NCBI GenBank assembly: GCA_030549795.1
Contig: JAUQQO010000025.1
Location: 1 to 64,000, forward strand
DNA: 64,000 nt
Reading direction: 5' to 3'
Source of the DNA: Pseudomonadota bacterium
GTDB lineage: Bacteria; Pseudomonadota; Alphaproteobacteria; Geminicoccales; Geminicoccaceae
Shown here piece after piece: positions 1 to 64,000 of the stretch. The notes beneath the pieces were generated by a model that saw only the letters and a program-made list of their open reading frames with translations, had not been told where the DNA came from and ran no database searches. The position numbers and the translations under genes are program-made. Each line of letters begins with the position of its first letter. Within the stretch, counting starts at the first letter, position 1.

Positions 1-237
1 TTCGGCGCGAGCCGCAACAAGTGGCTCGGCACCTCGGAAATCGAGTGCAACTACGAGCCGCGCCAATATTTCCCGAAGACAGAAAACATGAACGTCTTTT
101 GGACGACCGGCTTTGAGCCGTTGCGGCGCCGCTATGACGGTCGGTTCCTGTACTTCATCTATCTGTGGTGGACGCCGAGCTACCTCATCCGCCCCGATGG
201 TTGGGGAGAGCCCTACAGGCAGCTGTATAAGCCGTGA
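1..237 (+). CDS. C-terminal fragment of an unidentified protein (5' end outside window)
   Basis: Frame +1 is open from base 1 to TGA at 235-237 (FGASRNKWLGTSEIECNYEPRQYF...GEPYRQLYKP*). Confidence 0.6.
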   Translation, partial: FGASRNKWLGTSEIECNYEPRQYFPKTENMNVFWTTGFEPLRRRYDGRFLYFIYLWWTPSYLIRPDGWGEPYRQLYKP

Positions 238-276
238 ATCGGTCCGGGTCGCCTCCGCCGGGGGCGACCCGGCCCC

Positions 277-1953
277 TCACCAGGCAGCAGCGCGCAGCGG
301 TGGATAGGGGGTGGGGAGATCGCGGCACGCCTCAGCCGGCAAGGACGAACGCGTATCGACCGACCAACGATAGGCGAAGGTGTGACTTTCAGGCGGCACC
401 GCAACCGGCTCGGCGGTGCGCTGCAAGAGCGCGCGCACCGGTTCGTCGACGAAGAAGGGCTTTCCCACATGGCCTTCGGAACTCAAGAAGAGCCCGCTCG
501 GATAACAGCGAATCACCCGCTCGAGCGCTTCGAGACTGGCGATCACCGGCCGGCCGGTGCGCGGATCGCGATCGAAATCCTTGAACACGACGTCGTAGAG
601 CTCGTGGAATTTGGAGGGGCTAAAAAGCACGTCATGGCGACCGAAATAGTAGAGATTGGCGAGGTCGTCGGTCCCCGTCACCACCGCGACTTCGCCAACA
701 AGCGGCCGCAGAACCGGGGCCGCGCGCCGCCAGTCGGGATCGGGGATCTCAGGCCCGATCGGGATCGCCGCCAACAGCCCGATCGTGCGCAACCAGAAGG
801 GATTGACGAGCAACACCGAAGCCAAGGCGGCATAGAGCAGCGCAGCTGCCGCAGCTTTCGCCCAGCTGCCGAGCCCGGCCAAGATCCGCACCAAAGCGGC
901 ACGCCCGCTTGCCCAAAGAGCCGGCACATGCACGACCACCGCCGCGAGCCCGATCCCCCACAGCATGAACAGAAAAGGTTGCGCATAAGCAAGATAGCGG
1001 AGCCCCTTGGAGCCAGCGAAAGAATTCAACAGAAACGATAGAGCAAAGCTCGTAGCGGCAAAGCTCGCAAGCGTAGGCGCCCGCACAAGGGCAATGATCG
1101 TACAGGGCCCGATGAGTGTCCATAGCGTCGGATAAAGTAGAAGATACCACAAGTAATAGAACCAGAATTGATCCTTGTAGGGCACATTGAAAAGCGGAAC
1201 GTCTCGGTAAAGGCGCCACAATCGACGCAGGCCCTCTTCGCCCAAGAACGCGAGGGCAAGAAGTCCGGCTACCACGAGGCCGACTGCAACGAGAAAGCGG
1301 AGCTTGCCGTTCGGCAGACGCGTGAGGAAGGCCGGAACCGCCCAGGCAGCGATGCCCACCACCCCGATCAGAGTCACCGGCTGCAGCGCAACCGCGAGGA
1401 CGAGACCGCCAAGCGCCACCACCCCCCGCAAGAGCTGCCCCACAAGCCCCGCCGGTGCGCACAAAAGCGCCCAAATCGCCCAAGAGCCGAGCGTAAAGGC
1501 CAGCACCTGCAACGCGTAGAAACGGGCAAATTGCGCAACCTCGACGGCAAAGGGCGAAACCGCGAAAAGACCAGCGGTCAGCCACGCCGCAAGCGGCCCC
1601 GCGGCCCGGCGGACCCAAAAGAAGAGCACAACCGGCACAAGTGCTGCGGCGAACACCGAGGGCAGCCGCGCGCTCCACAGCCCTTCGCCGAAGAGGGTGA
1701 ACGACAAGGCGACGAGGCGGGTGAAGAGAAAGCCGCGCCAATAGAGCCCCTCGGCGATGCGCGGCTCGCCACTCTCGAGCAGACCGCGGGCCGCGAGCAC
1801 ATGGTACAGCTCGTCGTGGATCTCCGGGCGATCCAAATTGATGAGATAGAGCGCAACGCTCGCGGCAAAGAGAAAGAGCGCATGCGGAACAGACGCCTGC
1901 AGCTCTTCTCGGAACGCGACAGCGGTTGCCCCGCGTTGCATGAACCAACCCAT
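277..1953 (-). CDS. Membrane glycosyltransferase, GT39/ArnT-like
   Basis: 558 aa, many TM segments; N-terminal 'DRPEIHDELYHVLAARGLLESGEPRIAEGLYWRG' typical of GT39-type enzymes. Confidence 0.75.
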   Translation of the reverse strand: MGWFMQRGATAVAFREELQASVPHALFLFAASVALYLINLDRPEIHDELYHVLAARGLLESGEPRIAEGLYWRGFLFTRLVALSFTLFGEGLWSARLPSVFAAALVPVVLFFWVRRAAGPLAAWLTAGLFAVSPFAVEVAQFARFYALQVLAFTLGSWAIWALLCAPAGLVGQLLRGVVALGGLVLAVALQPVTLIGVVGIAAWAVPAFLTRLPNGKLRFLVAVGLVVAGLLALAFLGEEGLRRLWRLYRDVPLFNVPYKDQFWFYYLWYLLLYPTLWTLIGPCTIIALVRAPTLASFAATSFALSFLLNSFAGSKGLRYLAYAQPFLFMLWGIGLAAVVVHVPALWASGRAALVRILAGLGSWAKAAAAALLYAALASVLLVNPFWLRTIGLLAAIPIGPEIPDPDWRRAAPVLRPLVGEVAVVTGTDDLANLYYFGRHDVLFSPSKFHELYDVVFKDFDRDPRTGRPVIASLEALERVIRCYPSGLFLSSEGHVGKPFFVDEPVRALLQRTAEPVAVPPESHTFAYRWSVDTRSSLPAEACRDLPTPYPPLRAAAW

Positions 1954-2108
1954 CCCCTCGTTGCCGGCTCGAGCCGTTTTAGCCGCGCTCCTCGCCCGCG
2001 TCTTGGGTTAAAAGGCACGCAAAAGCGTATTTGAGAACCTGCGCATCCCGCTTTCGAAGGCGCGCGCGAGCGCTAAAGTGGCGGGCAAAAGGGTGCTGGA
2101 GAGCGCGC

Positions 2109-3440
2109 GTGCGGCTTGCCCGCAAGACACCGCTTGCGATCGCCGTCCTCGGCCTCGGCCGGGTCGGCCTGGTTACCGCTACGAGCCTCGCCGCCGCCGG
2201 CCACCATGTGCTCGGCATCGACCGGCGCGGAAAGTGGCTCGCCGAGCTCGCCGCCGGCCGGCTTGGCTGGCGGGAGCCCGGGCTCGAAGAGCTGCTGCGC
2301 CGGGTGCAGGCGCAAGGACGGCTACGCCTGCAGGACGCACTCGAGCCCGCGCTCGCCGACCTTGATCTGGTCGCGATCTGCGTTGAGACCCCAGCCGGCC
2401 CCGAGGGTCGGCTCGACTGCGGGCCGCTCCTCGTTGCTCTAGCCAGCCTTGCCAGCGGCCTGCGCGCCCGTCCCGCCGATGCCCCGCCGCTTCTTTGCGT
2501 GGTGCGCAGCACCGTGCCGATCGGGGCGACCGAAGAGCTCTTGCTGCCGAGCCTGGTCCAAGGGGCGCGCAGCGCACCCGGGGAAAAGTTCGAGCTCGCC
2601 CTTAATCCCGAGTTCTTGCGCGAGGGAACGGCACTCGCCGATCACCGCTCTCCTTCGCGGATCGTAATCGGCGAGCGGCTGCCGGGTGTGACGAGGCGTC
2701 TGCTCGGCATCTACGACGCGACCCAAGCGCCGATCTTCGAAGTCGGCTATCGCGAAGCAGAGACGATCAAGCTCCTCGACAACGCCTTCCATGCGCTCAA
2801 AGTGGCCTTTGCCAACGAGTTCGGCCGGCTCGCCCTTGCCCTGGATCTCGCTCCCGCGCGTCTGGCCGAGCTGTTCTTGGCCGATGGCAAGCTCAACCTC
2901 TCGGCGGCCTATCTGCGCCCCGGCATGCCCTACGGTGGTCCCTGTCTGCCCAAGGATTTGCGCGCGCTTTTAACCGCGGCGCGCGCGCGCGGGCTCGCCC
3001 TTCCGCTCCTCGAAGCGGTGGAGGCGAGCAACCGGCTGCACCTCACCTTCCTCGTCGAGCGGATCCGAGCACTCGTCCCGCCCCCGGGACCACTGCTCTT
3101 GCTCGGCCTGTCCTTCAAGGAAGGGGTGGAAGACGTCCGCGGCAGCCCGCCCCTCGCCCTGCTCACCGCGCTTGTGGCCGACGGCTATAAGGTGGAGGTG
3201 GTCGATCCCGAGCTCGAGCGGGCACCGGTCCTTGCCCTTCCCCGTGGCGCGCGTTTGCATGGGCGGGCGACCTTGGCGCGGCTTGCCGCCGAAGCCCGCC
3301 TCCTCGTCCTGGCCAAACGCCCTGCGGACCTTTTGGGCATGGTGCCGCCGGAGCTTCCGATCCTCGATCTCGTGCGCCTCGAGCTCCGCACGCCGGCCGA
3401 GGCAGGATGCGCGGCGGCGTCTTTTGATGCGCGCTGTTGA
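2109..3440 (+). CDS. UDP-glucose/GDP-mannose dehydrogenase family nucleotide-sugar dehydrogenase
   Basis: Rossmann 'IAVLGLGRVGLVTATSLAAAGHHVLGID', 'NPEFLREGTALADH', 'GGPCLPKDLRAL', 'LLGLSFKEGVEDVRGSP'; GTG start at 2109 with upstream GGAGAG. Confidence 0.88.
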   Translation: MRLARKTPLAIAVLGLGRVGLVTATSLAAAGHHVLGIDRRGKWLAELAAGRLGWREPGLEELLRRVQAQGRLRLQDALEPALADLDLVAICVETPAGPEGRLDCGPLLVALASLASGLRARPADAPPLLCVVRSTVPIGATEELLLPSLVQGARSAPGEKFELALNPEFLREGTALADHRSPSRIVIGERLPGVTRRLLGIYDATQAPIFEVGYREAETIKLLDNAFHALKVAFANEFGRLALALDLAPARLAELFLADGKLNLSAAYLRPGMPYGGPCLPKDLRALLTAARARGLALPLLEAVEASNRLHLTFLVERIRALVPPPGPLLLLGLSFKEGVEDVRGSPPLALLTALVADGYKVEVVDPELERAPVLALPRGARLHGRATLARLAAEARLLVLAKRPADLLGMVPPELPILDLVRLELRTPAEAGCAAASFDARC

Positions 3441-3457
3441 TCGAGGAGCGCGACGGC

Positions 3458-4792
3458 ATGGAGCGCAGCGTTTCCCTCCCCTCCCCTGCCCCAGTTTCCA
3501 GCTGGCCCGCGGCCGCGGCCGGCTCGATGTTGCCAACAGCACGGCGCAGCCGGCTGCGCGCTCTTTTCGATACCGTCTTTTGCTTCGAAGCGCTCTTCGC
3601 GCTCTTTCTCTATTCGAACAATATCAAATATTTCCTTCCCGCTTTTCCGATCGACGAAACCGTTGTGTTCATGGCGGCGAGCATGCCCCTCGCCGCTTGG
3701 ATCGTCTGGCGGAACGGCGTCCGCCGCGAGGCGATCCCGATGCTCGCCGCTGCCTTTTTGTTCTTCGGCTGGATGACGTTGAGTCTCTTGTGGACGCCGG
3801 CGGGCGGCATGGCCTTACGCGCCGCTGCGTACGGAGTGGTCTTCGATCTGTACTGTTTGGCTGTGGGTTGTCTCGTGCTCGCCGGTGACCGGGTGCGGCT
3901 GCAGCGGTTCTTCGTGTGGGTGATGGGGGTGGGCACGCTGCTGTCGATCAAGGGCTTAGAGATCTATTTTACGCATGGTTCGTTCATGTTCTATGAAGAG
4001 TTCTTGGGAACTCCGGCGTACTTGAACTGGACGATTCCGCTTTCAGCCGCGATCGCCGCCGCCTCAAGCCTCGTTTTCAATCCACAGGCGCGGTACGGAC
4101 AGCGGCTGCTCGGCTGCGCGCTGATCGGCCTGTTCCTCGCCTTCGCCTTGGTGGGCGGTGCGCGCGCCACCCTTCTCGCCGCCGTGGCGGCACTCCTGGT
4201 ACCCACCCTGCTCGTGGGACCCCGCGCCGGCAAAGGCGCACTCTTCGTGCCCAAGATCCAGATCCTCGCGCTTTTGGCGCTTCTCGCTCTCGCCGTCTAC
4301 ATCGCCTATCTCTTGGCTTCCGGTCAAATCACCACGACGCTCGGCCGCTTTTTCAGTCTTGCTCATTACATAGAGACGAAAGGGATAAGCCTGCGCCACG
4401 AAAGGTTGAGCTATTGGCAACAGGCACTTGTCTTCTGGAGTTGGTCACCTCTGTTCGGCCACGGTTTGGGTAGTTTCTCGATTCTCTATTCGGGATGGGA
4501 AATTCCCGGTACCCACCCGCACAACATCCTGCTCGAGATCCTGTGCGACCTCGGTCTCGTCGGCTTTGCCCTCTTCGCCTTTTTGCTCGTCGTCGCCCTG
4601 CGCCACATCCGCATCGCGCGGCTGCGCAGCGATCCGCTCTTCTTGGCGGTGGTCATGCTGCTCCTGGCCCATTTGGGCGTGCTGGCGATGGTCCATCTCG
4701 AGCTCGCATTGATCTGGGAGCTCTGCCTCGCGCTCGGTCTGTTGACCGCGGCTCGCCCGCACGCCGCAGCGGCCCCGGCAACGACCCGCTAA
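3458..4792 (+). CDS. O-antigen ligase/polymerase (Wzy/WaaL-like) membrane protein
   Basis: Polytopic; 'FGHGLGSFSILYSGWEIPGTHPHNILLEILCDLGLVG' motif typical of the O-antigen ligase family. Confidence 0.75.
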   Translation: MERSVSLPSPAPVSSWPAAAAGSMLPTARRSRLRALFDTVFCFEALFALFLYSNNIKYFLPAFPIDETVVFMAASMPLAAWIVWRNGVRREAIPMLAAAFLFFGWMTLSLLWTPAGGMALRAAAYGVVFDLYCLAVGCLVLAGDRVRLQRFFVWVMGVGTLLSIKGLEIYFTHGSFMFYEEFLGTPAYLNWTIPLSAAIAAASSLVFNPQARYGQRLLGCALIGLFLAFALVGGARATLLAAVAALLVPTLLVGPRAGKGALFVPKIQILALLALLALAVYIAYLLASGQITTTLGRFFSLAHYIETKGISLRHERLSYWQQALVFWSWSPLFGHGLGSFSILYSGWEIPGTHPHNILLEILCDLGLVGFALFAFLLVVALRHIRIARLRSDPLFLAVVMLLLAHLGVLAMVHLELALIWELCLALGLLTAARPHAAAAPATTR

Positions 4793-4869
4793 GCGCGCGC
4801 AACCGAATTCCGTCGCCTCGGGACGACGCCGGTGAGCACCGAGGCGGCCGATGGCCTAGATACGGCCGG

Positions 4870-5364
4870 CTATCGCGTCCAGTCGGTGCGTGCTGCTTCG
4901 AATGCTGACTCCTTCGTCTGCGCTGCCTCGATACCCGCCCCCGGGCCCGGAAGCGCGAGATCGCGCGAGCGCTTCATCTCCTTGCGGCCGCGCGTGACTG
5001 TGTCCAACACGAGCCCGCACGCGAGACTCGAGAAGGCGAGAAGGCCCAAGGCGGCGGCGAGCAGCGCCGTGGGCAGGCGCGGCACCGGACCGGTGCGCAG
5101 GAATTCCTGCACCACGGGCACGTCCAAGGCCAAACACAGCACGAGCAACAGCACGAAGAGACTGCCGAAGAACGCCAACGGTCGCTCTTCGCGTACGAGA
5201 TGGCCGATCAAGAGCAGGATGCGCCAGCCGTCGCGCAAGGTGGCGAGCTCGCTGTGCGCGCCTTCCGCACCCGGCAGCGCCCGCTGGGCGTCGCGCACCA
5301 CTTTGGCGATCGTGATCCCCTCGTCGAGGCAGGGGATCACCACCGCGATCCGCGCGCGCATCAT
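4870..5364 (-). pseudogene. Internally deleted GT2 (DPM1-like) glycosyltransferase
   Basis: N-terminal 'RIAVVIPCLDEGITIAKVVRDAQRALPGA' joined directly to C-terminal 'EGAHSELATLRDGWRILLLIGHLVREERPLAFFG...LACGLVLDTVTRGRKEMKR'; central catalytic region absent. Confidence 0.7.
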
Positions 5365-6943
5365 CGCGCGTCCTCTCGTGCCGCCCGCTCGGAGGTGCGG
5401 CCATAGAGCCGCACGACCGCACCCGGCAACTGGTCCTCGACCACAAGCTGCATCCGTTCCTTCACCGCGAAGTCGAAGAGTTCAAGAGCATGAACCATAT
5501 CCTGGTTGTGCACGTGGGTGGCGAAGATCGCCCACACCCGCTCAGCCGGCGGCAGCGCCTGGGCATCCGTCAGCACCCCTGCGATCCCCTTGCGGATGGA
5601 ACTGCCGTAGACCACGTCGGCCTGCGCTAGACCGACGCGGTCGCGGTAAAAGCGGAACAGGTGCTGGGCGTAGCTGCCGACGTAGACGAGATCGCCCGGC
5701 CGATCGTCGCGGGCGACGCGCTGCGCCGCCCCGCGGATGTCGGGTGCAGCAAAGGGGATCCGCCCGGGTGCGGCCTCGAGGAGCGTAAGGCCCACGGGCG
5801 GCGCGCAGAGACCGGCCAGGACCACGGCTGCCGTCAGAGCATTGGGCACGCCTTTGGCGTGCAGCCCTTCCAGCCCTTCGGCGACGAACAGTAAGACGGC
5901 CGGGGCGGCGAACAGCAAAAAGCGCCAGCCGAAGGGGTAAAGAGCCAGAGCGGAAGCGACGAGCGCCCCCAAGAGCGGCAGTGCGCGCATGGCGGCACGG
6001 GCAACATCGCGCCGCAGCAACCGCCACGCACCCAAGGTCATGAACACGGCCGCGAGGACCTCGCCGCTCGGCCGGCCGGGAAGAAAAAAAACGCCCTTCG
6101 GTAAAGGCGGCGTGGGCCGGGGCGACCCAGGCTTTATAGTACCAGAAGGCGTTTTTCGCCGAGGACCAGGGTAAAGGCGCAAAGAACGCGCCAATAGCCG
6201 CGCATGGCAGCGCGTGTTGCCACCTGGCGCGTGGCCAGGACGTGCAACATGACGTAGAGTGCCGCGAGCAGCGCACACAGAGCGAGCACGCGAACTGCCT
6301 CCGCGCCGTCGCCGCGGCGCAGCTGCGCGCCGGCGAGCGCGAGGCCGACACCGGCGATGACGAAGGCACTGGCATGGCTCAGCGCCACCGCGGCCGTGCC
6401 CACGAGCGCGAAGGCGAGAAGGTGGCGAGTGCCGAAGGTGCAGCTACGCAGCGCCGCGAGCCCGATCCACAAGAGCAGTGCCGCGGCACAGAAATCCGCC
6501 ATGTATTGTTTGACTTCCGCCGAATAGTAGACATAGGCGGGAAACAGCGCGACCGCCGCGGTGGGCACGAGCGCGGGCCACGGCCTCCGCTCGGCGAGGC
6601 CGATCGCCGCCACGGCCACAAGGCCGACGTTTCCGAAGATGAATTGCGGCAACCGCAGGGCCAGTTCGGGTCGTCCCGGCCAGAGGGAGAGCAGGGCACG
6701 CTCGAGCCACAACCAGCCGACCGGTGCTGCCTGGTCGAAGGCCAAAGGTTCGAGCAGATCGAGGAACGAGCGCTCGAGGAGGTTGAGGGCGATGCTCACC
6801 TCGTCGACCCAGAGCCCGCGCGCACTCCACCAGTGGCGCAAGCGCAGCAGCACGCCGATGGCGACGAGGACCGCCACCGCAGCGACCAGGGCTGGGCGCG
6901 CAGGGTCGTGGGTGGAGGAGGCGGGCGGTGTGGTCGATGGCAT
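5361..6943 (-). pseudogene. GT39-like membrane glycosyltransferase, apparently split by two frameshifts
   Basis: ORF 6134..7012 carries the N-terminal half, ORF 5361..6278 the C-terminal half; bridging sequence 'FFAPLPWSSAKNAFWYYKAWVAPAHAAFTEG' lies in the third frame. Confidence 0.65.
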
Positions 6944-7036
6944 CAGTGCGCGGTTTCCTCGGGCGTGCCGCCGCTTCGAGCGCGCGGCCGTGTGCCTTGC
7001 GCGCGCACACACCGAAGCTGCTTGCTGTGGAGGGGG

Positions 7037-9337
7037 TCAGTTGAGGTAGTACCGCTGTGACTTTTTATAGTATCCGTAGCGATCGGTGTGGCCATACTTC
7101 GCGTGTTTAGCGAGATCGACCCGCGTAAGAACGATGCCCGTGAGGTTGGCGCCGAGTTCGCGCAAGGCCGCGACCTCTTCGGCGACGAGCGCAGCTGGGG
7201 TCTTGTTCCACTGCACCACATAGAGCACCCGATCAACCAGGGGGGCGAGGATGCGGGCATCGGTCACGCTCGCCACGGGCGCGGTATCGAGCAGCACGAG
7301 ATCATAGCGATCGCGCAAGTGGGCGAAGAGCGCACGCATACGCTCCCCGGCGAGGAGCGCGATCGGGTTGGCGGTGCGCCCCTTAACCGGCAGGAAATCG
7401 ACGCCGGTGTCCTCGTCCTTGCGGACCGCCTCTTCGAGGCTGGCGCTGCCCTCGAGCACCTCGACCACCCCGGGCGGGGTGGGCCCGCCCAGGTTGCGGT
7501 GCACAGAGGGATGGCGCAGGTCGAGATCGAGCAGGAGCACGCGCTTGCCGGAACGGGCGGCAAAGGTGCCCAAGGAGACGACGAGCGTGGTCTTGCCCTC
7601 CTCGGGCAGGCTCGAGGTGACGAGCACGATTCGCCCGCGCTCGCCCAGAGCACTGGTGATCGCCACGAAGACGGCACCGATCGCCTCGGTGTAGAGCGAG
7701 AGCGGTTTGTCCAAGAGATACTGGTGCGGCAGCTGGCGGCGCTTGAGCGCGAGCTCGGGGACGAGAGCGAGCACTGGTAATCCCGTCGCCCGCTCGGTCT
7801 CGCGGGCGCTGCGCAGTCCCTTAGCGAGGCTCTCGAGCACGAGCGCAAGGCCGCTTGAGAGCAAAAACGAGCCCAAGAACCCAGCTAAGAGGAACACCTT
7901 GGGCCCGAGCGAGCTCGGGGCGAGCGGCGGTGTGGCACGACTTACGAGCCGCGCATCGGCTTCCACCAAGCGTTCTTCTTCGCGCGTCTCCTTGGAGCGT
8001 TGGAGGACCGCCTGGTAGAGCTGGCGCGCCGCTTCCGCCTGCCGTTCGAGCTCGTTGAGGCGCACTTCGGCCTGACGGTCGCGCGCCGAGCGCCCCTTGA
8101 TGGTGGCGAGCTGGGCTTCGATCGCGGCGATCTTGCTCTGCGCGACGCGGACGTCGTTTTCGAGCTGGGTGGCGATGCGGTCGATCTCGGCGCGCACCTT
8201 GGCCTGCAGATTGGCGCGGTCGCGCTCGAGCTGGACCATGCGCGGATGGCGCGGCCCGAACTGGGCACTGAGCTCGGCCTCGCGGCGCGCGAGCTCGGCT
8301 TCGCGGGCGCGCAGATCAATGATCACCGGCGAGGCGGCGATGTCGCTGATCGCATCGAGCCCGCCGCCGCGCGCGCGAAGTTCGCGCACGAGTCTGAGCT
8401 TGGCCTGCCGTTCGGCGAGCTCGCCGCGGGCGACGATGAGCTCGCGGTTGAGCTCGCTCAGCTCCTGCTCGCCCAAGGTCACCCCGCGGGCATCCAAAAG
8501 ATCCTGCTCGGCCTTGAACCGGGCAACCGCCGCCTCGGCCTGTTCGACTTCCGCGCGCAGGGTCTTAAGCCGCTCCTGCAAAAAGCTCGAGGCGCGCACT
8601 GTTGCGCCGAGCTTCGCCTGGCGCTGCTGCTCGAGGTAGACGTCGACGAGATGGTTGGCGATCTGGGCGGCTTTGGCCGGCTCTTCGGAGCTCACTTCGA
8701 GGGTGAGCAAATAGGAGCGGCCGTCGTTGAGCACGCGCACGCGCTTGGCGAGCGCCGCTACCACCAACTCCTCGACGGGCTCGGTTGGCACTTCGGTCGC
8801 CGCCGAAGCGGACCCGGTCTCGGCAGCGACCCCGATCGCCACCAACCAATCGGGCGGCACGAGCGCGAGCAGGCGCTCGAAAAGGATGCGCGGATCGAAA
8901 AGCGCGCTAATGGGATCGGGCTCGCGCAAGAAGGGGTTGAACTCGGGGTCTTCGGCGAGCGCGAGATCGCGCGCGGTGCGGCGCAGGAGTTCGGGTGAGG
9001 TGAGGATGCCGATCTCGGTGGCGATCACCCGCTCGTCCACCGGCAGACGGCCGACGACTTTCTCGATGGCGAGGATGCGGTCCTCGCGCGGTTCGATGAC
9101 CACGAGCGCGGCGGCGCTGTAAAGCGGCGTGCGCAGGGAGCCGAACAGCCAGCCAGCTGTGGCGCCGAGGAGCGAAAGGAGCAGGATCAGCCACTTGCGG
9201 CGCCAAAGAACCGCAAGGAAGGAGAGCACGTCGATCGCGGCGCCGTCCGGCCGTGGCGGCGAGGTCGACGGCGGGTCAACCTTGACGGGCGCCAAATCCC
9301 GCATGGGGGGAGACTCGCGTGATCCTGAAGGCTCCAC
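7037..9337 (-). CDS. Polysaccharide biosynthesis tyrosine autokinase (Wzz domain plus BY-kinase)
   Basis: Wzz-like N-terminus, coiled coil, Walker 'TSSLPEEGKTTLVVSLG', 'LLLDLDLRHPSVHR', Tyr-rich C-terminus 'YGHTDRYGYYKKSQRYYLN'. Confidence 0.9.
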   Translation of the reverse strand: MEPSGSRESPPMRDLAPVKVDPPSTSPPRPDGAAIDVLSFLAVLWRRKWLILLLSLLGATAGWLFGSLRTPLYSAAALVVIEPREDRILAIEKVVGRLPVDERVIATEIGILTSPELLRRTARDLALAEDPEFNPFLREPDPISALFDPRILFERLLALVPPDWLVAIGVAAETGSASAATEVPTEPVEELVVAALAKRVRVLNDGRSYLLTLEVSSEEPAKAAQIANHLVDVYLEQQRQAKLGATVRASSFLQERLKTLRAEVEQAEAAVARFKAEQDLLDARGVTLGEQELSELNRELIVARGELAERQAKLRLVRELRARGGGLDAISDIAASPVIIDLRAREAELARREAELSAQFGPRHPRMVQLERDRANLQAKVRAEIDRIATQLENDVRVAQSKIAAIEAQLATIKGRSARDRQAEVRLNELERQAEAARQLYQAVLQRSKETREEERLVEADARLVSRATPPLAPSSLGPKVFLLAGFLGSFLLSSGLALVLESLAKGLRSARETERATGLPVLALVPELALKRRQLPHQYLLDKPLSLYTEAIGAVFVAITSALGERGRIVLVTSSLPEEGKTTLVVSLGTFAARSGKRVLLLDLDLRHPSVHRNLGGPTPPGVVEVLEGSASLEEAVRKDEDTGVDFLPVKGRTANPIALLAGERMRALFAHLRDRYDLVLLDTAPVASVTDARILAPLVDRVLYVVQWNKTPAALVAEEVAALRELGANLTGIVLTRVDLAKHAKYGHTDRYGYYKKSQRYYLN

Positions 9338-9518
9338 AGCCTATAGGCAGGCGTTGATAGCGAGACAAGGGATGGCGGCTCGCGGTGCGCGCCCGTCCTA
9401 CTCCGGTACGCAGTTCGCATGGGCGGGGCGGTAGCGCTTGGCGCGCATGATCGGGCGGACGAACGGGTTTGTCAACCTATATTCGGATTTAAATCTAATC
9501 ATTGCAGTAAACAATCCT

Positions 9519-9787
9519 CGGGATTCGGTCGCGCCCTTTTGCGATACGCGCCCGCTCTTTCCCTGCCGCCCGCTGCTGCGGCTTATCCCCAAAAGCGGCC
9601 CTTTATCCCCCGGGATTTGGTCGCGCCCGCGGCTGGCGGCTGCGTTATCCTCCGGGATTTGGTCGCAATCCACCGGGATTTGGTCGCGCCGGACGGCCGC
9701 CGCACCCCACTTATCCACCGGGATTTGGTCGCGCCCGCGGCTCAGATTCGGGACTTGGTCGCGCGCGATTCGGGATTTGGTCGCGCT
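9519..9787 (+). repeat. Iteron array, seven direct copies of CGGGATTTGGTCGCGCC (some degenerate)
   Basis: Copies start at 9519, 9611, 9653, 9674, 9719, 9749, 9771; an inverted copy lies at about 9850-9864; immediately upstream of repA. Confidence 0.88.
9583..9719 (+). promoter_or_regulatory. DnaA-box-like TTATCC motifs interleaved with iterons (putative origin)
   Basis: TTATCCCCA 9583-9591; TTATCCCC, TTATCCTC and TTATCCAC directly precede the iterons at 9611, 9653 and 9719. Confidence 0.55.
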
Positions 9788-9798
9788 CTATAAGAAGA

Positions 9799-9828
9799 TG
9801 CAAAATATGAATCTGCAAAATATGAATC
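9799..9828 (+). repeat. Perfect tandem duplication of TGCAAAATATGAATC (AT-rich)
   Basis: Read directly: TGCAAAATATGAATC TGCAAAATATGAATC. Confidence 0.9.
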
Positions 9829-9933
9829 AGGGGCAGGCAAGGCAGGAAGCGCGACCAAATCCCGAATCGACAGACCATTCAGAGGGTGCTATCAGGTTCA
9901 AGAGCGGTTCTTCAGCCTTCGAGCGAGACTGCG

Positions 9934-10917
9934 ATGGCAGCCGAGCACGAGCTCATCATCCGCGAGGGTCTCGACGCCGCTTTGCGGCGGGCGAACACCG
10001 CCAAAGAACGCGCCCAGCTGCGTCTTGCCGCCGACATCCTCGTGCAGGAAGCCGAAAACCCGTCGGCGACCACCCACCTCCATTCGATCCTGTGCACCAT
10101 CTATCTGCCGCACCGGCGCACCGAACCGGACCAGGCCTGGCAACGGTCGAACGGAGAAGGTGCGACGCTCATGATCCAGCCGACCAAAGACGAACAGGGC
10201 CGCTATTACGGCGTGCCCTATGGCGCTACCGGTCGGCTCATGATGATCTATTTGCAAAACGAGGCGTATCGCAACCGCTCGCGCCAAGTCGAGCTCGGCC
10301 GCTCGATGCACGCCTGGCTGCGCGCGATGGGGGTGGATTCCTCCGGCAAGGGCTATCGGGCGGCACGCGAACAAGCGCTGCGCATCGAGCGCTCGCTCGT
10401 CACCGTCGCCTATGTCGGCCCCAACGGCAAGGAACGCTGGCAAGACACGATCATCCGCGGCTCGTTCAACCTCGCACCACCGGATGAGAGCGGCGGCCGC
10501 CAGCACGAGCTCTTCCCGCAACTCATCCAGCTCTCGGAGAGCTTTTATGAAGCCCTCATCCGCCATCCGGCGGTGCTCTTCGAGCCGGCGATCAAGGCTC
10601 TCTCCGGCAAGAGCCTGGCCCTCGATATCTATCTCTGGCTCGCCTATCGGCTGCACGCGCTCGAGCGGCCGACCCGGGTCGGCTGGAAGAGCCTGCACCA
10701 GGCCTTCGGCCCCAACTACGATCGCGAGCGCGACTTCCGCGCCAAGTTCAAAGAAGCGCTCAAAGACGCCCTCCTCGTCTACCCGCAGGCGCGGGTGGAT
10801 CTGATCGAAGAGGGCGTGCTCCTTCACCCTTCCGCACCCGCCGCACCGCCGCGCAATGTCTACTTCATCGACGCCCGGCGGCTGCTCAGCCGCCGGGCGG
10901 AAGTCTTAGGAAAATAA
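9934..10917 (+). CDS. repA: Plasmid-type replication initiator, RepA_C-like
   Basis: 'SILCTIYLPHRRT', 'YYGVPYGATGRLMMIYLQNEA', 'SRQVELGRSMHAWLRAMG', 'DIYLWLAYRLHALERPTRVGWKSLHQAFG' match the alphaproteobacterial plasmid RepA family; follows the iterons. Confidence 0.88.
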   Translation: MAAEHELIIREGLDAALRRANTAKERAQLRLAADILVQEAENPSATTHLHSILCTIYLPHRRTEPDQAWQRSNGEGATLMIQPTKDEQGRYYGVPYGATGRLMMIYLQNEAYRNRSRQVELGRSMHAWLRAMGVDSSGKGYRAAREQALRIERSLVTVAYVGPNGKERWQDTIIRGSFNLAPPDESGGRQHELFPQLIQLSESFYEALIRHPAVLFEPAIKALSGKSLALDIYLWLAYRLHALERPTRVGWKSLHQAFGPNYDRERDFRAKFKEALKDALLVYPQARVDLIEEGVLLHPSAPAAPPRNVYFIDARRLLSRRAEVLGK

Positions 10918-10921
10918 ACTT

Positions 10922-11060
10922 CGGGAGTTGGTCGCGGCGCGCCCCCACAAACCCGAGAGCATCCCAAGACCAACGCCAACAGCGCAGGAGTGGCAGGGCC
11001 GTCCAGAGCCGATCGCAAGGCGGCGATTTAGGAACAAAAACTTCGGGAGATGGTCGCGCC
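10922..11060 (+). repeat. Two further iteron-like copies between repA and parA
   Basis: CGGGAGTTGGTCGCG at 10922 and CGGGAGATGGTCGCGCC at 11044. Confidence 0.7.
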
Positions 11061-11203
11061 ACCGAGGCGCGCAACGCCGCAAAGTGCAGATCGCTGTTGC
11101 GTCTGCGCGCGCACCCACGGCTGGCAACGCACACAGAAGCGCTTTTTCCTGGAGTCCGGCGTTCATCTGCGCTCCTATACGCGGGTCACGGCAGGAGAGC
11201 GCC

Positions 11204-12379
11204 ATGGAAGACGTTGTCGCCCGGTTCGAGCGCTACGCCGAGCTCTGCCGCGCGGTACAGCGCAAGGCGATCGAGCTCGAGAACCATCCCGAACGCAAAA
11301 AGCGCCTGCGCCGCTTCGGCCCGGGCGAAGTGGCCGAGCTCCTCGGCATCTCCCCGGGCTATCTGCGCAGCCTCGTGCACGAGCCGGGATTCCCAACAGG
11401 CGAAGTGGGCCCAGGCGGGCGGCGCTCCTTTACGCTCGGCGAGATCCGGGCGGCGCGCGCCTGGCTGTTCGCCCATACCGGCAACCCGCGCTACGCCCCC
11501 AACCGGCGGCCGGAACTGGGCGAAAAGCTGCAAGTGGTGACCTTCGTCAACTTCAAGGGCGGCAGCGGCAAGACCACAACGGCCGTGCACTTCGCCCAGC
11601 ACCTCAGCTTGCGCGGCTATCGCGTGCTGCTCGTCGACCTCGACCCCCAGGCCTCCGCCACCGCGCTCTTCGGCTTCGATCCCGAGAGCGAAGTGGGGGC
11701 CGCCACTTTCGCGGGCTGGCTCGCGCGGCGGCAGCCGGCGCGCGCCTTCGTGCGACCGACGCACTGGGAAGGTCTCGATCTCGTGCCGGCGAGCATCGCC
11801 CTGCAGCACGCCGAATATGATCTCGTCGGCCGGCTGCTCGAGCGGCGCGACTTTCCGTTCTACGCTCAGCTGGCCGAACTGTTGGCGGAAGTGGAAGCCG
11901 ATTACGACGTCGTGGTGTGCGACTGCCGCCCGGATGTCGGCATGCTGACGTTGAACGCGCTGTGGGCGGCAACCGGTCTTGTGGTGCCCATTCCGCCCTC
12001 GATGTTGGATTTCGCATCCTCGGGCGAGTTCTTTCGTTTCTTGGCCGAAGTCGCGCGCGACTTCCGCGGCTCGATCACCCGGGATGCCTTGGCCTTCGAT
12101 TTCGTGCGCATCGTGACCACTCGCTTTAAGGCGAGCGACCGCAACCAGGCGGAGATCGTGCGCTGGAAGCGGGCGCTCTTCCAAGATGCCGTGCTCGCCG
12201 AGGCGATGGTGGACACCGCGCTTGTGGATGCCGCGGGTATCCTCAAAGAGACGCTCTACGAGTACGAGCCGGCCGGCAACCGCCGCACCTATGAGCGCGG
12301 GCTCGAGGCGGTACGCCGGTTGGATCGCGCGCTCGAGCGCGAACTGTTGCGGGTGTGGGGGCGGCCGGTGGAGGAGTAG
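11204..12379 (+). CDS. parA: ParA-family partition ATPase with N-terminal HTH
   Basis: 'VVTFVNFKGGSGKTTTAVHFAQHLSLRGYRVLLVDLDPQASATALFG' deviant Walker A; adjacent to repA and parB. Confidence 0.92.
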   Translation: MEDVVARFERYAELCRAVQRKAIELENHPERKKRLRRFGPGEVAELLGISPGYLRSLVHEPGFPTGEVGPGGRRSFTLGEIRAARAWLFAHTGNPRYAPNRRPELGEKLQVVTFVNFKGGSGKTTTAVHFAQHLSLRGYRVLLVDLDPQASATALFGFDPESEVGAATFAGWLARRQPARAFVRPTHWEGLDLVPASIALQHAEYDLVGRLLERRDFPFYAQLAELLAEVEADYDVVVCDCRPDVGMLTLNALWAATGLVVPIPPSMLDFASSGEFFRFLAEVARDFRGSITRDALAFDFVRIVTTRFKASDRNQAEIVRWKRALFQDAVLAEAMVDTALVDAAGILKETLYEYEPAGNRRTYERGLEAVRRLDRALERELLRVWGRPVEE

Positions 12380-12399
12380 CGCGGGTGAGGAGAGAAGCG

Positions 12400-13407
12400 A
12401 TGCGGCAGACCGACAAACGGGCGGCGCTCTCGGCGTCCATCGCCGCTTTGGGCGCGGAGGCCGAAGCAGGCGGAGCGGCGGTGCGCGGCATCGTCGGCCG
12501 GGCGCTCGCGCTGCACCGCGAGGGCCTGCTCGAGCGGCTCAAGGCGCTCGAGAGCGCACAGGCCGCCGAGCCGGGGGCTGTGCTCGTGCGCATCGATCCG
12601 GCGCGCATCGACGACCCCCTCCCCCCCGATCGCCATCCCGCCGCGTTTGCCGATGCCGCCTTCGCCCAGCTCAAGGAGAGTATCGCCGCGCACGGTCAGG
12701 ACACGCCGATCGTGGTGCGCGCCAAGGGCGAGCGCTTCGAGCTCGCGACCGGCAGGCGGCGGCTCGCGGTGTGCCGTGAGCTGGGTATTCCCGTACTCGC
12801 CCGCGTCCTGCCGCTCGACGACGAGGCGATGCTGGCTCTGCAGTATCGGGAGAACGCGGAGCGGGCGGATGTGAGCGCCTTCGAGCGCGGGCGGTGGTTC
12901 GCCCAGCTCGCCGAAGCGGGCTGGAGCACGACCCGTCTTGCTGCCCTTACCGGCCTCTCGCAACCCTCGATCGTCGCCTATCTCAAGCTCGGCCGCTTGC
13001 CCGAGGAGCTCGTGCAGGGCTTGAGCGACCCGCGCGCGCTCAGCCTGCGCGACGGTGCGCGGCTGGCAGCAGCGCTCGCAGGCGGCCCGCACGTGCTCGA
13101 GCGCATGCGGGAAGCCCTTGCCGCCGCCGCCGGGCGGCCGGTGCGCGAGCAGCTCGCCCGGGCACTCGCGGCAGCGCGCGGCGAAGCCCGCCCGCCCAGC
13201 AAGCACGCGGCGCGGCTGATCCTCGACCGCGAGGGGCGCAAGCTCGCCACGCTCACCCGCTCGGGCAACCAGTGGATCGTGCGCTGGGCGCCGAGGATCG
13301 AAGCGGAGGCGATCGCCTGGATCGCGGCGCGCCTGCCCGAGCTCTTCGACCAGTGGCGGCGGGGCGCGACCGCGGGCGGGCGCGAGGAGGGCAAAAAGAG
13401 CGGATGA
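12400..13407 (+). CDS. parB: ParB/RepB partition protein
   Basis: 'ELATGRRRLAVCRELGIPVLARVLPL', 'YRENAERADVSAFERGRWFAQL', HTH 'TTRLAALTGLSQPSIVAYLKLGRLP'. Confidence 0.9.
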   Translation: MRQTDKRAALSASIAALGAEAEAGGAAVRGIVGRALALHREGLLERLKALESAQAAEPGAVLVRIDPARIDDPLPPDRHPAAFADAAFAQLKESIAAHGQDTPIVVRAKGERFELATGRRRLAVCRELGIPVLARVLPLDDEAMLALQYRENAERADVSAFERGRWFAQLAEAGWSTTRLAALTGLSQPSIVAYLKLGRLPEELVQGLSDPRALSLRDGARLAAALAGGPHVLERMREALAAAAGRPVREQLARALAAARGEARPPSKHAARLILDREGRKLATLTRSGNQWIVRWAPRIEAEAIAWIAARLPELFDQWRRGATAGGREEGKKSG

Positions 13408-13417
13408 GCCCGAGACG

Positions 13418-13441
13418 GGGTTATCAGCGCGCTGATAACCC
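13418..13441. promoter_or_regulatory. Putative parS centromere site (24-bp perfect palindrome), copy 1
   Basis: GGGTTATCAGCGCGCTGATAACCC, 10 bp after the parB stop. Confidence 0.75.
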
Positions 13442-13494
13442 GGCCGCGGCCGCCCTCGGGCGCTCGAAAGAACGCAACGGCGCGAAGGAGCTGC

Positions 13495-14289
13495 TCATCC
13501 GCTGTCTTTTATGCGCGGCTGCGCACAGCCGCGATCCAAAAGCGCGCGCGCAGCGGTGCTGAAGGCGAAGACGAGCGGCAGCGCGAGCCAGTTCCAGGGC
13601 TCGGCGAAGAGCAGCGGGGAGTGGCTGCCGATCATGGCGAAGAGCACCACCGGTGCGAGGTGGCGGTTGTGGCGCAGCCGCTGCGCGATCTGGCGGCAGA
13701 GCTCGCCATCGGGCGGCCCGCCGGCGGCACGAGCACGGCTGAGGCGGCGCTCGTAGGGCACGACGAGATGCGCAATCGAGCCCACCATGCAGGTGGCGAG
13801 CATGGCTCCGGTGTGCATCACCGCGCCGCGCGCGGAAAAGATGCGGCTCGAGGCGAAGGCGAAGAGGAGGATGCCCAAAAAGCCGAAGAGCGCGAAAAGA
13901 CGCTCATCGCGGGCAAGCGGCGCGCGGCAGAGGATCTCGTAGCAAAGGTAGCCCAAAAGAATGCTGGCCAGGCCAAGGATGCGCGCCCGCCAAGGGCCAA
14001 GCGGCAGCCCGAGGGGGTCGATCAGATCGAGCTCGGGCCGAAGGTAATAGAGGAGAAGGAGCAAGAGAAAACCGGAGAACCAGGTGGCATAGGCGGCCCA
14101 GCGGAGCCCCAAGGCGGTCTCGGCCGAAAGCGGAAAGAAGCGGGCGGGGGAGGCGCCCGTAGCCGCGGCACGCGCAAGCGCGGGCGACAAACGCGCAAAG
14201 GCGAAAGCGCCACCGAGCCAGCTCACCGCGGCGAGGAGATGGGCCCAGCGCAAGAAGAGGACGAGACCCTCCTCGAGGAGCGGATCCAT
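13495..14289 (-). CDS. Urate hydroxylase PuuD-like / urate-oxidase N-terminal-type membrane protein
   Basis: 'FLRWAHLLAAVSWLGGAFAFARL', multiple TMs, 'HNRHLAPVVLFAMIGSHSPLLFAEPWNWL'. Confidence 0.65.
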   Translation of the reverse strand: MDPLLEEGLVLFLRWAHLLAAVSWLGGAFAFARLSPALARAAATGASPARFFPLSAETALGLRWAAYATWFSGFLLLLLLYYLRPELDLIDPLGLPLGPWRARILGLASILLGYLCYEILCRAPLARDERLFALFGFLGILLFAFASSRIFSARGAVMHTGAMLATCMVGSIAHLVVPYERRLSRARAAGGPPDGELCRQIAQRLRHNRHLAPVVLFAMIGSHSPLLFAEPWNWLALPLVFAFSTAARALLDRGCAQPRIKDSG

Positions 14290-15021
14290 CGCCGTTTTTA
14301 CCCTTAAGCCGAGCGTCCCCGCACGCGATGGACCGCAAGCCGCGCCCAGGGCAAGAGGGGGCGCGCGGCACGAGCGCAGCCGCGCGCGATGAGCGCGCAA
14401 TGGTGAAGGCCGGAGTGCCGAAGAGCGCCGGCACGGTGAGCGAGCCAAAGAAAGCAGCCGAGGTGACAGGCGGTGCGCGAGCCTGCGCGCGCTCAAAAAA
14501 GGGTCAGAGATCGCAAGACCCCCCCCCGGGATCGGGGAAAAGGTTCGCAGCGATCGCACCGCTCCGTCGCCCAGAGGGGCGGAGGAGGGATCGCACCGCG
14601 CGCCCAGACGGTCGCCTCGCGGACCAGGCAGGCGCTCGCGCTCGGCGATCCGCGCGAGGTGGCCTTCGCCTGCCGGCATCAAGGGGCGTGGAAGGAGCCG
14701 ATGAGGGGTCGGCACGCGCCGGTGCGGGGGGCAGCGTCGCGGTGCGCGCAAGCGAGCCGGTCTTGCGGCCGGAGACCGGCGGCGTCGGCGGCGGTTGGGT
14801 GGGCGCAGCGGGCTGGCCGCGCCGGCCGGAGCGCTGCCGGAGACTCGTCGGCGCGTGCGGACGGTGATGGGGACAGCGGGGCGATGCGCCGCAGCTGCGC
14901 CGATAGGCCGGCTCTTTCGGCGCGCGCGGGGGCGGGAAGGGCCATCTCACGGTCAATGGGGTGGCGGCCGCAGACCCGGCGGTTGCGCGGTGTGCGCAGA
15001 AGGGTTGCCTGCGGTCGCGGT

Positions 15022-15055
15022 GCGCGGGGTTATCAGCGCGCTGATAACCCCGCGC
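15022..15055. promoter_or_regulatory. Putative parS centromere site (34-bp perfect palindrome), copy 2
   Basis: GCGCGGGGTTATCAGCGCGCTGATAACCCCGCGC; same 24-bp core as 13418-13441. Confidence 0.75.
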
Positions 15056-15061
15056 GGCGGA

Positions 15062-15928
15062 TCAACCGGTCGGGTGGAGGACCTCGAGCAGACAATCGCG
15101 GACGGCGGCATCGACCTCGGGGATGCGCCCGCCCCAGAAGGAAAAGCCGGGTACCGCCTGGTGGATGAGCATGCCGAGCCCATCGAGGGTGCGCAGACCG
15201 CGCGCGCGGGCGGCGCGCAAGAGCTCGGTCTCGAGCGGGACATAGACGAGATCGGCGACGATCGCCGCTTGCGGCAAGGGCGCGAGGTCGAGGGCGAGCG
15301 GCGGCTGGCCCTCCATGCCGAGGCTCGTGGCGTTGACGAGAAGGGCGAGATCGCCGAGCGCCTCTGCCGGCGGCGGCCAGCTGAGGACGGCGAGGCGGCC
15401 GGGAAAGAGGGCGTCGAGATCGGCGGCCAATGCCGCTGCGCGGGCTGCTGTGCGGTTGGCCAGACGCAACAGCGGACAGCCGGCATCGAGAAGGGCACAG
15501 GCCACCGCGCGCGCCGCCCCGCCGGCACCGAGCACCAGGGTGGGGCCGGAGCGTGGATCGAAGTCGGGATATTCGGCCAGAAGATGAGCCCAAAAGCCGG
15601 CGCCGTCGGTATTGCGGCCCTCGAGCGTGCCGTCTTGGTGCACGAGCACGGTGTTGACGGCGCGCATGCGCTCAGCCGCGGCATCGCGCCGGTGGACGAG
15701 GGCGAAGGCCCGCTCCTTGTGCGGGATGGTGACGTTCCAGCCCAAAAAGCCGAGCCGGGGTAGGGCGCGAAAGGCGAGCTCAAGGTCTTCCGGGCGCACC
15801 GCTAAGGGCACATAGGCGCCATCGATGCGGTAGCGGGCGAACCAATGGCCGTGCAGGCGGGGCGAGAGCGAGTGGGCGACGGGCCAGCCGACGACCCCGG
15901 CGAGGCGGGCCTTGCCAGAAAGGAGCAT
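15062..15928 (-). CDS. aroE: Shikimate dehydrogenase
   Basis: 'GVVGWPVAHSLSPRLHGHW', 'GWNVTIPHKERAF', 'GRNTDGAGFW', 'LGAGGAARAVACAL', 'VNATSLGM'. Confidence 0.93.
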   Translation of the reverse strand: MLLSGKARLAGVVGWPVAHSLSPRLHGHWFARYRIDGAYVPLAVRPEDLELAFRALPRLGFLGWNVTIPHKERAFALVHRRDAAAERMRAVNTVLVHQDGTLEGRNTDGAGFWAHLLAEYPDFDPRSGPTLVLGAGGAARAVACALLDAGCPLLRLANRTAARAAALAADLDALFPGRLAVLSWPPPAEALGDLALLVNATSLGMEGQPPLALDLAPLPQAAIVADLVYVPLETELLRAARARGLRTLDGLGMLIHQAVPGFSFWGGRIPEVDAAVRDCLLEVLHPTG

Positions 15929-16063
15929 GGGGGAAATTCTCCGCGCGCGCATCCAGGCTAAGGCGGGCAGAAAGCGGCGTCGAGAGCAAAAGAGTGGCTG
16001 GTGATCTTGGGCCCCGCTCCGGGTGAGCGGACGCGCTAAGCGGGAAGGGGCCACGGCTCTACG

Positions 16064-16681
16064 ATGCGCGGCAAGCCACGGCGGGACGGACGGCCGGTGA
16101 TGGTAGCGCAAGAAGATCGGCTCGCTCAGCTGTTCAAGGCGCGCCAGCTCGACCCGCTGATGCGGTTCGCCTTTCGCTGCGCGCATCGGCTGTTGCGGCT
16201 GTGGTGGGCGATCCGCCGCCCGCGTGCGGAGGGGGCAGCGGTGGCGGTGTGGCAGGACGGGCGGCTGTTGGTGGTCGAGACCTCCTATCGGCCGGGGCTG
16301 TGGGACCTCCCGGGCGGGGGGCGGGGGGCGGGCGAGGACGCGCGGATGGCGGCCCGCCGTGAACTGTTCGAGGAGACTGGACTCGCCCCCGCGCCGGAGG
16401 AGCTCGAGGACGGCGGGTGCTTGGCGTTCCGCTTTGAGGGGCGGCGGATCGCCATGCAGCTGCTCATCTGGCGCCCGAGGGGGGCGATTGTGCCGCAAAT
16501 CGACCGACGCGAGATCGTGCGGGCCGAGTTCCGGCGGCCCGAGGAGCTCGCGCGGTCGGCGCTGACGCCCGGGCTCGCTCTTTATCTCGCGCGGCTCACC
16601 GGTTACGGGTGCTCAAAAGCGCGGGGCGTGGCGGGGGCTGAGAGCGGGGGCAAGACGCCGCCGCAGACCAGTCCGACATAG
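16064..16681 (+). CDS. NUDIX hydrolase
   Basis: Nudix box 'GGGRGAGEDARMAARRELFEETGL'. Confidence 0.85.
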   Translation: MRGKPRRDGRPVMVAQEDRLAQLFKARQLDPLMRFAFRCAHRLLRLWWAIRRPRAEGAAVAVWQDGRLLVVETSYRPGLWDLPGGGRGAGEDARMAARRELFEETGLAPAPEELEDGGCLAFRFEGRRIAMQLLIWRPRGAIVPQIDRREIVRAEFRRPEELARSALTPGLALYLARLTGYGCSKARGVAGAESGGKTPPQTSPT

Positions 16682-16872
16682 TGGCGCTCGAGTTCGGAGA
16701 GTTCGCGGAAATAGGCGCCCAAGGAGATGTCGCAGGTGGCGGCGAGGGTAAGACGTGCCTGGAGGTCGTTCATGGCGCGGCGCTGTTGGATGGCGGCGGC
16801 GGAGAGGGTTTCGATCTGGGTGCAGGCGGGCAGGGCGGCGAGGACGACGATCGGTAGGAAGCGGCGCATCAT
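16603..16872 (-). CDS. Small putative lipoprotein/secreted protein
   Basis: 'MMRRFLPIVVLAALPAC' lipobox-like signal; convergent 3' overlap with the NUDIX gene. Confidence 0.5.
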   Translation of the reverse strand: MMRRFLPIVVLAALPACTQIETLSAAAIQQRRAMNDLQARLTLAATCDISLGAYFRELSELERHYVGLVCGGVLPPLSAPATPRAFEHP

Positions 16873-16926
16873 GATATGAAATCCCGGCAACAGGACTGAA
16901 AACCTTTTAACCTCGGACTTATAGGA

Positions 16927-17697
16927 ATGTCAACCTCTGAGCAGCCGATCGCCCCCACCGCCGCCCCACCCCCCGTGCGGCTCGAAGCGGTCACCGTCTT
17001 GAGCTTCGACTGCTACGGCACCCTCATCGACTGGGAACGCGGCATCCTCAACGCACTCGACCCTTGGCGCAAGCGCACCCGCCTCGACCTTTCCGACGAC
17101 GCCCTCTTAGCCGCCTTCGCCGAAGAGGAATCGGCGCAAGAAAAGGAAACCCCGAGCCTGCGCTATGATCTGCTCTTGGCACAGGTGGCCGAGCGGCTCG
17201 GCCGCCGCTTCGCCGCTCCCCTATCCGATGAGGAAGCTCGCGCTTTTGCCGCCTCGGTGGGCGATTGGCCGCCCTTTCCCGACAGTGCGGCGGCCTTGGC
17301 GCGGCTTGCCCGCCATGTGCCGCTGCTCGTGCTCTCCAATGTCGATGAGGCCTCGATCCGCCGCTCGGCGGCCAAGCTCGGCAATCCCTTCACCGCCATC
17401 CTCACCGCCGAGGCGATCGGCTCGTACAAGCCGGATCTGCGCAACTTCGCCTATCTCTTGGGCTTTATCGCCGGGCGCGGGTGGTCGCGGGCGGGCCTCG
17501 TGCATGTCGCGCAAAGCCTGTTCCACGACCATGTGCCGGCAGCGGCGATGGGCATTCCCACGGTTTGGATCGATCGCCGCGGCGGACGCGCGGGCGGGGC
17601 GACGCCGCCGCCGCCCGTTCCCATCGCGCCGGCGCTCCGCTTCGCTGATCTCGCCGCCTTCGCCGACGCCTTCGAAGCGGCGCGTGGGCGCTCTTAA
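16927..17697 (+). CDS. HAD-family haloacid dehalogenase-like hydrolase
   Basis: 'LSFDCYGTLIDWERGI', 'LLVLSNVDEASI', 'SYKPDLRNFAYLL'. Confidence 0.88.
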   Translation: MSTSEQPIAPTAAPPPVRLEAVTVLSFDCYGTLIDWERGILNALDPWRKRTRLDLSDDALLAAFAEEESAQEKETPSLRYDLLLAQVAERLGRRFAAPLSDEEARAFAASVGDWPPFPDSAAALARLARHVPLLVLSNVDEASIRRSAAKLGNPFTAILTAEAIGSYKPDLRNFAYLLGFIAGRGWSRAGLVHVAQSLFHDHVPAAAMGIPTVWIDRRGGRAGGATPPPPVPIAPALRFADLAAFADAFEAARGRS

Positions 17698-17778
17698 CGC
17701 GCTGCAGCTCGTGCCGAGATCGAAAGGAAAGCCGGGCGCCATGCCCGGCTCCGGCACCGTTTGCCGGGACGCGAGGGT

Positions 17779-19653
17779 CTAAAGGCGGAAATGTTCCTCA
17801 ACATAGCGCAACAAAAGCGCGATGCAGTCCTCAAGACCGAGCTCATCGGTGGGGACCACGAGCTCGGGGTTCTCGGGCGGCTCGTACGGTGCCGAGATGC
17901 CGGTAAAATCTTTGATCTCGCCTTTGCGGGCGCGCTTATAGAGCCCTTTGGGGTCGCGCTGTTCGCACACCGCGAGATCGGCTTTGACGTAGATCTCGTG
18001 GAAGTTCTCGCCCGCCGCCTCGCGCGCCCGCTGTCGGTCGCTGCGATAAGGAGAGATGAAGCTCGAGATCGCAATAAAGCCGGCATCGGCGAACAATGCC
18101 GCGACCTCGCCCACGCGGCGGATGTTCTCCGCCCGATCCTCAGGGCTAAAGCCGAGATCGCGGCAAAGCCCGCCGCGGATGTTGTCGCCATCCAGCACGT
18201 AGACGTGATAGCCCTTGGCGAAGAGCTCGCGCTCGAGCGCAAGGGCAAGGGTCGATTTTCCGGCCCCGCTTAGGCCCGTGAACCACAGCACCCCGCCTTT
18301 GTGGCCGTTGCGGGCGGCGCGCGCGGCACGGCTCACCGCATGGCCGACAGCGGTGAGATTGCTCGCCCGCACCGTCAGCAGTTGCCGTTGGTCGGGGTAG
18401 CCCTCCATCGAGATGGTGCCGCCGCCCACCGGGATGAAATCCTCGACCAAGACGAAGCGGCCGGTGCGCGGATTGCTGCGGTACTCGTCGAGGGCGAGGA
18501 TGCGCTTGCTGCGCAGCACCACTTCGCCGGCGGCGTTGCGCGGGATCGCTTCCGGCGGCAGCGGTCGCAGCTCGGCGGTATCGATCGCCTTTTCGATCGC
18601 TTCCACCACCACCGTGGCCTCGGTGGTGGCGAGCTTGAGCTTATAGTTGGCCCCGATCACGAGCGGCCGCTCGCCCAGCCAGAAGATGCGGGCTTTAAAG
18701 ACGTTGGTGAGCAGCGGCGGATCGCTCTCATGGCTCATGATCTCGCCGCGCTCGACGAAGATCGGCTCATCGAGGGTGATGCCGATGCTCTGGCCGGCCA
18801 CCGCTTCCGCAGGCGGCTCGGGGACGTGCCAGGCCTCGATCGTCTTGATGCGCGCGGTTTTGTTGGAGGGCGAGAAGAGCACGCGATCGCCCACCTGAAG
18901 CCGCCCCGATTCGAGCCGGCCGGCGATGATCCGCCGTTGGTCGAACTTGTAGACGTCTTGCACCGGCATGCGCAGCGGCCGGTCGACCGGCAGTGCCGCA
19001 TAGGGGAAGGAATCGAGCACCTCCAGCACCGAGGGGCCCTGGTACCAGGGCATGCGCGGGCTGTGGCGGGTGAGGTTGTCGCCTTCGCGCGCCGAGATGG
19101 GCACGATCGCCTTGGGCTCGACCCCGAGGTCAGCGAGATAGGCACGAAAGTCCTCGGCGACGGCACCGAACCGCTCGGCCGAATAGCCCACGAGGTCCAT
19201 CTTGTTGACCAGCACCGCGACCTCGCGGATGCCCAAAAGGTGCAACAGATAGCCGTGCCGTCGCGACTGTTCTTGGGCGCCTTCTTGCGCGTCGATGACG
19301 AGGAGCGCCGCTTCCGCTTTGGCGGCGCCGGTGACCATGTTCTTCAAGAATTCCTTATGACCCGGAGCGTCGATGATGAGATAGGGGCGCAGCTTGCTGC
19401 GGAAGCGGATCTGGGTGGTGTCGATGGTCACCCCCTGATCGCGCTCGCTCTGCATGGCATCGAGCACGAAGGCCCATTCAAAGGGCATGCCCCGGCGCTC
19501 GGAACTGGCCTTGACCGCCTCGAGCTTGCCCTCGGGTAGCGAGCCGGTTTCGTAGAGCAGGCGTCCGACGAAGGTGGATTTGCCGTGATCGACGTGACCC
19601 ACGATCACGATCGGCAGGGGGCGCGCAGCAAGAGCATGCGGCATCGACGGCAC
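17779..19653 (-). CDS. cysNC: Bifunctional sulfate adenylyltransferase subunit 1 / APS kinase
   Basis: GTPase '[17 protein letters not shown]', '[12 protein letters not shown]', 'NKMDL'; C-terminal APS kinase '[22 protein letters not shown]...[17 protein letters not shown]'. Confidence 0.95.
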
Positions 19654-19686
19654 CGTGCAGGAAAAGGGGTCAAGCAGGGCGTGGTC

Positions 19687-20481
19687 TTACATGTAACCCG
19701 CCCGGCGCAGGCGCTCGAAGCTGTCCTCCGCCTCGTGGTCCATGGCCCGCCCGGCGCGCTCGGGGATCTTGGTCGATTCGAGCTCGGCGATGATGGCATC
19801 GAGCGTATCGGCGGTGCTCGGCACCGGGAAGGTGATGTCCTGATCGCCGAGCGAGCGGTAGCGTTTGCCGTCCTTGGCGAAGTAGAGCTCGATCACCGGG
19901 ATCCCTTCGCGGCGGGTGTACTTCCACACATCGAGCTCGGTCCAGTTCAAGATCGGGTGGACCCGCACATGGGTGCCCTTGGGAAAGCTGGTCATAAAGT
20001 GGTCCCAGAACTCGGGCGGCTGGTCCTTAAGCTGCCATTGGCCGCTCTCATCGCGCGGGCTGAAGATGCGCTCTTTGGCGCGGATGGCTTCTTCGTCGCG
20101 GCGGATGCCCAAGATGAGGCCCTCAAAGCCGTACTTGGCGAGCGCCGCCTTAAGCCCGAGGGTCTTGCGGGCGGCAGAGCGGGCGGCAGGCGGCAACGTG
20201 GGATCCGTCGCCTCAAGCGGCGGGCATTCCTCGCGGATGAAGCTAAGACCCCATTCCTTGGCGTAGCGATCGCGAAAGGCGTACATCTCGGGGAATTTCT
20301 TGCCGGTGTCGATGTGCAACACCGGAAAGGGCACGTGGCCGAAGAAGGCCTTCTTGCACAGCCAGATGACGACGTTGCTGTCCTTGCCGAGCGACCACAA
20401 GATGGCCAGGCGGTCGAGTTTCGCCTTCGCTTCGCGCAAAATGTAGATGCTCTCGGCCTCAAGCGCGTCGAGATGGTCCAT
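19687..20481 (-). CDS. cysD: Sulfate adenylyltransferase subunit 2
   Basis: 'AILWSLGKDSNVVIWLCKKAFFGHVPFPVLHIDTGKKFPEM', 'VHPILNWTELDVWKYTRREGIP'. Confidence 0.95.
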   Translation of the reverse strand: MDHLDALEAESIYILREAKAKLDRLAILWSLGKDSNVVIWLCKKAFFGHVPFPVLHIDTGKKFPEMYAFRDRYAKEWGLSFIREECPPLEATDPTLPPAARSAARKTLGLKAALAKYGFEGLILGIRRDEEAIRAKERIFSPRDESGQWQLKDQPPEFWDHFMTSFPKGTHVRVHPILNWTELDVWKYTRREGIPVIELYFAKDGKRYRSLGDQDITFPVPSTADTLDAIIAELESTKIPERAGRAMDHEAEDSFERLRRAGYM

Positions 20482-20594
20482 AGCTGCGATCCGGTGGCGG
20501 CTACAGGCGCCGGTGTGCGCCCGCAAAGCGCGGCCGTGTAGCCGCCGCCCGGCCGCTCGTCAACGCGCGCTTGGCCGCGCTCCTGCGCGCGGCC

Positions 20595-21281
20595 TCAGCG
20601 GCGGGTGGCGGCAAGGCGCTTTTTGATCGCGGCGAGCCGGCGCTGCCGCGCCGCCTTCCGCCGGTTGGGGGCAAAGCCCTTGGGCATCCCGCCATCGCGC
20701 CCGCTCTGCACGCGGCCGAGCTGGACCCACTGCCGCACCGGGCCGCTGTCGAGGTGCAAAAAGTCGGAGGCCGGATAATAGCCGACCCCGCCCGCTTCGA
20801 GGGCGAGCGCCGCCTTGTGCGCGGTGGCAAGCGGCACGCCCGGAAAGCGCAAGTCGATCGCCATCCCGTACATGTGCAGACTGTTGGCCGCCACCGCGCG
20901 CGAGCGCCGGCGCAGCATGGCATTCGTCTCGGGCGAGCGGTAGCCCGAGAGCACCTCAAGGGGGCCCGAAACACCGAGCTGGCGCTGCACGAGATAGGCG
21001 ATATCGAGGACCTGCGGGTCGATCTCGATGATCTCATCGGTGCGCCAGTCGCGCAACAGACGATCGATCGAGCGCAGGCTCTCTTCGATGTACTGCCCAT
21101 CGGCGAAGTAGACGGTGCGCAGACTCTCGCCCGTGTGGCGATGGTGGAGGGCGATCTGCCGGACGGGAACCGCCGCGAGCGCCCGCTGCCAGCGGCCCAA
21201 GAGGCCGCCCCCTAGGATCGGCAGACCGACGGCGAGGCCGAGGAGAAAGCGTCGACGGGATCCGACCGACCGCTCCGACAT
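20595..21281 (-). CDS. YcbK/DUF882-family (M15-like) protein with Tat-type signal
   Basis: 'SVGSRRRFLLGLAVG', 'LEVLSGYRSPETNAMLRRRSRAVAANSLHMYGMAIDLRFPGV'. Confidence 0.85.
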   Translation of the reverse strand: MSERSVGSRRRFLLGLAVGLPILGGGLLGRWQRALAAVPVRQIALHHRHTGESLRTVYFADGQYIEESLRSIDRLLRDWRTDEIIEIDPQVLDIAYLVQRQLGVSGPLEVLSGYRSPETNAMLRRRSRAVAANSLHMYGMAIDLRFPGVPLATAHKAALALEAGGVGYYPASDFLHLDSGPVRQWVQLGRVQSGRDGGMPKGFAPNRRKAARQRRLAAIKKRLAATRR

Positions 21282-21639
21282 GCCGTTCCCCCTCCTTTTC
21301 TGTCGCTCGCGCAGACCAAGCCCGAGAAACATCGATCTCGGGGGTTCGCTATCAGCTGAACGGGGCCCTAGCTAGGCGATCTGAAGTCAATCTGCAACAG
21401 TCTCTGTGTGATTCGCTCCCGAGATACTGGACAGCGCGGCGTGATACCGTCAACCGCTCGATGCGTGACTTCAAAGCAACTATACTCGTTGCGAACGCGC
21501 AACGGTTTTGCCGTGAAGCGACGAAAAACAACCTTCTCCGATGTGTCCGAGCCGACCATCGGTCCGATGCGCACGCCAGCGGTACCGCATTACAGACGCT
21601 CGAGCGGCGCGGATCTTCCCGCGCGCGCGCGGATCGACG

Positions 21640-22614
21640 ATGCTTGTGGCGATGACGCCGGAGCTCTCGATCGTCGTGCCCCTCTTCAACGAGGAGGACA
21701 ATGTCGGCCCGCTCTATGAAGCGATCGCGGCCGCACTCGAGCCTTTGCCGGTTGCGGTCGAGCTCCTGCTGGTCGACGACGGTTCGCGCGATGGCACCTT
21801 CGCTCGCGCGCTCGCCCTGCCGCGCAGCGCCAAGCCGCAGCTGCGGATCGTCAAGCTCAAGCGCAACTATGGCCAGACGGCGGCGATGGCCACCGGGATT
21901 GCGCTCGCGCGCGGGCGGGTGATCGTGACCATGGACGGCGATCTGCAGAACGATCCCGCCGACATCCCGCGCCTGCTCGCCAAGCTCGAGGAAGGTTACG
22001 ATCTCGTCGTGGGTTGGCGGCGCGAGCGCAAGGACCACTGGTCGCGGGTGCTGCCCTCGAAGATCGCCAACCGTTTGATCGGCTGGATCACAGGGGTGCC
22101 GATCAAGGACAATGGCTGTTCGCTCAAGGCCTATCGCGCGGAACTCATCAAGGCGATCCCCCTCTATGCCGAGATGCACCGCTTCATCCCGGCGATGGCG
22201 AGCTTGGCTGGCGCGCGGGTGGCCGAGCTCGAGGTGCGCCACCATCCCCGCCGCTTCGGCCGCTCGAAATACGGCTTTTCCCGCATCTACAAGGTACTGG
22301 TCGATCTGCTCGCGATTGCCACCATCCTCGATTTCGCCCGTCGGCCGATGCGGTGGCTCGTCGGCACCGGGCTTGCGGCGGCACTGTGCGCTACCTTTGC
22401 CGGCCTGCTCTTCGTGCTCACCCGCGAGCAGCCGGGTGTGGCCTTTCAAGGCGTGGTCATGCTAAGTGGTGCTCTGTCCGCCTTTTTGCTCTTCCTTGCG
22501 CTGTTGAGCTATCTCTTGCACAGCACCCGTGCCGCTCGCCTCGACCGTTTTCGGCTCCTTGCCGCCCGCTTAGGCGCAGAGCCGAGCACCGCCGCCGCAA
22601 GGGCCGTCCCATGA
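21640..22614 (+). CDS. GT2 polyprenyl-phosphate glycosyltransferase (ArnC/DPM1-like) with C-terminal TM segments
   Basis: 'LSIVVPLFNEEDNVGPLYEAI', 'LLVDDGSRDGTF', 'VTMDGDLQNDPADIPRLL', 'DNGCSLKAYRAELI'. Confidence 0.88.
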   Translation: MLVAMTPELSIVVPLFNEEDNVGPLYEAIAAALEPLPVAVELLLVDDGSRDGTFARALALPRSAKPQLRIVKLKRNYGQTAAMATGIALARGRVIVTMDGDLQNDPADIPRLLAKLEEGYDLVVGWRRERKDHWSRVLPSKIANRLIGWITGVPIKDNGCSLKAYRAELIKAIPLYAEMHRFIPAMASLAGARVAELEVRHHPRRFGRSKYGFSRIYKVLVDLLAIATILDFARRPMRWLVGTGLAAALCATFAGLLFVLTREQPGVAFQGVVMLSGALSAFLLFLALLSYLLHSTRAARLDRFRLLAARLGAEPSTAAARAVP

Positions 22615-23567
22615 CCGCCGAGCCTACCCCCCGCCATCTCGCCGCAGCGGTCGGCACGATCTCGATCGTGGTGCCGCTCGGCCGCGAGTATGAAGACCTG
22701 GCAGCGCGCCATGCGCGGTTGCGCGCCGGGCTCGCACCGCTCGCGCGGCCGCTCGAGTTCGTCTACGTGCTCGATGGGCCGCTTGCGCACAACCGCGCCG
22801 CACTTGCCGCCCTGCGCCGGGCCGGCGAGCCGATCGAGGTCCTCGCCTTTGCCCATCCCATGGGCGAGGCTGCCGCCTTAAGCGTCGGCCTGCGTCACGC
22901 CCGCGGCGGGATCGTGCTCACCACCGATCCCGACTTTGCCCTCGATCCTGCCGAACTGCCGCGCCTTGTGCACCGGCTCGAGACGAGCGAAGCGGACCTC
23001 GTCGTCGGAGCCCGCCGCCCCTTCGGCCGCTCGGGCGGCGGCAAGCTCGAGCGGCTGCTGGGCTGGTTGTTCGGCTGCCGCTTTGAGGATGTGCGCAGCC
23101 CCGTTCGCGCCATGCGGGCTGCGGTTGCCGCCAAACTCACCTTCTACGGCAACCAGCACCGCTTTTTGCCGCTCATCGCCCAAGCCCAGGGCTTCGCTGT
23201 CGAGGAACTGCCCATCCCCACTGCCGGCCGCGACGGCCTAAGGCTTGTGGGGGCGATGGGCTGGCCGAGCCTGTTGCTCGATGTCGCCACCGTCTTTTTC
23301 CTTTTGCGCTTTCTCGAAAAACCTTTTCGCTTTTTCGGCGGCTTCGGGCTGCTCGTGCTCGCTTTTGGCGGCCTTGCCACCGGCTGGCTGATCTTTGAGC
23401 GCCTGGTCTTGGGCGTGCCGTTGGGCGACCGGCCGGCGCTCATCCTCTCGACCCTTATGGTTGTGCTCGGCATCCAGATCATCGCCGTAGGCTTGATCGG
23501 CGAGCTCGTGACCTTCGCCTGGGCGCGCGAGAATCCCGAGCACCGGGTCGAACGCATCGTCGAATGA
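22611..23567 (+). CDS. Second, divergent GT2 glycosyltransferase
   Basis: ATGA overlap with previous gene; 'ISIVVPLGREYEDL', 'LTTDPDFALDPAELPRLV', TM C-terminus. Confidence 0.78.
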   Translation: MTAEPTPRHLAAAVGTISIVVPLGREYEDLAARHARLRAGLAPLARPLEFVYVLDGPLAHNRAALAALRRAGEPIEVLAFAHPMGEAAALSVGLRHARGGIVLTTDPDFALDPAELPRLVHRLETSEADLVVGARRPFGRSGGGKLERLLGWLFGCRFEDVRSPVRAMRAAVAAKLTFYGNQHRFLPLIAQAQGFAVEELPIPTAGRDGLRLVGAMGWPSLLLDVATVFFLLRFLEKPFRFFGGFGLLVLAFGGLATGWLIFERLVLGVPLGDRPALILSTLMVVLGIQIIAVGLIGELVTFAWARENPEHRVERIVE

Positions 23568-23659
23568 GCGCAAAGCGGCGGCGCACACTGCGGCCCTTGA
23601 TTTCAGGCTTCTCTAATATTAGATAGCGCGCAGAAACCGACCGCTCGGGGGAGCCAACC

Positions 23660-24175
23660 ATGCCCGCGCTCACCGATCGCGCCTGGTCGCCCTATTTCGC
23701 GGGGGCGCTCTTGGGCCTGTTGCAGATTCCCGCCTTCCTGCTGATCGGCACCGCGCTCGGTGCCTCTTCCTCTTTCGTCACGGTCTCGGCCACGCTCGCC
23801 TCCTTGGTCGATCCGGCGATCCAGCAGATCGACTATGCCGCCAAGCATCTCTCCGGAGCCAAGAACTGGTGGCAGGTGGCGCTCGTGGTGGGGATCGCGC
23901 TCGGCGCCTTCCTCTCCGCCACGCTCTCGGGCACCCGCCGCCGGGGTATCGCGCCCGTGTGGGCGCGCGCCCTTGGCACCAAAAGCCCGGCCACGCGCTT
24001 TGCCCTTGCCTTCCTGGGCGGCTTTTTGATGCTGGCAGGTGCCCGCATCGCCGATGGCTGCACCTCCGGCCACGGTCTTTCCGGCATGGCCCAGCTCGCG
24101 GTCGGCTCGTTCGTCGCGATCGCCGCCACCTTCGCCGGTGGGATCGCGATGGCGCATCTGTTGCGGCGTGTGTGA
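23660..24175 (+). CDS. YeeE/YedE family membrane protein (sulfur-compound transporter component)
   Basis: 'FLGGFLMLAGARIADGCTSGHGLSGMAQLAVGSFV'. Confidence 0.82.
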   Translation: MPALTDRAWSPYFAGALLGLLQIPAFLLIGTALGASSSFVTVSATLASLVDPAIQQIDYAAKHLSGAKNWWQVALVVGIALGAFLSATLSGTRRRGIAPVWARALGTKSPATRFALAFLGGFLMLAGARIADGCTSGHGLSGMAQLAVGSFVAIAATFAGGIAMAHLLRRV

Positions 24176-24187
24176 GGGAGATCGCCC

Positions 24188-24814
24188 ATGTCGGTGCTCT
24201 CGGCCGTTCTTTTGGGCCTCGCTATGGGCGTGGTCTTCGGTTTCGTGCTCGAAAAATCGCGCGTCTTCGAGCCGGCTGTCATCTTGGGCCAGCTGCAGCT
24301 GCGCAACTTCTTGATGCTCAAGATCTTCCTCTCGGGTGTCGCAGCCGGGCTTGTGGTCATCGGCGCGCTCGTCGCCAGCGGGCTTTCGGGGCTGCACCCC
24401 AAAGCGGCGATCTGGACCGCCGACATCGTGGGCGGGCTGATCTTGGGTGCCGGCATCGCGCTCGCCGGTGCCTGCCCGGGCACCACGCTCGCCCAGATCG
24501 GCGCCGGCTACCGCGATGCCTGGTTCACCCTCGCCGGTGGTCTGTTGGGTGCGCTCACCTTCACCTACCTCGAGCCGACACTGCGGCCGGTGCTGCTCGA
24601 AGGCGGAGCGGGCAAGCTCACCCTCGATAAGGTCTTGGGCATTCCCTTCCCCTGGCTCGCCTTCGGCTTCGCTGCCCTGATCATCGCCGGCCTCATCGCC
24701 CTCGAGCGGTGGCGGCCCTGGCGCACGGAAGTCGGCGCCGACGCCGACGGCCTCTTGCCGCCGCCCGAGCCTTCTGCACCGGCAGCTGTGCCGGCGGCAG
24801 CGTCCCGCAGCTGA
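24188..24814 (+). CDS. YeeE/YedE family membrane protein, second subunit
   Basis: 'GVVFGFVLEKSRVFEP', 'LAGACPGTTLAQIGAGYRDAWFTLAGGLLGAL'. Confidence 0.82.
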   Translation: MSVLSAVLLGLAMGVVFGFVLEKSRVFEPAVILGQLQLRNFLMLKIFLSGVAAGLVVIGALVASGLSGLHPKAAIWTADIVGGLILGAGIALAGACPGTTLAQIGAGYRDAWFTLAGGLLGALTFTYLEPTLRPVLLEGGAGKLTLDKVLGIPFPWLAFGFAALIIAGLIALERWRPWRTEVGADADGLLPPPEPSAPAAVPAAASRS

Positions 24815-24849
24815 GCAACCCCTTTTCGATTGGCCTCCCTGATCCCTTG

Positions 24850-24877
24850 CCCGCCGGCTCGCCGGCGGGCTTTTTTT
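24850..24877 (+). terminator. Rho-independent terminator
   Basis: CCCGCCGGC-TC-GCCGGCGGG followed by CTTTTTTT. Confidence 0.85.
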
Positions 24878-25017
24878 CGCGTCCGGGAAGCGGGACGGGA
24901 CTGCTCGACCATACGCTCAGCGCATAGTCGCGATGTGTTTTTTGCGCATGCTCAGTTGAGGTGGAATAGTGCGTGCTCATCGATAACGAAGAGGCATGAG
25001 AGCCTCCGAGGAAGAGC

Positions 25018-25210
25018 GTGCGCAGCGATCGCATGAGCCGCATCCTCGAGCAGAACGGCCGGGTGCTCGTTCCGGAGGAAGGGAAGTCACTGCCAATTTA
25101 AGCATCCCAATCGATCTGGGCTCGTGACCGTGCCGCATCCGGTAAAGGACCTTCCGCTCGGCACGGTCCGCTCGATCGCGCGCCAGTCGGGTCTTCGCCT
25201 GCGTCCGTGA
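25018..25210 (+). pseudogene. hicA: HicA toxin gene with a +1 frameshift
   Basis: Frame at 25018: VRSDRMSRILEQNGRVLV; +1 frame: RRKGSHCQFKHPNRSGLVTVPHPVKDLPLGTLRSIARQSGLRLRP*, together a typical HicA. Confidence 0.75.
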
Positions 25211-25256
25211 GGCGCACGCGCTGTGTGAGCGTCCTTAAAGCGGAGGGAGCAGGGAG

Positions 25257-25679
25257 GTGAGCTTGCGCTTTTATCTCGCCATTCTGGAACCCGCCGAAGG
25301 AGGCGGCTACGGCGTCGTTTTTCCCGATTTCCCGGGCTGCGTGACGAGGGGGCGCGACGCCGAAGAAGCGACCAGGAACGCTCTCGAAGCGCTTCTTCTC
25401 CACGTCGAAGGGATGATCGAAGAGGGGCTCGAGCTACCCGAGCCTTCTCCAGCCGATGCGCCCTTGCCCGAGTGGCTCGCCGAACTCGACCCGAGCCGTT
25501 GCATCCGCGTTCTCTTGCCGGTCGAACGCGCCCAAAAACCGGTGCGGGTGAACATCATGATCGAGGAAGGGCTGCTCGCCCGCATCGACCGGGTGGCCGC
25601 GTTGCGCGGTCAAACGCGCTCGGCCTTTTTGGCGGAAGCGGCGCGGCGGATGCTCGCGGAAGGCCGCGAGGCGGCCTGA
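25257..25679 (+). CDS. hicB: HicB-family antitoxin (HicB fold plus RHH)
   Basis: 'GGYGVVFPDFPGCVTRGRDAEEATRNALEALLLHVEGMIEEG' and RHH-like 'VRVNIMIEEGLLARIDRVAALRGQTRSAFLAEAARRML'. Confidence 0.88.
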   Translation: MSLRFYLAILEPAEGGGYGVVFPDFPGCVTRGRDAEEATRNALEALLLHVEGMIEEGLELPEPSPADAPLPEWLAELDPSRCIRVLLPVERAQKPVRVNIMIEEGLLARIDRVAALRGQTRSAFLAEAARRMLAEGREAA

Positions 25680-25690
25680 AGAAACGGCGC

Positions 25691-27304
25691 TCAGACAGCG
25701 GCACGCTCGCGGGCTTCCAAAAGCGCCTCGAGCGCATCGAGCCGATCGGCCTCGGCTGCCGGCTTGTCCCAGCGGATGCGCAACACGCGCGGAAAGCGCA
25801 GGGCGATGCCGGATTTGTGCCGGGTCGAACGCTGGATGCCCTCAAAACCGATCTCGAAGACGAGGACCGGCTCGACCGCCCGCACAGGGCCGAAGCGGGC
25901 GATGGTATGCGCGCGGATCCAGCGATCCAGCCGCACGAGCTCTTCATCCGTGTAGCCCGAATAGGCCTTGGCCACCGGCACCAACTCGAGTCCTTGCGGT
26001 CCCTCGCGCCAGGCACCGAAGGTGTAATCGGAATAAAAAGACGAGCGCTTGCCGTGGCCGCGCTGCGCGTAGAGGAGCACGAGATCGGCCGTAAAGGGAT
26101 CGCGCTTCCACTTCCACCACAGCCCCTTGATGCGTCCGGCGCGGTAGGGGCTCGCCTTGTGCTTGAGCACAAGGCCCTCGATCGCCGGATGGGGCGGTGC
26201 GCGGCGCAGCGCCTCGAGTTCGGCAAGGCTGTGCGCGGAAAGCAGGGGCGAGGGAAGCAAGCGCGGACAAGAGAAACGGGCGAGCAGCGCATCCAGCCGC
26301 GCGCGCCGATCAACAAAGGGCAAAGGGCGCAGATCGACCTCGTCTTCAGCGAGGAGGTCATAAACAAGAAGGCCGACCGGATAATCGGCGAGCAGCCGTG
26401 GTGAGATCTGCTTGCGGTTCAGGCGTTGCTGGAGGTCGTTGAAGCTGCCAATCGTGCCGGCGCGGACGACCACAAGCTCGCCATCCAGCACAGCGCGCAG
26501 GTCCAAGGCGTGCACCGTCTGCACGAGATCGGGAAAGCCGGCGGTGATCTCCTCGCCGCTGCGCGCGTAAAGGCGCACGCCTTTGGGGCTGATCGCGAGC
26601 TGGGCGCGGATGCCGTCCCATTTCCACTCCACCGCCCACGCATCGAGGGTATCAGCGATCGCGGGGTGATCTTCGGGTTCGAGCGGGTGGGCGAGCATGA
26701 AGGGGCGGAAGGCGAGCGCCTCCTCGGTTCCGGGCTGCGGGCCTTTGCCCTCGAGCCAAGCGAACAGCGCCTCATAGGGCGGCGCTTGTGCGTGCCAGAG
26801 CTCTTCGATCCGCACCGGATCGACTGCCCCGAGTTCCGCCAGCACCTCGCGCACGAGGCCAACTGAGACCCCAACCCGCGGGGCGCCGGTGAGGAGCTTT
26901 AAAAGCGCCCAGCGGCCGGTGGCATCGAGCCGGTCGAGGAGCTCGCCGAGCACAGCGGGAAGCTCGGCTTTGGGGGTGCGGGTGAGCCGATCGACCACCT
27001 CGGCGAGCGGTGGCGGGGAAGCCCGGCGCTCCCCTTCCGGCCAAAGCAGCGCCACGGTTTCGGCGAGATCGCCGACATAGTCATAGGACCAAGCGAACAG
27101 CACGGGATCGGTGCGGGTGACGGCCAGTGCGCGCACGAGCGCCGGTTTGGCATGCGGAAGCCTAAGCGTGCCCAAAAGCGCAGCTAAAGCCCAGCCGCGA
27201 TCGGGATCGGGAGTGGACCGCAGATAGGCGCTTAAGAGCGCCCGCTTGGCGGTGCGCTGCGGGGAATGGAGGAGGCGTTCGAGGAGCTCGGCGAAACGCT
27301 GCAT
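25691..27304 (-). CDS. ATP-dependent DNA ligase (exonuclease/damage-response-associated type)
   Basis: 'EWKWDGIRAQLAISPKGVRLYARSGEEITAGFPDL', 'LDGELVVVRAG', 'EGLVLKHKASPYRAGRIKGLWWKWKRDP'. Confidence 0.92.
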   Translation of the reverse strand: MQRFAELLERLLHSPQRTAKRALLSAYLRSTPDPDRGWALAALLGTLRLPHAKPALVRALAVTRTDPVLFAWSYDYVGDLAETVALLWPEGERRASPPPLAEVVDRLTRTPKAELPAVLGELLDRLDATGRWALLKLLTGAPRVGVSVGLVREVLAELGAVDPVRIEELWHAQAPPYEALFAWLEGKGPQPGTEEALAFRPFMLAHPLEPEDHPAIADTLDAWAVEWKWDGIRAQLAISPKGVRLYARSGEEITAGFPDLVQTVHALDLRAVLDGELVVVRAGTIGSFNDLQQRLNRKQISPRLLADYPVGLLVYDLLAEDEVDLRPLPFVDRRARLDALLARFSCPRLLPSPLLSAHSLAELEALRRAPPHPAIEGLVLKHKASPYRAGRIKGLWWKWKRDPFTADLVLLYAQRGHGKRSSFYSDYTFGAWREGPQGLELVPVAKAYSGYTDEELVRLDRWIRAHTIARFGPVRAVEPVLVFEIGFEGIQRSTRHKSGIALRFPRVLRIRWDKPAAEADRLDALEALLEARERAAV

Positions 27305-27709
27305 CTAAAAAGAGGGTGTGCGTCCTCAAGGCGGCGAGGACGGTGAGGGCTGCGCCCGCGAGCGAGGAGGTAGCGGCCAGCAGCCGCACGACAAGGGCGA
27401 GCTCTGGTGCACCGAGAGCGCACCGGCGTCAGCCGGCTAAGCCGTGCGAGAAGAGCAGCAAAGCACGAGCTGGATTGTCAGGCCGCACGCGCAACGGAAG
27501 CGGGCAATGAGCTGGGAAGATCGGCTTGCGCGCAGTACGCCCCTTGCTCGGCATTGTTTGCACGGTTGCGCCCAGCACCCAGCTCGGCAAGAGGGCAGTG
27601 CAGGCGGTCCATGCACGGAAAGATGCGACACTTGCACGCTTCGCGGTTCGCCCCTTCAAGAAAGAAGCCTAAAAATCACGAGGTCTGATCAGCCTCCCTG
27701 TACCTCGGC

Positions 27710-27750
27710 GGGCCGGACGGGAACGATCTCCTCCGGCCCGATGCTTTTTT
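27710..27750 (+). terminator. Putative rho-independent terminator
   Basis: GGGCCGGA ... TCCGGCCC stem followed by GATGCTTTTTT; no + strand CDS upstream. Confidence 0.5.
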
Positions 27751-27754
27751 ACGC

Positions 27755-28771
27755 TCACCCGCTCTCGTCCTCATAGCCGAGAAGCGCAAGCGAGCGGGCG
27801 GCGATGCCGCGCTGTGCTAGAGCATAGCTGAGAGCTTCCTCGCGGCCGTGGGTGATCCACACCTCCTCGGCTGCGACCTCGCTGCAGGTGGCAAGGAGCT
27901 CGTCCCAATCGGCGTGATCGGAGATCACAAGCGGCAGCTCGACGCCACGCTGTTTGGCGCGCTGCTTGACCCGCATCCAGCCTGAGGCGAGGGCGATGAG
28001 CGGATCGGGCAGCCGGCGGATCCAGCGATCGGCAAGAGCAGAAGGCGGGGCGAGCACGATCGCACCCGCGAGCTCGCGCCGGGCCTGGCCGCGTTCTCCA
28101 ACCGTAGCCGGAAGACAAGGCCCCAAGCGCACCCCGAGCTGTTCGTAGAGCGCGCAAAGGGGCAAAAGCGCTCCGTGGAGATAGATCGGACGATCATAGC
28201 CAGCTGCGCGCAACAGCGCGATCAGCCGCTGGCACTTGCCGAGCGCGTAGACGCCGACCACGATGGCGCGTTCGGGATTGTCGGTCTGGGCGCGCACGAG
28301 CTTGGCGATCTCGTCTTCAGCCGGGGGGTGGCGGAAGACCGGCAGACCGAAGGTCGCTTCGGTGATCCAGAGATCACAACGCACCGGTGCAAAGGCGGTG
28401 CAGGTGGGATCCGGCCTGCGCTTAAAGTCCCCCGACCAGACCACCCGCGTCCCCTGGTATTCGAGTACGATCTGGGCCGAGCCGAGCACATGGCCGGCAG
28501 GGGCCAACCACAGCCGGACCTCACCGAGCGTGATGCGCGCGCCCAAGGGCAGCGGCCGCAGGCGCCCAAAGGCCCCGTGCCCGAAGCGTGCTTCGAGAAG
28601 GGCACAGGTCTCGGGCGTGGCGATCACCTCGTCGTGCCCGGGGCGGGCGTGGTCGGTGTGGGCATGGCTGATCACCGCCCGCGGCACCGGGCGCAAGGGA
28701 TCCAAAAAGAAGTCGCCCGGGCGCACGAACAATCCTTGCGGCCGGGATTCGAGCCAGGAAAAGCGGCTCAT
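27755..28771 (-). CDS. Ligase-associated DNA damage response exonuclease (MBL/beta-CASP)
   Basis: 'FLDPLRPVPRAVISHAHTDHARPGHDEVIATPET', 'GHVLGSAQIVLEY', 'VVWSGDFKRRPDPT', 'LVISDHADWDELL'. Confidence 0.88.
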   Translation of the reverse strand: MSRFSWLESRPQGLFVRPGDFFLDPLRPVPRAVISHAHTDHARPGHDEVIATPETCALLEARFGHGAFGRLRPLPLGARITLGEVRLWLAPAGHVLGSAQIVLEYQGTRVVWSGDFKRRPDPTCTAFAPVRCDLWITEATFGLPVFRHPPAEDEIAKLVRAQTDNPERAIVVGVYALGKCQRLIALLRAAGYDRPIYLHGALLPLCALYEQLGVRLGPCLPATVGERGQARRELAGAIVLAPPSALADRWIRRLPDPLIALASGWMRVKQRAKQRGVELPLVISDHADWDELLATCSEVAAEEVWITHGREEALSYALAQRGIAARSLALLGYEDESG

Positions 28772-29427
28772 GCGGCAAGATCCGAGGCGAGGATCTGCGC
28801 GTCGAGATAGCGCTTTAAGCTGTCTTGGGCGCAGGTGAGGATGCGCGCGGTGACCGGCTCGGGGGCGAAGCCGAAGAGCACGAACAGGACGCGCTGCGTT
28901 TGAGGGCCCACTGCAGTGCGGCAACTGTCCCGGGTCGGGCTGCCGAAAGGACCGTTTTGGTCGGCGAGCACGGGTAGCCCCTCGAGGTTGAGGGAAAGGC
29001 CACCGATGGCGGCATAGCGCTCGCCCGGCGCACCGGGGCGGAAGCAAAGCGGCAAGTGGAGCCGGTCGGCATCATAAACGCCGATCGAAAAGCCGCTCTT
29101 AAGCGAAAGAAGGGTCCCAACCTCGACGCGCGGGTCGATCCGAGGCGGCGGTTCACCCCGGCAGATCCGACGCCTGAGCGCTTCGGCCGCGGGGCGATAG
29201 CGCGCCGGGTCCTTGCCGAGGGCGCGGTAGGCGGCGCGGGTTGCGGCGATCGCGGGTAGCTGGGCGGGCGTGCAGGTGCGGATCTGCGCAGCGGTATCGT
29301 CGAGGGCGCGGGTGAGTGCGGCCGGCAGCCCTTGCGGTGCGACCGCGGCGAGGATCCAACCGAGGTTGGGGCGAACGGTGGGCGGAAAGCCCACGATCGC
29401 AATCCGCTCTGGAATTTCCATAAACAT
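28768..29427 (-). CDS. B3/B4 tRNA-binding-domain protein (PheT-like)
   Basis: 'YRALGKDPARYRPAAEALRRRICRGE', 'SLKSGFSIGVYDADRL', 'GPFGSPTRDSCRTAV'. Confidence 0.75.
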   Translation of the reverse strand: MFMEIPERIAIVGFPPTVRPNLGWILAAVAPQGLPAALTRALDDTAAQIRTCTPAQLPAIAATRAAYRALGKDPARYRPAAEALRRRICRGEPPPRIDPRVEVGTLLSLKSGFSIGVYDADRLHLPLCFRPGAPGERYAAIGGLSLNLEGLPVLADQNGPFGSPTRDSCRTAVGPQTQRVLFVLFGFAPEPVTARILTCAQDSLKRYLDAQILASDLAA

Positions 29428-29499
29428 TCTTATCCGATCAAAACCCCACGCCGAGCCACCGCACGCCAGCAAACACCGCCCAGCGGCGCACGCCCGCGC

Positions 29500-30087
29500 T
29501 CAGCCCGATCGCGCGAGCTCGGCAAGGCGAGCATCGAGGGCGGCTTCGAGCTCCGCTGTGTCCTCGACCACCGTCACCCCTTCGAACTCCTTGAGCCGGG
29601 CGGTGTTCTCGAGATCGATGCGACGCGGCCACAGCCGCACCATGCGGTGCGGCGCCATGCTGTCGTGCACCGGCTTGGTATCACAGGCATAGACGATGAT
29701 CGGGATGCGGCACTTGCCGGCTTGCGCGAACACGTTGGTGACGAGCGTGTCGGAAATGCCGCAGACGAACTTGGCCACCGTGTTCGAGGTCGCCGGTGCC
29801 ACCACCAGCGTGTGGTACCAGCCGTCGTAGAACCGGCCCACCGGGGGTGCCGAGGCGGTGGTATCGCGGATGAGGCGAATGCCGGGCGGGAAGGGTTTGC
29901 GCGTCCGCGTGTAGAGAAAGATCACCTCTGCTGCCGCCTTAGAGAGAAAGAGGTCGAGCTCGCCGATCCGGCGGATGATCTCAAGGCAGGCCAAAAAATC
30001 GTGGCCGGAGCCGGTAAGCGCCCAGGCCAAGCGCGGCCGGCGCGGCTTTTCCTCGTCGCTCGTGGTGGGGAGGATCTCCTCGCTCAT
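29500..30087 (-). CDS. Flavoprotein, dihydromethanopterin reductase/AfpA-like
   Basis: 'LAWALTGSGHDFLACLEIIRRI', 'LVVAPATSNTVAKFVCGISDTLVTNVFAQAGKCRIPIIVYACD'. Confidence 0.75.
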   Translation of the reverse strand: MSEEILPTTSDEEKPRRPRLAWALTGSGHDFLACLEIIRRIGELDLFLSKAAAEVIFLYTRTRKPFPPGIRLIRDTTASAPPVGRFYDGWYHTLVVAPATSNTVAKFVCGISDTLVTNVFAQAGKCRIPIIVYACDTKPVHDSMAPHRMVRLWPRRIDLENTARLKEFEGVTVVEDTAELEAALDARLAELARSG

Positions 30088-30770
30088 TCCCGTACCCCGC
30101 AGCGATGGAGGGTGGGATCGCCGCTTGCCGCAAGCAAGGGCTCGCGCGTCGGAATGAGGCCACCGCCCGCAAGCGTTTGCGGCGCCTCTGCCCGGGCGAG
30201 GCGGATACAGCCACGATAGCCGGATGCGAGTTCGGGAAAGGCGGGATCGAGGATGCCGCGCGCCGCGAGCTCAGCAAGGGTAACCGGTGGGGCGGGCAGC
30301 GCCGCCGCCTTGACGAGCACGAGCTCGGGCGCGGCGAGCCGGATGGCGAGAATGAGGGCGAGGCTGTCGGCGCTCACCCGCCAGGAAGCCTCGATCGAAC
30401 CGTCGCGCCCGACCATCGCCCAGGGCAGCCACAGCATCGCCCGCCCCGACGCGGCTGCGGCTGCGATCTCCGCGGGGCGCTCAACCGGCATAAGCCGGCG
30501 TTCGCGAGCGGCGAGAAAAAGTGCATATTGCTGCATGGAAAGGATCGCCGCGGCATGGGCGACCCGATCATCGAAGCCGAGTGCGGCTTGCAGGGTGCGC
30601 ACCGCATCGGCAAACGGCCCACCGCCCGGGACCACGAGCCAGGCGCGGCCGTCACCGGCGATCGCCGCGAGCCAGGTCGAGAGTTTGGGGTGCCGGGCGA
30701 GACTGCCACCCAGCTTGACGATCCCACAAAGCCCCGGCACCGACGCGGTTCGATCGTGAACGGATGCCAT
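30084..30770 (-). CDS. Amino-acid-kinase-family protein (MfnE-like)
   Basis: 'IVKLGGSLARHPKLSTWLAAI...WLVVPGGGPFADAVR', C-terminal 'LVLVKAAA'; in H4MPT cluster. Confidence 0.7.
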   Translation of the reverse strand: MASVHDRTASVPGLCGIVKLGGSLARHPKLSTWLAAIAGDGRAWLVVPGGGPFADAVRTLQAALGFDDRVAHAAAILSMQQYALFLAARERRLMPVERPAEIAAAAASGRAMLWLPWAMVGRDGSIEASWRVSADSLALILAIRLAAPELVLVKAAALPAPPVTLAELAARGILDPAFPELASGYRGCIRLARAEAPQTLAGGGLIPTREPLLAASGDPTLHRCGVRE

Positions 30771-31641
30771 GCTCGCCACTGCCCTCACCCTGTTCCCGCC
30801 GCCACCGCCCTGGATCATGGGGATCCTCAACCTCACCCCCGACAGTTTCTCCGACGGCGGCCGCTTCTCGGCGCCCGAAGCGGCGATCGCGGCAGCCGAA
30901 GCGATGTGCGCAGAGGGCGCTCATCTCATCGACATCGGCGGCGAATCCACTGCCCCCGGCCGGCGGCCGATCAGCGCTGAAGAGGAACTCGCGCGCATCG
31001 AGCCGGTCGTTGCCGCCCTCGCACCCAGGCTCGTGCTTTCCATCGACACCTATCATGCCCGCACGGCCGCGCGCTGTCTTGCGCTTGGGGCGCGGATGAT
31101 CAACGACACGTCGGCTCTGCGCGCCGAGCCTGAACTTGCCGATGTGGTGCGCGAACACGGCGCGCTGCTCGTGCTCATGCATGCCAAGGACGGGCCCTTG
31201 CCGCATGTCACGCCCGCCGAACGCCGTTACCGCGACGTGGTCCAAGAGGTGGGGGATTTCTTAGCCGAGCGGGTGGACTTCGCGCTCGCCCGCGGCATCC
31301 CGGCCGAACACCTCATCCTCGATCCCGGCTGGAGCGCGTTTTTAAGCCACGATCCCGAAGACACCTTTCGGCTCTTGCGCGACTTCGAGCGGCTGGTTCG
31401 GCGCTTTGCGCCCATTCCGCTTATGGTTGCGATCTCGCGCAAAGGGGTGCTCAAGGTTCCTTTAGCCGAGCGCGATCCGATTTCCCAGCTCGCTGCGCTC
31501 ATCGCCGTGGCGCGCGGGGCCCTTTATGTGCGCACCCATGCGCCCAAGATGATGGCCCAGTTCCTCGAGCTGGCGCGGCGCTCCGGCTGGCCTTTGCCTA
31601 CGAGCCCCGCTTCGGCTCAACCCGGGCCGGCGCAGGCGTAA
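30769..31641 (+). CDS. folP: Dihydropteroate synthase
   Basis: 'IMGILNLTPDSFSDGG', 'LIDIGGESTAPGRRPISAEEEL', 'MINDTSALR', 'LILDPGWSAF'. Confidence 0.92.
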   Translation: MLATALTLFPPPPPWIMGILNLTPDSFSDGGRFSAPEAAIAAAEAMCAEGAHLIDIGGESTAPGRRPISAEEELARIEPVVAALAPRLVLSIDTYHARTAARCLALGARMINDTSALRAEPELADVVREHGALLVLMHAKDGPLPHVTPAERRYRDVVQEVGDFLAERVDFALARGIPAEHLILDPGWSAFLSHDPEDTFRLLRDFERLVRRFAPIPLMVAISRKGVLKVPLAERDPISQLAALIAVARGALYVRTHAPKMMAQFLELARRSGWPLPTSPASAQPGPAQA

Positions 31642-32132
31642 GGGGTGTTGGAAAGCGCGGCCAAGAGCTCGCCAGCAGTGCGCCCCAGAAGCGGATGGCG
31701 CCAATCCGGCCAGAGCTCACAAAGCGGCGCGAGGACGAAGTCGCGCTCGTGCATGCGCGGATGCGGCAGCACCGGGCGTGCCGGCGGCAGCCGTACTTCA
31801 TCGTCGAGAGCGATGAGATCGAGGTCCAGCACCCGCGGCTGCCAGGGCAAGAGCTCGCGGTTGCGGTCGCGCCCCAACGCGCGCTCGATCCCGTGCAGCA
31901 CCGCCAACAGCGCCTCGGCGCCCAGCGGGGTGGAGAGGATGACGACGCCGTTGAGATAGGGCGGATGCTCGCGCACGGGATCTAAGGGGTGGACGAGCGC
32001 CGGGGTGGTGATCCACCGCGAGCGGGCGAGGATGGGGCCAGCCTCCTCGGCCAGAAGTGCGAGTGCTGTCTCAAAGCTGCGCGGCGGATCGCCGAGATTG
32101 GCCCCGAGCGCGACGATGGCGCGGCGGCTCAC
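31617..32132 (-). CDS. folK: 2-amino-4-hydroxy-6-hydroxymethyldihydropteridine diphosphokinase
   Basis: 'VALGANLGDP', 'YLNGVVILST', 'LGRDRNRELLPWQPRVLDLDLIALDD', 'LPHPRMHERDFVLAPLCEL'. Confidence 0.93.
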   Translation of the reverse strand: MSRRAIVALGANLGDPPRSFETALALLAEEAGPILARSRWITTPALVHPLDPVREHPPYLNGVVILSTPLGAEALLAVLHGIERALGRDRNRELLPWQPRVLDLDLIALDDEVRLPPARPVLPHPRMHERDFVLAPLCELWPDWRHPLLGRTAGELLAALSNTPYACAGPG

Positions 32133-32153
32133 TCCTTTGTGTCCCCTGCCCTT

Positions 32154-32966
32154 TTATGAGCCGGCACCGAGCTGCCAGCTGCGCGTGAAATGTCGCTCCT
32201 TGATGTCCGAGGCCTCAACGCGCAGCTCGCCCGGACCCTCGGGAGCGAGGTGGAAGGCGATCATCGGATCCTCGGAGAGCGAGATGTCGGCTTCGACCTC
32301 GAGGAGCGGTTCGCCGTTCCACAAGATCCGGATGGAATCGAGGTGATCGGCCGGGATCCAGTTGCGGGTGAGCTGATCGATCTGCATGCCCGAATATTGG
32401 GGATGGCTGATGAGCAGGCGAAGCTCGTTGGGTTCCCCGAAGCGCAACTGCTCGGGCTGGATGAGTTTCATCGCGCCGATGCGGGCATAGGCCGCTTCTT
32501 TGTCCTTATTAGCCGGAGCCGAACAGCCGCCCGAGGCCTTGACGAAACGCTCGACCATATAGAGCGTGCCATCGTTCATCTCGGCGACCGCGCGCACGGG
32601 CGTATATTCGTTGACGCGGATGCGGGTGGCGATCGAGGCCGAGCCGGTCTTGGGTGTGAAGCGGAAAACGGCCGCGCGCGGGGCGGGGTTGCGGTCGATC
32701 AAAAGGTGCACAGCGCGGATGTAGCGCTCGGGGGTCTGGGGAACGAGCGCCCGTACCGCGACTTCGACCAAGGCGGCGTCATGGGCGCGCGCCGGCGCCT
32801 CGAGCGCGATCACCGCTGCCCCGTCGACGACGGGCCGGTTCGCGAAGAACAGTTCGCGCAAGACGTCCCATTGGCTCTGGGCGAAGGCCGGGACGGCACG
32901 GGCCACAGCCGGTGCGGCAACAGCGAGCACAAGCGCGTGGCGGCGCGAGAAACAGAGCGTGCTCAT
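32154..32966 (-). CDS. Quinoprotein dehydrogenase-associated SoxYZ-like carrier
   Basis: Signal-like N-terminus; SoxY-like then SoxZ-like 'LRLLISHPQYSGMQIDQLTRNWIPADHLDSIRILWNG'. Confidence 0.82.
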   Translation of the reverse strand: MSTLCFSRRHALVLAVAAPAVARAVPAFAQSQWDVLRELFFANRPVVDGAAVIALEAPARAHDAALVEVAVRALVPQTPERYIRAVHLLIDRNPAPRAAVFRFTPKTGSASIATRIRVNEYTPVRAVAEMNDGTLYMVERFVKASGGCSAPANKDKEAAYARIGAMKLIQPEQLRFGEPNELRLLISHPQYSGMQIDQLTRNWIPADHLDSIRILWNGEPLLEVEADISLSEDPMIAFHLAPEGPGELRVEASDIKERHFTRSWQLGAGS

Positions 32967-33904
32967 TCCCACTCGAGCTCCTTATAGGCCGCTGTCATGT
33001 TGCGCGGGTGATTGTCGGTTGACAACAACCAGTCGCCCGCAGGCGGCGGTGGATCGGCGAGCAGTGCGGAAAGCGTGCGACCGCTGCGGATCGCCCGGCG
33101 GACCGCAGCGGCGAGCGCTTCGAGATAGTGCCGTTGCGGCGCGAGCGCCTCCGGCCAGCTGGCGGCCGGCGGACCGTGGCCGGGGACGACGCGCGCCGCC
33201 GGCACGCGGGCGAGCTCATCCATCACCGCAAGCCAGCCCACAAGCGAGCCGTCGATCACCGGCAGCCGCTCGAGAAACAAAAGATCGCCGGCGATGAGCG
33301 TGCGGCTGGCGTGATCGAAGACCGTAAGATCGCAATCCGTGTGCGCGGTCGGCCAGGCGCGAAGTTCGAGCGGGCGCCCGCCGAGGTCGAGCGCGCGCGG
33401 TTGCCCGACCGCCACGGGCTCATCGACCGGTACCGGCTCCGCACCGACGCTCGCTGGGCCCAAAAGGCGGTCCATGGCGGCGCGATAGCTCGGGAAGCGA
33501 TCGGCGAGCGCCGATGGCAGCCTAAGATGGCCCCAAATCCGGGCCCCGGCCTTATGGAAGACCACCGCCCCCATGACGTGGTCGGGATGGTGATGGGTGA
33601 GGAGGAGATGGCGGATCGGCCGATCGGTGCGGGCGCGGATAGCAGCCAGGAGCTCGCGCGCCTGCGCCGGGCTGCCGCCGGCATCCACCACCGCCACCGC
33701 GTCATCGCCGATGATGATGGCGAGATTGGCGATGCCGCCGCGGTTGGTGGGCGAAAAGTCCTCGTGCACCCCGGGATAGACGAGGAGGCCCGGGGCGATC
33801 TCGACCAGGGCAAAGGGCGCACTCTGCCCGGGCACCGCGGCCACAGCCGTAGCGGCTAAGAGCCCAGCCAGGACCGCACGCCGCTGCGCCGCTTTTGGAG
33901 CCAT
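32963..33904 (-). CDS. Quinoprotein relay system zinc metallohydrolase (MBL fold)
   Basis: 'LLLTHHHPDHVMGAVVF', 'AHTDCDLTVFD', 'RVVPGHGPPA'; ATGA-coupled to SoxYZ-like gene. Confidence 0.8.
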   Translation of the reverse strand: MAPKAAQRRAVLAGLLAATAVAAVPGQSAPFALVEIAPGLLVYPGVHEDFSPTNRGGIANLAIIIGDDAVAVVDAGGSPAQARELLAAIRARTDRPIRHLLLTHHHPDHVMGAVVFHKAGARIWGHLRLPSALADRFPSYRAAMDRLLGPASVGAEPVPVDEPVAVGQPRALDLGGRPLELRAWPTAHTDCDLTVFDHASRTLIAGDLLFLERLPVIDGSLVGWLAVMDELARVPAARVVPGHGPPAASWPEALAPQRHYLEALAAAVRRAIRSGRTLSALLADPPPPAGDWLLSTDNHPRNMTAAYKELEWE

Positions 33905-34023
33905 CGCGCGCCTCCCCCCGCTTCCGCTTGCCGGAAGCGGCTATCGCCTCCATAGCAGCGCGGCACCGTCGCGGGCCAGAGCGACGACCGCAAGCCTGCG
34001 GCGCCGAAACAGCGGGAGGCACC

Positions 34024-34410
34024 ATGGACGGACCGGGAAGCGGAAATTGGCAGTGCCTCGCCTTGCGCGAGGTGCCGCTTGAGGTGCGCCTTGGCGTCTA
34101 TCCGCACGAGCGCGAGCGACCACAGCGCATTCTCGTCGACGTCGAGCTGTGGCGTCGGCTCGACCGCTTCGAAGGCCAAGGGCTCGCCGATTGTCTCGAT
34201 TACGACCGCATCTACCGTTGGCTCGTGGAAACCTGGCCTGCGCGACCGCACACCGAGCTCTTAGAACAGTTGGTCGAAGACCTCTTCGCCAAGTGCTTCG
34301 AGGATCCGCGAGTCGAGTGGTGCCGGGTGCGCATCCAAAAGCTCGAAGCACACGGCGGCCGTGGTGTGCCCGAGATCCTCGCCACCCGCGCCCGCCCCAC
34401 CGGTTCGTGA
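34024..34410 (+). CDS. folB: Dihydroneopterin aldolase
   Basis: 'LALREVPLEVRLGVYPHERERPQRILVDVELW', 'CLDYDRIYRWL', 'HTELLEQLVEDL'. Confidence 0.88.
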   Translation: MDGPGSGNWQCLALREVPLEVRLGVYPHERERPQRILVDVELWRRLDRFEGQGLADCLDYDRIYRWLVETWPARPHTELLEQLVEDLFAKCFEDPRVEWCRVRIQKLEAHGGRGVPEILATRARPTGS

Positions 34411-34465
34411 TCGACAAGAGCCGAGCCCGCGTATCTTTTCCGTGCGATGAAAGGGGAGGCTCGGC

Positions 34466-34975
34466 ATGTGGCGTTTGTGGCTCCTTTGCGGTGCGATGAT
34501 CACGCTTGTGGCCACACCGGCGCAGGCGATCATGAGCGGGGCGGAAAGCCCGCGCGCCCGCTCCTCCGATTCCGACTATGCGGATGGGCGCGAAGCGTTT
34601 CTCCGCAAGGACTGGCACGCAGCGATCGAGTCCTTGCTCAAGGTGGTCGCGCGTCGACCGCACCATGACAACGCCCACAACATGTTGGGCTTCGCTTTTC
34701 GCAAGATCGGTGATTATGAGCGCGCGTTCTATCACTACGAGAAAGCGCTCGAACTCAACCCGCGTCACAAACAAGCACTCGAATATTTAGGCGAAGGCTA
34801 TCTCGAACTCGGCCGTATCGAGGAGGCGAAGGCGATCGCCATCCGCTTGGATGAGGTGTGCCGCTTCATCGTCATGGCCTTCGACAACAACGGCTGGAAG
34901 CGCGGCTGCGAAGAGCGCGAGGAGCTCAAACGCGCCTTCGCCGAACATGGCGTGCCCTGGCCGTTGCCGGAATGA
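34466..34975 (+). CDS. Secreted TPR-repeat protein
   Basis: N-terminal hydrophobic signal; 'AHNMLGFAFRKIGDYERAFYHYEKALELNPRHKQALEYLGEGYLELG'. Confidence 0.82.
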   Translation: MWRLWLLCGAMITLVATPAQAIMSGAESPRARSSDSDYADGREAFLRKDWHAAIESLLKVVARRPHHDNAHNMLGFAFRKIGDYERAFYHYEKALELNPRHKQALEYLGEGYLELGRIEEAKAIAIRLDEVCRFIVMAFDNNGWKRGCEEREELKRAFAEHGVPWPLPE

Positions 34976-34979
34976 CGGG

Positions 34980-35543
34980 TCACGGTTCCTCCTCGGGGGT
35001 GGCGGAGACGAGCGGCAACCCCGCTTCCTCCCAACCCTGGATGCCGTCGGGATACCAATAGACCCGAGAATAGCCGAGCTCGCGCACCGCCCGCTTGGCG
35101 GCGTTCCATCCCATCCAGCAATCGCGCGCGCAATAGATCACGATCGCGCGATCCCTGGCTCCTCCCGTAAGCTCTGCCAGTCTCTGAGCGAACCAGGCGG
35201 CAGTAGTCGGCGGAAGTTCGCCCAGCCCGACATTGGGCAGCCACACCGAGCCGGGAATGTGGGTGTGAGCCGGCGGCAGCCACGGTCGACCGGGACCGCG
35301 CCCGGGCGGCCGGCGGGGAGCGGGCATGACGTCGACGAGCACGACCGGCTCGCGGGCCAAGAGTTCGAGCAAGCCCGCGGTATCGAGCACGGTAGCACCC
35401 TGCAGCGTGCGGGGTACGGGGGCGCGATAGTCGTAGAGCCGGTAGCCCTCGGGTTCGGCGATCGTGGAGGCGGCTGCCGGCAGCGCTGACGAGAGCAGGA
35501 TCGCGGCGAGCGCGAGGCGGCCGCTCGCCCACACGGTCCTCAC
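34980..35543 (-). CDS. PQQ-dependent catabolism-associated CXXCW-motif protein (rhodanese-like)
   Basis: 'VIYCARDCWMGWNAAKRAVRELGYSRVYWYPDGIQGWEEAGLPL'; 'HIPGSVWLPNVG'; signal-like N-terminus. Confidence 0.83.
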   Translation of the reverse strand: MRTVWASGRLALAAILLSSALPAAASTIAEPEGYRLYDYRAPVPRTLQGATVLDTAGLLELLAREPVVLVDVMPAPRRPPGRGPGRPWLPPAHTHIPGSVWLPNVGLGELPPTTAAWFAQRLAELTGGARDRAIVIYCARDCWMGWNAAKRAVRELGYSRVYWYPDGIQGWEEAGLPLVSATPEEEP

Positions 35544-36373
35544 GCGCTCTCGAGCAGTTCCGCGAGCCGGCGGGTGAGCGGCCCCGGACAGGGTTCGGGA
35601 AAGAGGAAGCCGTCGACGCTTGCGATCGCGCGCACACCGGTGAGGACGTTGGTGGTGAAAGCTTCCCGGGCGCGGGCAAGCAAATGGCGCGGCAGTTCCC
35701 CTTCCACCGCGAGCAGGCCCTGCGCTCGGGCGCGCTCGAGCAACAGGGCGCGGGCGATGCCGGGCAGGGCGCCCTCGCTCAGTGCCGGCGTCCAAATGCG
35801 ATCCTCGATGACGAGGAAGAGGTTGGCGGCCGAGGCACAGGCGAGGCGGCCCTGGGTGTTGCACAGGATCGCCTCGTCCCCACCCGCTGCGAGCGCTTCG
35901 CGCAGGGCCAGGATCTGGTCGAGATAGGCCAGGCTCTTGATGCGGCTCGCCGGCGAGAGCTCGTTGCGGCGCACGCCTTTGACCAGCACCGCGCGCGCCG
36001 GCGGCAAGGGCTCCGGGCAGGCAAAGGCGGTCATCACAAGCGTAGGCGTCGGCCGCTCGGGGGGCAGAAGGCCGCGCGGAGCGGGACCGCGGGTGAGCGT
36101 CAACCGCACCGCCGCATCGCCGCGCGCCCAACCATTGGCGAGCAGGAGCTCGCGCGCCGCTGCCGCAAGCCCGGTCTCATCCAGTGGCAAGGGGATCCCG
36201 AGCAGCCGGGCACCCTCGGCGAGCCGCGCCCAGTGGCGCTCGAGGTGCAAGACGCGACCGTCGCGCGCCTTCATCGTCTCGAATAGGCCATCGGCCAAGG
36301 CAAGACCGCGGTCGGTGGGATCGATGCGGACCGCTTCGAGGGGGCGCAGCGCTCCTTGATGCCAGACGATCAT
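35540..36373 (-). CDS. pabC: Class IV aminotransferase (aminodeoxychorismate lyase-like)
   Basis: 'LADGLFETMKARDGRVLHLERHWARL', 'RIKSLAYLDQILALREALAAGGDEAILCN'; overlaps pabA. Confidence 0.8.
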   Translation of the reverse strand: MIVWHQGALRPLEAVRIDPTDRGLALADGLFETMKARDGRVLHLERHWARLAEGARLLGIPLPLDETGLAAAARELLLANGWARGDAAVRLTLTRGPAPRGLLPPERPTPTLVMTAFACPEPLPPARAVLVKGVRRNELSPASRIKSLAYLDQILALREALAAGGDEAILCNTQGRLACASAANLFLVIEDRIWTPALSEGALPGIARALLLERARAQGLLAVEGELPRHLLARAREAFTTNVLTGVRAIASVDGFLFPEPCPGPLTRRLAELLESA

Positions 36374-36981
36374 CGCTTGTGCTCTTCGACGCGATCAAAA
36401 GACCATGTGGAGTTACTCGCGAGGGTGAGGAAATTGCGCAACAGATCGTGACCCCGCTCGGTGAGTACCGCCTCGGGATGGAACTGGACACCGTAGACGG
36501 GATGGTGGCGGTGGGCGAGCGCCATGATCTCGCCCTCAAAAGTGCGGGCGGTGACCTCGAGCGCTTGCGGCAAACCCTCCTCCTCGACGATCAGCGAATG
36601 GTAGCGGGTAACCTGCAAGGGCGAAGGAAGGCCGCGGAAGAGACCGCTGCCACGGTGCAGGATGGGGCTCGTGCGGCCGTGCATGGGCTGGCGCGCGCGG
36701 CCCACCCGACCACCATAGGCAACCGCGATACATTGATGGCCGAGGCAGACGCCGAGAATGGGAAGCTCGGCCCCGAAGCGGCGCACGACGGCGACCGAGA
36801 TGCCGGCCTCCATGGGACCGCAGGGGCCGGGGGAGAGGATGATGTGCGAGGGGCGAAGGGCTGCGATCTCCTCGAGGCCGATCGCATCGTTGCGCACCAC
36901 CCGCTGCGGATAGCCGAGTTCGGCCACATAACGGGCGAGGTTGAAGACGAAACTGTCGTAATTGTCGATGAGCAGGATCAA
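36370..36981 (-). CDS. pabA: Aminodeoxychorismate/anthranilate synthase component II
   Basis: 'MILLIDNYDSFVFNLARYVAELG', 'LSPGPCGP', 'LGVCLGHQCIA', 'YGVQFHPEAVLTERG'. Confidence 0.93.
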   Translation of the reverse strand: MILLIDNYDSFVFNLARYVAELGYPQRVVRNDAIGLEEIAALRPSHIILSPGPCGPMEAGISVAVVRRFGAELPILGVCLGHQCIAVAYGGRVGRARQPMHGRTSPILHRGSGLFRGLPSPLQVTRYHSLIVEEEGLPQALEVTARTFEGEIMALAHRHHPVYGVQFHPEAVLTERGHDLLRNFLTLASNSTWSFDRVEEHKR

Positions 36982-38378
36982 ACCACCCTCTCCGCGCCCG
37001 CAAGCGCGCGCAGCAAGCCTTGCGCCTTAGCCATCGTCTCCTCGTATTCGGCTTTAGGGTCGCTCAAGATCGTGATGCCGCCGCCTACGGCGAAGGTGAG
37101 GATGCGGTCGCGGATCGCGAAGGTGCGGATGGTGATCGCACTGTCCATGTCACCATCGAAGCCGAGCCACAAGATAGTGCCGCAATAGGGCCCGCGGCGA
37201 TCGGGCTCGAGTTCGGCGATGATCTCCATCGCGCGGATCTTGGGGGCGCCGGTGATCGAGCCGCCCGGAAAGCTCGCCCGCAAGAGATCAACCGCACCGC
37301 GATCGGCCTCGAGCCGGCCGCATACCGTCGAGACCAAGTGCAAGACGGTCGGATGCCGCTCGAGGGTGCAGAGTTCAGGCACCTCCACGCTGTGGGGGCG
37401 GCACACGCGCGAGAGATCGTTGCGCAAGAGATCGACGATCATGACGTTTTCTGCTCGCTCTTTCTCGCTTGTGCAGAGCGCGCGCGAGAGAGCTTCGTCT
37501 TCTTCGGGGGTGCGGCCGCGCGGACGGGTTCCCTTGATCGGCCGTGTCTGCACGCGATCGCCCTTAAGGCACAAGAACCGCTCAGGCGAGGCAGAAGCGA
37601 TGACCGTGCGGCCAAAGTCCAAAAACGCCGCCATCGGCGCGGGATTGGCCCGGCGCAACCGTCGATAGAGATCGAAGGGATCGAACCCTTCCGGCAAAGG
37701 CGCAGTAAAACGCTGGGCGAGATTGACCTGAAAGACATCGCCCGCACGGATGTACTCGATGATCCGGCGCACCGCCGCTTCGAAGCCACAGCGGGTGAAG
37801 TTGCTTTTCGGTGCAGGAAGCGGACGCGGATCGGGGGGCGAAAGCTCGCGCGCCTGGGCAAGGCGCGCGGTGAAGAACGCCATGCGGGCGCGGCCCCGGG
37901 CGCGGCGCGCTTGGGGCGTGTCTTCGGGCAAGCCCGAGCTTAGGATCCACGCCCGCTGCTCGTGGTGGTCGAAGGCGATGATGGTGTCATAAAAGCCGAG
38001 CTCGAGATCGGGAAAAGCCGGGACATCGCCCGCTGCTGCGGGCAAACGCTCGAGATGCCGCACCACCTCGTAGCCGATCCAGCCCACTACGCCGGTGCGA
38101 AACGGTACCGGCAGCTCAGCGCGACGGGGAAGGCGAAAGCGGGCGAGCAAGCGAGCAAAAAGAGCCCAAGGATCGCCCCTCTTTTGTTCCCCGTTCAGCT
38201 GGATCCGACCATCGCGGCTCGAGAAGAAGAGAAAAGGATCAGCAGCGAGAAAGCTCCATCGGCCGAGCCCGGGGTCGAGCCGCGCGCTCTCGAGCAAGAC
38301 CGGTGCGGGCAAGGCGCGCAGTGCGGCAAAGGCGCGCAAGGGATCGAGAAACGGGATCTCTTGGGCGAGCACGTCCAT
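36978..38378 (-). CDS. pabB: Aminodeoxychorismate synthase component I
   Basis: 'YIRAGDVFQVNLAQRF', 'RPIKGTRPRG', 'FPGGSITGAPKIRAMEII', 'DSAITIRTF'. Confidence 0.93.
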   Translation of the reverse strand: MDVLAQEIPFLDPLRAFAALRALPAPVLLESARLDPGLGRWSFLAADPFLFFSSRDGRIQLNGEQKRGDPWALFARLLARFRLPRRAELPVPFRTGVVGWIGYEVVRHLERLPAAAGDVPAFPDLELGFYDTIIAFDHHEQRAWILSSGLPEDTPQARRARGRARMAFFTARLAQARELSPPDPRPLPAPKSNFTRCGFEAAVRRIIEYIRAGDVFQVNLAQRFTAPLPEGFDPFDLYRRLRRANPAPMAAFLDFGRTVIASASPERFLCLKGDRVQTRPIKGTRPRGRTPEEDEALSRALCTSEKERAENVMIVDLLRNDLSRVCRPHSVEVPELCTLERHPTVLHLVSTVCGRLEADRGAVDLLRASFPGGSITGAPKIRAMEIIAELEPDRRGPYCGTILWLGFDGDMDSAITIRTFAIRDRILTFAVGGGITILSDPKAEYEETMAKAQGLLRALAGAERVV

Positions 38379-38439
38379 GCGGCAAGGCTAAGCCGCGCGG
38401 GCGCGGCTTCGCAATGCCGGATCCGGCTCGGCGAAAGGC

Positions 38440-38694
38440 TTAAAGCGCCTGGCCGGGCTCGCAGCGCCAGCCGCCTTCGAGCGTAAAACCGGGATGTTCG
38501 CGCAGCCACCGCGCGATCTCCATCTGCCCGAAGAGCTGGCAGCGGAATTCGGGTCCGTCCCAAGGCAGCTCGATCCGTTCGCACCGCGGTTCAGAAGCGC
38601 CGACCAGACAGACAACGAAGGTCAAGACGTAGAGCACCCTCTTCCTCCCCTCGCGCAGCCGCAGCGGTTGTTTGTGCGCACAAGCCGTGCCCAC
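38440..38694 (-). CDS. Small hypothetical Cys-containing protein (start uncertain)
   Basis: 'VLYVLTFVVCLVGASEPRCERIELPWDGPEFRCQLFGQMEIARWLREHPGFTLEGGWRCEPGQAL'. Confidence 0.45.
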   Translation of the reverse strand: MGTACAHKQPLRLREGRKRVLYVLTFVVCLVGASEPRCERIELPWDGPEFRCQLFGQMEIARWLREHPGFTLEGGWRCEPGQAL

Positions 38695-38711
38695 GATAGA
38701 ACAGAATGGGC

Positions 38712-39521
38712 TCAGGTGAAGAGCAAGAGCTCGCCCTTGCCGAGCTCGGCGAGATCACCCACAAGGCGCCGCACCCGCCGCCCGGGCAAAAGTCCAGATA
38801 AGCCGAGCGCAGAAAGCTCGCGCTTGAGGACCTCGAGCCACAAGAGCTCATGCGTGCCGCTGTCCGCAAAGCTCGGGCCGGGATCAAAGAGCGCATCGAG
38901 CAACAGAAGCGAACCGCGCCGCATCGCCGCGCCGGGTCGCGCGCCACAGGGGCCGCGCACGATCACCGTACCGCCGCGCAAGCCCATGGCGACCTCGCCC
39001 GCGCAGCCGGCGAGGAGGACGACGAGGCCGCGCCGCATCGCCTCTCCGGCCAAAGGCCCGCAGCGTCCATCCACGACCACGGTCACGCCGCGCGCACCGC
39101 CGCTTCCGGGCAAGGCCCCGGCGAGCCGGGCGCCGGCATCGCCGCGGATGCGCACGATCCCCCCTTTCGCCTCGGCGGCGGCGAGATCGCCTACATTGCC
39201 GTCGACCTCGATGCGGCCGCCGGTCATGCCGAGCCCGAGTTCGGCCCCGGCATCACCCACCACCCGGATGGCGCCACAAGCCAGTTCGGCTCCGATGCGG
39301 TCGCACAAGCGGGTCGTGCCCTCGAGGACGAGCATCTCCTCAGCGGGTGTGCCCGTGCGTATGGTGAAGAGCTCGCCCAAGGCCACCGCGCGGTTGCCGA
39401 GGCGCAGCGGAAGAGTTGCGATCGCGCGCGCGCTTCTTCCCAACACGGCCTCGGGGCGCAAAGGCGCGAGGTCGAGCGGGACAGGGGGTGGTTCGCGCAA
39501 AGAAAGCGTACAGCCGCTCAT
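38712..39521 (-). CDS. fhcC: Formylmethanofuran dehydrogenase-type subunit C
   Basis: GXGXG-rich beta-helix repeats ('GAIRVVGDAGAELGLGMTGGRIEVDGNVGDLAAAEAKGGIVRIRGDAGARL'). Confidence 0.87.
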   Translation of the reverse strand: MSGCTLSLREPPPVPLDLAPLRPEAVLGRSARAIATLPLRLGNRAVALGELFTIRTGTPAEEMLVLEGTTRLCDRIGAELACGAIRVVGDAGAELGLGMTGGRIEVDGNVGDLAAAEAKGGIVRIRGDAGARLAGALPGSGGARGVTVVVDGRCGPLAGEAMRRGLVVLLAGCAGEVAMGLRGGTVIVRGPCGARPGAAMRRGSLLLLDALFDPGPSFADSGTHELLWLEVLKRELSALGLSGLLPGRRVRRLVGDLAELGKGELLLFT

Positions 39522-39623
39522 CGCGCGCAAGTGTCGGCACGCGGCGGTACCGCGCGCAAGGGGTGGCGGCGAAAAGACGATGCGTTCTGGTCGAAGACAC
39601 GCGCTCGTGACACCATTGCGCGC

Positions 39624-41030
39624 ATGCGCGAGCATGTCCTCTTCTTGACCGGTCGGCTCGCCGAGCCGCGCTTGCGGCGGGTGCTCGAAGGCCTCGGCGA
39701 GACTCCCTTCTCCTGGGAAATCCGTCAGATGGGGGTGCAGGTGGCGGCCCTTATGACGCCCGAGATCATCCGCCGGCGGCTGGGCTCGGTGGCGGGAGTG
39801 AGCAAGGTGATCCTGCCCGGTCGGGTGCGCGGTGATCTCGCCCCCCTTGCCGACTTCTTCGGCGTGCCCTTCGAGCGGGGGCCAGAGGAGCTCGACGATC
39901 TGCCGGCCCATCTCGGCCGCAAGGGCCCCCCGCCCGATCTCTCCCGCTACGAGTGCCGCATCTTCGCCGAGATCGTCGAAGCCCCGGAGCTCACGGTCGA
40001 AGCGATCCTCGCGCGCGCCCGCGCGCTTGCCGCGCAAGGGGCGGACGTGATCGATCTGGGCTGTCTTCCCGGCCGTCCTTTCCCGCACCTTGAGGAGGCG
40101 ATCGCAGCGCTTAAGGCGGAAGGCTTTTGCGTGAGCATCGATTCGGGCGATCTTGATGAGCTGCGCCGCGGCGCCCGGGCGGGGGCGGACTTTCTCTTAA
40201 GCCTAAGCGAGGACACGCTCGCCTTGGCCTTTGAGAGCGCTGCGGTTCCCGTGCTCATCCCGGCACGGCCGGGTGATCTCGAGAGCCTTGTGCGCGCCTG
40301 CGAACGGCTCGCACAAGCCGGCAAGCCCTATCTCGCCGATCCCATCCTCGATCCCATCCACTTCGGCTTCACCGCCTCGCTTCTGCGCTACAGCGCTTTG
40401 CGCGCGCGCTTGCCTGAAGCTGAGATGCTCATGGGGGTGGGCAACCTCACCGAGCTCACCGATGCCGATACCACCGGGATCACCATGCTCTTGATGGCGG
40501 TGTGCTCGGAGCTCGCCATCCGCAACGTGCTCGTCGTGCAGGTGAGCCCGCATTGCCGGCGGGCGGTGGTGGAGGCCGATCGCGCCCGCCGCATCCTCTT
40601 CGCCGCCAAGGAGCGCAACACCACACCGCAAGGGATCGATCCGGCGCTTCTGTGTTTGCGCGACCGCCGTCCCTTCCCCGAAGAACCCGAGGACATCGCC
40701 GCCGAAGCGGCCCAGATCCGCGATCCCAACTTCCGCATCCGTGTTGCGCGCGACGGCGTTCACATCTTCAACCGCGCCGGCCACCATGTGAGCTGCGATC
40801 CCTACAGCCTCTTCCCCCTGCTCGGGGTCGAGCGGGACGGCGCACATGCCTTCTACCTCGGCTATGAACTCGCCAAGGCCGAGATCGCCTTCAAGCTCGG
40901 CAAGCGCTACGTGCAGGACGAGCCCTTGCGCTGGGGCTGCGCGGTGGACCTGCCGCAAGAGGATCTGCTCGAGCACAAAGCGCCGGGTGCGACGTTGAGC
41001 GGCCGCGGGCGGGCGGAGCGCGAGAGCTGA
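39624..41030 (+). CDS. Dihydropteroate-synthase-related protein of the H4MPT cluster
   Basis: 'GADVIDLGCLPGRPFPHLEEAIAALKAEGFCVSIDSGDLDELRRGARAGADFLLSL', 'MGVGNLTELTDADTTGITMLLMAVCSEL'. Confidence 0.82.
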   Translation: MREHVLFLTGRLAEPRLRRVLEGLGETPFSWEIRQMGVQVAALMTPEIIRRRLGSVAGVSKVILPGRVRGDLAPLADFFGVPFERGPEELDDLPAHLGRKGPPPDLSRYECRIFAEIVEAPELTVEAILARARALAAQGADVIDLGCLPGRPFPHLEEAIAALKAEGFCVSIDSGDLDELRRGARAGADFLLSLSEDTLALAFESAAVPVLIPARPGDLESLVRACERLAQAGKPYLADPILDPIHFGFTASLLRYSALRARLPEAEMLMGVGNLTELTDADTTGITMLLMAVCSELAIRNVLVVQVSPHCRRAVVEADRARRILFAAKERNTTPQGIDPALLCLRDRRPFPEEPEDIAAEAAQIRDPNFRIRVARDGVHIFNRAGHHVSCDPYSLFPLLGVERDGAHAFYLGYELAKAEIAFKLGKRYVQDEPLRWGCAVDLPQEDLLEHKAPGATLSGRGRAERES

Positions 41031-41593
41031 TGCCGTTGATCCGCGAGGCGATCGTCGTCACCACCGGTCCCGACGGCCGCCCGCATCTCGCGCCTTTGGG
41101 ATTGATCGAGCGCCCGGATGCCCTCGTGCTCGCGCCCTTTCGGCCCTCGACGACGCTTGCCAACCTCGAGCGCCATCCCTTCGCCTGCGCCTGCTACACA
41201 GATGACGTGCGCGTCTTTGCCGGCTGCGTCACCGGCAAAAAGCGCGACTGGCCGACGGTCGCCGCGGCGCGCGTGGCGGGGTTTCGGCTCGCCTCTTGTC
41301 TCGCCCACGAGGAGCTCGAGGTGGTGGCGGTGGAAGCGGATGCGCTGCGGCCGCGCTTTTGCTGCCGGGTGGTCCACGCCGCCACCCATGCGCCCTTTTT
41401 GGGCTTCAACCGGGCGCGCTTTGCGGTGATCGAAGCGGCGATCCTGTTTTCGCGCCGGCATCTGTTGCCGGCTGCGGAGATCGCGGACGGATTTGCGCGA
41501 CTGCGGGTGCTCGTCGACAAAACAGCAGGGGAAGCCGAGCGCGAGGCTTGGCGTTGGCTCGAGGAGGCCTGGGCCCAGGCGGTGGCGGTCTAA
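41030..41593 (+). CDS. DUF447-family protein of the H4MPT cluster
   Basis: 'MPLIREAIVVTTGPDGRPHLAPLGLI', 'FRPSTTLANLERHPFACACYTDDVRVFA'; TGATG overlap with preceding gene. Confidence 0.78.
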   Translation: MPLIREAIVVTTGPDGRPHLAPLGLIERPDALVLAPFRPSTTLANLERHPFACACYTDDVRVFAGCVTGKKRDWPTVAAARVAGFRLASCLAHEELEVVAVEADALRPRFCCRVVHAATHAPFLGFNRARFAVIEAAILFSRRHLLPAAEIADGFARLRVLVDKTAGEAEREAWRWLEEAWAQAVAV

Positions 41594-42822
41594 GCGCTTT
41601 CGCGCGCAAGCGCGTCCATTAGGGTAGCGAGCACTTCGGCGACGCTCGGCAGGGAGCCCGTGCGCAGCGGGCGCGCGCGCAACGCGACTACGGAATCGGT
41701 GCGGAAGAAATCACCCGCATGGTCGAGCCCGGGTGTGGCAACCGGGATCATCACCGCAGGTGGAGGCGAAGGTGCACAGCCGGGGCGCACAAGGGCGATG
41801 ACCGGCACCGAGGTCACAGGGAGCGGGCGCGTGCCCAAGGCGTCGATCCACAAGAGGAGATCCGCCCCTCCTTCTGCCAACAAGCGCGTTCCCGACCAGC
41901 GGAAGGGGTCGTGCTCGGGCGCACCATCGGCGAAGCTGAGCGGATCGGGAACCCCCGCTTGCCACAGCAAGAGCTGGCGTGCCGTCGCCGCGCCCGGGGA
42001 TGCGGCAAGCGCGAGCCCGGCTGCCCTTCCTTGCGCGTTGAGCTCGCGGGTGAGTGCGGTGAGATGGTGGAGGGTGAGCACAGGCGAGGGCAGTGTGGCC
42101 GGCGTCCACACGAGAAGACGGTAGGAGGCGGCGCGCAGCGCTTCGATCAGAGCGCAGGCGGGCTCGCTTGGGGCCATCGCTCGACCGCGCAACAGCGCCC
42201 GTACGGCGGCGAGGACCTCCCCCAATCGCTCCTCGGGAACGGGCAGGTGCGTGATCGCCGCCTCCGCCGGCGGTGCACCGCCGAGCTGGAGGATGCGGCG
42301 CGGACTTCGAGCGAGCCGCTGGGCGGGCAAGAGCACGCGTTCGAACAGTCGCGGTGCGGTCTCGCGCCAACTGTCGCCCACGAGCAGCACGAGATCGGGG
42401 CGGTTGCGGGCTTCAGCCAGCGTGGTCGCCACCCAACCGGCGCGCGCAACGGCCAACAGCTGGGCGCGTGCCCCCTCGCCCGCCATCGCATCGACCACTC
42501 CGCCCGTGCGCTCGGCGAGGGCCACAACAGCCCGCAGGCCCGTGAGATCCGCTTCAAGGCCGGCAAAGAGCGGCAAGCGGGCGGTGCGCAACAGCTCGGC
42601 GGCGCGGGCGAGCGCGACCTTGAAGCTCACGGGCTCGCCCGCCACTTGCGGGCGCGGATCGGCGGGAACGGGGGTGGCGAAGGCCGAAACGGCGCGCGCA
42701 CAGCCCCGTTCTATGACCTCAAGACGCTCCCCCTCGACCGCGACCGCGAGATCGTCACACAAAAGGGCGCAGAACGGACAGAGGACCGCACGCACCCGGC
42801 GCGCTTGCGATGGGCCGTTCAT
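41590..42822 (-). CDS. fhcB: Formylmethanofuran dehydrogenase-type subunit B
   Basis: 'VLCPFCALLCDDLAVAVEG', 'LARAAELLRTARLPLFAGLEADLTGLRA', 'LVLLVGDSW'. Confidence 0.83.
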   Translation of the reverse strand: MNGPSQARRVRAVLCPFCALLCDDLAVAVEGERLEVIERGCARAVSAFATPVPADPRPQVAGEPVSFKVALARAAELLRTARLPLFAGLEADLTGLRAVVALAERTGGVVDAMAGEGARAQLLAVARAGWVATTLAEARNRPDLVLLVGDSWRETAPRLFERVLLPAQRLARSPRRILQLGGAPPAEAAITHLPVPEERLGEVLAAVRALLRGRAMAPSEPACALIEALRAASYRLLVWTPATLPSPVLTLHHLTALTRELNAQGRAAGLALAASPGAATARQLLLWQAGVPDPLSFADGAPEHDPFRWSGTRLLAEGGADLLLWIDALGTRPLPVTSVPVIALVRPGCAPSPPPAVMIPVATPGLDHAGDFFRTDSVVALRARPLRTGSLPSVAEVLATLMDALARESA

Positions 42823-42888
42823 CCCTTCGCCTCGATCGTGCACTGCCGGGTGGGCTTAGCTGCAGGCGCCGGCGAACGGAACCCCGGC

Positions 42889-43293
42889 TTAGGCGGTCTT
42901 GGGCGTCGCCGGCTTGTCGTACTTGATATACGCGAAGCGCAGATCGTTCTGCGGTGTTCCCTCAAGCGGCCCGCCCTCGAGCGCCGGCTGCCACATGATC
43001 ACCTCTTCGATCTTCTTGGCGAGCGCGAAGTCCTTATCCGTAATCCCTTTATGGTCGTGGGTCTTGAGCCGGACTTCCACCCACGCATAGGATGCGGTGA
43101 TGTCGGGGTGGTGCCAGGCCGCTTCGGCGAGATGGCCCACGGCGTTGATCACCATAAGCGTGCCCTTCCAGCTGTTGGTGCGGTAGGTGCGCCGGATCCA
43201 TCCCCCTTCCACCCGCCAATGCGGTAGCTCGCGCGCGAGCCGCTCGGCTGCTTCTTCGTCGCTGTAGACTTTGAGCTTTTGTCCTTCGGCCAT
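42889..43293 (-). CDS. Pterin-4a-carbinolamine dehydratase-like protein
   Basis: 'HWRVEGGWIRRTYRTNSWKGTLMVINAVGHLAEAAWHHPDITASYAWVEVRLKTHDHKGITDKDFALAKKIEEV'. Confidence 0.88.
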   Translation of the reverse strand: MAEGQKLKVYSDEEAAERLARELPHWRVEGGWIRRTYRTNSWKGTLMVINAVGHLAEAAWHHPDITASYAWVEVRLKTHDHKGITDKDFALAKKIEEVIMWQPALEGGPLEGTPQNDLRFAYIKYDKPATPKTA

Positions 43294-43418
43294 GGTTTTT
43301 GTCCCCTCTTGCCCCAACCAGCCGATCTAGAGAGCCGGCGAAGGGGGGCAAGGCGCAGAAAAGTGGGTTTGCTCTTTGCCCGCAGCCGGGGTTAGACCGC
43401 TGCGCGGGAGGGAGACCG

Positions 43419-44408
43419 GTGGTGGAGGAGCGGATCGAACGGGTCCGGGTGCGCGCCCCGGCTCGGTTGCACTTCGGCTTCCTCGATCTCGCCCAAGGGC
43501 CCGGGCGTCGCTTCGGCAGCCTTGGTCTTGCGATCGAGGATATCGCCACCGAGGTGGAGCTGTGGTGCGGCAGCGAGGGCATCGAAGGACCAGAAGCGGA
43601 GCGCGCCGCGCGCCATCTCGCCCGGCTCAAGGCGGCCTGGGGGATCACAGAACCGGTGGCGGTCCGCATCCACGCGGCCATCCCGGCGCACGTCGGGCTC
43701 GGCTCCGGCACCCAGCTCGGCCTTGCGATCGGAGCTGGGCTTGCGCGCCTGTTCGCGCGCCCAGAGCCGCTTGAGGTGATCGCCGAGCTGCTCGAGCGCG
43801 GCGCGCGCTCGGCGATCGGGCTTGGTGCCTTCACTTTCGGTGGCTTTCTCGTCGACGGCGGCCGCGCGCCCAACGATACGCTGCCGCCTCCCATCGTTGC
43901 CCGCCTTCCCTTCCCCGAGGCCTGGCGGATCCTGCTTCTCTTCGATCCCACCTGTGTGGGCGTGCACGGTGCTGCCGAGCAACAGGCCTTTGCCCGGCTC
44001 ACCCCCGCTGTTGATCCCGAAGCTGCGGGACTTTGCCGACTCGTGCTCTTGCAGCTGTTGCCGGGGCTTGTGCGCGCCGAACTTGACCCTGTCGCGGAGG
44101 CGCTGCACGCGATCCAACGGGTCATGGGGGCGCGCTTTGCGGCCTTCCAAGGTGGGGAACGGTTCGCGAGCACAAGCGTAGCTGCAGCTCTCGACTGGTT
44201 GGCTGCTCGAGGTGTGCGCGGCTCTGGACAGACTTCCTGGGGCCCCACCGGCTGGGCGCTGTTCCCCGATCACGAATCGGCCGAAGCGGCGATGCACGCG
44301 CTTGCGCGGCACTTCGCCGATCGACCGTTGCGCTTTCAAATCGTCGCCGGCCGCAATCGGCCCGCGACGATGACCGTCTTGCCTACTCGCGGGAGAAAGG
44401 ATCCGTGA
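43419..44408 (+). CDS. Beta-ribofuranosylaminobenzene 5'-phosphate (RFAP) synthase, GHMP-like
   Basis: 'VRAPARLHFGFLDLAQGPGRRFGSLGLAIEDI', 'IPAHVGLGSGTQLGLAIGAGLARL', 'GQTSWGPTGWALF'. Confidence 0.88.
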   Translation: MVEERIERVRVRAPARLHFGFLDLAQGPGRRFGSLGLAIEDIATEVELWCGSEGIEGPEAERAARHLARLKAAWGITEPVAVRIHAAIPAHVGLGSGTQLGLAIGAGLARLFARPEPLEVIAELLERGARSAIGLGAFTFGGFLVDGGRAPNDTLPPPIVARLPFPEAWRILLLFDPTCVGVHGAAEQQAFARLTPAVDPEAAGLCRLVLLQLLPGLVRAELDPVAEALHAIQRVMGARFAAFQGGERFASTSVAAALDWLAARGVRGSGQTSWGPTGWALFPDHESAEAAMHALARHFADRPLRFQIVAGRNRPATMTVLPTRGRKDP

Positions 44409-45307
44409 ACAAGCTGGCGACGATTCTGCATTTCCTCACCCCGCTCAAGAACGTCAGTCCCTTCGACGTCAACATGGCCGCCGATGCCGGCTTCGATCAC
44501 ATCGTGCCCTATACCCAGGTGACGCTCGAGGAGATCCGCCCGCTCGTGCAAGACGCCATCTTCTCGCGCGCCCCCGCCCACGGCCGCGCCACCGCTATGC
44601 TGATCGGCGGGCGCGATCCGCTTTTGGCCCTCGATATGCTGGAAGCGGCGAAAGCCGCGATGCTGCCGCCGATGTTCGCCATCTCGGTGATGGCCGATCC
44701 TTCCGGTGCCTTCACCACCGCGGCGGCGATGATCGCCATGGTCGAAAAGACCTTGCGCGCGCATGGCCTCGAGCTCGCCGATCGGCGCCTTTTGGTGTTC
44801 GGAGCAACCGGGCCGGTAGGCCGCATCGCCGGCCTTATGGCGGCTCTGGCCGGAGCGCGCGTGACGCTCGTCGGCCACGACGGACCGACCCGCGTCCGCC
44901 AGGCAGCGGGTGAGCTCGGCGGACGCTTCAACGTGTGGCTCGAGGGTGCCGACGGCTCGGATTCCGAGAAGAAAAAGGCGCTGCTCGCGGAAGCCGAGAT
45001 CGTGCTCGCCGCCGGCAAGGCCGGGGTGCGAGTGCTGGAAGCCGCCGAACTCGCCGCCGCGCGTGCGCTGCGCATCGCCGTCGACGTCAACGCCGTGCCG
45101 CCTTCGGGCATCGAGGGCCTCGCACCGACCGACGCGGGCAAGCCACTCGCTGGGACAGAAGCGGTAGGCATCGGTGCGCTCGCGGTAGGCCAGCTCAAGT
45201 TCAAAACCGAACATGCGCTTTTAGCCTCGATGCGCGATGCCGAGCCGCGCCGGTTCATCGGCATTGAAGAGACGCTCGCTGAGGCCCGCGCTCTGGCCGC
45301 CGGTTGA
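44405..45307 (+). CDS. mtdB: Methylene-tetrahydromethanopterin dehydrogenase
   Basis: 'ILHFLTPLKNVSPFDVNMAADAGFDHIVPYTQVTLEEI', 'SDPSGAFTT'-type motif, 'LLVFGATGPVGRIAGLMAAL', 'VDVNAVPPSGIEG'. Confidence 0.93.
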   Translation: MNKLATILHFLTPLKNVSPFDVNMAADAGFDHIVPYTQVTLEEIRPLVQDAIFSRAPAHGRATAMLIGGRDPLLALDMLEAAKAAMLPPMFAISVMADPSGAFTTAAAMIAMVEKTLRAHGLELADRRLLVFGATGPVGRIAGLMAALAGARVTLVGHDGPTRVRQAAGELGGRFNVWLEGADGSDSEKKKALLAEAEIVLAAGKAGVRVLEAAELAAARALRIAVDVNAVPPSGIEGLAPTDAGKPLAGTEAVGIGALAVGQLKFKTEHALLASMRDAEPRRFIGIEETLAEARALAAG

Positions 45308-45319
45308 GGATCGAAGGGC

Positions 45320-46483
45320 GTGGATCTTCTACCGGCCGGGAAAGCGATCCTGATCGTGGCGCTTTGCGGCCGCGCCCTCGCGCAATCGGCAAGGCGGGCC
45401 GGTTTTGCCCCCATCGTGCTCGACCGCTTTGCGGATCTCGACACCCGTGCGGTGGCGGCGTGCGCACTTAAGATCCCACCCGGCCGCACGGGGCCTTTGG
45501 CCTCGCAGGCTCTTCTGCGCGCAGCGCGCACCCTCGCCCCGCCGCCCATCCCGCTTTTGGTCGGCGGTGGTCTCGAGGGACGGCTTGCGGTGCTCGCTGC
45601 GCTCGCCCGCGGCCGCGAGCTTCTGGGCAATCCGCCCGAGATCGTGGCGCGCGCCGTCGATCCCTTCGCGCTGCAAGACCTCTGCCGGGCGCTTGCGGTC
45701 CCCTTCCCGGAAACCCGCGCCGATCTTCCACCTGAGCGCAGCGGATGGCTCATCAAGCGCCGCGGAGCCGGCGGCGGCTGGCACGTGCGCCCCGCGGAAA
45801 CGGTCGCCCGCCTGCACCCGCGCGATTATGTCCAAAAGCGCGTCCCGGGCCGGCCGGTCTCGGTCCTGCTCTTAGGCGACGGCAGCCGCAGCCGCGCTCT
45901 GCTCGCAAGCGAACAGTGGAACACCGGCACCCCGCCCCACTTTAAAGGCGTGCTCGCCCCTGCTCCCTTGCCGCCTGGGCAGGTGCAGAACCTTGCGCGG
46001 GCCGCTGCGGCGGTCGGCACCGCCTTGGCGCTTCGCGGCCTTGCGAGTGCCGATTTCCTGCTCGCCGACGACGGGCAGTTCCATCTCCTCGAGATCAACC
46101 CGCGGCCCGGCGGTTCACTCGAGGCGGCCGAACGCGCGCTCGGCGTCAATCTCGTCCAACTCCACTGCGCCGGATGCCGCGGACGGTTGCCGCCGACCCC
46201 ACCCGAGCCCGAAGCCGGCTTCGCCGGCACGGCGATCGTGCGCGCCGATCGCGATCTCGTGGTTCCGGAGGGGTTCGACTGGCCCGAATGGGCGGGGGAC
46301 CGGACGCCGCCGGGGGCAAGGGTGCGCAAGGGACAGCCGCTCGCCACGGTGCGGGCGCAAGCCGCCGAGGCAGACGTGGTGCGGGCCTTGCTCGTTGAGC
46401 GCGAACGGCTCTTGCTCGCGCAGCTCGAGCCGACGCCGGTTCGGCGGCGCAGGGAAGCGAGGATGGAGGGGGTAGGCCCATGA
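45320..46483 (+). CDS. ATP-grasp protein of the H4MPT cluster
   Basis: 'LIKRRGAGGGWHVRPAE', 'YVQKRVPGRPVSVLLLGDG', 'FLLADDGQFHLLEINPRPGGSLEAAE'. Confidence 0.83.
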   Translation: MDLLPAGKAILIVALCGRALAQSARRAGFAPIVLDRFADLDTRAVAACALKIPPGRTGPLASQALLRAARTLAPPPIPLLVGGGLEGRLAVLAALARGRELLGNPPEIVARAVDPFALQDLCRALAVPFPETRADLPPERSGWLIKRRGAGGGWHVRPAETVARLHPRDYVQKRVPGRPVSVLLLGDGSRSRALLASEQWNTGTPPHFKGVLAPAPLPPGQVQNLARAAAAVGTALALRGLASADFLLADDGQFHLLEINPRPGGSLEAAERALGVNLVQLHCAGCRGRLPPTPPEPEAGFAGTAIVRADRDLVVPEGFDWPEWAGDRTPPGARVRKGQPLATVRAQAAEADVVRALLVERERLLLAQLEPTPVRRRREARMEGVGP

Positions 46484-47475
46484 CGCCCACAACCGCCACC
46501 CGAAGGCCCGATTGGCCTTCGCTTGCCGCCCGTGCCGACCAGCTCGCCCGCGCGCTCGAAGCCGAAGCGCCCTGGCTCGGCCTTGCGGTGCGGCGGACAG
46601 AAGCCGGGGCCACTCTCATCGATGCCGGAATCGCCGCCCGCGGCGGTCTCGAAGCCGGCAGGCGCATCGCCGAACTGTGCATGGGCGGGATCGGCTGGGT
46701 CGGCTTTGCGAGCGAGAGCCGCTTTGCCGGCGTTTCTTTCCGGATCGAGGTGCGCACCGCCGATCCGGTTCTCGCTTGCCTTTTAAGCCAATATGCCGGC
46801 TGGAGTTTGAGCTGGGGGGAAGGCAAGAGTGCCTTTCGCGCCATGGCCTCGGGCCCCGGGCGGGCGCGGGCGGCCAAAGAACCGCTCTTTGCCGAGCTCG
46901 GCTTTCGCGACGATGAAGCGCAGAGCGCTTGGTTCGTCCTCGAAACCGAGCGCGAGCCGCCTGAAGCGCTCATCGCCAAGGTAGCCGCCGATTGTGACCT
47001 GCCGCCTTCCGCCCTCGGCTTCGTGCTCACGCCCACCACGAGCCTTGCCGGCACCGTGCAGATCGTCGCCCGAGTACTCGAGGTCGCCCTCCACAAGGCC
47101 CATGCGCTCGGCTTTCCGCTCGAACGGATCAAAGACGGCCTCGGCTCCGCCCCGCTCCCTCCGCCCGCACCCGATTTCCTCACCGCCATGGGGCGGACCA
47201 ACGATGCCGTACTCTTTGGCGGTGAAGTCCAGCTCTTCGTCGATGGCCCCGAAGAGGAAGCGGCCGAGCTCGCCCGCAAGCTCCCGAGCTCTGCCTCGCG
47301 CGACTACGGCCGCCCCTTCGCCGAACTCTTCGCCGAAGCCGGCTACGACTTCTACAAAATCGATCCGATGCTCTTCAGCCCGGCGCGGGTGACGGTCACA
47401 GCGCTCGCAAGTGGCCGCAGCTTCACGGTCGGTTCCCTCGCCCCCGAGCTCCTTGCCCGTTCCTTCGGCTCGTGA
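46480..47475 (+). CDS. mch: Methenyltetrahydromethanopterin cyclohydrolase
   Basis: 'TLIDAGIAARGGLEAGRRIAELCMGGIGWV', 'GWSLSWGEGKSAFRAMASGPGRA', 'VLTPTTSLAGTVQIVARVLEVALHKAHALGF', 'NDAVLFGGEVQLFV'. Confidence 0.95.
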   Translation: MTPTTATRRPDWPSLAARADQLARALEAEAPWLGLAVRRTEAGATLIDAGIAARGGLEAGRRIAELCMGGIGWVGFASESRFAGVSFRIEVRTADPVLACLLSQYAGWSLSWGEGKSAFRAMASGPGRARAAKEPLFAELGFRDDEAQSAWFVLETEREPPEALIAKVAADCDLPPSALGFVLTPTTSLAGTVQIVARVLEVALHKAHALGFPLERIKDGLGSAPLPPPAPDFLTAMGRTNDAVLFGGEVQLFVDGPEEEAAELARKLPSSASRDYGRPFAELFAEAGYDFYKIDPMLFSPARVTVTALASGRSFTVGSLAPELLARSFGS

Positions 47476-47493
47476 GCCGGCAAGGGTGGAGCC

Positions 47494-48390
47494 GTGCGGG
47501 AACGCGGCGACGGCGCGCAGCTGCTTGTGCTCGGTGCCGGCGGCTGGCACTGGGAACGGCTGGCGCGCGCCGCCGCCAAACTCGCCCTTCCCTTGCGGCG
47601 GCTCGGCTTCGCCGCACTCCGCTTCGACGGCACCGCCCGCTTTGGCTTGCGCTTGGGAGAGAGCGAGGAGCTGCCCGGTGCCGTGCTCGTCCGCTTCATC
47701 CCCGGCGGCAGTTTCGAGCAGGTCACCCGCCGGCTCGGGATCTTGCACGCGCTCGAAGCCCTCGATGTGCCGGTGATCAACTCACCTACCGCCATCGAGC
47801 GCTGTGTCGACAAGTCCCAGACCAGCTTTCGGCTCGCGCGCGCCGGCCTGCCCACTCCAGTGAGCTGGACGGTCGAGCGGTGGGACGAAGCACGGGCGAT
47901 CCTCGAAGCGGAGACGAAAGCCGGCTGCGAGCTCGTCTTCAAACCCCTCTTCGGCGCCCAGGGCAAAGGTCTTAAGCGTGTGCGCACCCCGGCCGATCTG
48001 CCAAGCGAAGAGGAAAGCGCGGGCGTGTGGTACCTGCAGCGCTACGTGCTGCCCGAGGGCGGCGACCGTGACTTTCGCGTCTTCGTGGTCGACGGTGAGC
48101 CCATAGCGGCGATGGCGCGCCGAGGATCGAGTTGGATCACCAACGTCCACCAAGGCGGCCACCCCGAGCCGGTGGCCTGCAGCGATGCCCTGGGGGCGCT
48201 CGCTGTTGCCGCCGCGGCAGCAGTGGGGGCCTTCTATGCCGGGGTCGACATCCTCGAGGAGCGCGGCACGGGACGGTTGTTCGTGCTCGAGGTCAACAGC
48301 CAACCCGCTTGGCAAGGGCTGCAGGCGGTCACCCCGTTCGAGATCGCTGACGTGCTCTTAGCTGCGATCCTCCGCCGGATGCGCCGATGA
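47494..48390 (+). CDS. RimK-like ATP-grasp ligase of the H4MPT cluster
   Basis: 'INSPTAIERCVDKSQTSFRLARAGLPTPVSW', 'LVFKPLFGAQGKGLKRV', 'FYAGVDILEERGTGRLFVLEVNSQPAWQGLQ'. Confidence 0.87.
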   Translation: MRERGDGAQLLVLGAGGWHWERLARAAAKLALPLRRLGFAALRFDGTARFGLRLGESEELPGAVLVRFIPGGSFEQVTRRLGILHALEALDVPVINSPTAIERCVDKSQTSFRLARAGLPTPVSWTVERWDEARAILEAETKAGCELVFKPLFGAQGKGLKRVRTPADLPSEEESAGVWYLQRYVLPEGGDRDFRVFVVDGEPIAAMARRGSSWITNVHQGGHPEPVACSDALGALAVAAAAAVGAFYAGVDILEERGTGRLFVLEVNSQPAWQGLQAVTPFEIADVLLAAILRRMRR

Positions 48391-49238
48391 GCCCAAAGCG
48401 CATCGCCGAGCTCTTTGTGCGCGCCTGCCTTGCCGAGCTCGCGGCTTTAAAACCCGGCAATGTGCACCGCTTCGCCGCAGGCCACGGGCTTAACGTCGCG
48501 GATTTCATCGCAAGCGCCCGCGCTGCGGCACCCGCGCTCGCGCGCTCCGGTGCTCGGTTGGGGGAGCGGATCTATGAGGCGGTGGCGGCAACGCGCGCTG
48601 TTGTGGGCACCAACACCAACCTCGGCATCATCCTTTTGTGCGCGCCCTTGGCGATGGCGGCCGAACGGCCGCAACGGTTGCGCGCAGCCGTTGACGCCGT
48701 GCTCGCGCAAACCGACCATGCGGATGCCCGGGCCGTCTATGCCGCCATCCGCCTTGCCGCCCCAGGCGGGCTCGGGCGGGTCGAAGAAGCCGATGTGGCC
48801 GAAGAACCCTCGGTGTCGCTTCTCGAGGCGATGCGCTTGGCGCAAGCGCGTGACCGCATCGCCTGGAACTGGACGCACGGGTTCGCCGATCTGTTCACCA
48901 CCGGTGCACCCCTCATCGCCGCTTTGCGCGCCCGCGGTTTCCCGTACCGCTGGGTGCTCAGCGCTGTGCACCTGCACTTTCTCGCCCACATCCCCGACAG
49001 CCATGTGGCGCGCAAGTTCGGAACGGCGGTAGCCGAGGCGCTCGCAGCCGAAGCCCGCTCTTATGCGCAGCGTCTTCTCACCGCCTCGCAGCCGCAGGCA
49101 CTCACCTGCGCGCTCTTGGCCTTCGATGCGGCGCTTAAAGCGCGCGGGATCAACCCCGGGACGACGGCGGATCTGGTCGTGGGCTCGCTCTTTGCCCGAT
49201 TGCTCTTGCGGGCGCGCGCAATGACGCGTTCGCACTAG
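48387..49238 (+). CDS. CitG/triphosphoribosyl-dephospho-CoA synthase-like protein
   Basis: '[39 protein letters not shown]', '[21 protein letters not shown]', '[10 protein letters not shown]'. Confidence 0.83.
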
Positions 49239-49356
49239 CGAGGGAAGATTCGCATCGGCTGCATCGATTGCCGTCCTTGGCGAGGATTGCTCAGACCAAA
49301 TCCGTCCCTTATCAGCCGATTCGTTTCGAGGTCCCAACCCCAGGGGGAGGCTTTCC

Positions 49357-49866
49357 ATGCCCAAGATCGATCGGATGCTGGTTGGCGAGGCGCTCGTGGG
49401 CGAGGGCAACGAGGTCGCGCACATCGACCTCATCATCGGCCCGCGCGGCACACCGGCCGAGACCGCCTTCGCCTTGACCCTGACCAATCAGAAAGAGGGC
49501 GTGAACGCGCTCTTGGCGGTGCTCGAGCCCAACCTCATGGTCAAGCCCGCCACCGTCATGTTCAACAAGGTCACGATCAAGAACGCCAAACAGGCGACCC
49601 AGATGTTCGGCCCGGCCCAGCGGGCAGTGGCGCTTGCGGTTGCCGATTGCGTCGCCGAAGGCACCATCCCCGAAGAAGAATGCGATGATCTCTTCATCTC
49701 GGTGGGTGTGTTCATCCACTGGGAGGCGCAAGACGACAAGAAGATCCAGCAGTACAATTACGAAGCCACCAAGCTCGCGATCGAGCGCGCGGTGGCCGGC
49801 CTGCCGCGTGCCCGCACCATGCTCGCGCGGAAAGACAAGACCAAGCATCCCTTCGGCGCCGATTGA
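49357..49866 (+). CDS. fae: Formaldehyde-activating enzyme
   Basis: '[96 protein letters not shown]'. Confidence 0.96.
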
Positions 49867-50123
49867 AAGGAACCAGCGGCCCCACCTGCGCCGGTCGGTG
49901 CGGGAAGAGCGGAACGGGCGGAATCTCCTCGGCCGCCTCCGCCGCCCCCCGAGCCTCCAGCCCCGCTCCGCCCTTCTCCCCCGCAAGCCACACCACTAGC
50001 GGGGGAGATCCCACGGGAGCCCGAGGCTCCGGTCCGGCCGGCGGGACCAACGGCTCCAGCGAGCACGGGCTGGTGGGAGACCCTGCTCCGCTTGATCGGC
50101 CTCAAGCGCAGCTGAAGCCAAAA

Positions 50124-50149
50124 GGGCGTCGGAGCTATCTCCGACGCCC
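50124..50149. terminator. Inverted-repeat terminator between fae and the HisA-like gene
   Basis: GGGCGTCGGAG-CTAT-CTCCGACGCCC; minus strand is followed by TTTT. Confidence 0.7.
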
Positions 50150-50167
50150 GTCCTCATGAGCGGCACT

Positions 50168-50893
50168 TCAGACGACGGGCTCGGCCAGGCGCAGGAGCTC
50201 GGTGCGACCGATCTGCCCCTCGTGCAGCGCCGTGGCGACGAGCGCCCCGGCGATCCCGGCGTGCTTTAAGGCGAGCAGATCGTCGACATCGCGCACCCCA
50301 CCCGCCGCCCAGATCCGCCGCCTCGGCCCCGCTGCGCAGCGCACCGCCTCGAGCCGAGCACGATCCGGTCCCGCTTTGCTCCCCACCCGCGCGAGCGTCA
50401 TGACGATCACGTCGTCCGGCCACAGTTCCGGACAGTCGCGCAGACCCGCCGGGTCGAGAGGCTCCTCGCCGCGCCAGTCGAGCGAGAGCAGGATGCGATC
50501 CGCAGCCCAAGTGAGGGCATAGGCGAGAAGCTCGGGACCGGTCTGGCTCTCGCTACCGAGTACCGCCCGCACCCGCGGCAGGGCCAAGAGGGCCTTAAGC
50601 TCGACGCGCGTTTTGATCCCGGCGTCGACCCAAAAGGTCAAGGACGAAAACCGCGCCACGAGTGCTGCGATCAGCGCTCGGTGATCGCCGCGCCCCTCGA
50701 TCGCATCGAGATCTGCGAGGTAGAGAGCGGGAAACGGATAGAGCGCGCACAGGGCCTCCACGACCGCTGCGGGCTCGGCGGAATCGACGAGACACGAACC
50801 GGTAAGCGGATGGTAGTGGGTGCGCGCGCCTAAGCGCGCGTGGACCACAAGCCCCTCTTTGAGGTCGAGGACGGGAACGACGGTGAAGGACAC
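50168..50893 (-). CDS. HisA/HisF-family TIM-barrel protein of the H4MPT cluster
   Basis: 'VVPVLDLKEGLVVHARLGARTHYHPL', 'LYLADLDAIEGRGDH', 'RRIWAAGGVRDVDDLLALKHAGIAGALVATALHEGQI'. Confidence 0.82.
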   Translation of the reverse strand: MSFTVVPVLDLKEGLVVHARLGARTHYHPLTGSCLVDSAEPAAVVEALCALYPFPALYLADLDAIEGRGDHRALIAALVARFSSLTFWVDAGIKTRVELKALLALPRVRAVLGSESQTGPELLAYALTWAADRILLSLDWRGEEPLDPAGLRDCPELWPDDVIVMTLARVGSKAGPDRARLEAVRCAAGPRRRIWAAGGVRDVDDLLALKHAGIAGALVATALHEGQIGRTELLRLAEPVV

Positions 50894-51977
50894 GACGCTC
50901 GCTCTCCTGGAAGCCTCCGCCGCCCCCGTGTGCTTGGGCTTGGATGTGGGCGGCGCACATCTCAAGGCTGCGCTTGTCGTCGGCAATGCGCCACAGGCGA
51001 TCCGCGAAGCCGCCTGTCCGCTCTGGAAAGGGCTCGATCGGCTCGAGGCGGCCTTCGCCGAAGCGCTCGCCGGCTGGCCACCGCCTCAAGAGGTGGCACT
51101 CACGATGACAGGCGAACTCGTCGATCTCTTTCCCGATCGGACGACGGGCGTGGTGCGGCTGCTCGCGGAAGTGGCGGCGCGCTTTCCCGAAGCGAAGCTG
51201 CGCATTTGGAGTATCCGCGGCTTTCTCGACCGTGCGGCGGCAGCTGCCGATCCCCTCGCGGTCGCCTCGGCGAACTGGCTTGCCACCGCCGAACTCCTCG
51301 CCCGTTTGCTTCCCGCCGGGATCCTCGTCGATGTCGGCAGCACCACAACCGACCTCGTCCCCTTCGCCGACGGCCGTGTCCGTGCCCGCGGCCGCGACGA
51401 TGCCGAACGGCTGGCCGAAGGCGAACTCGTCTATCAGGGTGTGGTACGCACCCCGCTCATGGCGCTTGCTGAGCGCGTTCCCTTCCGCGGCCGGCTCACC
51501 GGCGTGATGGCCGAATATTTCGCGACCACGGCCGATGTCTTCCGGCTGTTGGGGCAACTCGAGGAGGAGTTCGACCGCCATCCCGCCGCCGACGGCGGCC
51601 CCAAAACCCTCGAGGGCAGCGCGCGGCGGCTGTTGCGCATGGTCGGCATCGATCTCGGTGCGGCCGCGCTCGCCGAGGCCCGCGCCCTTGCCGCGCTCTT
51701 CGCCGAAGCGCAGCTGCGGCGCATCGCCGATGCCTTGGCCCTTGTGCTCTCGCGCTTCGCGCTGCCGGCCGATGCCCCCCTCATCGCCGCCGGCTGCGGA
51801 GCGTTCTTGGTACCCGAGCTCGCCCGCCGCAGCGGACGGCCAAGCCTCGATTTCGCCGCGCTTCTCGGTCTCGAGGGGACGAAGGCCCGCTGGGCGCGGG
51901 TCTGTGCCCCTGCCCTCGCCGTAGCACTCCTCGCGCCAAACGCTGCGGCTAAAGGAGATGCAGGTGTCTTCAGCTGA
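50883..51977 (+). CDS. Hydantoinase/oxoprolinase-like H4MPT-linked protein (start uncertain)
   Basis: 'VCLGLDVGGAHLKAALV', 'TMTGELVDLFPDR', 'ILVDVGSTTTDLVPF', 'LIAAGCGAFLVPELARR'. Confidence 0.8.
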   Translation: MKDTTLALLEASAAPVCLGLDVGGAHLKAALVVGNAPQAIREAACPLWKGLDRLEAAFAEALAGWPPPQEVALTMTGELVDLFPDRTTGVVRLLAEVAARFPEAKLRIWSIRGFLDRAAAAADPLAVASANWLATAELLARLLPAGILVDVGSTTTDLVPFADGRVRARGRDDAERLAEGELVYQGVVRTPLMALAERVPFRGRLTGVMAEYFATTADVFRLLGQLEEEFDRHPAADGGPKTLEGSARRLLRMVGIDLGAAALAEARALAALFAEAQLRRIADALALVLSRFALPADAPLIAAGCGAFLVPELARRSGRPSLDFAALLGLEGTKARWARVCAPALAVALLAPNAAAKGDAGVFS

Positions 51978-52695
51978 GCAGCGATGCGCGCGCTCTATTC
52001 AAGGTGGTGCGCAAGCGCGCGAGCGCCGCCGGGTCCAACCGCCCGGTGCGCGCACCGGCGCACAGAGCGCCGCGAAAGCCGAGATAGTCGGGAGCGAGCC
52101 GGGCGAGCGGGGCGATGTCGGCAAGGCCGAGCGAACCGGCAAGGCCGCAGACGAGACCGGCTGAGCGCGCTGCCTTAACGAAGCGGGCAAGGGTCATCTC
52201 ACAGAGATGAGCACGCAGCCCACCGGCGCGCTTGTCAGCGGTATCGAGCATCACCCCGAACAGACCGGCGCGCGCAAAGGGGCGAAGATCCGAGAGATCG
52301 GGCCGCCGGTCGGCCATGAGCACGGCCACGAGCCGCACCCCGCGCTGGGCGAGGGGAGCAAGGGCAGCGAGGACCTCGGCCCGGTGAGCCTCGGCAAAAA
52401 AGCCGATCTTGACCACGTCCACCCCGGTCGCCGCGACCCGTTCCGCCGCCGCTCTGATCAGCTCCGGATCCATCGGCAGATCGCCTGTAGTGGCGGAAAG
52501 CGGCACCCGACCCGCAAAGCGCGCGACGGCGGCGGCGAGCTGCGGCAGGGACCAGGCCCCAAGCGCACCGCGCTGGGGGTCTTTAAGGTCCAAAAGCTCG
52601 ACCCCGCCTTCAAGCGCGGTCTCGGCTTCCTCGAGATCGGCGACACTTGCGAGCAGAGCCGGACGACAGGCAAAGGGCAAGGAAGATCCGCGCAT
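51970..52695 (-). CDS. mfnB: (5-formylfuran-3-yl)methyl phosphate synthase-like protein
   Basis: 'LLASVADLEEAETALEGGVELLDLKDPQRGALGAW', 'GVDVVKIGFF', 'GLAGSLGLADIAPLARLAPDYLGFRGALC'. Confidence 0.83.
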   Translation of the reverse strand: MRGSSLPFACRPALLASVADLEEAETALEGGVELLDLKDPQRGALGAWSLPQLAAAVARFAGRVPLSATTGDLPMDPELIRAAAERVAATGVDVVKIGFFAEAHRAEVLAALAPLAQRGVRLVAVLMADRRPDLSDLRPFARAGLFGVMLDTADKRAGGLRAHLCEMTLARFVKAARSAGLVCGLAGSLGLADIAPLARLAPDYLGFRGALCAGARTGRLDPAALARLRTTLNRARASLLS

Positions 52696-52773
52696 GGCCG
52701 AGAGTCCCAAGCGCGTGATTGGCTCGCCCTCCCTAAACCGGCTAAGAGCAAGGCGGCAAGCCAAGAGGATGCG

Positions 52774-54468
52774 ATGATCCGGCTCACCGGCGGACGGATC
52801 TACGATCCCCTCAACGGGATCGACGGGGAGGTGCGCGATCTGTGGATCGCAGGCGATCGCATCGTGCCGCCGCCGCCTCCCGGCACCGCAGCTGAGAGCT
52901 TCGACGTCTCGGGCTGTGTGGTGATGCCGGGTGGAATCGACCTGCACAGCCACATCGGCGGCGGCAAGGTGACGATCGCTCGGCTGCTCATGGCCGAGGA
53001 ACACCGTCGCCATCGCCAACCGCGCGGGGACGGGCTTAGAGCCGGCAGCGGTGAAGTCTCGCCCTCCTCCTTCACCACCGGCTACCGCTACGCCGAGCTC
53101 GGCTATACGGCCGCCTTCGAGCCGGCGATGCTGCCAGCGAACGCACGCGCCGCGCACCAAGAGATGGCCGATATCCCCATCGTCGATCGCGGCGCCTATG
53201 TGGTCTTGGGTAACGATGACCTGTTCTTGAATCTGTTGGCGGAAGGCGCAGGCGAGGATGCGATCGCCGATTACGTGGGCTGGACATTGCAGGCAACGGG
53301 AGCGCTCGCGGTCAAGATCGTCAATCCGGGCGGTATTGCCGCCTTCAAATATGGCCAACGCCAACTCGATCTTGACGAAGGGGCCGGTCCTTGGGGGGTG
53401 ACACCGCGTCGGGTGCTCCACGCCCTCGCCGATGCCCTCGACCGGCTGGGTGTGCCGCATCCGATCCACGTCCACGGCTGCAATCTCGGCATGCCCGGCA
53501 GTGCCGCGAGCACCCTTGCCACCATCCGCGCCATGGAGGGACGGCGGATCCACCTCACGCACCTACAGTTCCACGCCTACGGTCGCGAGGGGCCGCGCGG
53601 CTTTTCCTCGGGGGCACCGGCGATCGCCGAGCTCATCAACGCCGCTTCCAACGTGAGCTTGGATGTCGGCCAGGTGCTCTTCGGCCAGACGGTGACCGCT
53701 TCTGCCGACACCATGGCCCAGTTCCGCAACGCTTCCCTTGCCCGCCCGCGCCGCTTTGTGGGCATGGACATCGAATGCGAGGCGGGCTGCGGCGTTCTTC
53801 CCTTCCGCTACAAGGACAAAAGCTTCGTCAACGCGCTGCAGTGGGCGGTCGGGCTCGAGCTCTTCTTGCTCGTCGAAGACCCCTGGCGGATCGCGCTGAC
53901 CACCGACCATCCCAATGGCGCTGCCTTTACCCGCTATCCCGAGCTCATCCGGCTCTTGATGGACAAAGATTTTCGTGACGCTGAATTCGCCAAGCTGCCG
54001 GCAACGGTGCGGGCGCTTTCGATCCTGCCGTCGATCAAGCGCGAATATTCGCTCTTCGAGATCGCCATTCTCACCCGCGCCGGGCCGGCGCGGCTTTTGG
54101 GCCTAGCACGCGAATATGGGCACTTGGGGCCGGGGGCGAAGGCGAATATCGCCGTCTACCGCGAAGATCGCGACCGTGCGCGCATGTTCGCTTCTGCCCA
54201 TCTCCTCTTCAAGGACGGGCGGCTTGTGGTGCGCGACGGCGCGATCCTCGCGCCGGAGCTGCGCGGCGCCTTCCACCGTGTGCAACCCGGCTTCGATCGC
54301 GCGATCGAAGGGCGCGTGCGCAGCTTCTTCGAGACCTACCGCGATCAGCGCCTCGAGAGCTTCGTGGTGGGTGAGGACGAGCTCAGCGAACTGGGCGCGG
54401 TGGTCACCCACGCCTGCTGCGGTGCCCCACCGCCGCCGGCACCTGCGCGCACCGAGGCGCGACCGTGA
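52774..54468 (+). CDS. fhcA: Formylmethanofuran dehydrogenase-type subunit A (amidohydrolase)
   Basis: 'MIRLTGGRIYDPLNGIDGEVRDLWIAGDRIV', 'VVMPGGIDLHSHIGGGKV', 'NPGGIAAFKYGQ', 'PIHVHGCNLGMPGSAASTL'. Confidence 0.94.
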   Translation: MIRLTGGRIYDPLNGIDGEVRDLWIAGDRIVPPPPPGTAAESFDVSGCVVMPGGIDLHSHIGGGKVTIARLLMAEEHRRHRQPRGDGLRAGSGEVSPSSFTTGYRYAELGYTAAFEPAMLPANARAAHQEMADIPIVDRGAYVVLGNDDLFLNLLAEGAGEDAIADYVGWTLQATGALAVKIVNPGGIAAFKYGQRQLDLDEGAGPWGVTPRRVLHALADALDRLGVPHPIHVHGCNLGMPGSAASTLATIRAMEGRRIHLTHLQFHAYGREGPRGFSSGAPAIAELINAASNVSLDVGQVLFGQTVTASADTMAQFRNASLARPRRFVGMDIECEAGCGVLPFRYKDKSFVNALQWAVGLELFLLVEDPWRIALTTDHPNGAAFTRYPELIRLLMDKDFRDAEFAKLPATVRALSILPSIKREYSLFEIAILTRAGPARLLGLAREYGHLGPGAKANIAVYREDRDRARMFASAHLLFKDGRLVVRDGAILAPELRGAFHRVQPGFDRAIEGRVRSFFETYRDQRLESFVVGEDELSELGAVVTHACCGAPPPPAPARTEARP

Positions 54469-55391
54469 CCCACTCCCTCGAGCTCTCGGGCGTGGTGGTG
54501 CGGCCGAGTTTCGCCGAGGCCTTTCCGATGCGCGCCACGCGCCTGCTCATCACCGCCGAGAGCCCGCGCTGGGCGGAGATCGCCGCCCGCAGCATGACCG
54601 GCTTTGCCACCTCGGTGATCGGCTGCGGCTGCGAGGCCGGGATCGAGCGCCTTCTTGGCCCCGAGGAGACCCCGGACGGTCGACCGGGGGTGGCGGTGCT
54701 GCTCTTCGCTATGAGCGAAAAGGCCTTGGCCGAGCAGCTCGTGCGCCGCGTGGGCCAGTGCGTTCTCACCTGTCCTACCGCTTCTGCTTGGAACGGGCTC
54801 GCCGCCGAGCGCAGCCTTTCTTTAGGGCGCAGCCTGCGCTTTTTCGGCGACGGCTTTCAGGCGAGCAAACGCATCGGCAGCCGCCGCTTCTGGCGCGTCC
54901 CGGTGATGGAGGGCGAATTTTTGGTCGAAGACCGGGTGGGCGTGGTCAAAGGCGTAGGCGGCGGCAATTTCCTCATCCTCGCCGAAACGGCGGCGGCGGC
55001 GCTGCACGCCGCGGAAGCGGCGGTGGCGGCGATCGCCCATGTTCCCGGTGTGATCCTGCCGTTTCCGGGCGGGATCGTGCGCTCGGGCTCAAAGGTGGGC
55101 TCGCGCTATAAGGGCCTGATCGCCTCTACCAACCACCGCTATTGTCCGACGTTGCGCGCTGTGGTGCCGGATACCGCCCTTCCCGCCGAGGTCGGTGCGG
55201 TGCTCGAGATCGTCATCGACGGGCTCGATGAGGCCTCGGTCGGGCGCGCCATGGTAGCGGGCATCCGCGCCGCCTGTGCGCTCGGGCGAAGCGCAGGCGT
55301 GGTGGCGATCGATGCCGGCAACTACGGCGGCAAGCTCGGACCGTATCATTTCCATTTGCACCAGCTGCTCACCGAAAGCGCCGCGCATTGA
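54465..55391 (+). CDS. fhcD: Formylmethanofuran:tetrahydromethanopterin formyltransferase
   Basis: 'EAFPMRATRLLITAESPRWAEIAARSMTGFATSVIGCGCEAGIER', 'RRFWRVPVMEGEFLVEDRVGVVKGVGGGNFLILAE'. Confidence 0.94.
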   Translation: MTHSLELSGVVVRPSFAEAFPMRATRLLITAESPRWAEIAARSMTGFATSVIGCGCEAGIERLLGPEETPDGRPGVAVLLFAMSEKALAEQLVRRVGQCVLTCPTASAWNGLAAERSLSLGRSLRFFGDGFQASKRIGSRRFWRVPVMEGEFLVEDRVGVVKGVGGGNFLILAETAAAALHAAEAAVAAIAHVPGVILPFPGGIVRSGSKVGSRYKGLIASTNHRYCPTLRAVVPDTALPAEVGAVLEIVIDGLDEASVGRAMVAGIRAACALGRSAGVVAIDAGNYGGKLGPYHFHLHQLLTESAAH

Positions 55392-55653
55392 CCGCCCGTT
55401 GCGTCCCCAGCCCTCGGCGTAGCGTTGCGGTCCTCGCCCTTTTCCCCAGTCGCAACCGCGCTTCTGCGCTCAGCTTGGCTCGAAGTCGTCCTTCGCGCGC
55501 ATTGCATGGCTGATCCGTCGCTTTGGGGCGAAGCCGGATGGGGACTTGGAGCGTGTTCCCCTTTTCGCGCCCTTTGAGCTGCTCAAGGTCATCGCCGGGC
55601 TGCGCGCGCGGCGATCGGGCTCGCGACCTTCACCTTCTTCGCGATTCGCGTTT

Positions 55654-56013
55654 TTAAGAACCAGAGGCGGCCGCCGCTTTCATCTGGTCATAACAGGCAA
55701 GGGCCTGGGCGCCGTAGACGGAAGAGGGCCCGCCGCCCATCTCCACCGCCACGCCGATCATCTCGAGGAGCTCTTCGCGGGTGACCCCGAGCCGCACGCA
55801 GGCACGGGTGTGGAACACAATGCAGCCCTCGCAGCGGATGGCGATCGCAATGGCAAGCGCGATCAGCTCCTTTTGCGCATGGGTGAGCGCCCCATCACGG
55901 CTCGTCGCCTGCACGAGCGCGCGAAACGCCTTCATGGGCTCACCACCCGCCTGGTGCAGGGCTTTGGAGGCGGCGACATAGTCCTGTTCGAGGGCGAGAT
56001 AGTCCTTAGCCAC
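55654..56013 (-). CDS. Carboxymuconolactone decarboxylase/AhpD-family protein
   Basis: 'ALTHAQKELIALAIAIAIRCEGCIVFHTRACVRLGVTREELLEMIGVAVEMGGGPS'. Confidence 0.9.
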   Translation of the reverse strand: MAKDYLALEQDYVAASKALHQAGGEPMKAFRALVQATSRDGALTHAQKELIALAIAIAIRCEGCIVFHTRACVRLGVTREELLEMIGVAVEMGGGPSSVYGAQALACYDQMKAAAASGS

Positions 56014-56388
56014 GATCGTTCTCCGCGATCGATCCTATGGGCAGCGATTTCCCCCTTAAGCGGGGCTCGTGTACCGGCGGGCGGCATTGGCGCCCAGATG
56101 GCACGGGCGCGCAGGACAGACGGCAACCGGCATCGGTTTCAAACTCCCACCCTTTGCATCCGCCCTTCGGCTTTACCTGTGCGCGCAAGCGAAGGCGCGC
56201 TCATGCGGCACGGGGAGCGGCGAAAGCGAAGGGCGGTGTCCTGCTCGGCGGCGGCAGCGATCCCACGGCGGCAGATATCGGGGTGTACCGCGGGCGCGCG
56301 TGTGATGGCACCCCTATCAGGGCGGAACAGCGCGCGCCCGAGCGGGCGCGCACCGAGGGCGCGCGCCGCGCATGCAGAGAGCAGACGC

Positions 56389-57351
56389 TCAACTCCAGAA
56401 CGCCGGCACGAAGCGGTAGCCTGCGCCGTCGCGGGCGACGTAGCCCACCGCCGGGAAGGGGAAATGGTAGCCCACGACCATCATGCGCTCGAAAGCGAGC
56501 ATGTCGAGGATCCTCTTGCGGGTCTCGGCGGCGCGCGTTCCGTCCATGTCGAACATCACCTGCCAATCGGGACGGCGGAGGAAGAGCTCGGGTTTGGTGG
56601 CGGTATCGGAGAGCACGAGGAGGCTCTGCCCGCCGCTTTCCAACCGGAAGGCATAATGGCCGGGGGTATGGCCGAGCGCCGGCACGGCCGTGATGCCGCG
56701 CACGAGCTCGCGCTCGCCCGAAAAGCGCTCGACCTTCGGTGCTTCGGGGCCGAACACGCGGCGCACGTTGCGGAACGCCCCCTGCATCGCTTCGGGCGCC
56801 CGGCTCATCTGACCCTCGTCCATCCAAAAGGCCCATTCGGGTTCAGGCACGAGCAGGCGGGCGTTGGGAAAGACGGGCGTGCCGTCTTTAAGGCGAATGC
56901 CGTTGATGTGATCGCCGTGGAAATGGCTTACGAGCACGAGATCGATCTCCTCCGGCCGGTAGCCGGCGGCGGCGAGATTGGCCCTAAAGAGGCCGGTGCC
57001 GGGAGCGCCCAGATCGCCGTTGCCGGCATCGATCGCCACGAGTTCGCGGCCGGTGTTGACCACGACAGTGGTAAACGGGCTCAAGACCACATCCGCCGGC
57101 TGGAAAGCGTCGAGAAGGGCCGTGCGCACCTCCTCGAGCGCTGCGTTGCGCACATAATTGGCGTCGAGCGGCCGGCGGGCATGGCCGTCGTGCACGAGCG
57201 TGACCTCGAGTTCACCCAGCGCGAAGCGGTAGACGGCGGGCAGGCGCTCGCTGCGCTTGGCTGCTGCTGCCTCGCTTGTGGAACCAGCGGGCAACACGGC
57301 GGCTGCGGCGAGGGCGGTGCTAGCCGTCATGGTTTGGCGTCGCGTGAGCAT
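56389..57351 (-). CDS. Exported MBL-fold metallohydrolase
   Basis: Signal-like N-terminus; 'LVLVSHFHGDHINGIRL', 'ALGHTPGHYAFRLESGGQSLLVLSDT'. Confidence 0.87.
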   Translation of the reverse strand: MLTRRQTMTASTALAAAAVLPAGSTSEAAAAKRSERLPAVYRFALGELEVTLVHDGHARRPLDANYVRNAALEEVRTALLDAFQPADVVLSPFTTVVVNTGRELVAIDAGNGDLGAPGTGLFRANLAAAGYRPEEIDLVLVSHFHGDHINGIRLKDGTPVFPNARLLVPEPEWAFWMDEGQMSRAPEAMQGAFRNVRRVFGPEAPKVERFSGERELVRGITAVPALGHTPGHYAFRLESGGQSLLVLSDTATKPELFLRRPDWQVMFDMDGTRAAETRKRILDMLAFERMMVVGYHFPFPAVGYVARDGAGYRFVPAFWS

Positions 57352-57459
57352 GCTTTCCCTCCCCCTTGGCATGGCGATGATCGAAATGGGCCATCACGTC
57401 GGCATGGCCAGATGTCCTCCGTGAAGATTCGGCAATGGATCGTTACCTGATCGGCAACA

Positions 57460-58107
57460 ATGAGCGAAGCGGCAGTTCTGTGCGAAGACGGCCTCCTTTT
57501 GGGATCAGATGGATGCCGGCGCTGTTTTTGGTGTGTGGGCGATCCGCTCTATGAGGCCTATCACGATGCGGAATGGGGCCGGCCTTCGGCGGACGATCGG
57601 CTGCTGTTCGAGAAACTCTGTCTTGAGAGCTTCCAGGCCGGGCTTTCCTGGCGCTTGATCCTGGGCAAGCGGGGGCATTTGCGGCGCGCCTTTGAGAACT
57701 TTGATCCGTTTGCCCTTGCCCGCTTCGGTGAGGCGGATGTCGCCCGGCTGAGTGCCGATCCCACGATCGTGCGCCATCGCGGCAAGATCGAGGCGGTGAT
57801 CGGAAATGCGCGGGCCACTTGTGCGCTGATCGAGCGGGAAGGTTCGCTTGCCGCCTTCTTGTGGCGTTTCGCGCCCGATCCGAAGCGCCATCGGCGACCT
57901 GCAAGCCGCGTTGAGCTCGCAGCGCGCAGGGAGAGCCCGCAGAGCCGGGCGCTTGCGCGTGCGCTGCACGCGCGGGGCTTTCGCTTTTTGGGTCCGGTGA
58001 CCGTTTATGCCTTCATGCAGGCGATGGGTTTGGTGAACGATCATCTTCAAGGCTGTCCGGCGGGCGATGACTGTGCTGCGTTGCGGGCGACCTTCGAGGT
58101 GCCTTAA
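57460..58107 (+). CDS. tag: DNA-3-methyladenine glycosylase I
   Basis: 'CFWCVGDPLYEAYHDAEWGRP', 'LFEKLCLESFQAGLSWRLIL', 'RFLGPVTVYAFMQAMGLVNDHLQGC'. Confidence 0.93.
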   Translation: MSEAAVLCEDGLLLGSDGCRRCFWCVGDPLYEAYHDAEWGRPSADDRLLFEKLCLESFQAGLSWRLILGKRGHLRRAFENFDPFALARFGEADVARLSADPTIVRHRGKIEAVIGNARATCALIEREGSLAAFLWRFAPDPKRHRRPASRVELAARRESPQSRALARALHARGFRFLGPVTVYAFMQAMGLVNDHLQGCPAGDDCAALRATFEVP

Positions 58108-58123
58108 GGCGAAGTGAGAATAA

Positions 58124-58148
58124 AAAAAGCCGGCTCGAAGGCCGGCTT
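58124..58148 (-). terminator. Rho-independent terminator for the Hsp20 gene
   Basis: AAGCCGGC-TCGAA-GGCCGGCTT; minus strand followed by poly-T (complement of TAAAAAAAG). Confidence 0.75.
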
Positions 58149-58168
58149 GCAGTCTGTGTGCGGTGATC

Positions 58169-58648
58169 TCAGCTTGCGGCCTTGATCTCGATCTTCTTGG
58201 CTTTGGCTTCGGCTGTCGGTTTCTTGGGTAGAGTGATGGTGAGCACGCCTTTGTCGAACTTGGCTTCGACCTTGTCTTCTTCGACTTCGACTGGGATCGG
58301 GATCTGGCGCAAGAACGAGCCGTAGGCGCGCTCCATCAAATAATAACCGCGTTCTTTTTCTTCGCGCTCTTGTTTCTTTTCGCCTTTGATGGTGAGCACG
58401 CCGTCGGCCAGCTGGACTTCGACGTCTTTTTCGCTCACCCCCGGCAGCTCGACTTGCACTTCGACGGCGGTTTCGGTTTCGCGCATGTCGACGCGCGGTG
58501 CCAGAAGCCCCATGCCGAGGGCCGGGCGGACGAGGCTGAAGCTCTTGGTCATCTCTTCAAAGAGCCGGTCCATTTCCCGGCGCATGGCGGTGAAGGGATC
58601 TTCGGCGAGTTCGCGCCGACCGAACGGAATGAGCGACCTGAAGTCCAT
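58169..58648 (-). CDS. Hsp20-family small heat-shock protein
   Basis: 'RVDMRETETAVEVQVELPGVSEKDVEVQLADGVLTIKGEKKQE', 'DKGVLTITLPKKP'. Confidence 0.95.
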   Translation of the reverse strand: MDFRSLIPFGRRELAEDPFTAMRREMDRLFEEMTKSFSLVRPALGMGLLAPRVDMRETETAVEVQVELPGVSEKDVEVQLADGVLTIKGEKKQEREEKERGYYLMERAYGSFLRQIPIPVEVEEDKVEAKFDKGVLTITLPKKPTAEAKAKKIEIKAAS

Positions 58649-59086
58649 CCCTCTCGCTCCCCTGTATGAGCGCCGCCCGACGCTTCGGGCTTGCGACACC
58701 GAAGGAGATGGGAAGTGCGACCGCAGCCGTCATCGATGGTTTTCTCGCCATCGACGGTCAGCGGCGGCGGGGGCACAAAAGTGCGCCGCGGCGTGGCAGG
58801 CGTGTCACAGCGCGAGGCGACAAAGCCTGTCTGTGAACTCCTGCCGTTTTTCCTAAGCCGACGCGGCTGCGGCTTTCCTACTCGCGCAACCGGGATCGTC
58901 TGCGGCAAGAACAGAATGGCAGCCGGGGCGCGGGGGCGTACTGTCATGCGCCGCGCTATTGCTCGTGGTTGAGGGCTCGTGCAGCCTGGGCGCGGCGAGG
59001 GCTATGCGCCGTTTCGCGCAAACGGTCGGCTCGCGTCGGGAAACGCTTCGCAAAGAGAACATTATTTCGAGAACGAAGACGAAACC

Positions 59087-60541
59087 ATGGCGATAACCCG
59101 TGCTGAAGCTTCGACCCTTTCCAAGGGGCGCCCTTTCCCAAAGGCAACTCTGCTCGCCGCGGTTGACATTCTGGCAATCCTCGCTGGCTTCGCGATAGCA
59201 CTTGGACTTTTGGAGCTGCGTCCCGACTTTGCTGCTCGGCTTCAGCTCGTGCCGGCACGTGTTGCTTTAGATCTCGCGGTTGTAGGTGGTCTTGTTTTGT
59301 TTTTCCATGCCAGTGGCCATTACGCGGAGCGGCGCGCATTCTGGCAGGAGCTCGCGGAGATCTTGGGGGCGTTCGCAGTGGCGCTGCTGCTCGATGCGGC
59401 CGGGATGTTCTTCTTAAAGCTCGAGTCGTCGCGGCTGAGCGTCCTTGGCTTTTGGACGATCGGCTGCGTGGCTCTGGTCGTCAGCCGCTGGTCAGTCAAG
59501 AGCTGGTTGGTGGCACGTGGACTGTGGTCGGTGCCGGCGGTGATCGTCGGGACCGGACAGAACGCGCGCGATCTTGCCCTTGCTCTGCTCGACGATCCCT
59601 TGCGGACCTTTCACCCCGTAGCCTTCGTCGATCCCTTGGGCGAGCAGAGCGGAACGCTTGCGATCGAACGCGAGCAGAGCCTGCCTGTGATCGCCGCACA
59701 TGGTGATCCGTTCACCATCGTTCGCCAATTCCCCCACGCTCGTGTCCTCGTCGGGCTCGAACTCGATGCGTTCGTGACGCACAAATCCTTCCTCGAGCGG
59801 CTCAGTCGCATCCACCACGACATCGAGCTCATGTTGCCGTTCCGTGGTTTGCCGCAACGGCGCTACTATCGCACGCACTGGGTCAACCATGACATCACCA
59901 CGGTGCGATTGACCTCAGGCCTCGGGTCGCGTTCACAGCGTTCTATCAAGCGTGTCTTCGATCTCGTCGTGGCGAGTCTGCTCCTCGTTCTCCTCGGTCC
60001 TCTTTTCCTTGTGCTCATGGCCTGCGTTGCGGCGAGCGGACGCCCGATCTTCTATGGGCATATGCGGGTCGGCCGTTACGGACAGCCGTTTAAATGCCTT
60101 AAGTTTCGCACCATGGTCCCGAACGCGGAGCAGCAACTTTCCGAACTTCTCAAGCGTGATCCGAACGCGGCAGCGGAATGGTTGCGCACGCGCAAGCTCA
60201 AGAACGATCCGAGGATCACCCGGATCGGCCGCTTCTTGCGGCGCACGAGCCTCGATGAGCTGCCCCAGCTCATCAACGTGATCAAAGGGGAGATGAGCCT
60301 GGTAGGGCCGCGGCCGGTGACCGCCGAGGAACTCGAGGCCTATGGCGTGTACCGCGAATATTATCTTCAGTCTCGCCCTGGGATCACAGGCCTATGGCAG
60401 GTTAGTGGTCGCAATCAACTCGATTTTCGTCGGAGAGTTCACTTGGATGCCGTCTATGTACAGAATTGGAGCCTCTTAGGAGATATTGTCATCCTACTTA
60501 TGACGATAAGAGTCGTATTTTCCGGGCGAGGAGCCTATTGA
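59087..60541 (+). CDS. Exopolysaccharide polyprenyl glycosylphosphotransferase (sugar transferase)
   Basis: 'RSIKRVFDLVVASLLLVLLGPLFLVLMACVA', 'FKCLKFRTMVPNAEQ', 'RTSLDELPQLINVIKGEMSLVGPRPVTAEE', 'RPGITGLWQVSGRN'. Confidence 0.94.
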   Translation: MAITRAEASTLSKGRPFPKATLLAAVDILAILAGFAIALGLLELRPDFAARLQLVPARVALDLAVVGGLVLFFHASGHYAERRAFWQELAEILGAFAVALLLDAAGMFFLKLESSRLSVLGFWTIGCVALVVSRWSVKSWLVARGLWSVPAVIVGTGQNARDLALALLDDPLRTFHPVAFVDPLGEQSGTLAIEREQSLPVIAAHGDPFTIVRQFPHARVLVGLELDAFVTHKSFLERLSRIHHDIELMLPFRGLPQRRYYRTHWVNHDITTVRLTSGLGSRSQRSIKRVFDLVVASLLLVLLGPLFLVLMACVAASGRPIFYGHMRVGRYGQPFKCLKFRTMVPNAEQQLSELLKRDPNAAAEWLRTRKLKNDPRITRIGRFLRRTSLDELPQLINVIKGEMSLVGPRPVTAEELEAYGVYREYYLQSRPGITGLWQVSGRNQLDFRRRVHLDAVYVQNWSLLGDIVILLMTIRVVFSGRGAY

Positions 60542-60644
60542 GCGCCGGATACCTCGTATGCATCCCTACTTGACCGGTTTATGATCCTATCATAGGAATA
60601 AGGCGGACCCCGCGGCCGCGCGCCGCAGCGAAGAGGACCCCGCC

Positions 60645-63600
60645 TTGGCCGACCCCCGACCCGACCTCGTCGAGACGACGGTGGACGCCGCCGTCACCTT
60701 CGCACCCCTCGCCAACGACCAACCCGAAGGCCTCCTCGTTACCGCCTTCCAACAACCGAGTTTCGGCACCCTCGCCTTCGACCCCGCAACCCAGCTCTTC
60801 ACCTATACCCCCAACCCCGGCTTTATCGGCGAAGATAGTTTCACCTACACCGTGCGCGCTCCAGACGGAGCGACCGCAAGTGCTCTGGTCACCATCCGTG
60901 TCGTGCGCCCGAACAGCCCGCCCCAGGCGGTCGACGATACAGCCGAAGTGACCCCCGGCGGGCTCGTCGACATCCCCGTGCTCGCCAACGATTCCGATCC
61001 CGACGGCGACCCGCTCACCCTTGTGGGCGTGAGCATGCCGGATGCCGGTAGCGTCACCGTGCTCCCCGACCGACGGCTGCGCTACGCCCCGCGCAGCGGC
61101 TTCACCGGCGAAGATTCATTTACGTACACCATTGCCGACCAGCACGGCGCGAGCGCCACCGCAACCGTTCGCGTCAATGTCCGCGCCGCCAACCGGCCAC
61201 CCCTAACTGCCCCCGATCGCGTGACGACGACACGCGGAGAGCCGGTCACGATCGATCTCTTCGCCAACGATTTCGATCCCGACGGCGACCCCCTCACCCT
61301 TTTGGCCTTGAGCCTGCCCGAGCACGGCGAGGTCGCCGTGCTCGCCGCTGGCCGCATCCGCTATACCCCGCGACCCGAGTTCGAGGGCACCGACCGCTTC
61401 ACCTACACGGTCGGCGACGGCCGCGGCGGCACCGCCACAGGCGAGGTTGAGATCGTCGTAAGCCGCCCCAATGCGGCGCCGATCGCCCGCGACGATACGG
61501 CGACCACCGAGGCGGGAACGCCCGTGCGGGTGCAGCCGCTCGCCAACGATTCCGACCCCGACGGCGATCCGCTGCAGCTTGCCGCCGTGAGTCTGCCCGA
61601 CCACGGTCGGCTCGCGATCGCCGCCGACGGCGAGGTGACCTACACCCCAAACCCAGGCTTCGTCGGCGAAGACGCCTTCACCTATACGGTGCGCGATGCC
61701 CGCGGTGCCACCGCGAGCGGGACGGTTAGGGTCACAATCACCGCACCGAGCGCGCCGACCACTTACCTTAACGGCTATCGCTACCGCCGGCGGATCGTCG
61801 TGCCGAAGAGCTCGATCCTCGGCACCGCCACCCTTTTCGGTTTTCCTTTCTTTTTGCGCGAAGAAGGGAACTGGCTCAAGCACAAGAGCGCCGGCGGCAA
61901 AATCGAAAGCCCACAAGGCTTCGATGTGCGCTTCGAGCTCGCCGACGGTACCAAACTCCCCCACGACGTCGAACTCTACGATCCCCAAGCCGGCCGCTTG
62001 CTCGCCTGGATCCGCCTGCCCGAGTTGCGTCCGCAAGAAGATCTCGTCCTCTTCCTTTATTATGGCAAACCGGATCTCGTGGAGAGCGAAGCCGATCCCG
62101 CTCTCACCTGGCGCGACTATCTCGCCGTCTGGCATTTGCCCGATCTAAGCGACCGCAGCGGCCGCGGCCGTGATCTCCTCGCAAGCGGCGTCGTTGCTGC
62201 CGAGGGCCCAATTGGCCCCGCCGCAGGCTTCGATGGCGCCACAAGCGAGCTTACGCTTCCCGATCCCTCCTTCCTCGACGGCCATTCGGCGCTCACCTTT
62301 CAGCTGTGGCTCGAGAGCAGCCGGCTCGAGAGCGATCAGGGGCTCCTCCTGTGCGGGCCGCGCACCGGCGCCGACCATGACGCCGCCTTCGTCCTGCGCC
62401 ATGCCAACCTCGGTCCCTTTGCCGGCCGCAGGGGGGTCTTCGCGGTGCAGATGGCGCTCGCTGACGGCCGTTTGATCCACGAGAGCAGTGCCGGGCGGGC
62501 GGACAATGCGAGCCATGCCCTCGCTCTCGTCTTCGAGCGCGGCGAAGGGGCGACGCTCGTGATCGACGGCGTCGCCGACACCCCTTCTTATACCGCCGGC
62601 TCGACGCTTCTCGGCCCGACCCGGATCGGCCGCGCGCCCTTGCGCATCGGCGTCGGCCCCACTTCCGGTGCAGCCGGCCACTGGCAGGGCCTCATCGACC
62701 AGGTGCGGGTGCGGGCGAGCGCCCTGCCCGCCGCTTGGTTGGCGATGGAATATGCCAATCAGAGCGCGCCGCGCGCCTTCTACGGCTTGGGCGGCGAAGA
62801 CGCCTTCGAAGACACGAGCACAGCTCCGGTCGCCGTGCCGGTGGTGGCGCGGACCGGACGCGGCGTTCCGGTAACGGTCGACCCGCTCGCGCTTGCCCTC
62901 GTCCCAGGCGGTGGGAGCGCCGAGCTCGTCGCCGTCGAAACGCCGAGCAACGGCACCGCCGTGATCGAGACGGGCAGGATCCGCTACACCCCGGCGAGCG
63001 GTTTTACCGGTACTGATCGCTTCACCTTCACCATCACCGCCGGCGGCAAGAGCTCAACCGGCACCGTCACCGTGGTGGTGGCGGCCGCAAGCGAGGGCTC
63101 GGCGCAAGCCGATCGCCCCTTCGCCGATCGCTTTTTCGGCAATCCCTTCCACGCCGATGCGCTCGCCGCGCGCACCCCGCGGCTGCACGAGCCGGTCGCC
63201 AAGCGCTTTGTCGCCGACCGCAGCGGGGCGCTTGTGGGCGTGCGTTGGCCGTGCCGGGTCCTCAGCGGCGACGGCGGTGAGCTCGTGCTGCAGGTCGAAA
63301 CCGACTATGAGGGCAAACCCTCGGGGCTCGTGATCGGCACCACGGCGATCAATGGCCAGGCCGGGGCGCTCGCGGCGCAGGAGCCCTATCCGCTTTGGCG
63401 CTTCGAACAACCGGTGCCGATCGAAGCCGGGCGCGCCTATCATCTGGTCTGGCATCAGCTCGCCGGCTCCGGCTCCTGCGCGGTTCTCTTCCACCGTGCC
63501 AATGTGCCCCTCGCCGCGGGCCACAATCAGCGCGGCGGTCCTTACGAGGCCGACACGGGTGCTGTGCATCAGCGCGTTGCGGGCCTCTGGCAGCCGGGCG

Positions 63601-64000
63601 ATGAGCACGGCGGCTACCTCGAGCTCCACTGGGCCGATGGGACGATAACCGGCAACCCGATCCTCGAAGGGTCGGCGGGCCTCAAGAAGAGCTTCGGCGG
63701 ATCGGTCCTCGTCCGCGAGCGCTTCACCGTCTCCGATTACAGCCGCAAGGTGGACGGCTTGTGGCTGCGCGTCTGGTGGGAGAGCGGCACGCCCGCCGAC
63801 CTCGTCGTTCGGCTCGAGACGCTCGAGGGAACTCTTCTCGAGCAGCTCACCATCCCGCGCAGTGCGCTGCCGCAGACCCGCAACGTCGCGGGCGATCTTT
63901 CGAGCCCGCCGGCGGTTTGGATCTACCGCCGCTTCGCGCAGAGCCACCTGCTCGAGCGGGGGCGGAGCTATGTCCTCCGTCTCGGCGCCGCAAGCGGCTC
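60645..64000 (+). CDS. Large surface/secreted protein: tandem Ig/cadherin-like repeats, DUF2341-like and LamG-like region; continues past window
   Basis: Open in frame to window end; repeats 'VLANDSDPDGDPLTL...GFTGEDSFTYTI'; 'YRYRRRIVVPKSSILG...LVLFLYYGKPDLV' and LamG-like segment; TTG start preceded by AAGAGGA. Confidence 0.8.
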   Translation, partial: MADPRPDLVETTVDAAVTFAPLANDQPEGLLVTAFQQPSFGTLAFDPATQLFTYTPNPGFIGEDSFTYTVRAPDGATASALVTIRVVRPNSPPQAVDDTAEVTPGGLVDIPVLANDSDPDGDPLTLVGVSMPDAGSVTVLPDRRLRYAPRSGFTGEDSFTYTIADQHGASATATVRVNVRAANRPPLTAPDRVTTTRGEPVTIDLFANDFDPDGDPLTLLALSLPEHGEVAVLAAGRIRYTPRPEFEGTDRFTYTVGDGRGGTATGEVEIVVSRPNAAPIARDDTATTEAGTPVRVQPLANDSDPDGDPLQLAAVSLPDHGRLAIAADGEVTYTPNPGFVGEDAFTYTVRDARGATASGTVRVTITAPSAPTTYLNGYRYRRRIVVPKSSILGTATLFGFPFFLREEGNWLKHKSAGGKIESPQGFDVRFELADGTKLPHDVELYDPQAGRLLAWIRLPELRPQEDLVLFLYYGKPDLVESEADPALTWRDYLAVWHLPDLSDRSGRGRDLLASGVVAAEGPIGPAAGFDGATSELTLPDPSFLDGHSALTFQLWLESSRLESDQGLLLCGPRTGADHDAAFVLRHANLGPFAGRRGVFAVQMALADGRLIHESSAGRADNASHALALVFERGEGATLVIDGVADTPSYTAGSTLLGPTRIGRAPLRIGVGPTSGAAGHWQGLIDQVRVRASALPAAWLAMEYANQSAPRAFYGLGGEDAFEDTSTAPVAVPVVARTGRGVPVTVDPLALALVPGGGSAELVAVETPSNGTAVIETGRIRYTPASGFTGTDRFTFTITAGGKSSTGTVTVVVAAASEGSAQADRPFADRFFGNPFHADALAARTPRLHEPVAKRFVADRSGALVGVRWPCRVLSGDGGELVLQVETDYEGKPSGLVIGTTAINGQAGALAAQEPYPLWRFEQPVPIEAGRAYHLVWHQLAGSGSCAVLFHRANVPLAAGHNQRGGPYEADTGAVHQRVAGLWQPGDEHGGYLELHWADGTITGNPILEGSAGLKKSFGGSVLVRERFTVSDYSRKVDGLWLRVWWESGTPADLVVRLETLEGTLLEQLTIPRSALPQTRNVAGDLSSPPAVWIYRRFAQSHLLERGRSYVLRLGAASG

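Follow-up and report, generated by a model that had tools for sequence, protein, structure and literature searches.

A conserved in-frame tail behind the fae stop codon points to probable readthrough in alphaproteobacteria

The fae locus

The stretch of DNA analysed (64,000 nucleotides, 67% GC; hereafter the window) comes from a 3.16 Mb Geminicoccaceae genome (G000) and carries fae, the gene for the formaldehyde-activating enzyme, whose product traps toxic formaldehyde (Table 1). Its product matched the Fae structure PDB 1y5y over residues 3-168, that is, over the full core (phmmer, E 1.3e-68), and two other genomes of its genus carry orthologues that are 96% and 94% identical to the window gene. 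No fae match was obtained in G002, G004 and G005 of this genus, one of which is a single 3.8 Mb contig, and the gene is patchy in the genus.

Beyond the TGA of fae the same frame remains open for 82 codons (49867-50112) and is closed by a second TGA at 50113-50115. The preliminary description had reported this tail and quoted its peptide, and both the coordinates and the translation were reproduced. It had also stated that no in-frame ATG, GTG or TTG lies near the start of the tail; there was none at all between the fae stop and the helix, either in the window or in the sister sequence L002. The Pro-rich linker and amphipathic end that it described agree with a predicted disordered linker and a C-terminal helix of muH 0.52 and net charge +2. 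When the tail was used as a query against its own genome, no second copy was found. The comparison of all window genes with G001 likewise gave no clean second case of a tail, a comparison confounded by overlapping ORFs. One G001-conserved ORF (21517-22614, plus strand) is followed after its TGA by an 88-codon in-frame region that is 51% identical; its conservation could simply reflect a neighbouring gene that overlaps it.

The hairpin that begins 8 nt 3' of the second stop had been described as a terminator. The hairpin itself is strong (shuffle z -4.1). The pattern scan recognized it as terminator-like on the minus strand only, the side on which the T-run lies, so that the hairpin can at best serve as a terminator used jointly with the convergent gene.

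Table 1. Features at the fae locus of the window
Feature	Position	Strand	Basis
fae, formaldehyde-activating enzyme, 169 aa, stop TGA	49357-49866	+	ORF; phmmer; orthologues
fae stop TGA	49864-49866	+	
Predicted leaky stop context, TGA then A (TGA AAG)	49864-49869	+	TGA-A in 6/6 distinct Geminicoccaceae sequences covering the tail
Conserved post-stop segment AAGGAACCAGCGGCCCCACCTGCG (KEPAAPPA)	49867-49890	+	near-invariant in Geminicoccaceae; pS
Pro-rich linker, predicted disordered, 67 codons	49867-50067	+	AlphaFold2 pLDDT mostly <50
C-terminal amphipathic helix GWWETLLRLIGLKRS and TGA stop	50068-50115	+	kept in 7/7 Geminicoccaceae sequences covering the region
GC-rich hairpin, 11-bp, probable shared terminator	50124-50149	.	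folding; pattern scan

Distribution of the tail among Fae homologues

Stop-to-stop gaps of at least 82 codons are frequent in the window (470 of 1818, 26%), and the openness of the tail alone is ordinary and insignificant. Long gaps being so common, conservation was the deciding question. The preliminary description had raised the prospect of similar C-terminal extensions in Fae homologues, and such in-frame tails behind the fae stop were present in 14 alphaproteobacterial families, built of a linker of variable length (about 8-79 codons) and a short helix. The helices are mostly basic and amphipathic, for example GWWETLLRLIGLKR, GLLQRLASIFLGR and GWLSRLFSFFK, and those listed had muH values of 0.38-0.74 and net charges of 0 to +4.

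In the seven sequences with full coverage, which come from several genera of Geminicoccaceae, the TGA is kept and is followed by [KR]E and a stretch rich in Ala and Pro; the Pro-rich linker spans 34-79 codons, and the helix, for instance TGWWETLLRLIGLKRD, is in frame with fae in every one; in an eighth sequence (L013/L092) the contig end falls inside the tail. The same layout of stop, linker, helix and stop was found in the marine, AT-rich family f9 (helix GWLSRLFSFFK), in f60 (GWFTKLAKLLTGE) and in f119 (GLLSKLLKLLTG). The order of G320, which we labelled Rhizobiales on the basis of its Fae relatives, carries the tail in f71, f171, f174, f183, f196, f200, f204, f207, f216 and f221, with GLLQRLASIFLGR and its variants as the helix and PGPIRRWLQKLGF in f204. 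To this order's helix type belongs genus g235, which matches Methylobacterium and has a Fae that shares up to 97% identity with the M. extorquens enzyme of known structure; here 97 of 99 genomes have the tail and the helix (GLLQRLASIFLGR) is strongly conserved. Tails are conserved across families that include genomes of about 27-30% GC, and on this comparative evidence the conservation of the in-frame tail across 14 families exceeds chance.

Among the Fae sampled, the tail was absent from Azospirillum, from Methylobacter and other beta- and gammaproteobacteria, and from most genera of f71. Fae without the tail is common, so Fae does not require it. The tail state changes at least nine times on well-supported branches of a tree built from 184 Fae. 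Two genomes of one genus inside a tail-bearing family (L236 and L240; f174, g456) have no tail and their fae ends in TAA, a state consistent with the joint loss of leaky termination and tail.

Coding frame and selection

Among 219 distinct fae sequences, a strict helix motif was found in 113, within 330 nt past the stop, in frame 0 in every case and never in frames +1 or +2. The helix is always in frame despite widely varying linker lengths. Counts were made with this strict pattern, which does not depend on the stop, because a looser one gave 8 matches among 438 control frames and, behind a TAA (L118), one likely false positive. A coding shadow of a shifted frame was rejected, as the helix motif never occurs in forward frames 1 or 2; the antisense frames are open in many, not all, tails.

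The absence of codon constraint in close relatives had been named beforehand as evidence against a functional tail. Such constraint was present: in codon-aligned tails dN/dS ranged from 0.16 to 0.58. The value was 0.16 in g235 (4.4 and 2.2 in the shifted frames), 0.20 in f207 (1.1 and 4.2), 0.32 in f174, 0.33 in f204, 0.47 in Geminicoccaceae and 0.58 in f9, the shifted-frame values, all obtained from tails of equal length, being clearly above 1 in g235 and f207 and mixed (0.5 to 1.9) in the smaller f174, f204 and f9 sets. For the f9 helix alone pN/pS was 0.29 versus 0.67 and 5.9 in the shifted frames. Unaligned codon statistics (Fae C60 columns, Rhizobiales and Geminicoccaceae) were left out, since indels make them unreliable. 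Judged by these substitution patterns, the tail encodes protein in frame with fae and is under purifying selection.

Stop codon identity and context

Stop codons are read through in the order UGA > UAG > UAA, UGA followed by A at +4 tends to be misread by tRNA-Trp in E. coli, and highly expressed genes prefer UAA (PMC5289835). The fae genes with the strict motif (n = 113) end in TAG (70) or TGA (43) and never in TAA, compared with 44 TAA among the 106 other fae genes, and their +4 base is A in 102/113 and T in none of them, versus A in 11/106 and T in 29/106 of the others; these raw counts overstate independence, as the species share ancestry. When independent pairs on the Fae tree were compared, A at +4 tracked the tail 5.7:0.1 (median p 0.03); for tail with versus against TAA the ratio was 0:3.1, which was not significant. 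Every g235 genome with a match has exactly one TAG per match (97/97), and exactly one TGA per match was found in the f9 order (21/21). This usage is odd because the local background differs: at the f9 loci TAA makes up 54 of 84 stops (64%) and TGA 20%, and at the g235 loci TAG accounts for 15 of 73 (about 20%) and TAG-A for only 3 of 73. The comparison thus indicates that the stop is conserved and is of a presumably leaky type and context (TGA or TAG, mostly with A at +4).

In one genome (G895; L294, within the first 80 nt of contig C51) the TGA of the relatives is replaced by TCA, so that Fae and tail read as one continuous protein; as the site lies within about 80 nt of the contig end, this is a possible assembly error.

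Nucleotide signal behind the stop

In f9 the first seven post-stop codons had a pS of 0.11, versus 0.30 for the helix and 0.61 for Fae; in Geminicoccaceae the first seven codons had 0.22 and the helix 0.34. The Rhizobiales set as a whole did not have a low pS in these seven codons (0.44 vs 0.41); codon 7 after the stop is CAG in 41 of its 42 distinct sequences. At the f9 loci (e.g., L028, 3008-3031) the 24 nt NNT TCA TCC RAC ATG AAG CCA TCA are near-invariant, synonymous sites included. RNA folding around the stop gave no consistent structure (mean z from +0.5 to -1.8). The first post-stop codons of f9 thus seem to be under nucleotide-level constraint, as do, more modestly, those of Geminicoccaceae, and the KEPAAPPA segment of the window is possibly also a nucleotide-level readthrough signal.

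Route of translation

Apart from readthrough, the preliminary description had considered chance openness in GC-rich DNA and an ancestral fusion recently cut by a stop. The abundance of long open gaps in the window speaks for chance, but the occurrence of the tail in families that include genomes of low GC content, the retention of the stop in 97/97 and 21/21 genomes and dN/dS values below 1 weigh against both ideas, which we regard as practically untenable: chance is rejected by conservation in 14 families, purifying selection and the lack of TAA, and a recent cut is contradicted by the keeping together of stop and tail in the same families under that selection. Decoding of the TGA as selenocysteine in a longer Fae is just as implausible. 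The window stop is TGA, and the tail-bearing G744 has a tRNA-Sec, but many families, G744 included, use TAG; among 17 genomes a strong tRNA-Sec signal was obtained in G744 only, four other candidate loci examined with ARAGORN were tRNA-Ser, and the same search gave matches in all 14 control genomes. The interchange of TAG and TGA and the restriction of the strong signal to G744 remove selenocysteine as a general route, and the tail was not placed among selenoproteins, for which UGA throughout together with a tRNA-Sec in the genome would be expected. In G744 (f207, L268) the tRNA-Sec gene has the anticodon tca and the fae tail sits behind TAG.

The tail could also be a separate small protein, unfused to Fae and made by internal initiation or stop-coupled reinitiation. 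An ATG lies at codon 5 past the TGA in every distinct f9 sequence, and the AAGGA that directly follows the stop in Geminicoccaceae looks like a ribosome binding site. Against this, ATG, GTG and TTG are absent before the helix in 70 of 115 tails (45 have one), and 35 of 115 lack any start, near-cognate codons included; moreover, an ORF of its own need not hold the fae frame across many linker lengths, nor retain TGA or TAG and A at +4, nor avoid TAA. We consider a separate protein improbable in general, with internal initiation a possible route in f9. Readthrough is the simplest remaining route to the tail, we infer, and the suggestion in the preliminary description that it yields a tailed, tethered minority form of Fae gains strong support from the comparative data. 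As far as sequence comparison can tell, there is a good likelihood that conserved and probably programmed readthrough equips a small share of the Fae subunits with the C-terminal helix.

Proposed function of the tail

Most ribosomes would end at the TGA, or at the TAG of other lineages, and release ordinary soluble Fae. In a minority, a near-cognate tRNA would decode the stop, and translation would continue through the flexible linker into the basic amphipathic helix. Fae is a homopentamer, and therefore a readthrough of a few percent would place one tail on a sizeable share of the pentamers. When the TGA was translated as W, AlphaFold2 modelled the Fae core with mostly good confidence, the linker as disordered and residues 239-246 as a C-terminal helix with a pLDDT of about 74. 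A short amphipathic C-terminal helix past a flexible linker, as predicted here, is the arrangement of the FtsA and MinD type of membrane-targeting helix. Like the C-terminal helices of FtsA and MinD, to which the tail helices are similar in kind in hydrophobic moment and net charge, the tail would most likely keep part of the Fae on the cytoplasmic side of the inner membrane, and tethered Fae would sit close to where formaldehyde produced in the periplasm comes in.

Readthrough could also be real with the helix binding a protein partner, such as a C1-pathway enzyme or an assembly scaffold, instead of the membrane. Enzyme-tethering and encapsulation peptides are short amphipathic C-terminal helices on flexible linkers, and the strong conservation of GLLQRLASIFLGR in g235 would suit a partner. 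The helix sequence, however, diverges widely between families, whereas its amphipathicity, mostly basic charge and C-terminal position persist, and varied sequence with constant amphipathic character fits membrane binding better than a single specific partner. We therefore hold a protein partner to be the less likely option, though the main rival, and membrane tethering, argued by analogy, to be the likeliest function of the tail. Somewhat better than even, in our estimate, is the fuller proposal that programmed readthrough in at least 14 families supplies a fixed minor dose of membrane-tethered enzyme and is aided by a post-stop RNA stimulator (the xG[DN]xPGQ codons in Rhizobiales and TCATCCRACATG in f9).

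Discussion

For eukaryotes, there is ample documentation of conserved functional readthrough in cellular genes. In the open-licence literature searched on readthrough in Fae or M. extorquens and on conserved bacterial readthrough, the tail was not reported and no case of conserved functional readthrough of this kind in bacteria was found. The closest analogue is the peroxisomal readthrough of fungi and animals (PMC4207609), where metabolic enzymes such as LDHB and MDH1 form readthrough isoforms (PMC4207609, PMC5133446). There, as proposed here, a short leaky stop context gives a cytosolic enzyme a C-terminal targeting signal, and one gene serves two locations. Fae differs in being bacterial, in using TGA-A or TAG-A instead of UGA-CU and a helix instead of PTS1, and in that its readthrough is predicted from sequence. 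In the phage Q-beta, UGA readthrough of the coat gene in a bacterium yields A1 and extends a minority of the subunits of an oligomer, as is proposed for Fae; that gene is viral and its extension large, whereas Fae is a cellular enzyme whose tail is kept across many families.

The C-terminal amphipathic membrane-targeting helices of FtsA and MinD tether proteins fused to them to membranes (PMC6158289). The likeness to the Fae tail, an amphipathic helix at the chain end, is a resemblance only, and unlike theirs, which is always made, the Fae helix lies behind a stop codon. The solved M. extorquens Fae (PDB 1y5y, 1y60) shares the same core; its chain consists of the core only, whereas relatives up to 97% identical carry TAG and the tail. 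Many methylotrophs, among them the model genus Methylobacterium, appear to have had a second, unnoticed C-terminal form of a key enzyme of methylotrophy, which suggests a way in which a very abundant soluble enzyme could place a small fraction of itself at the membrane with no second gene.
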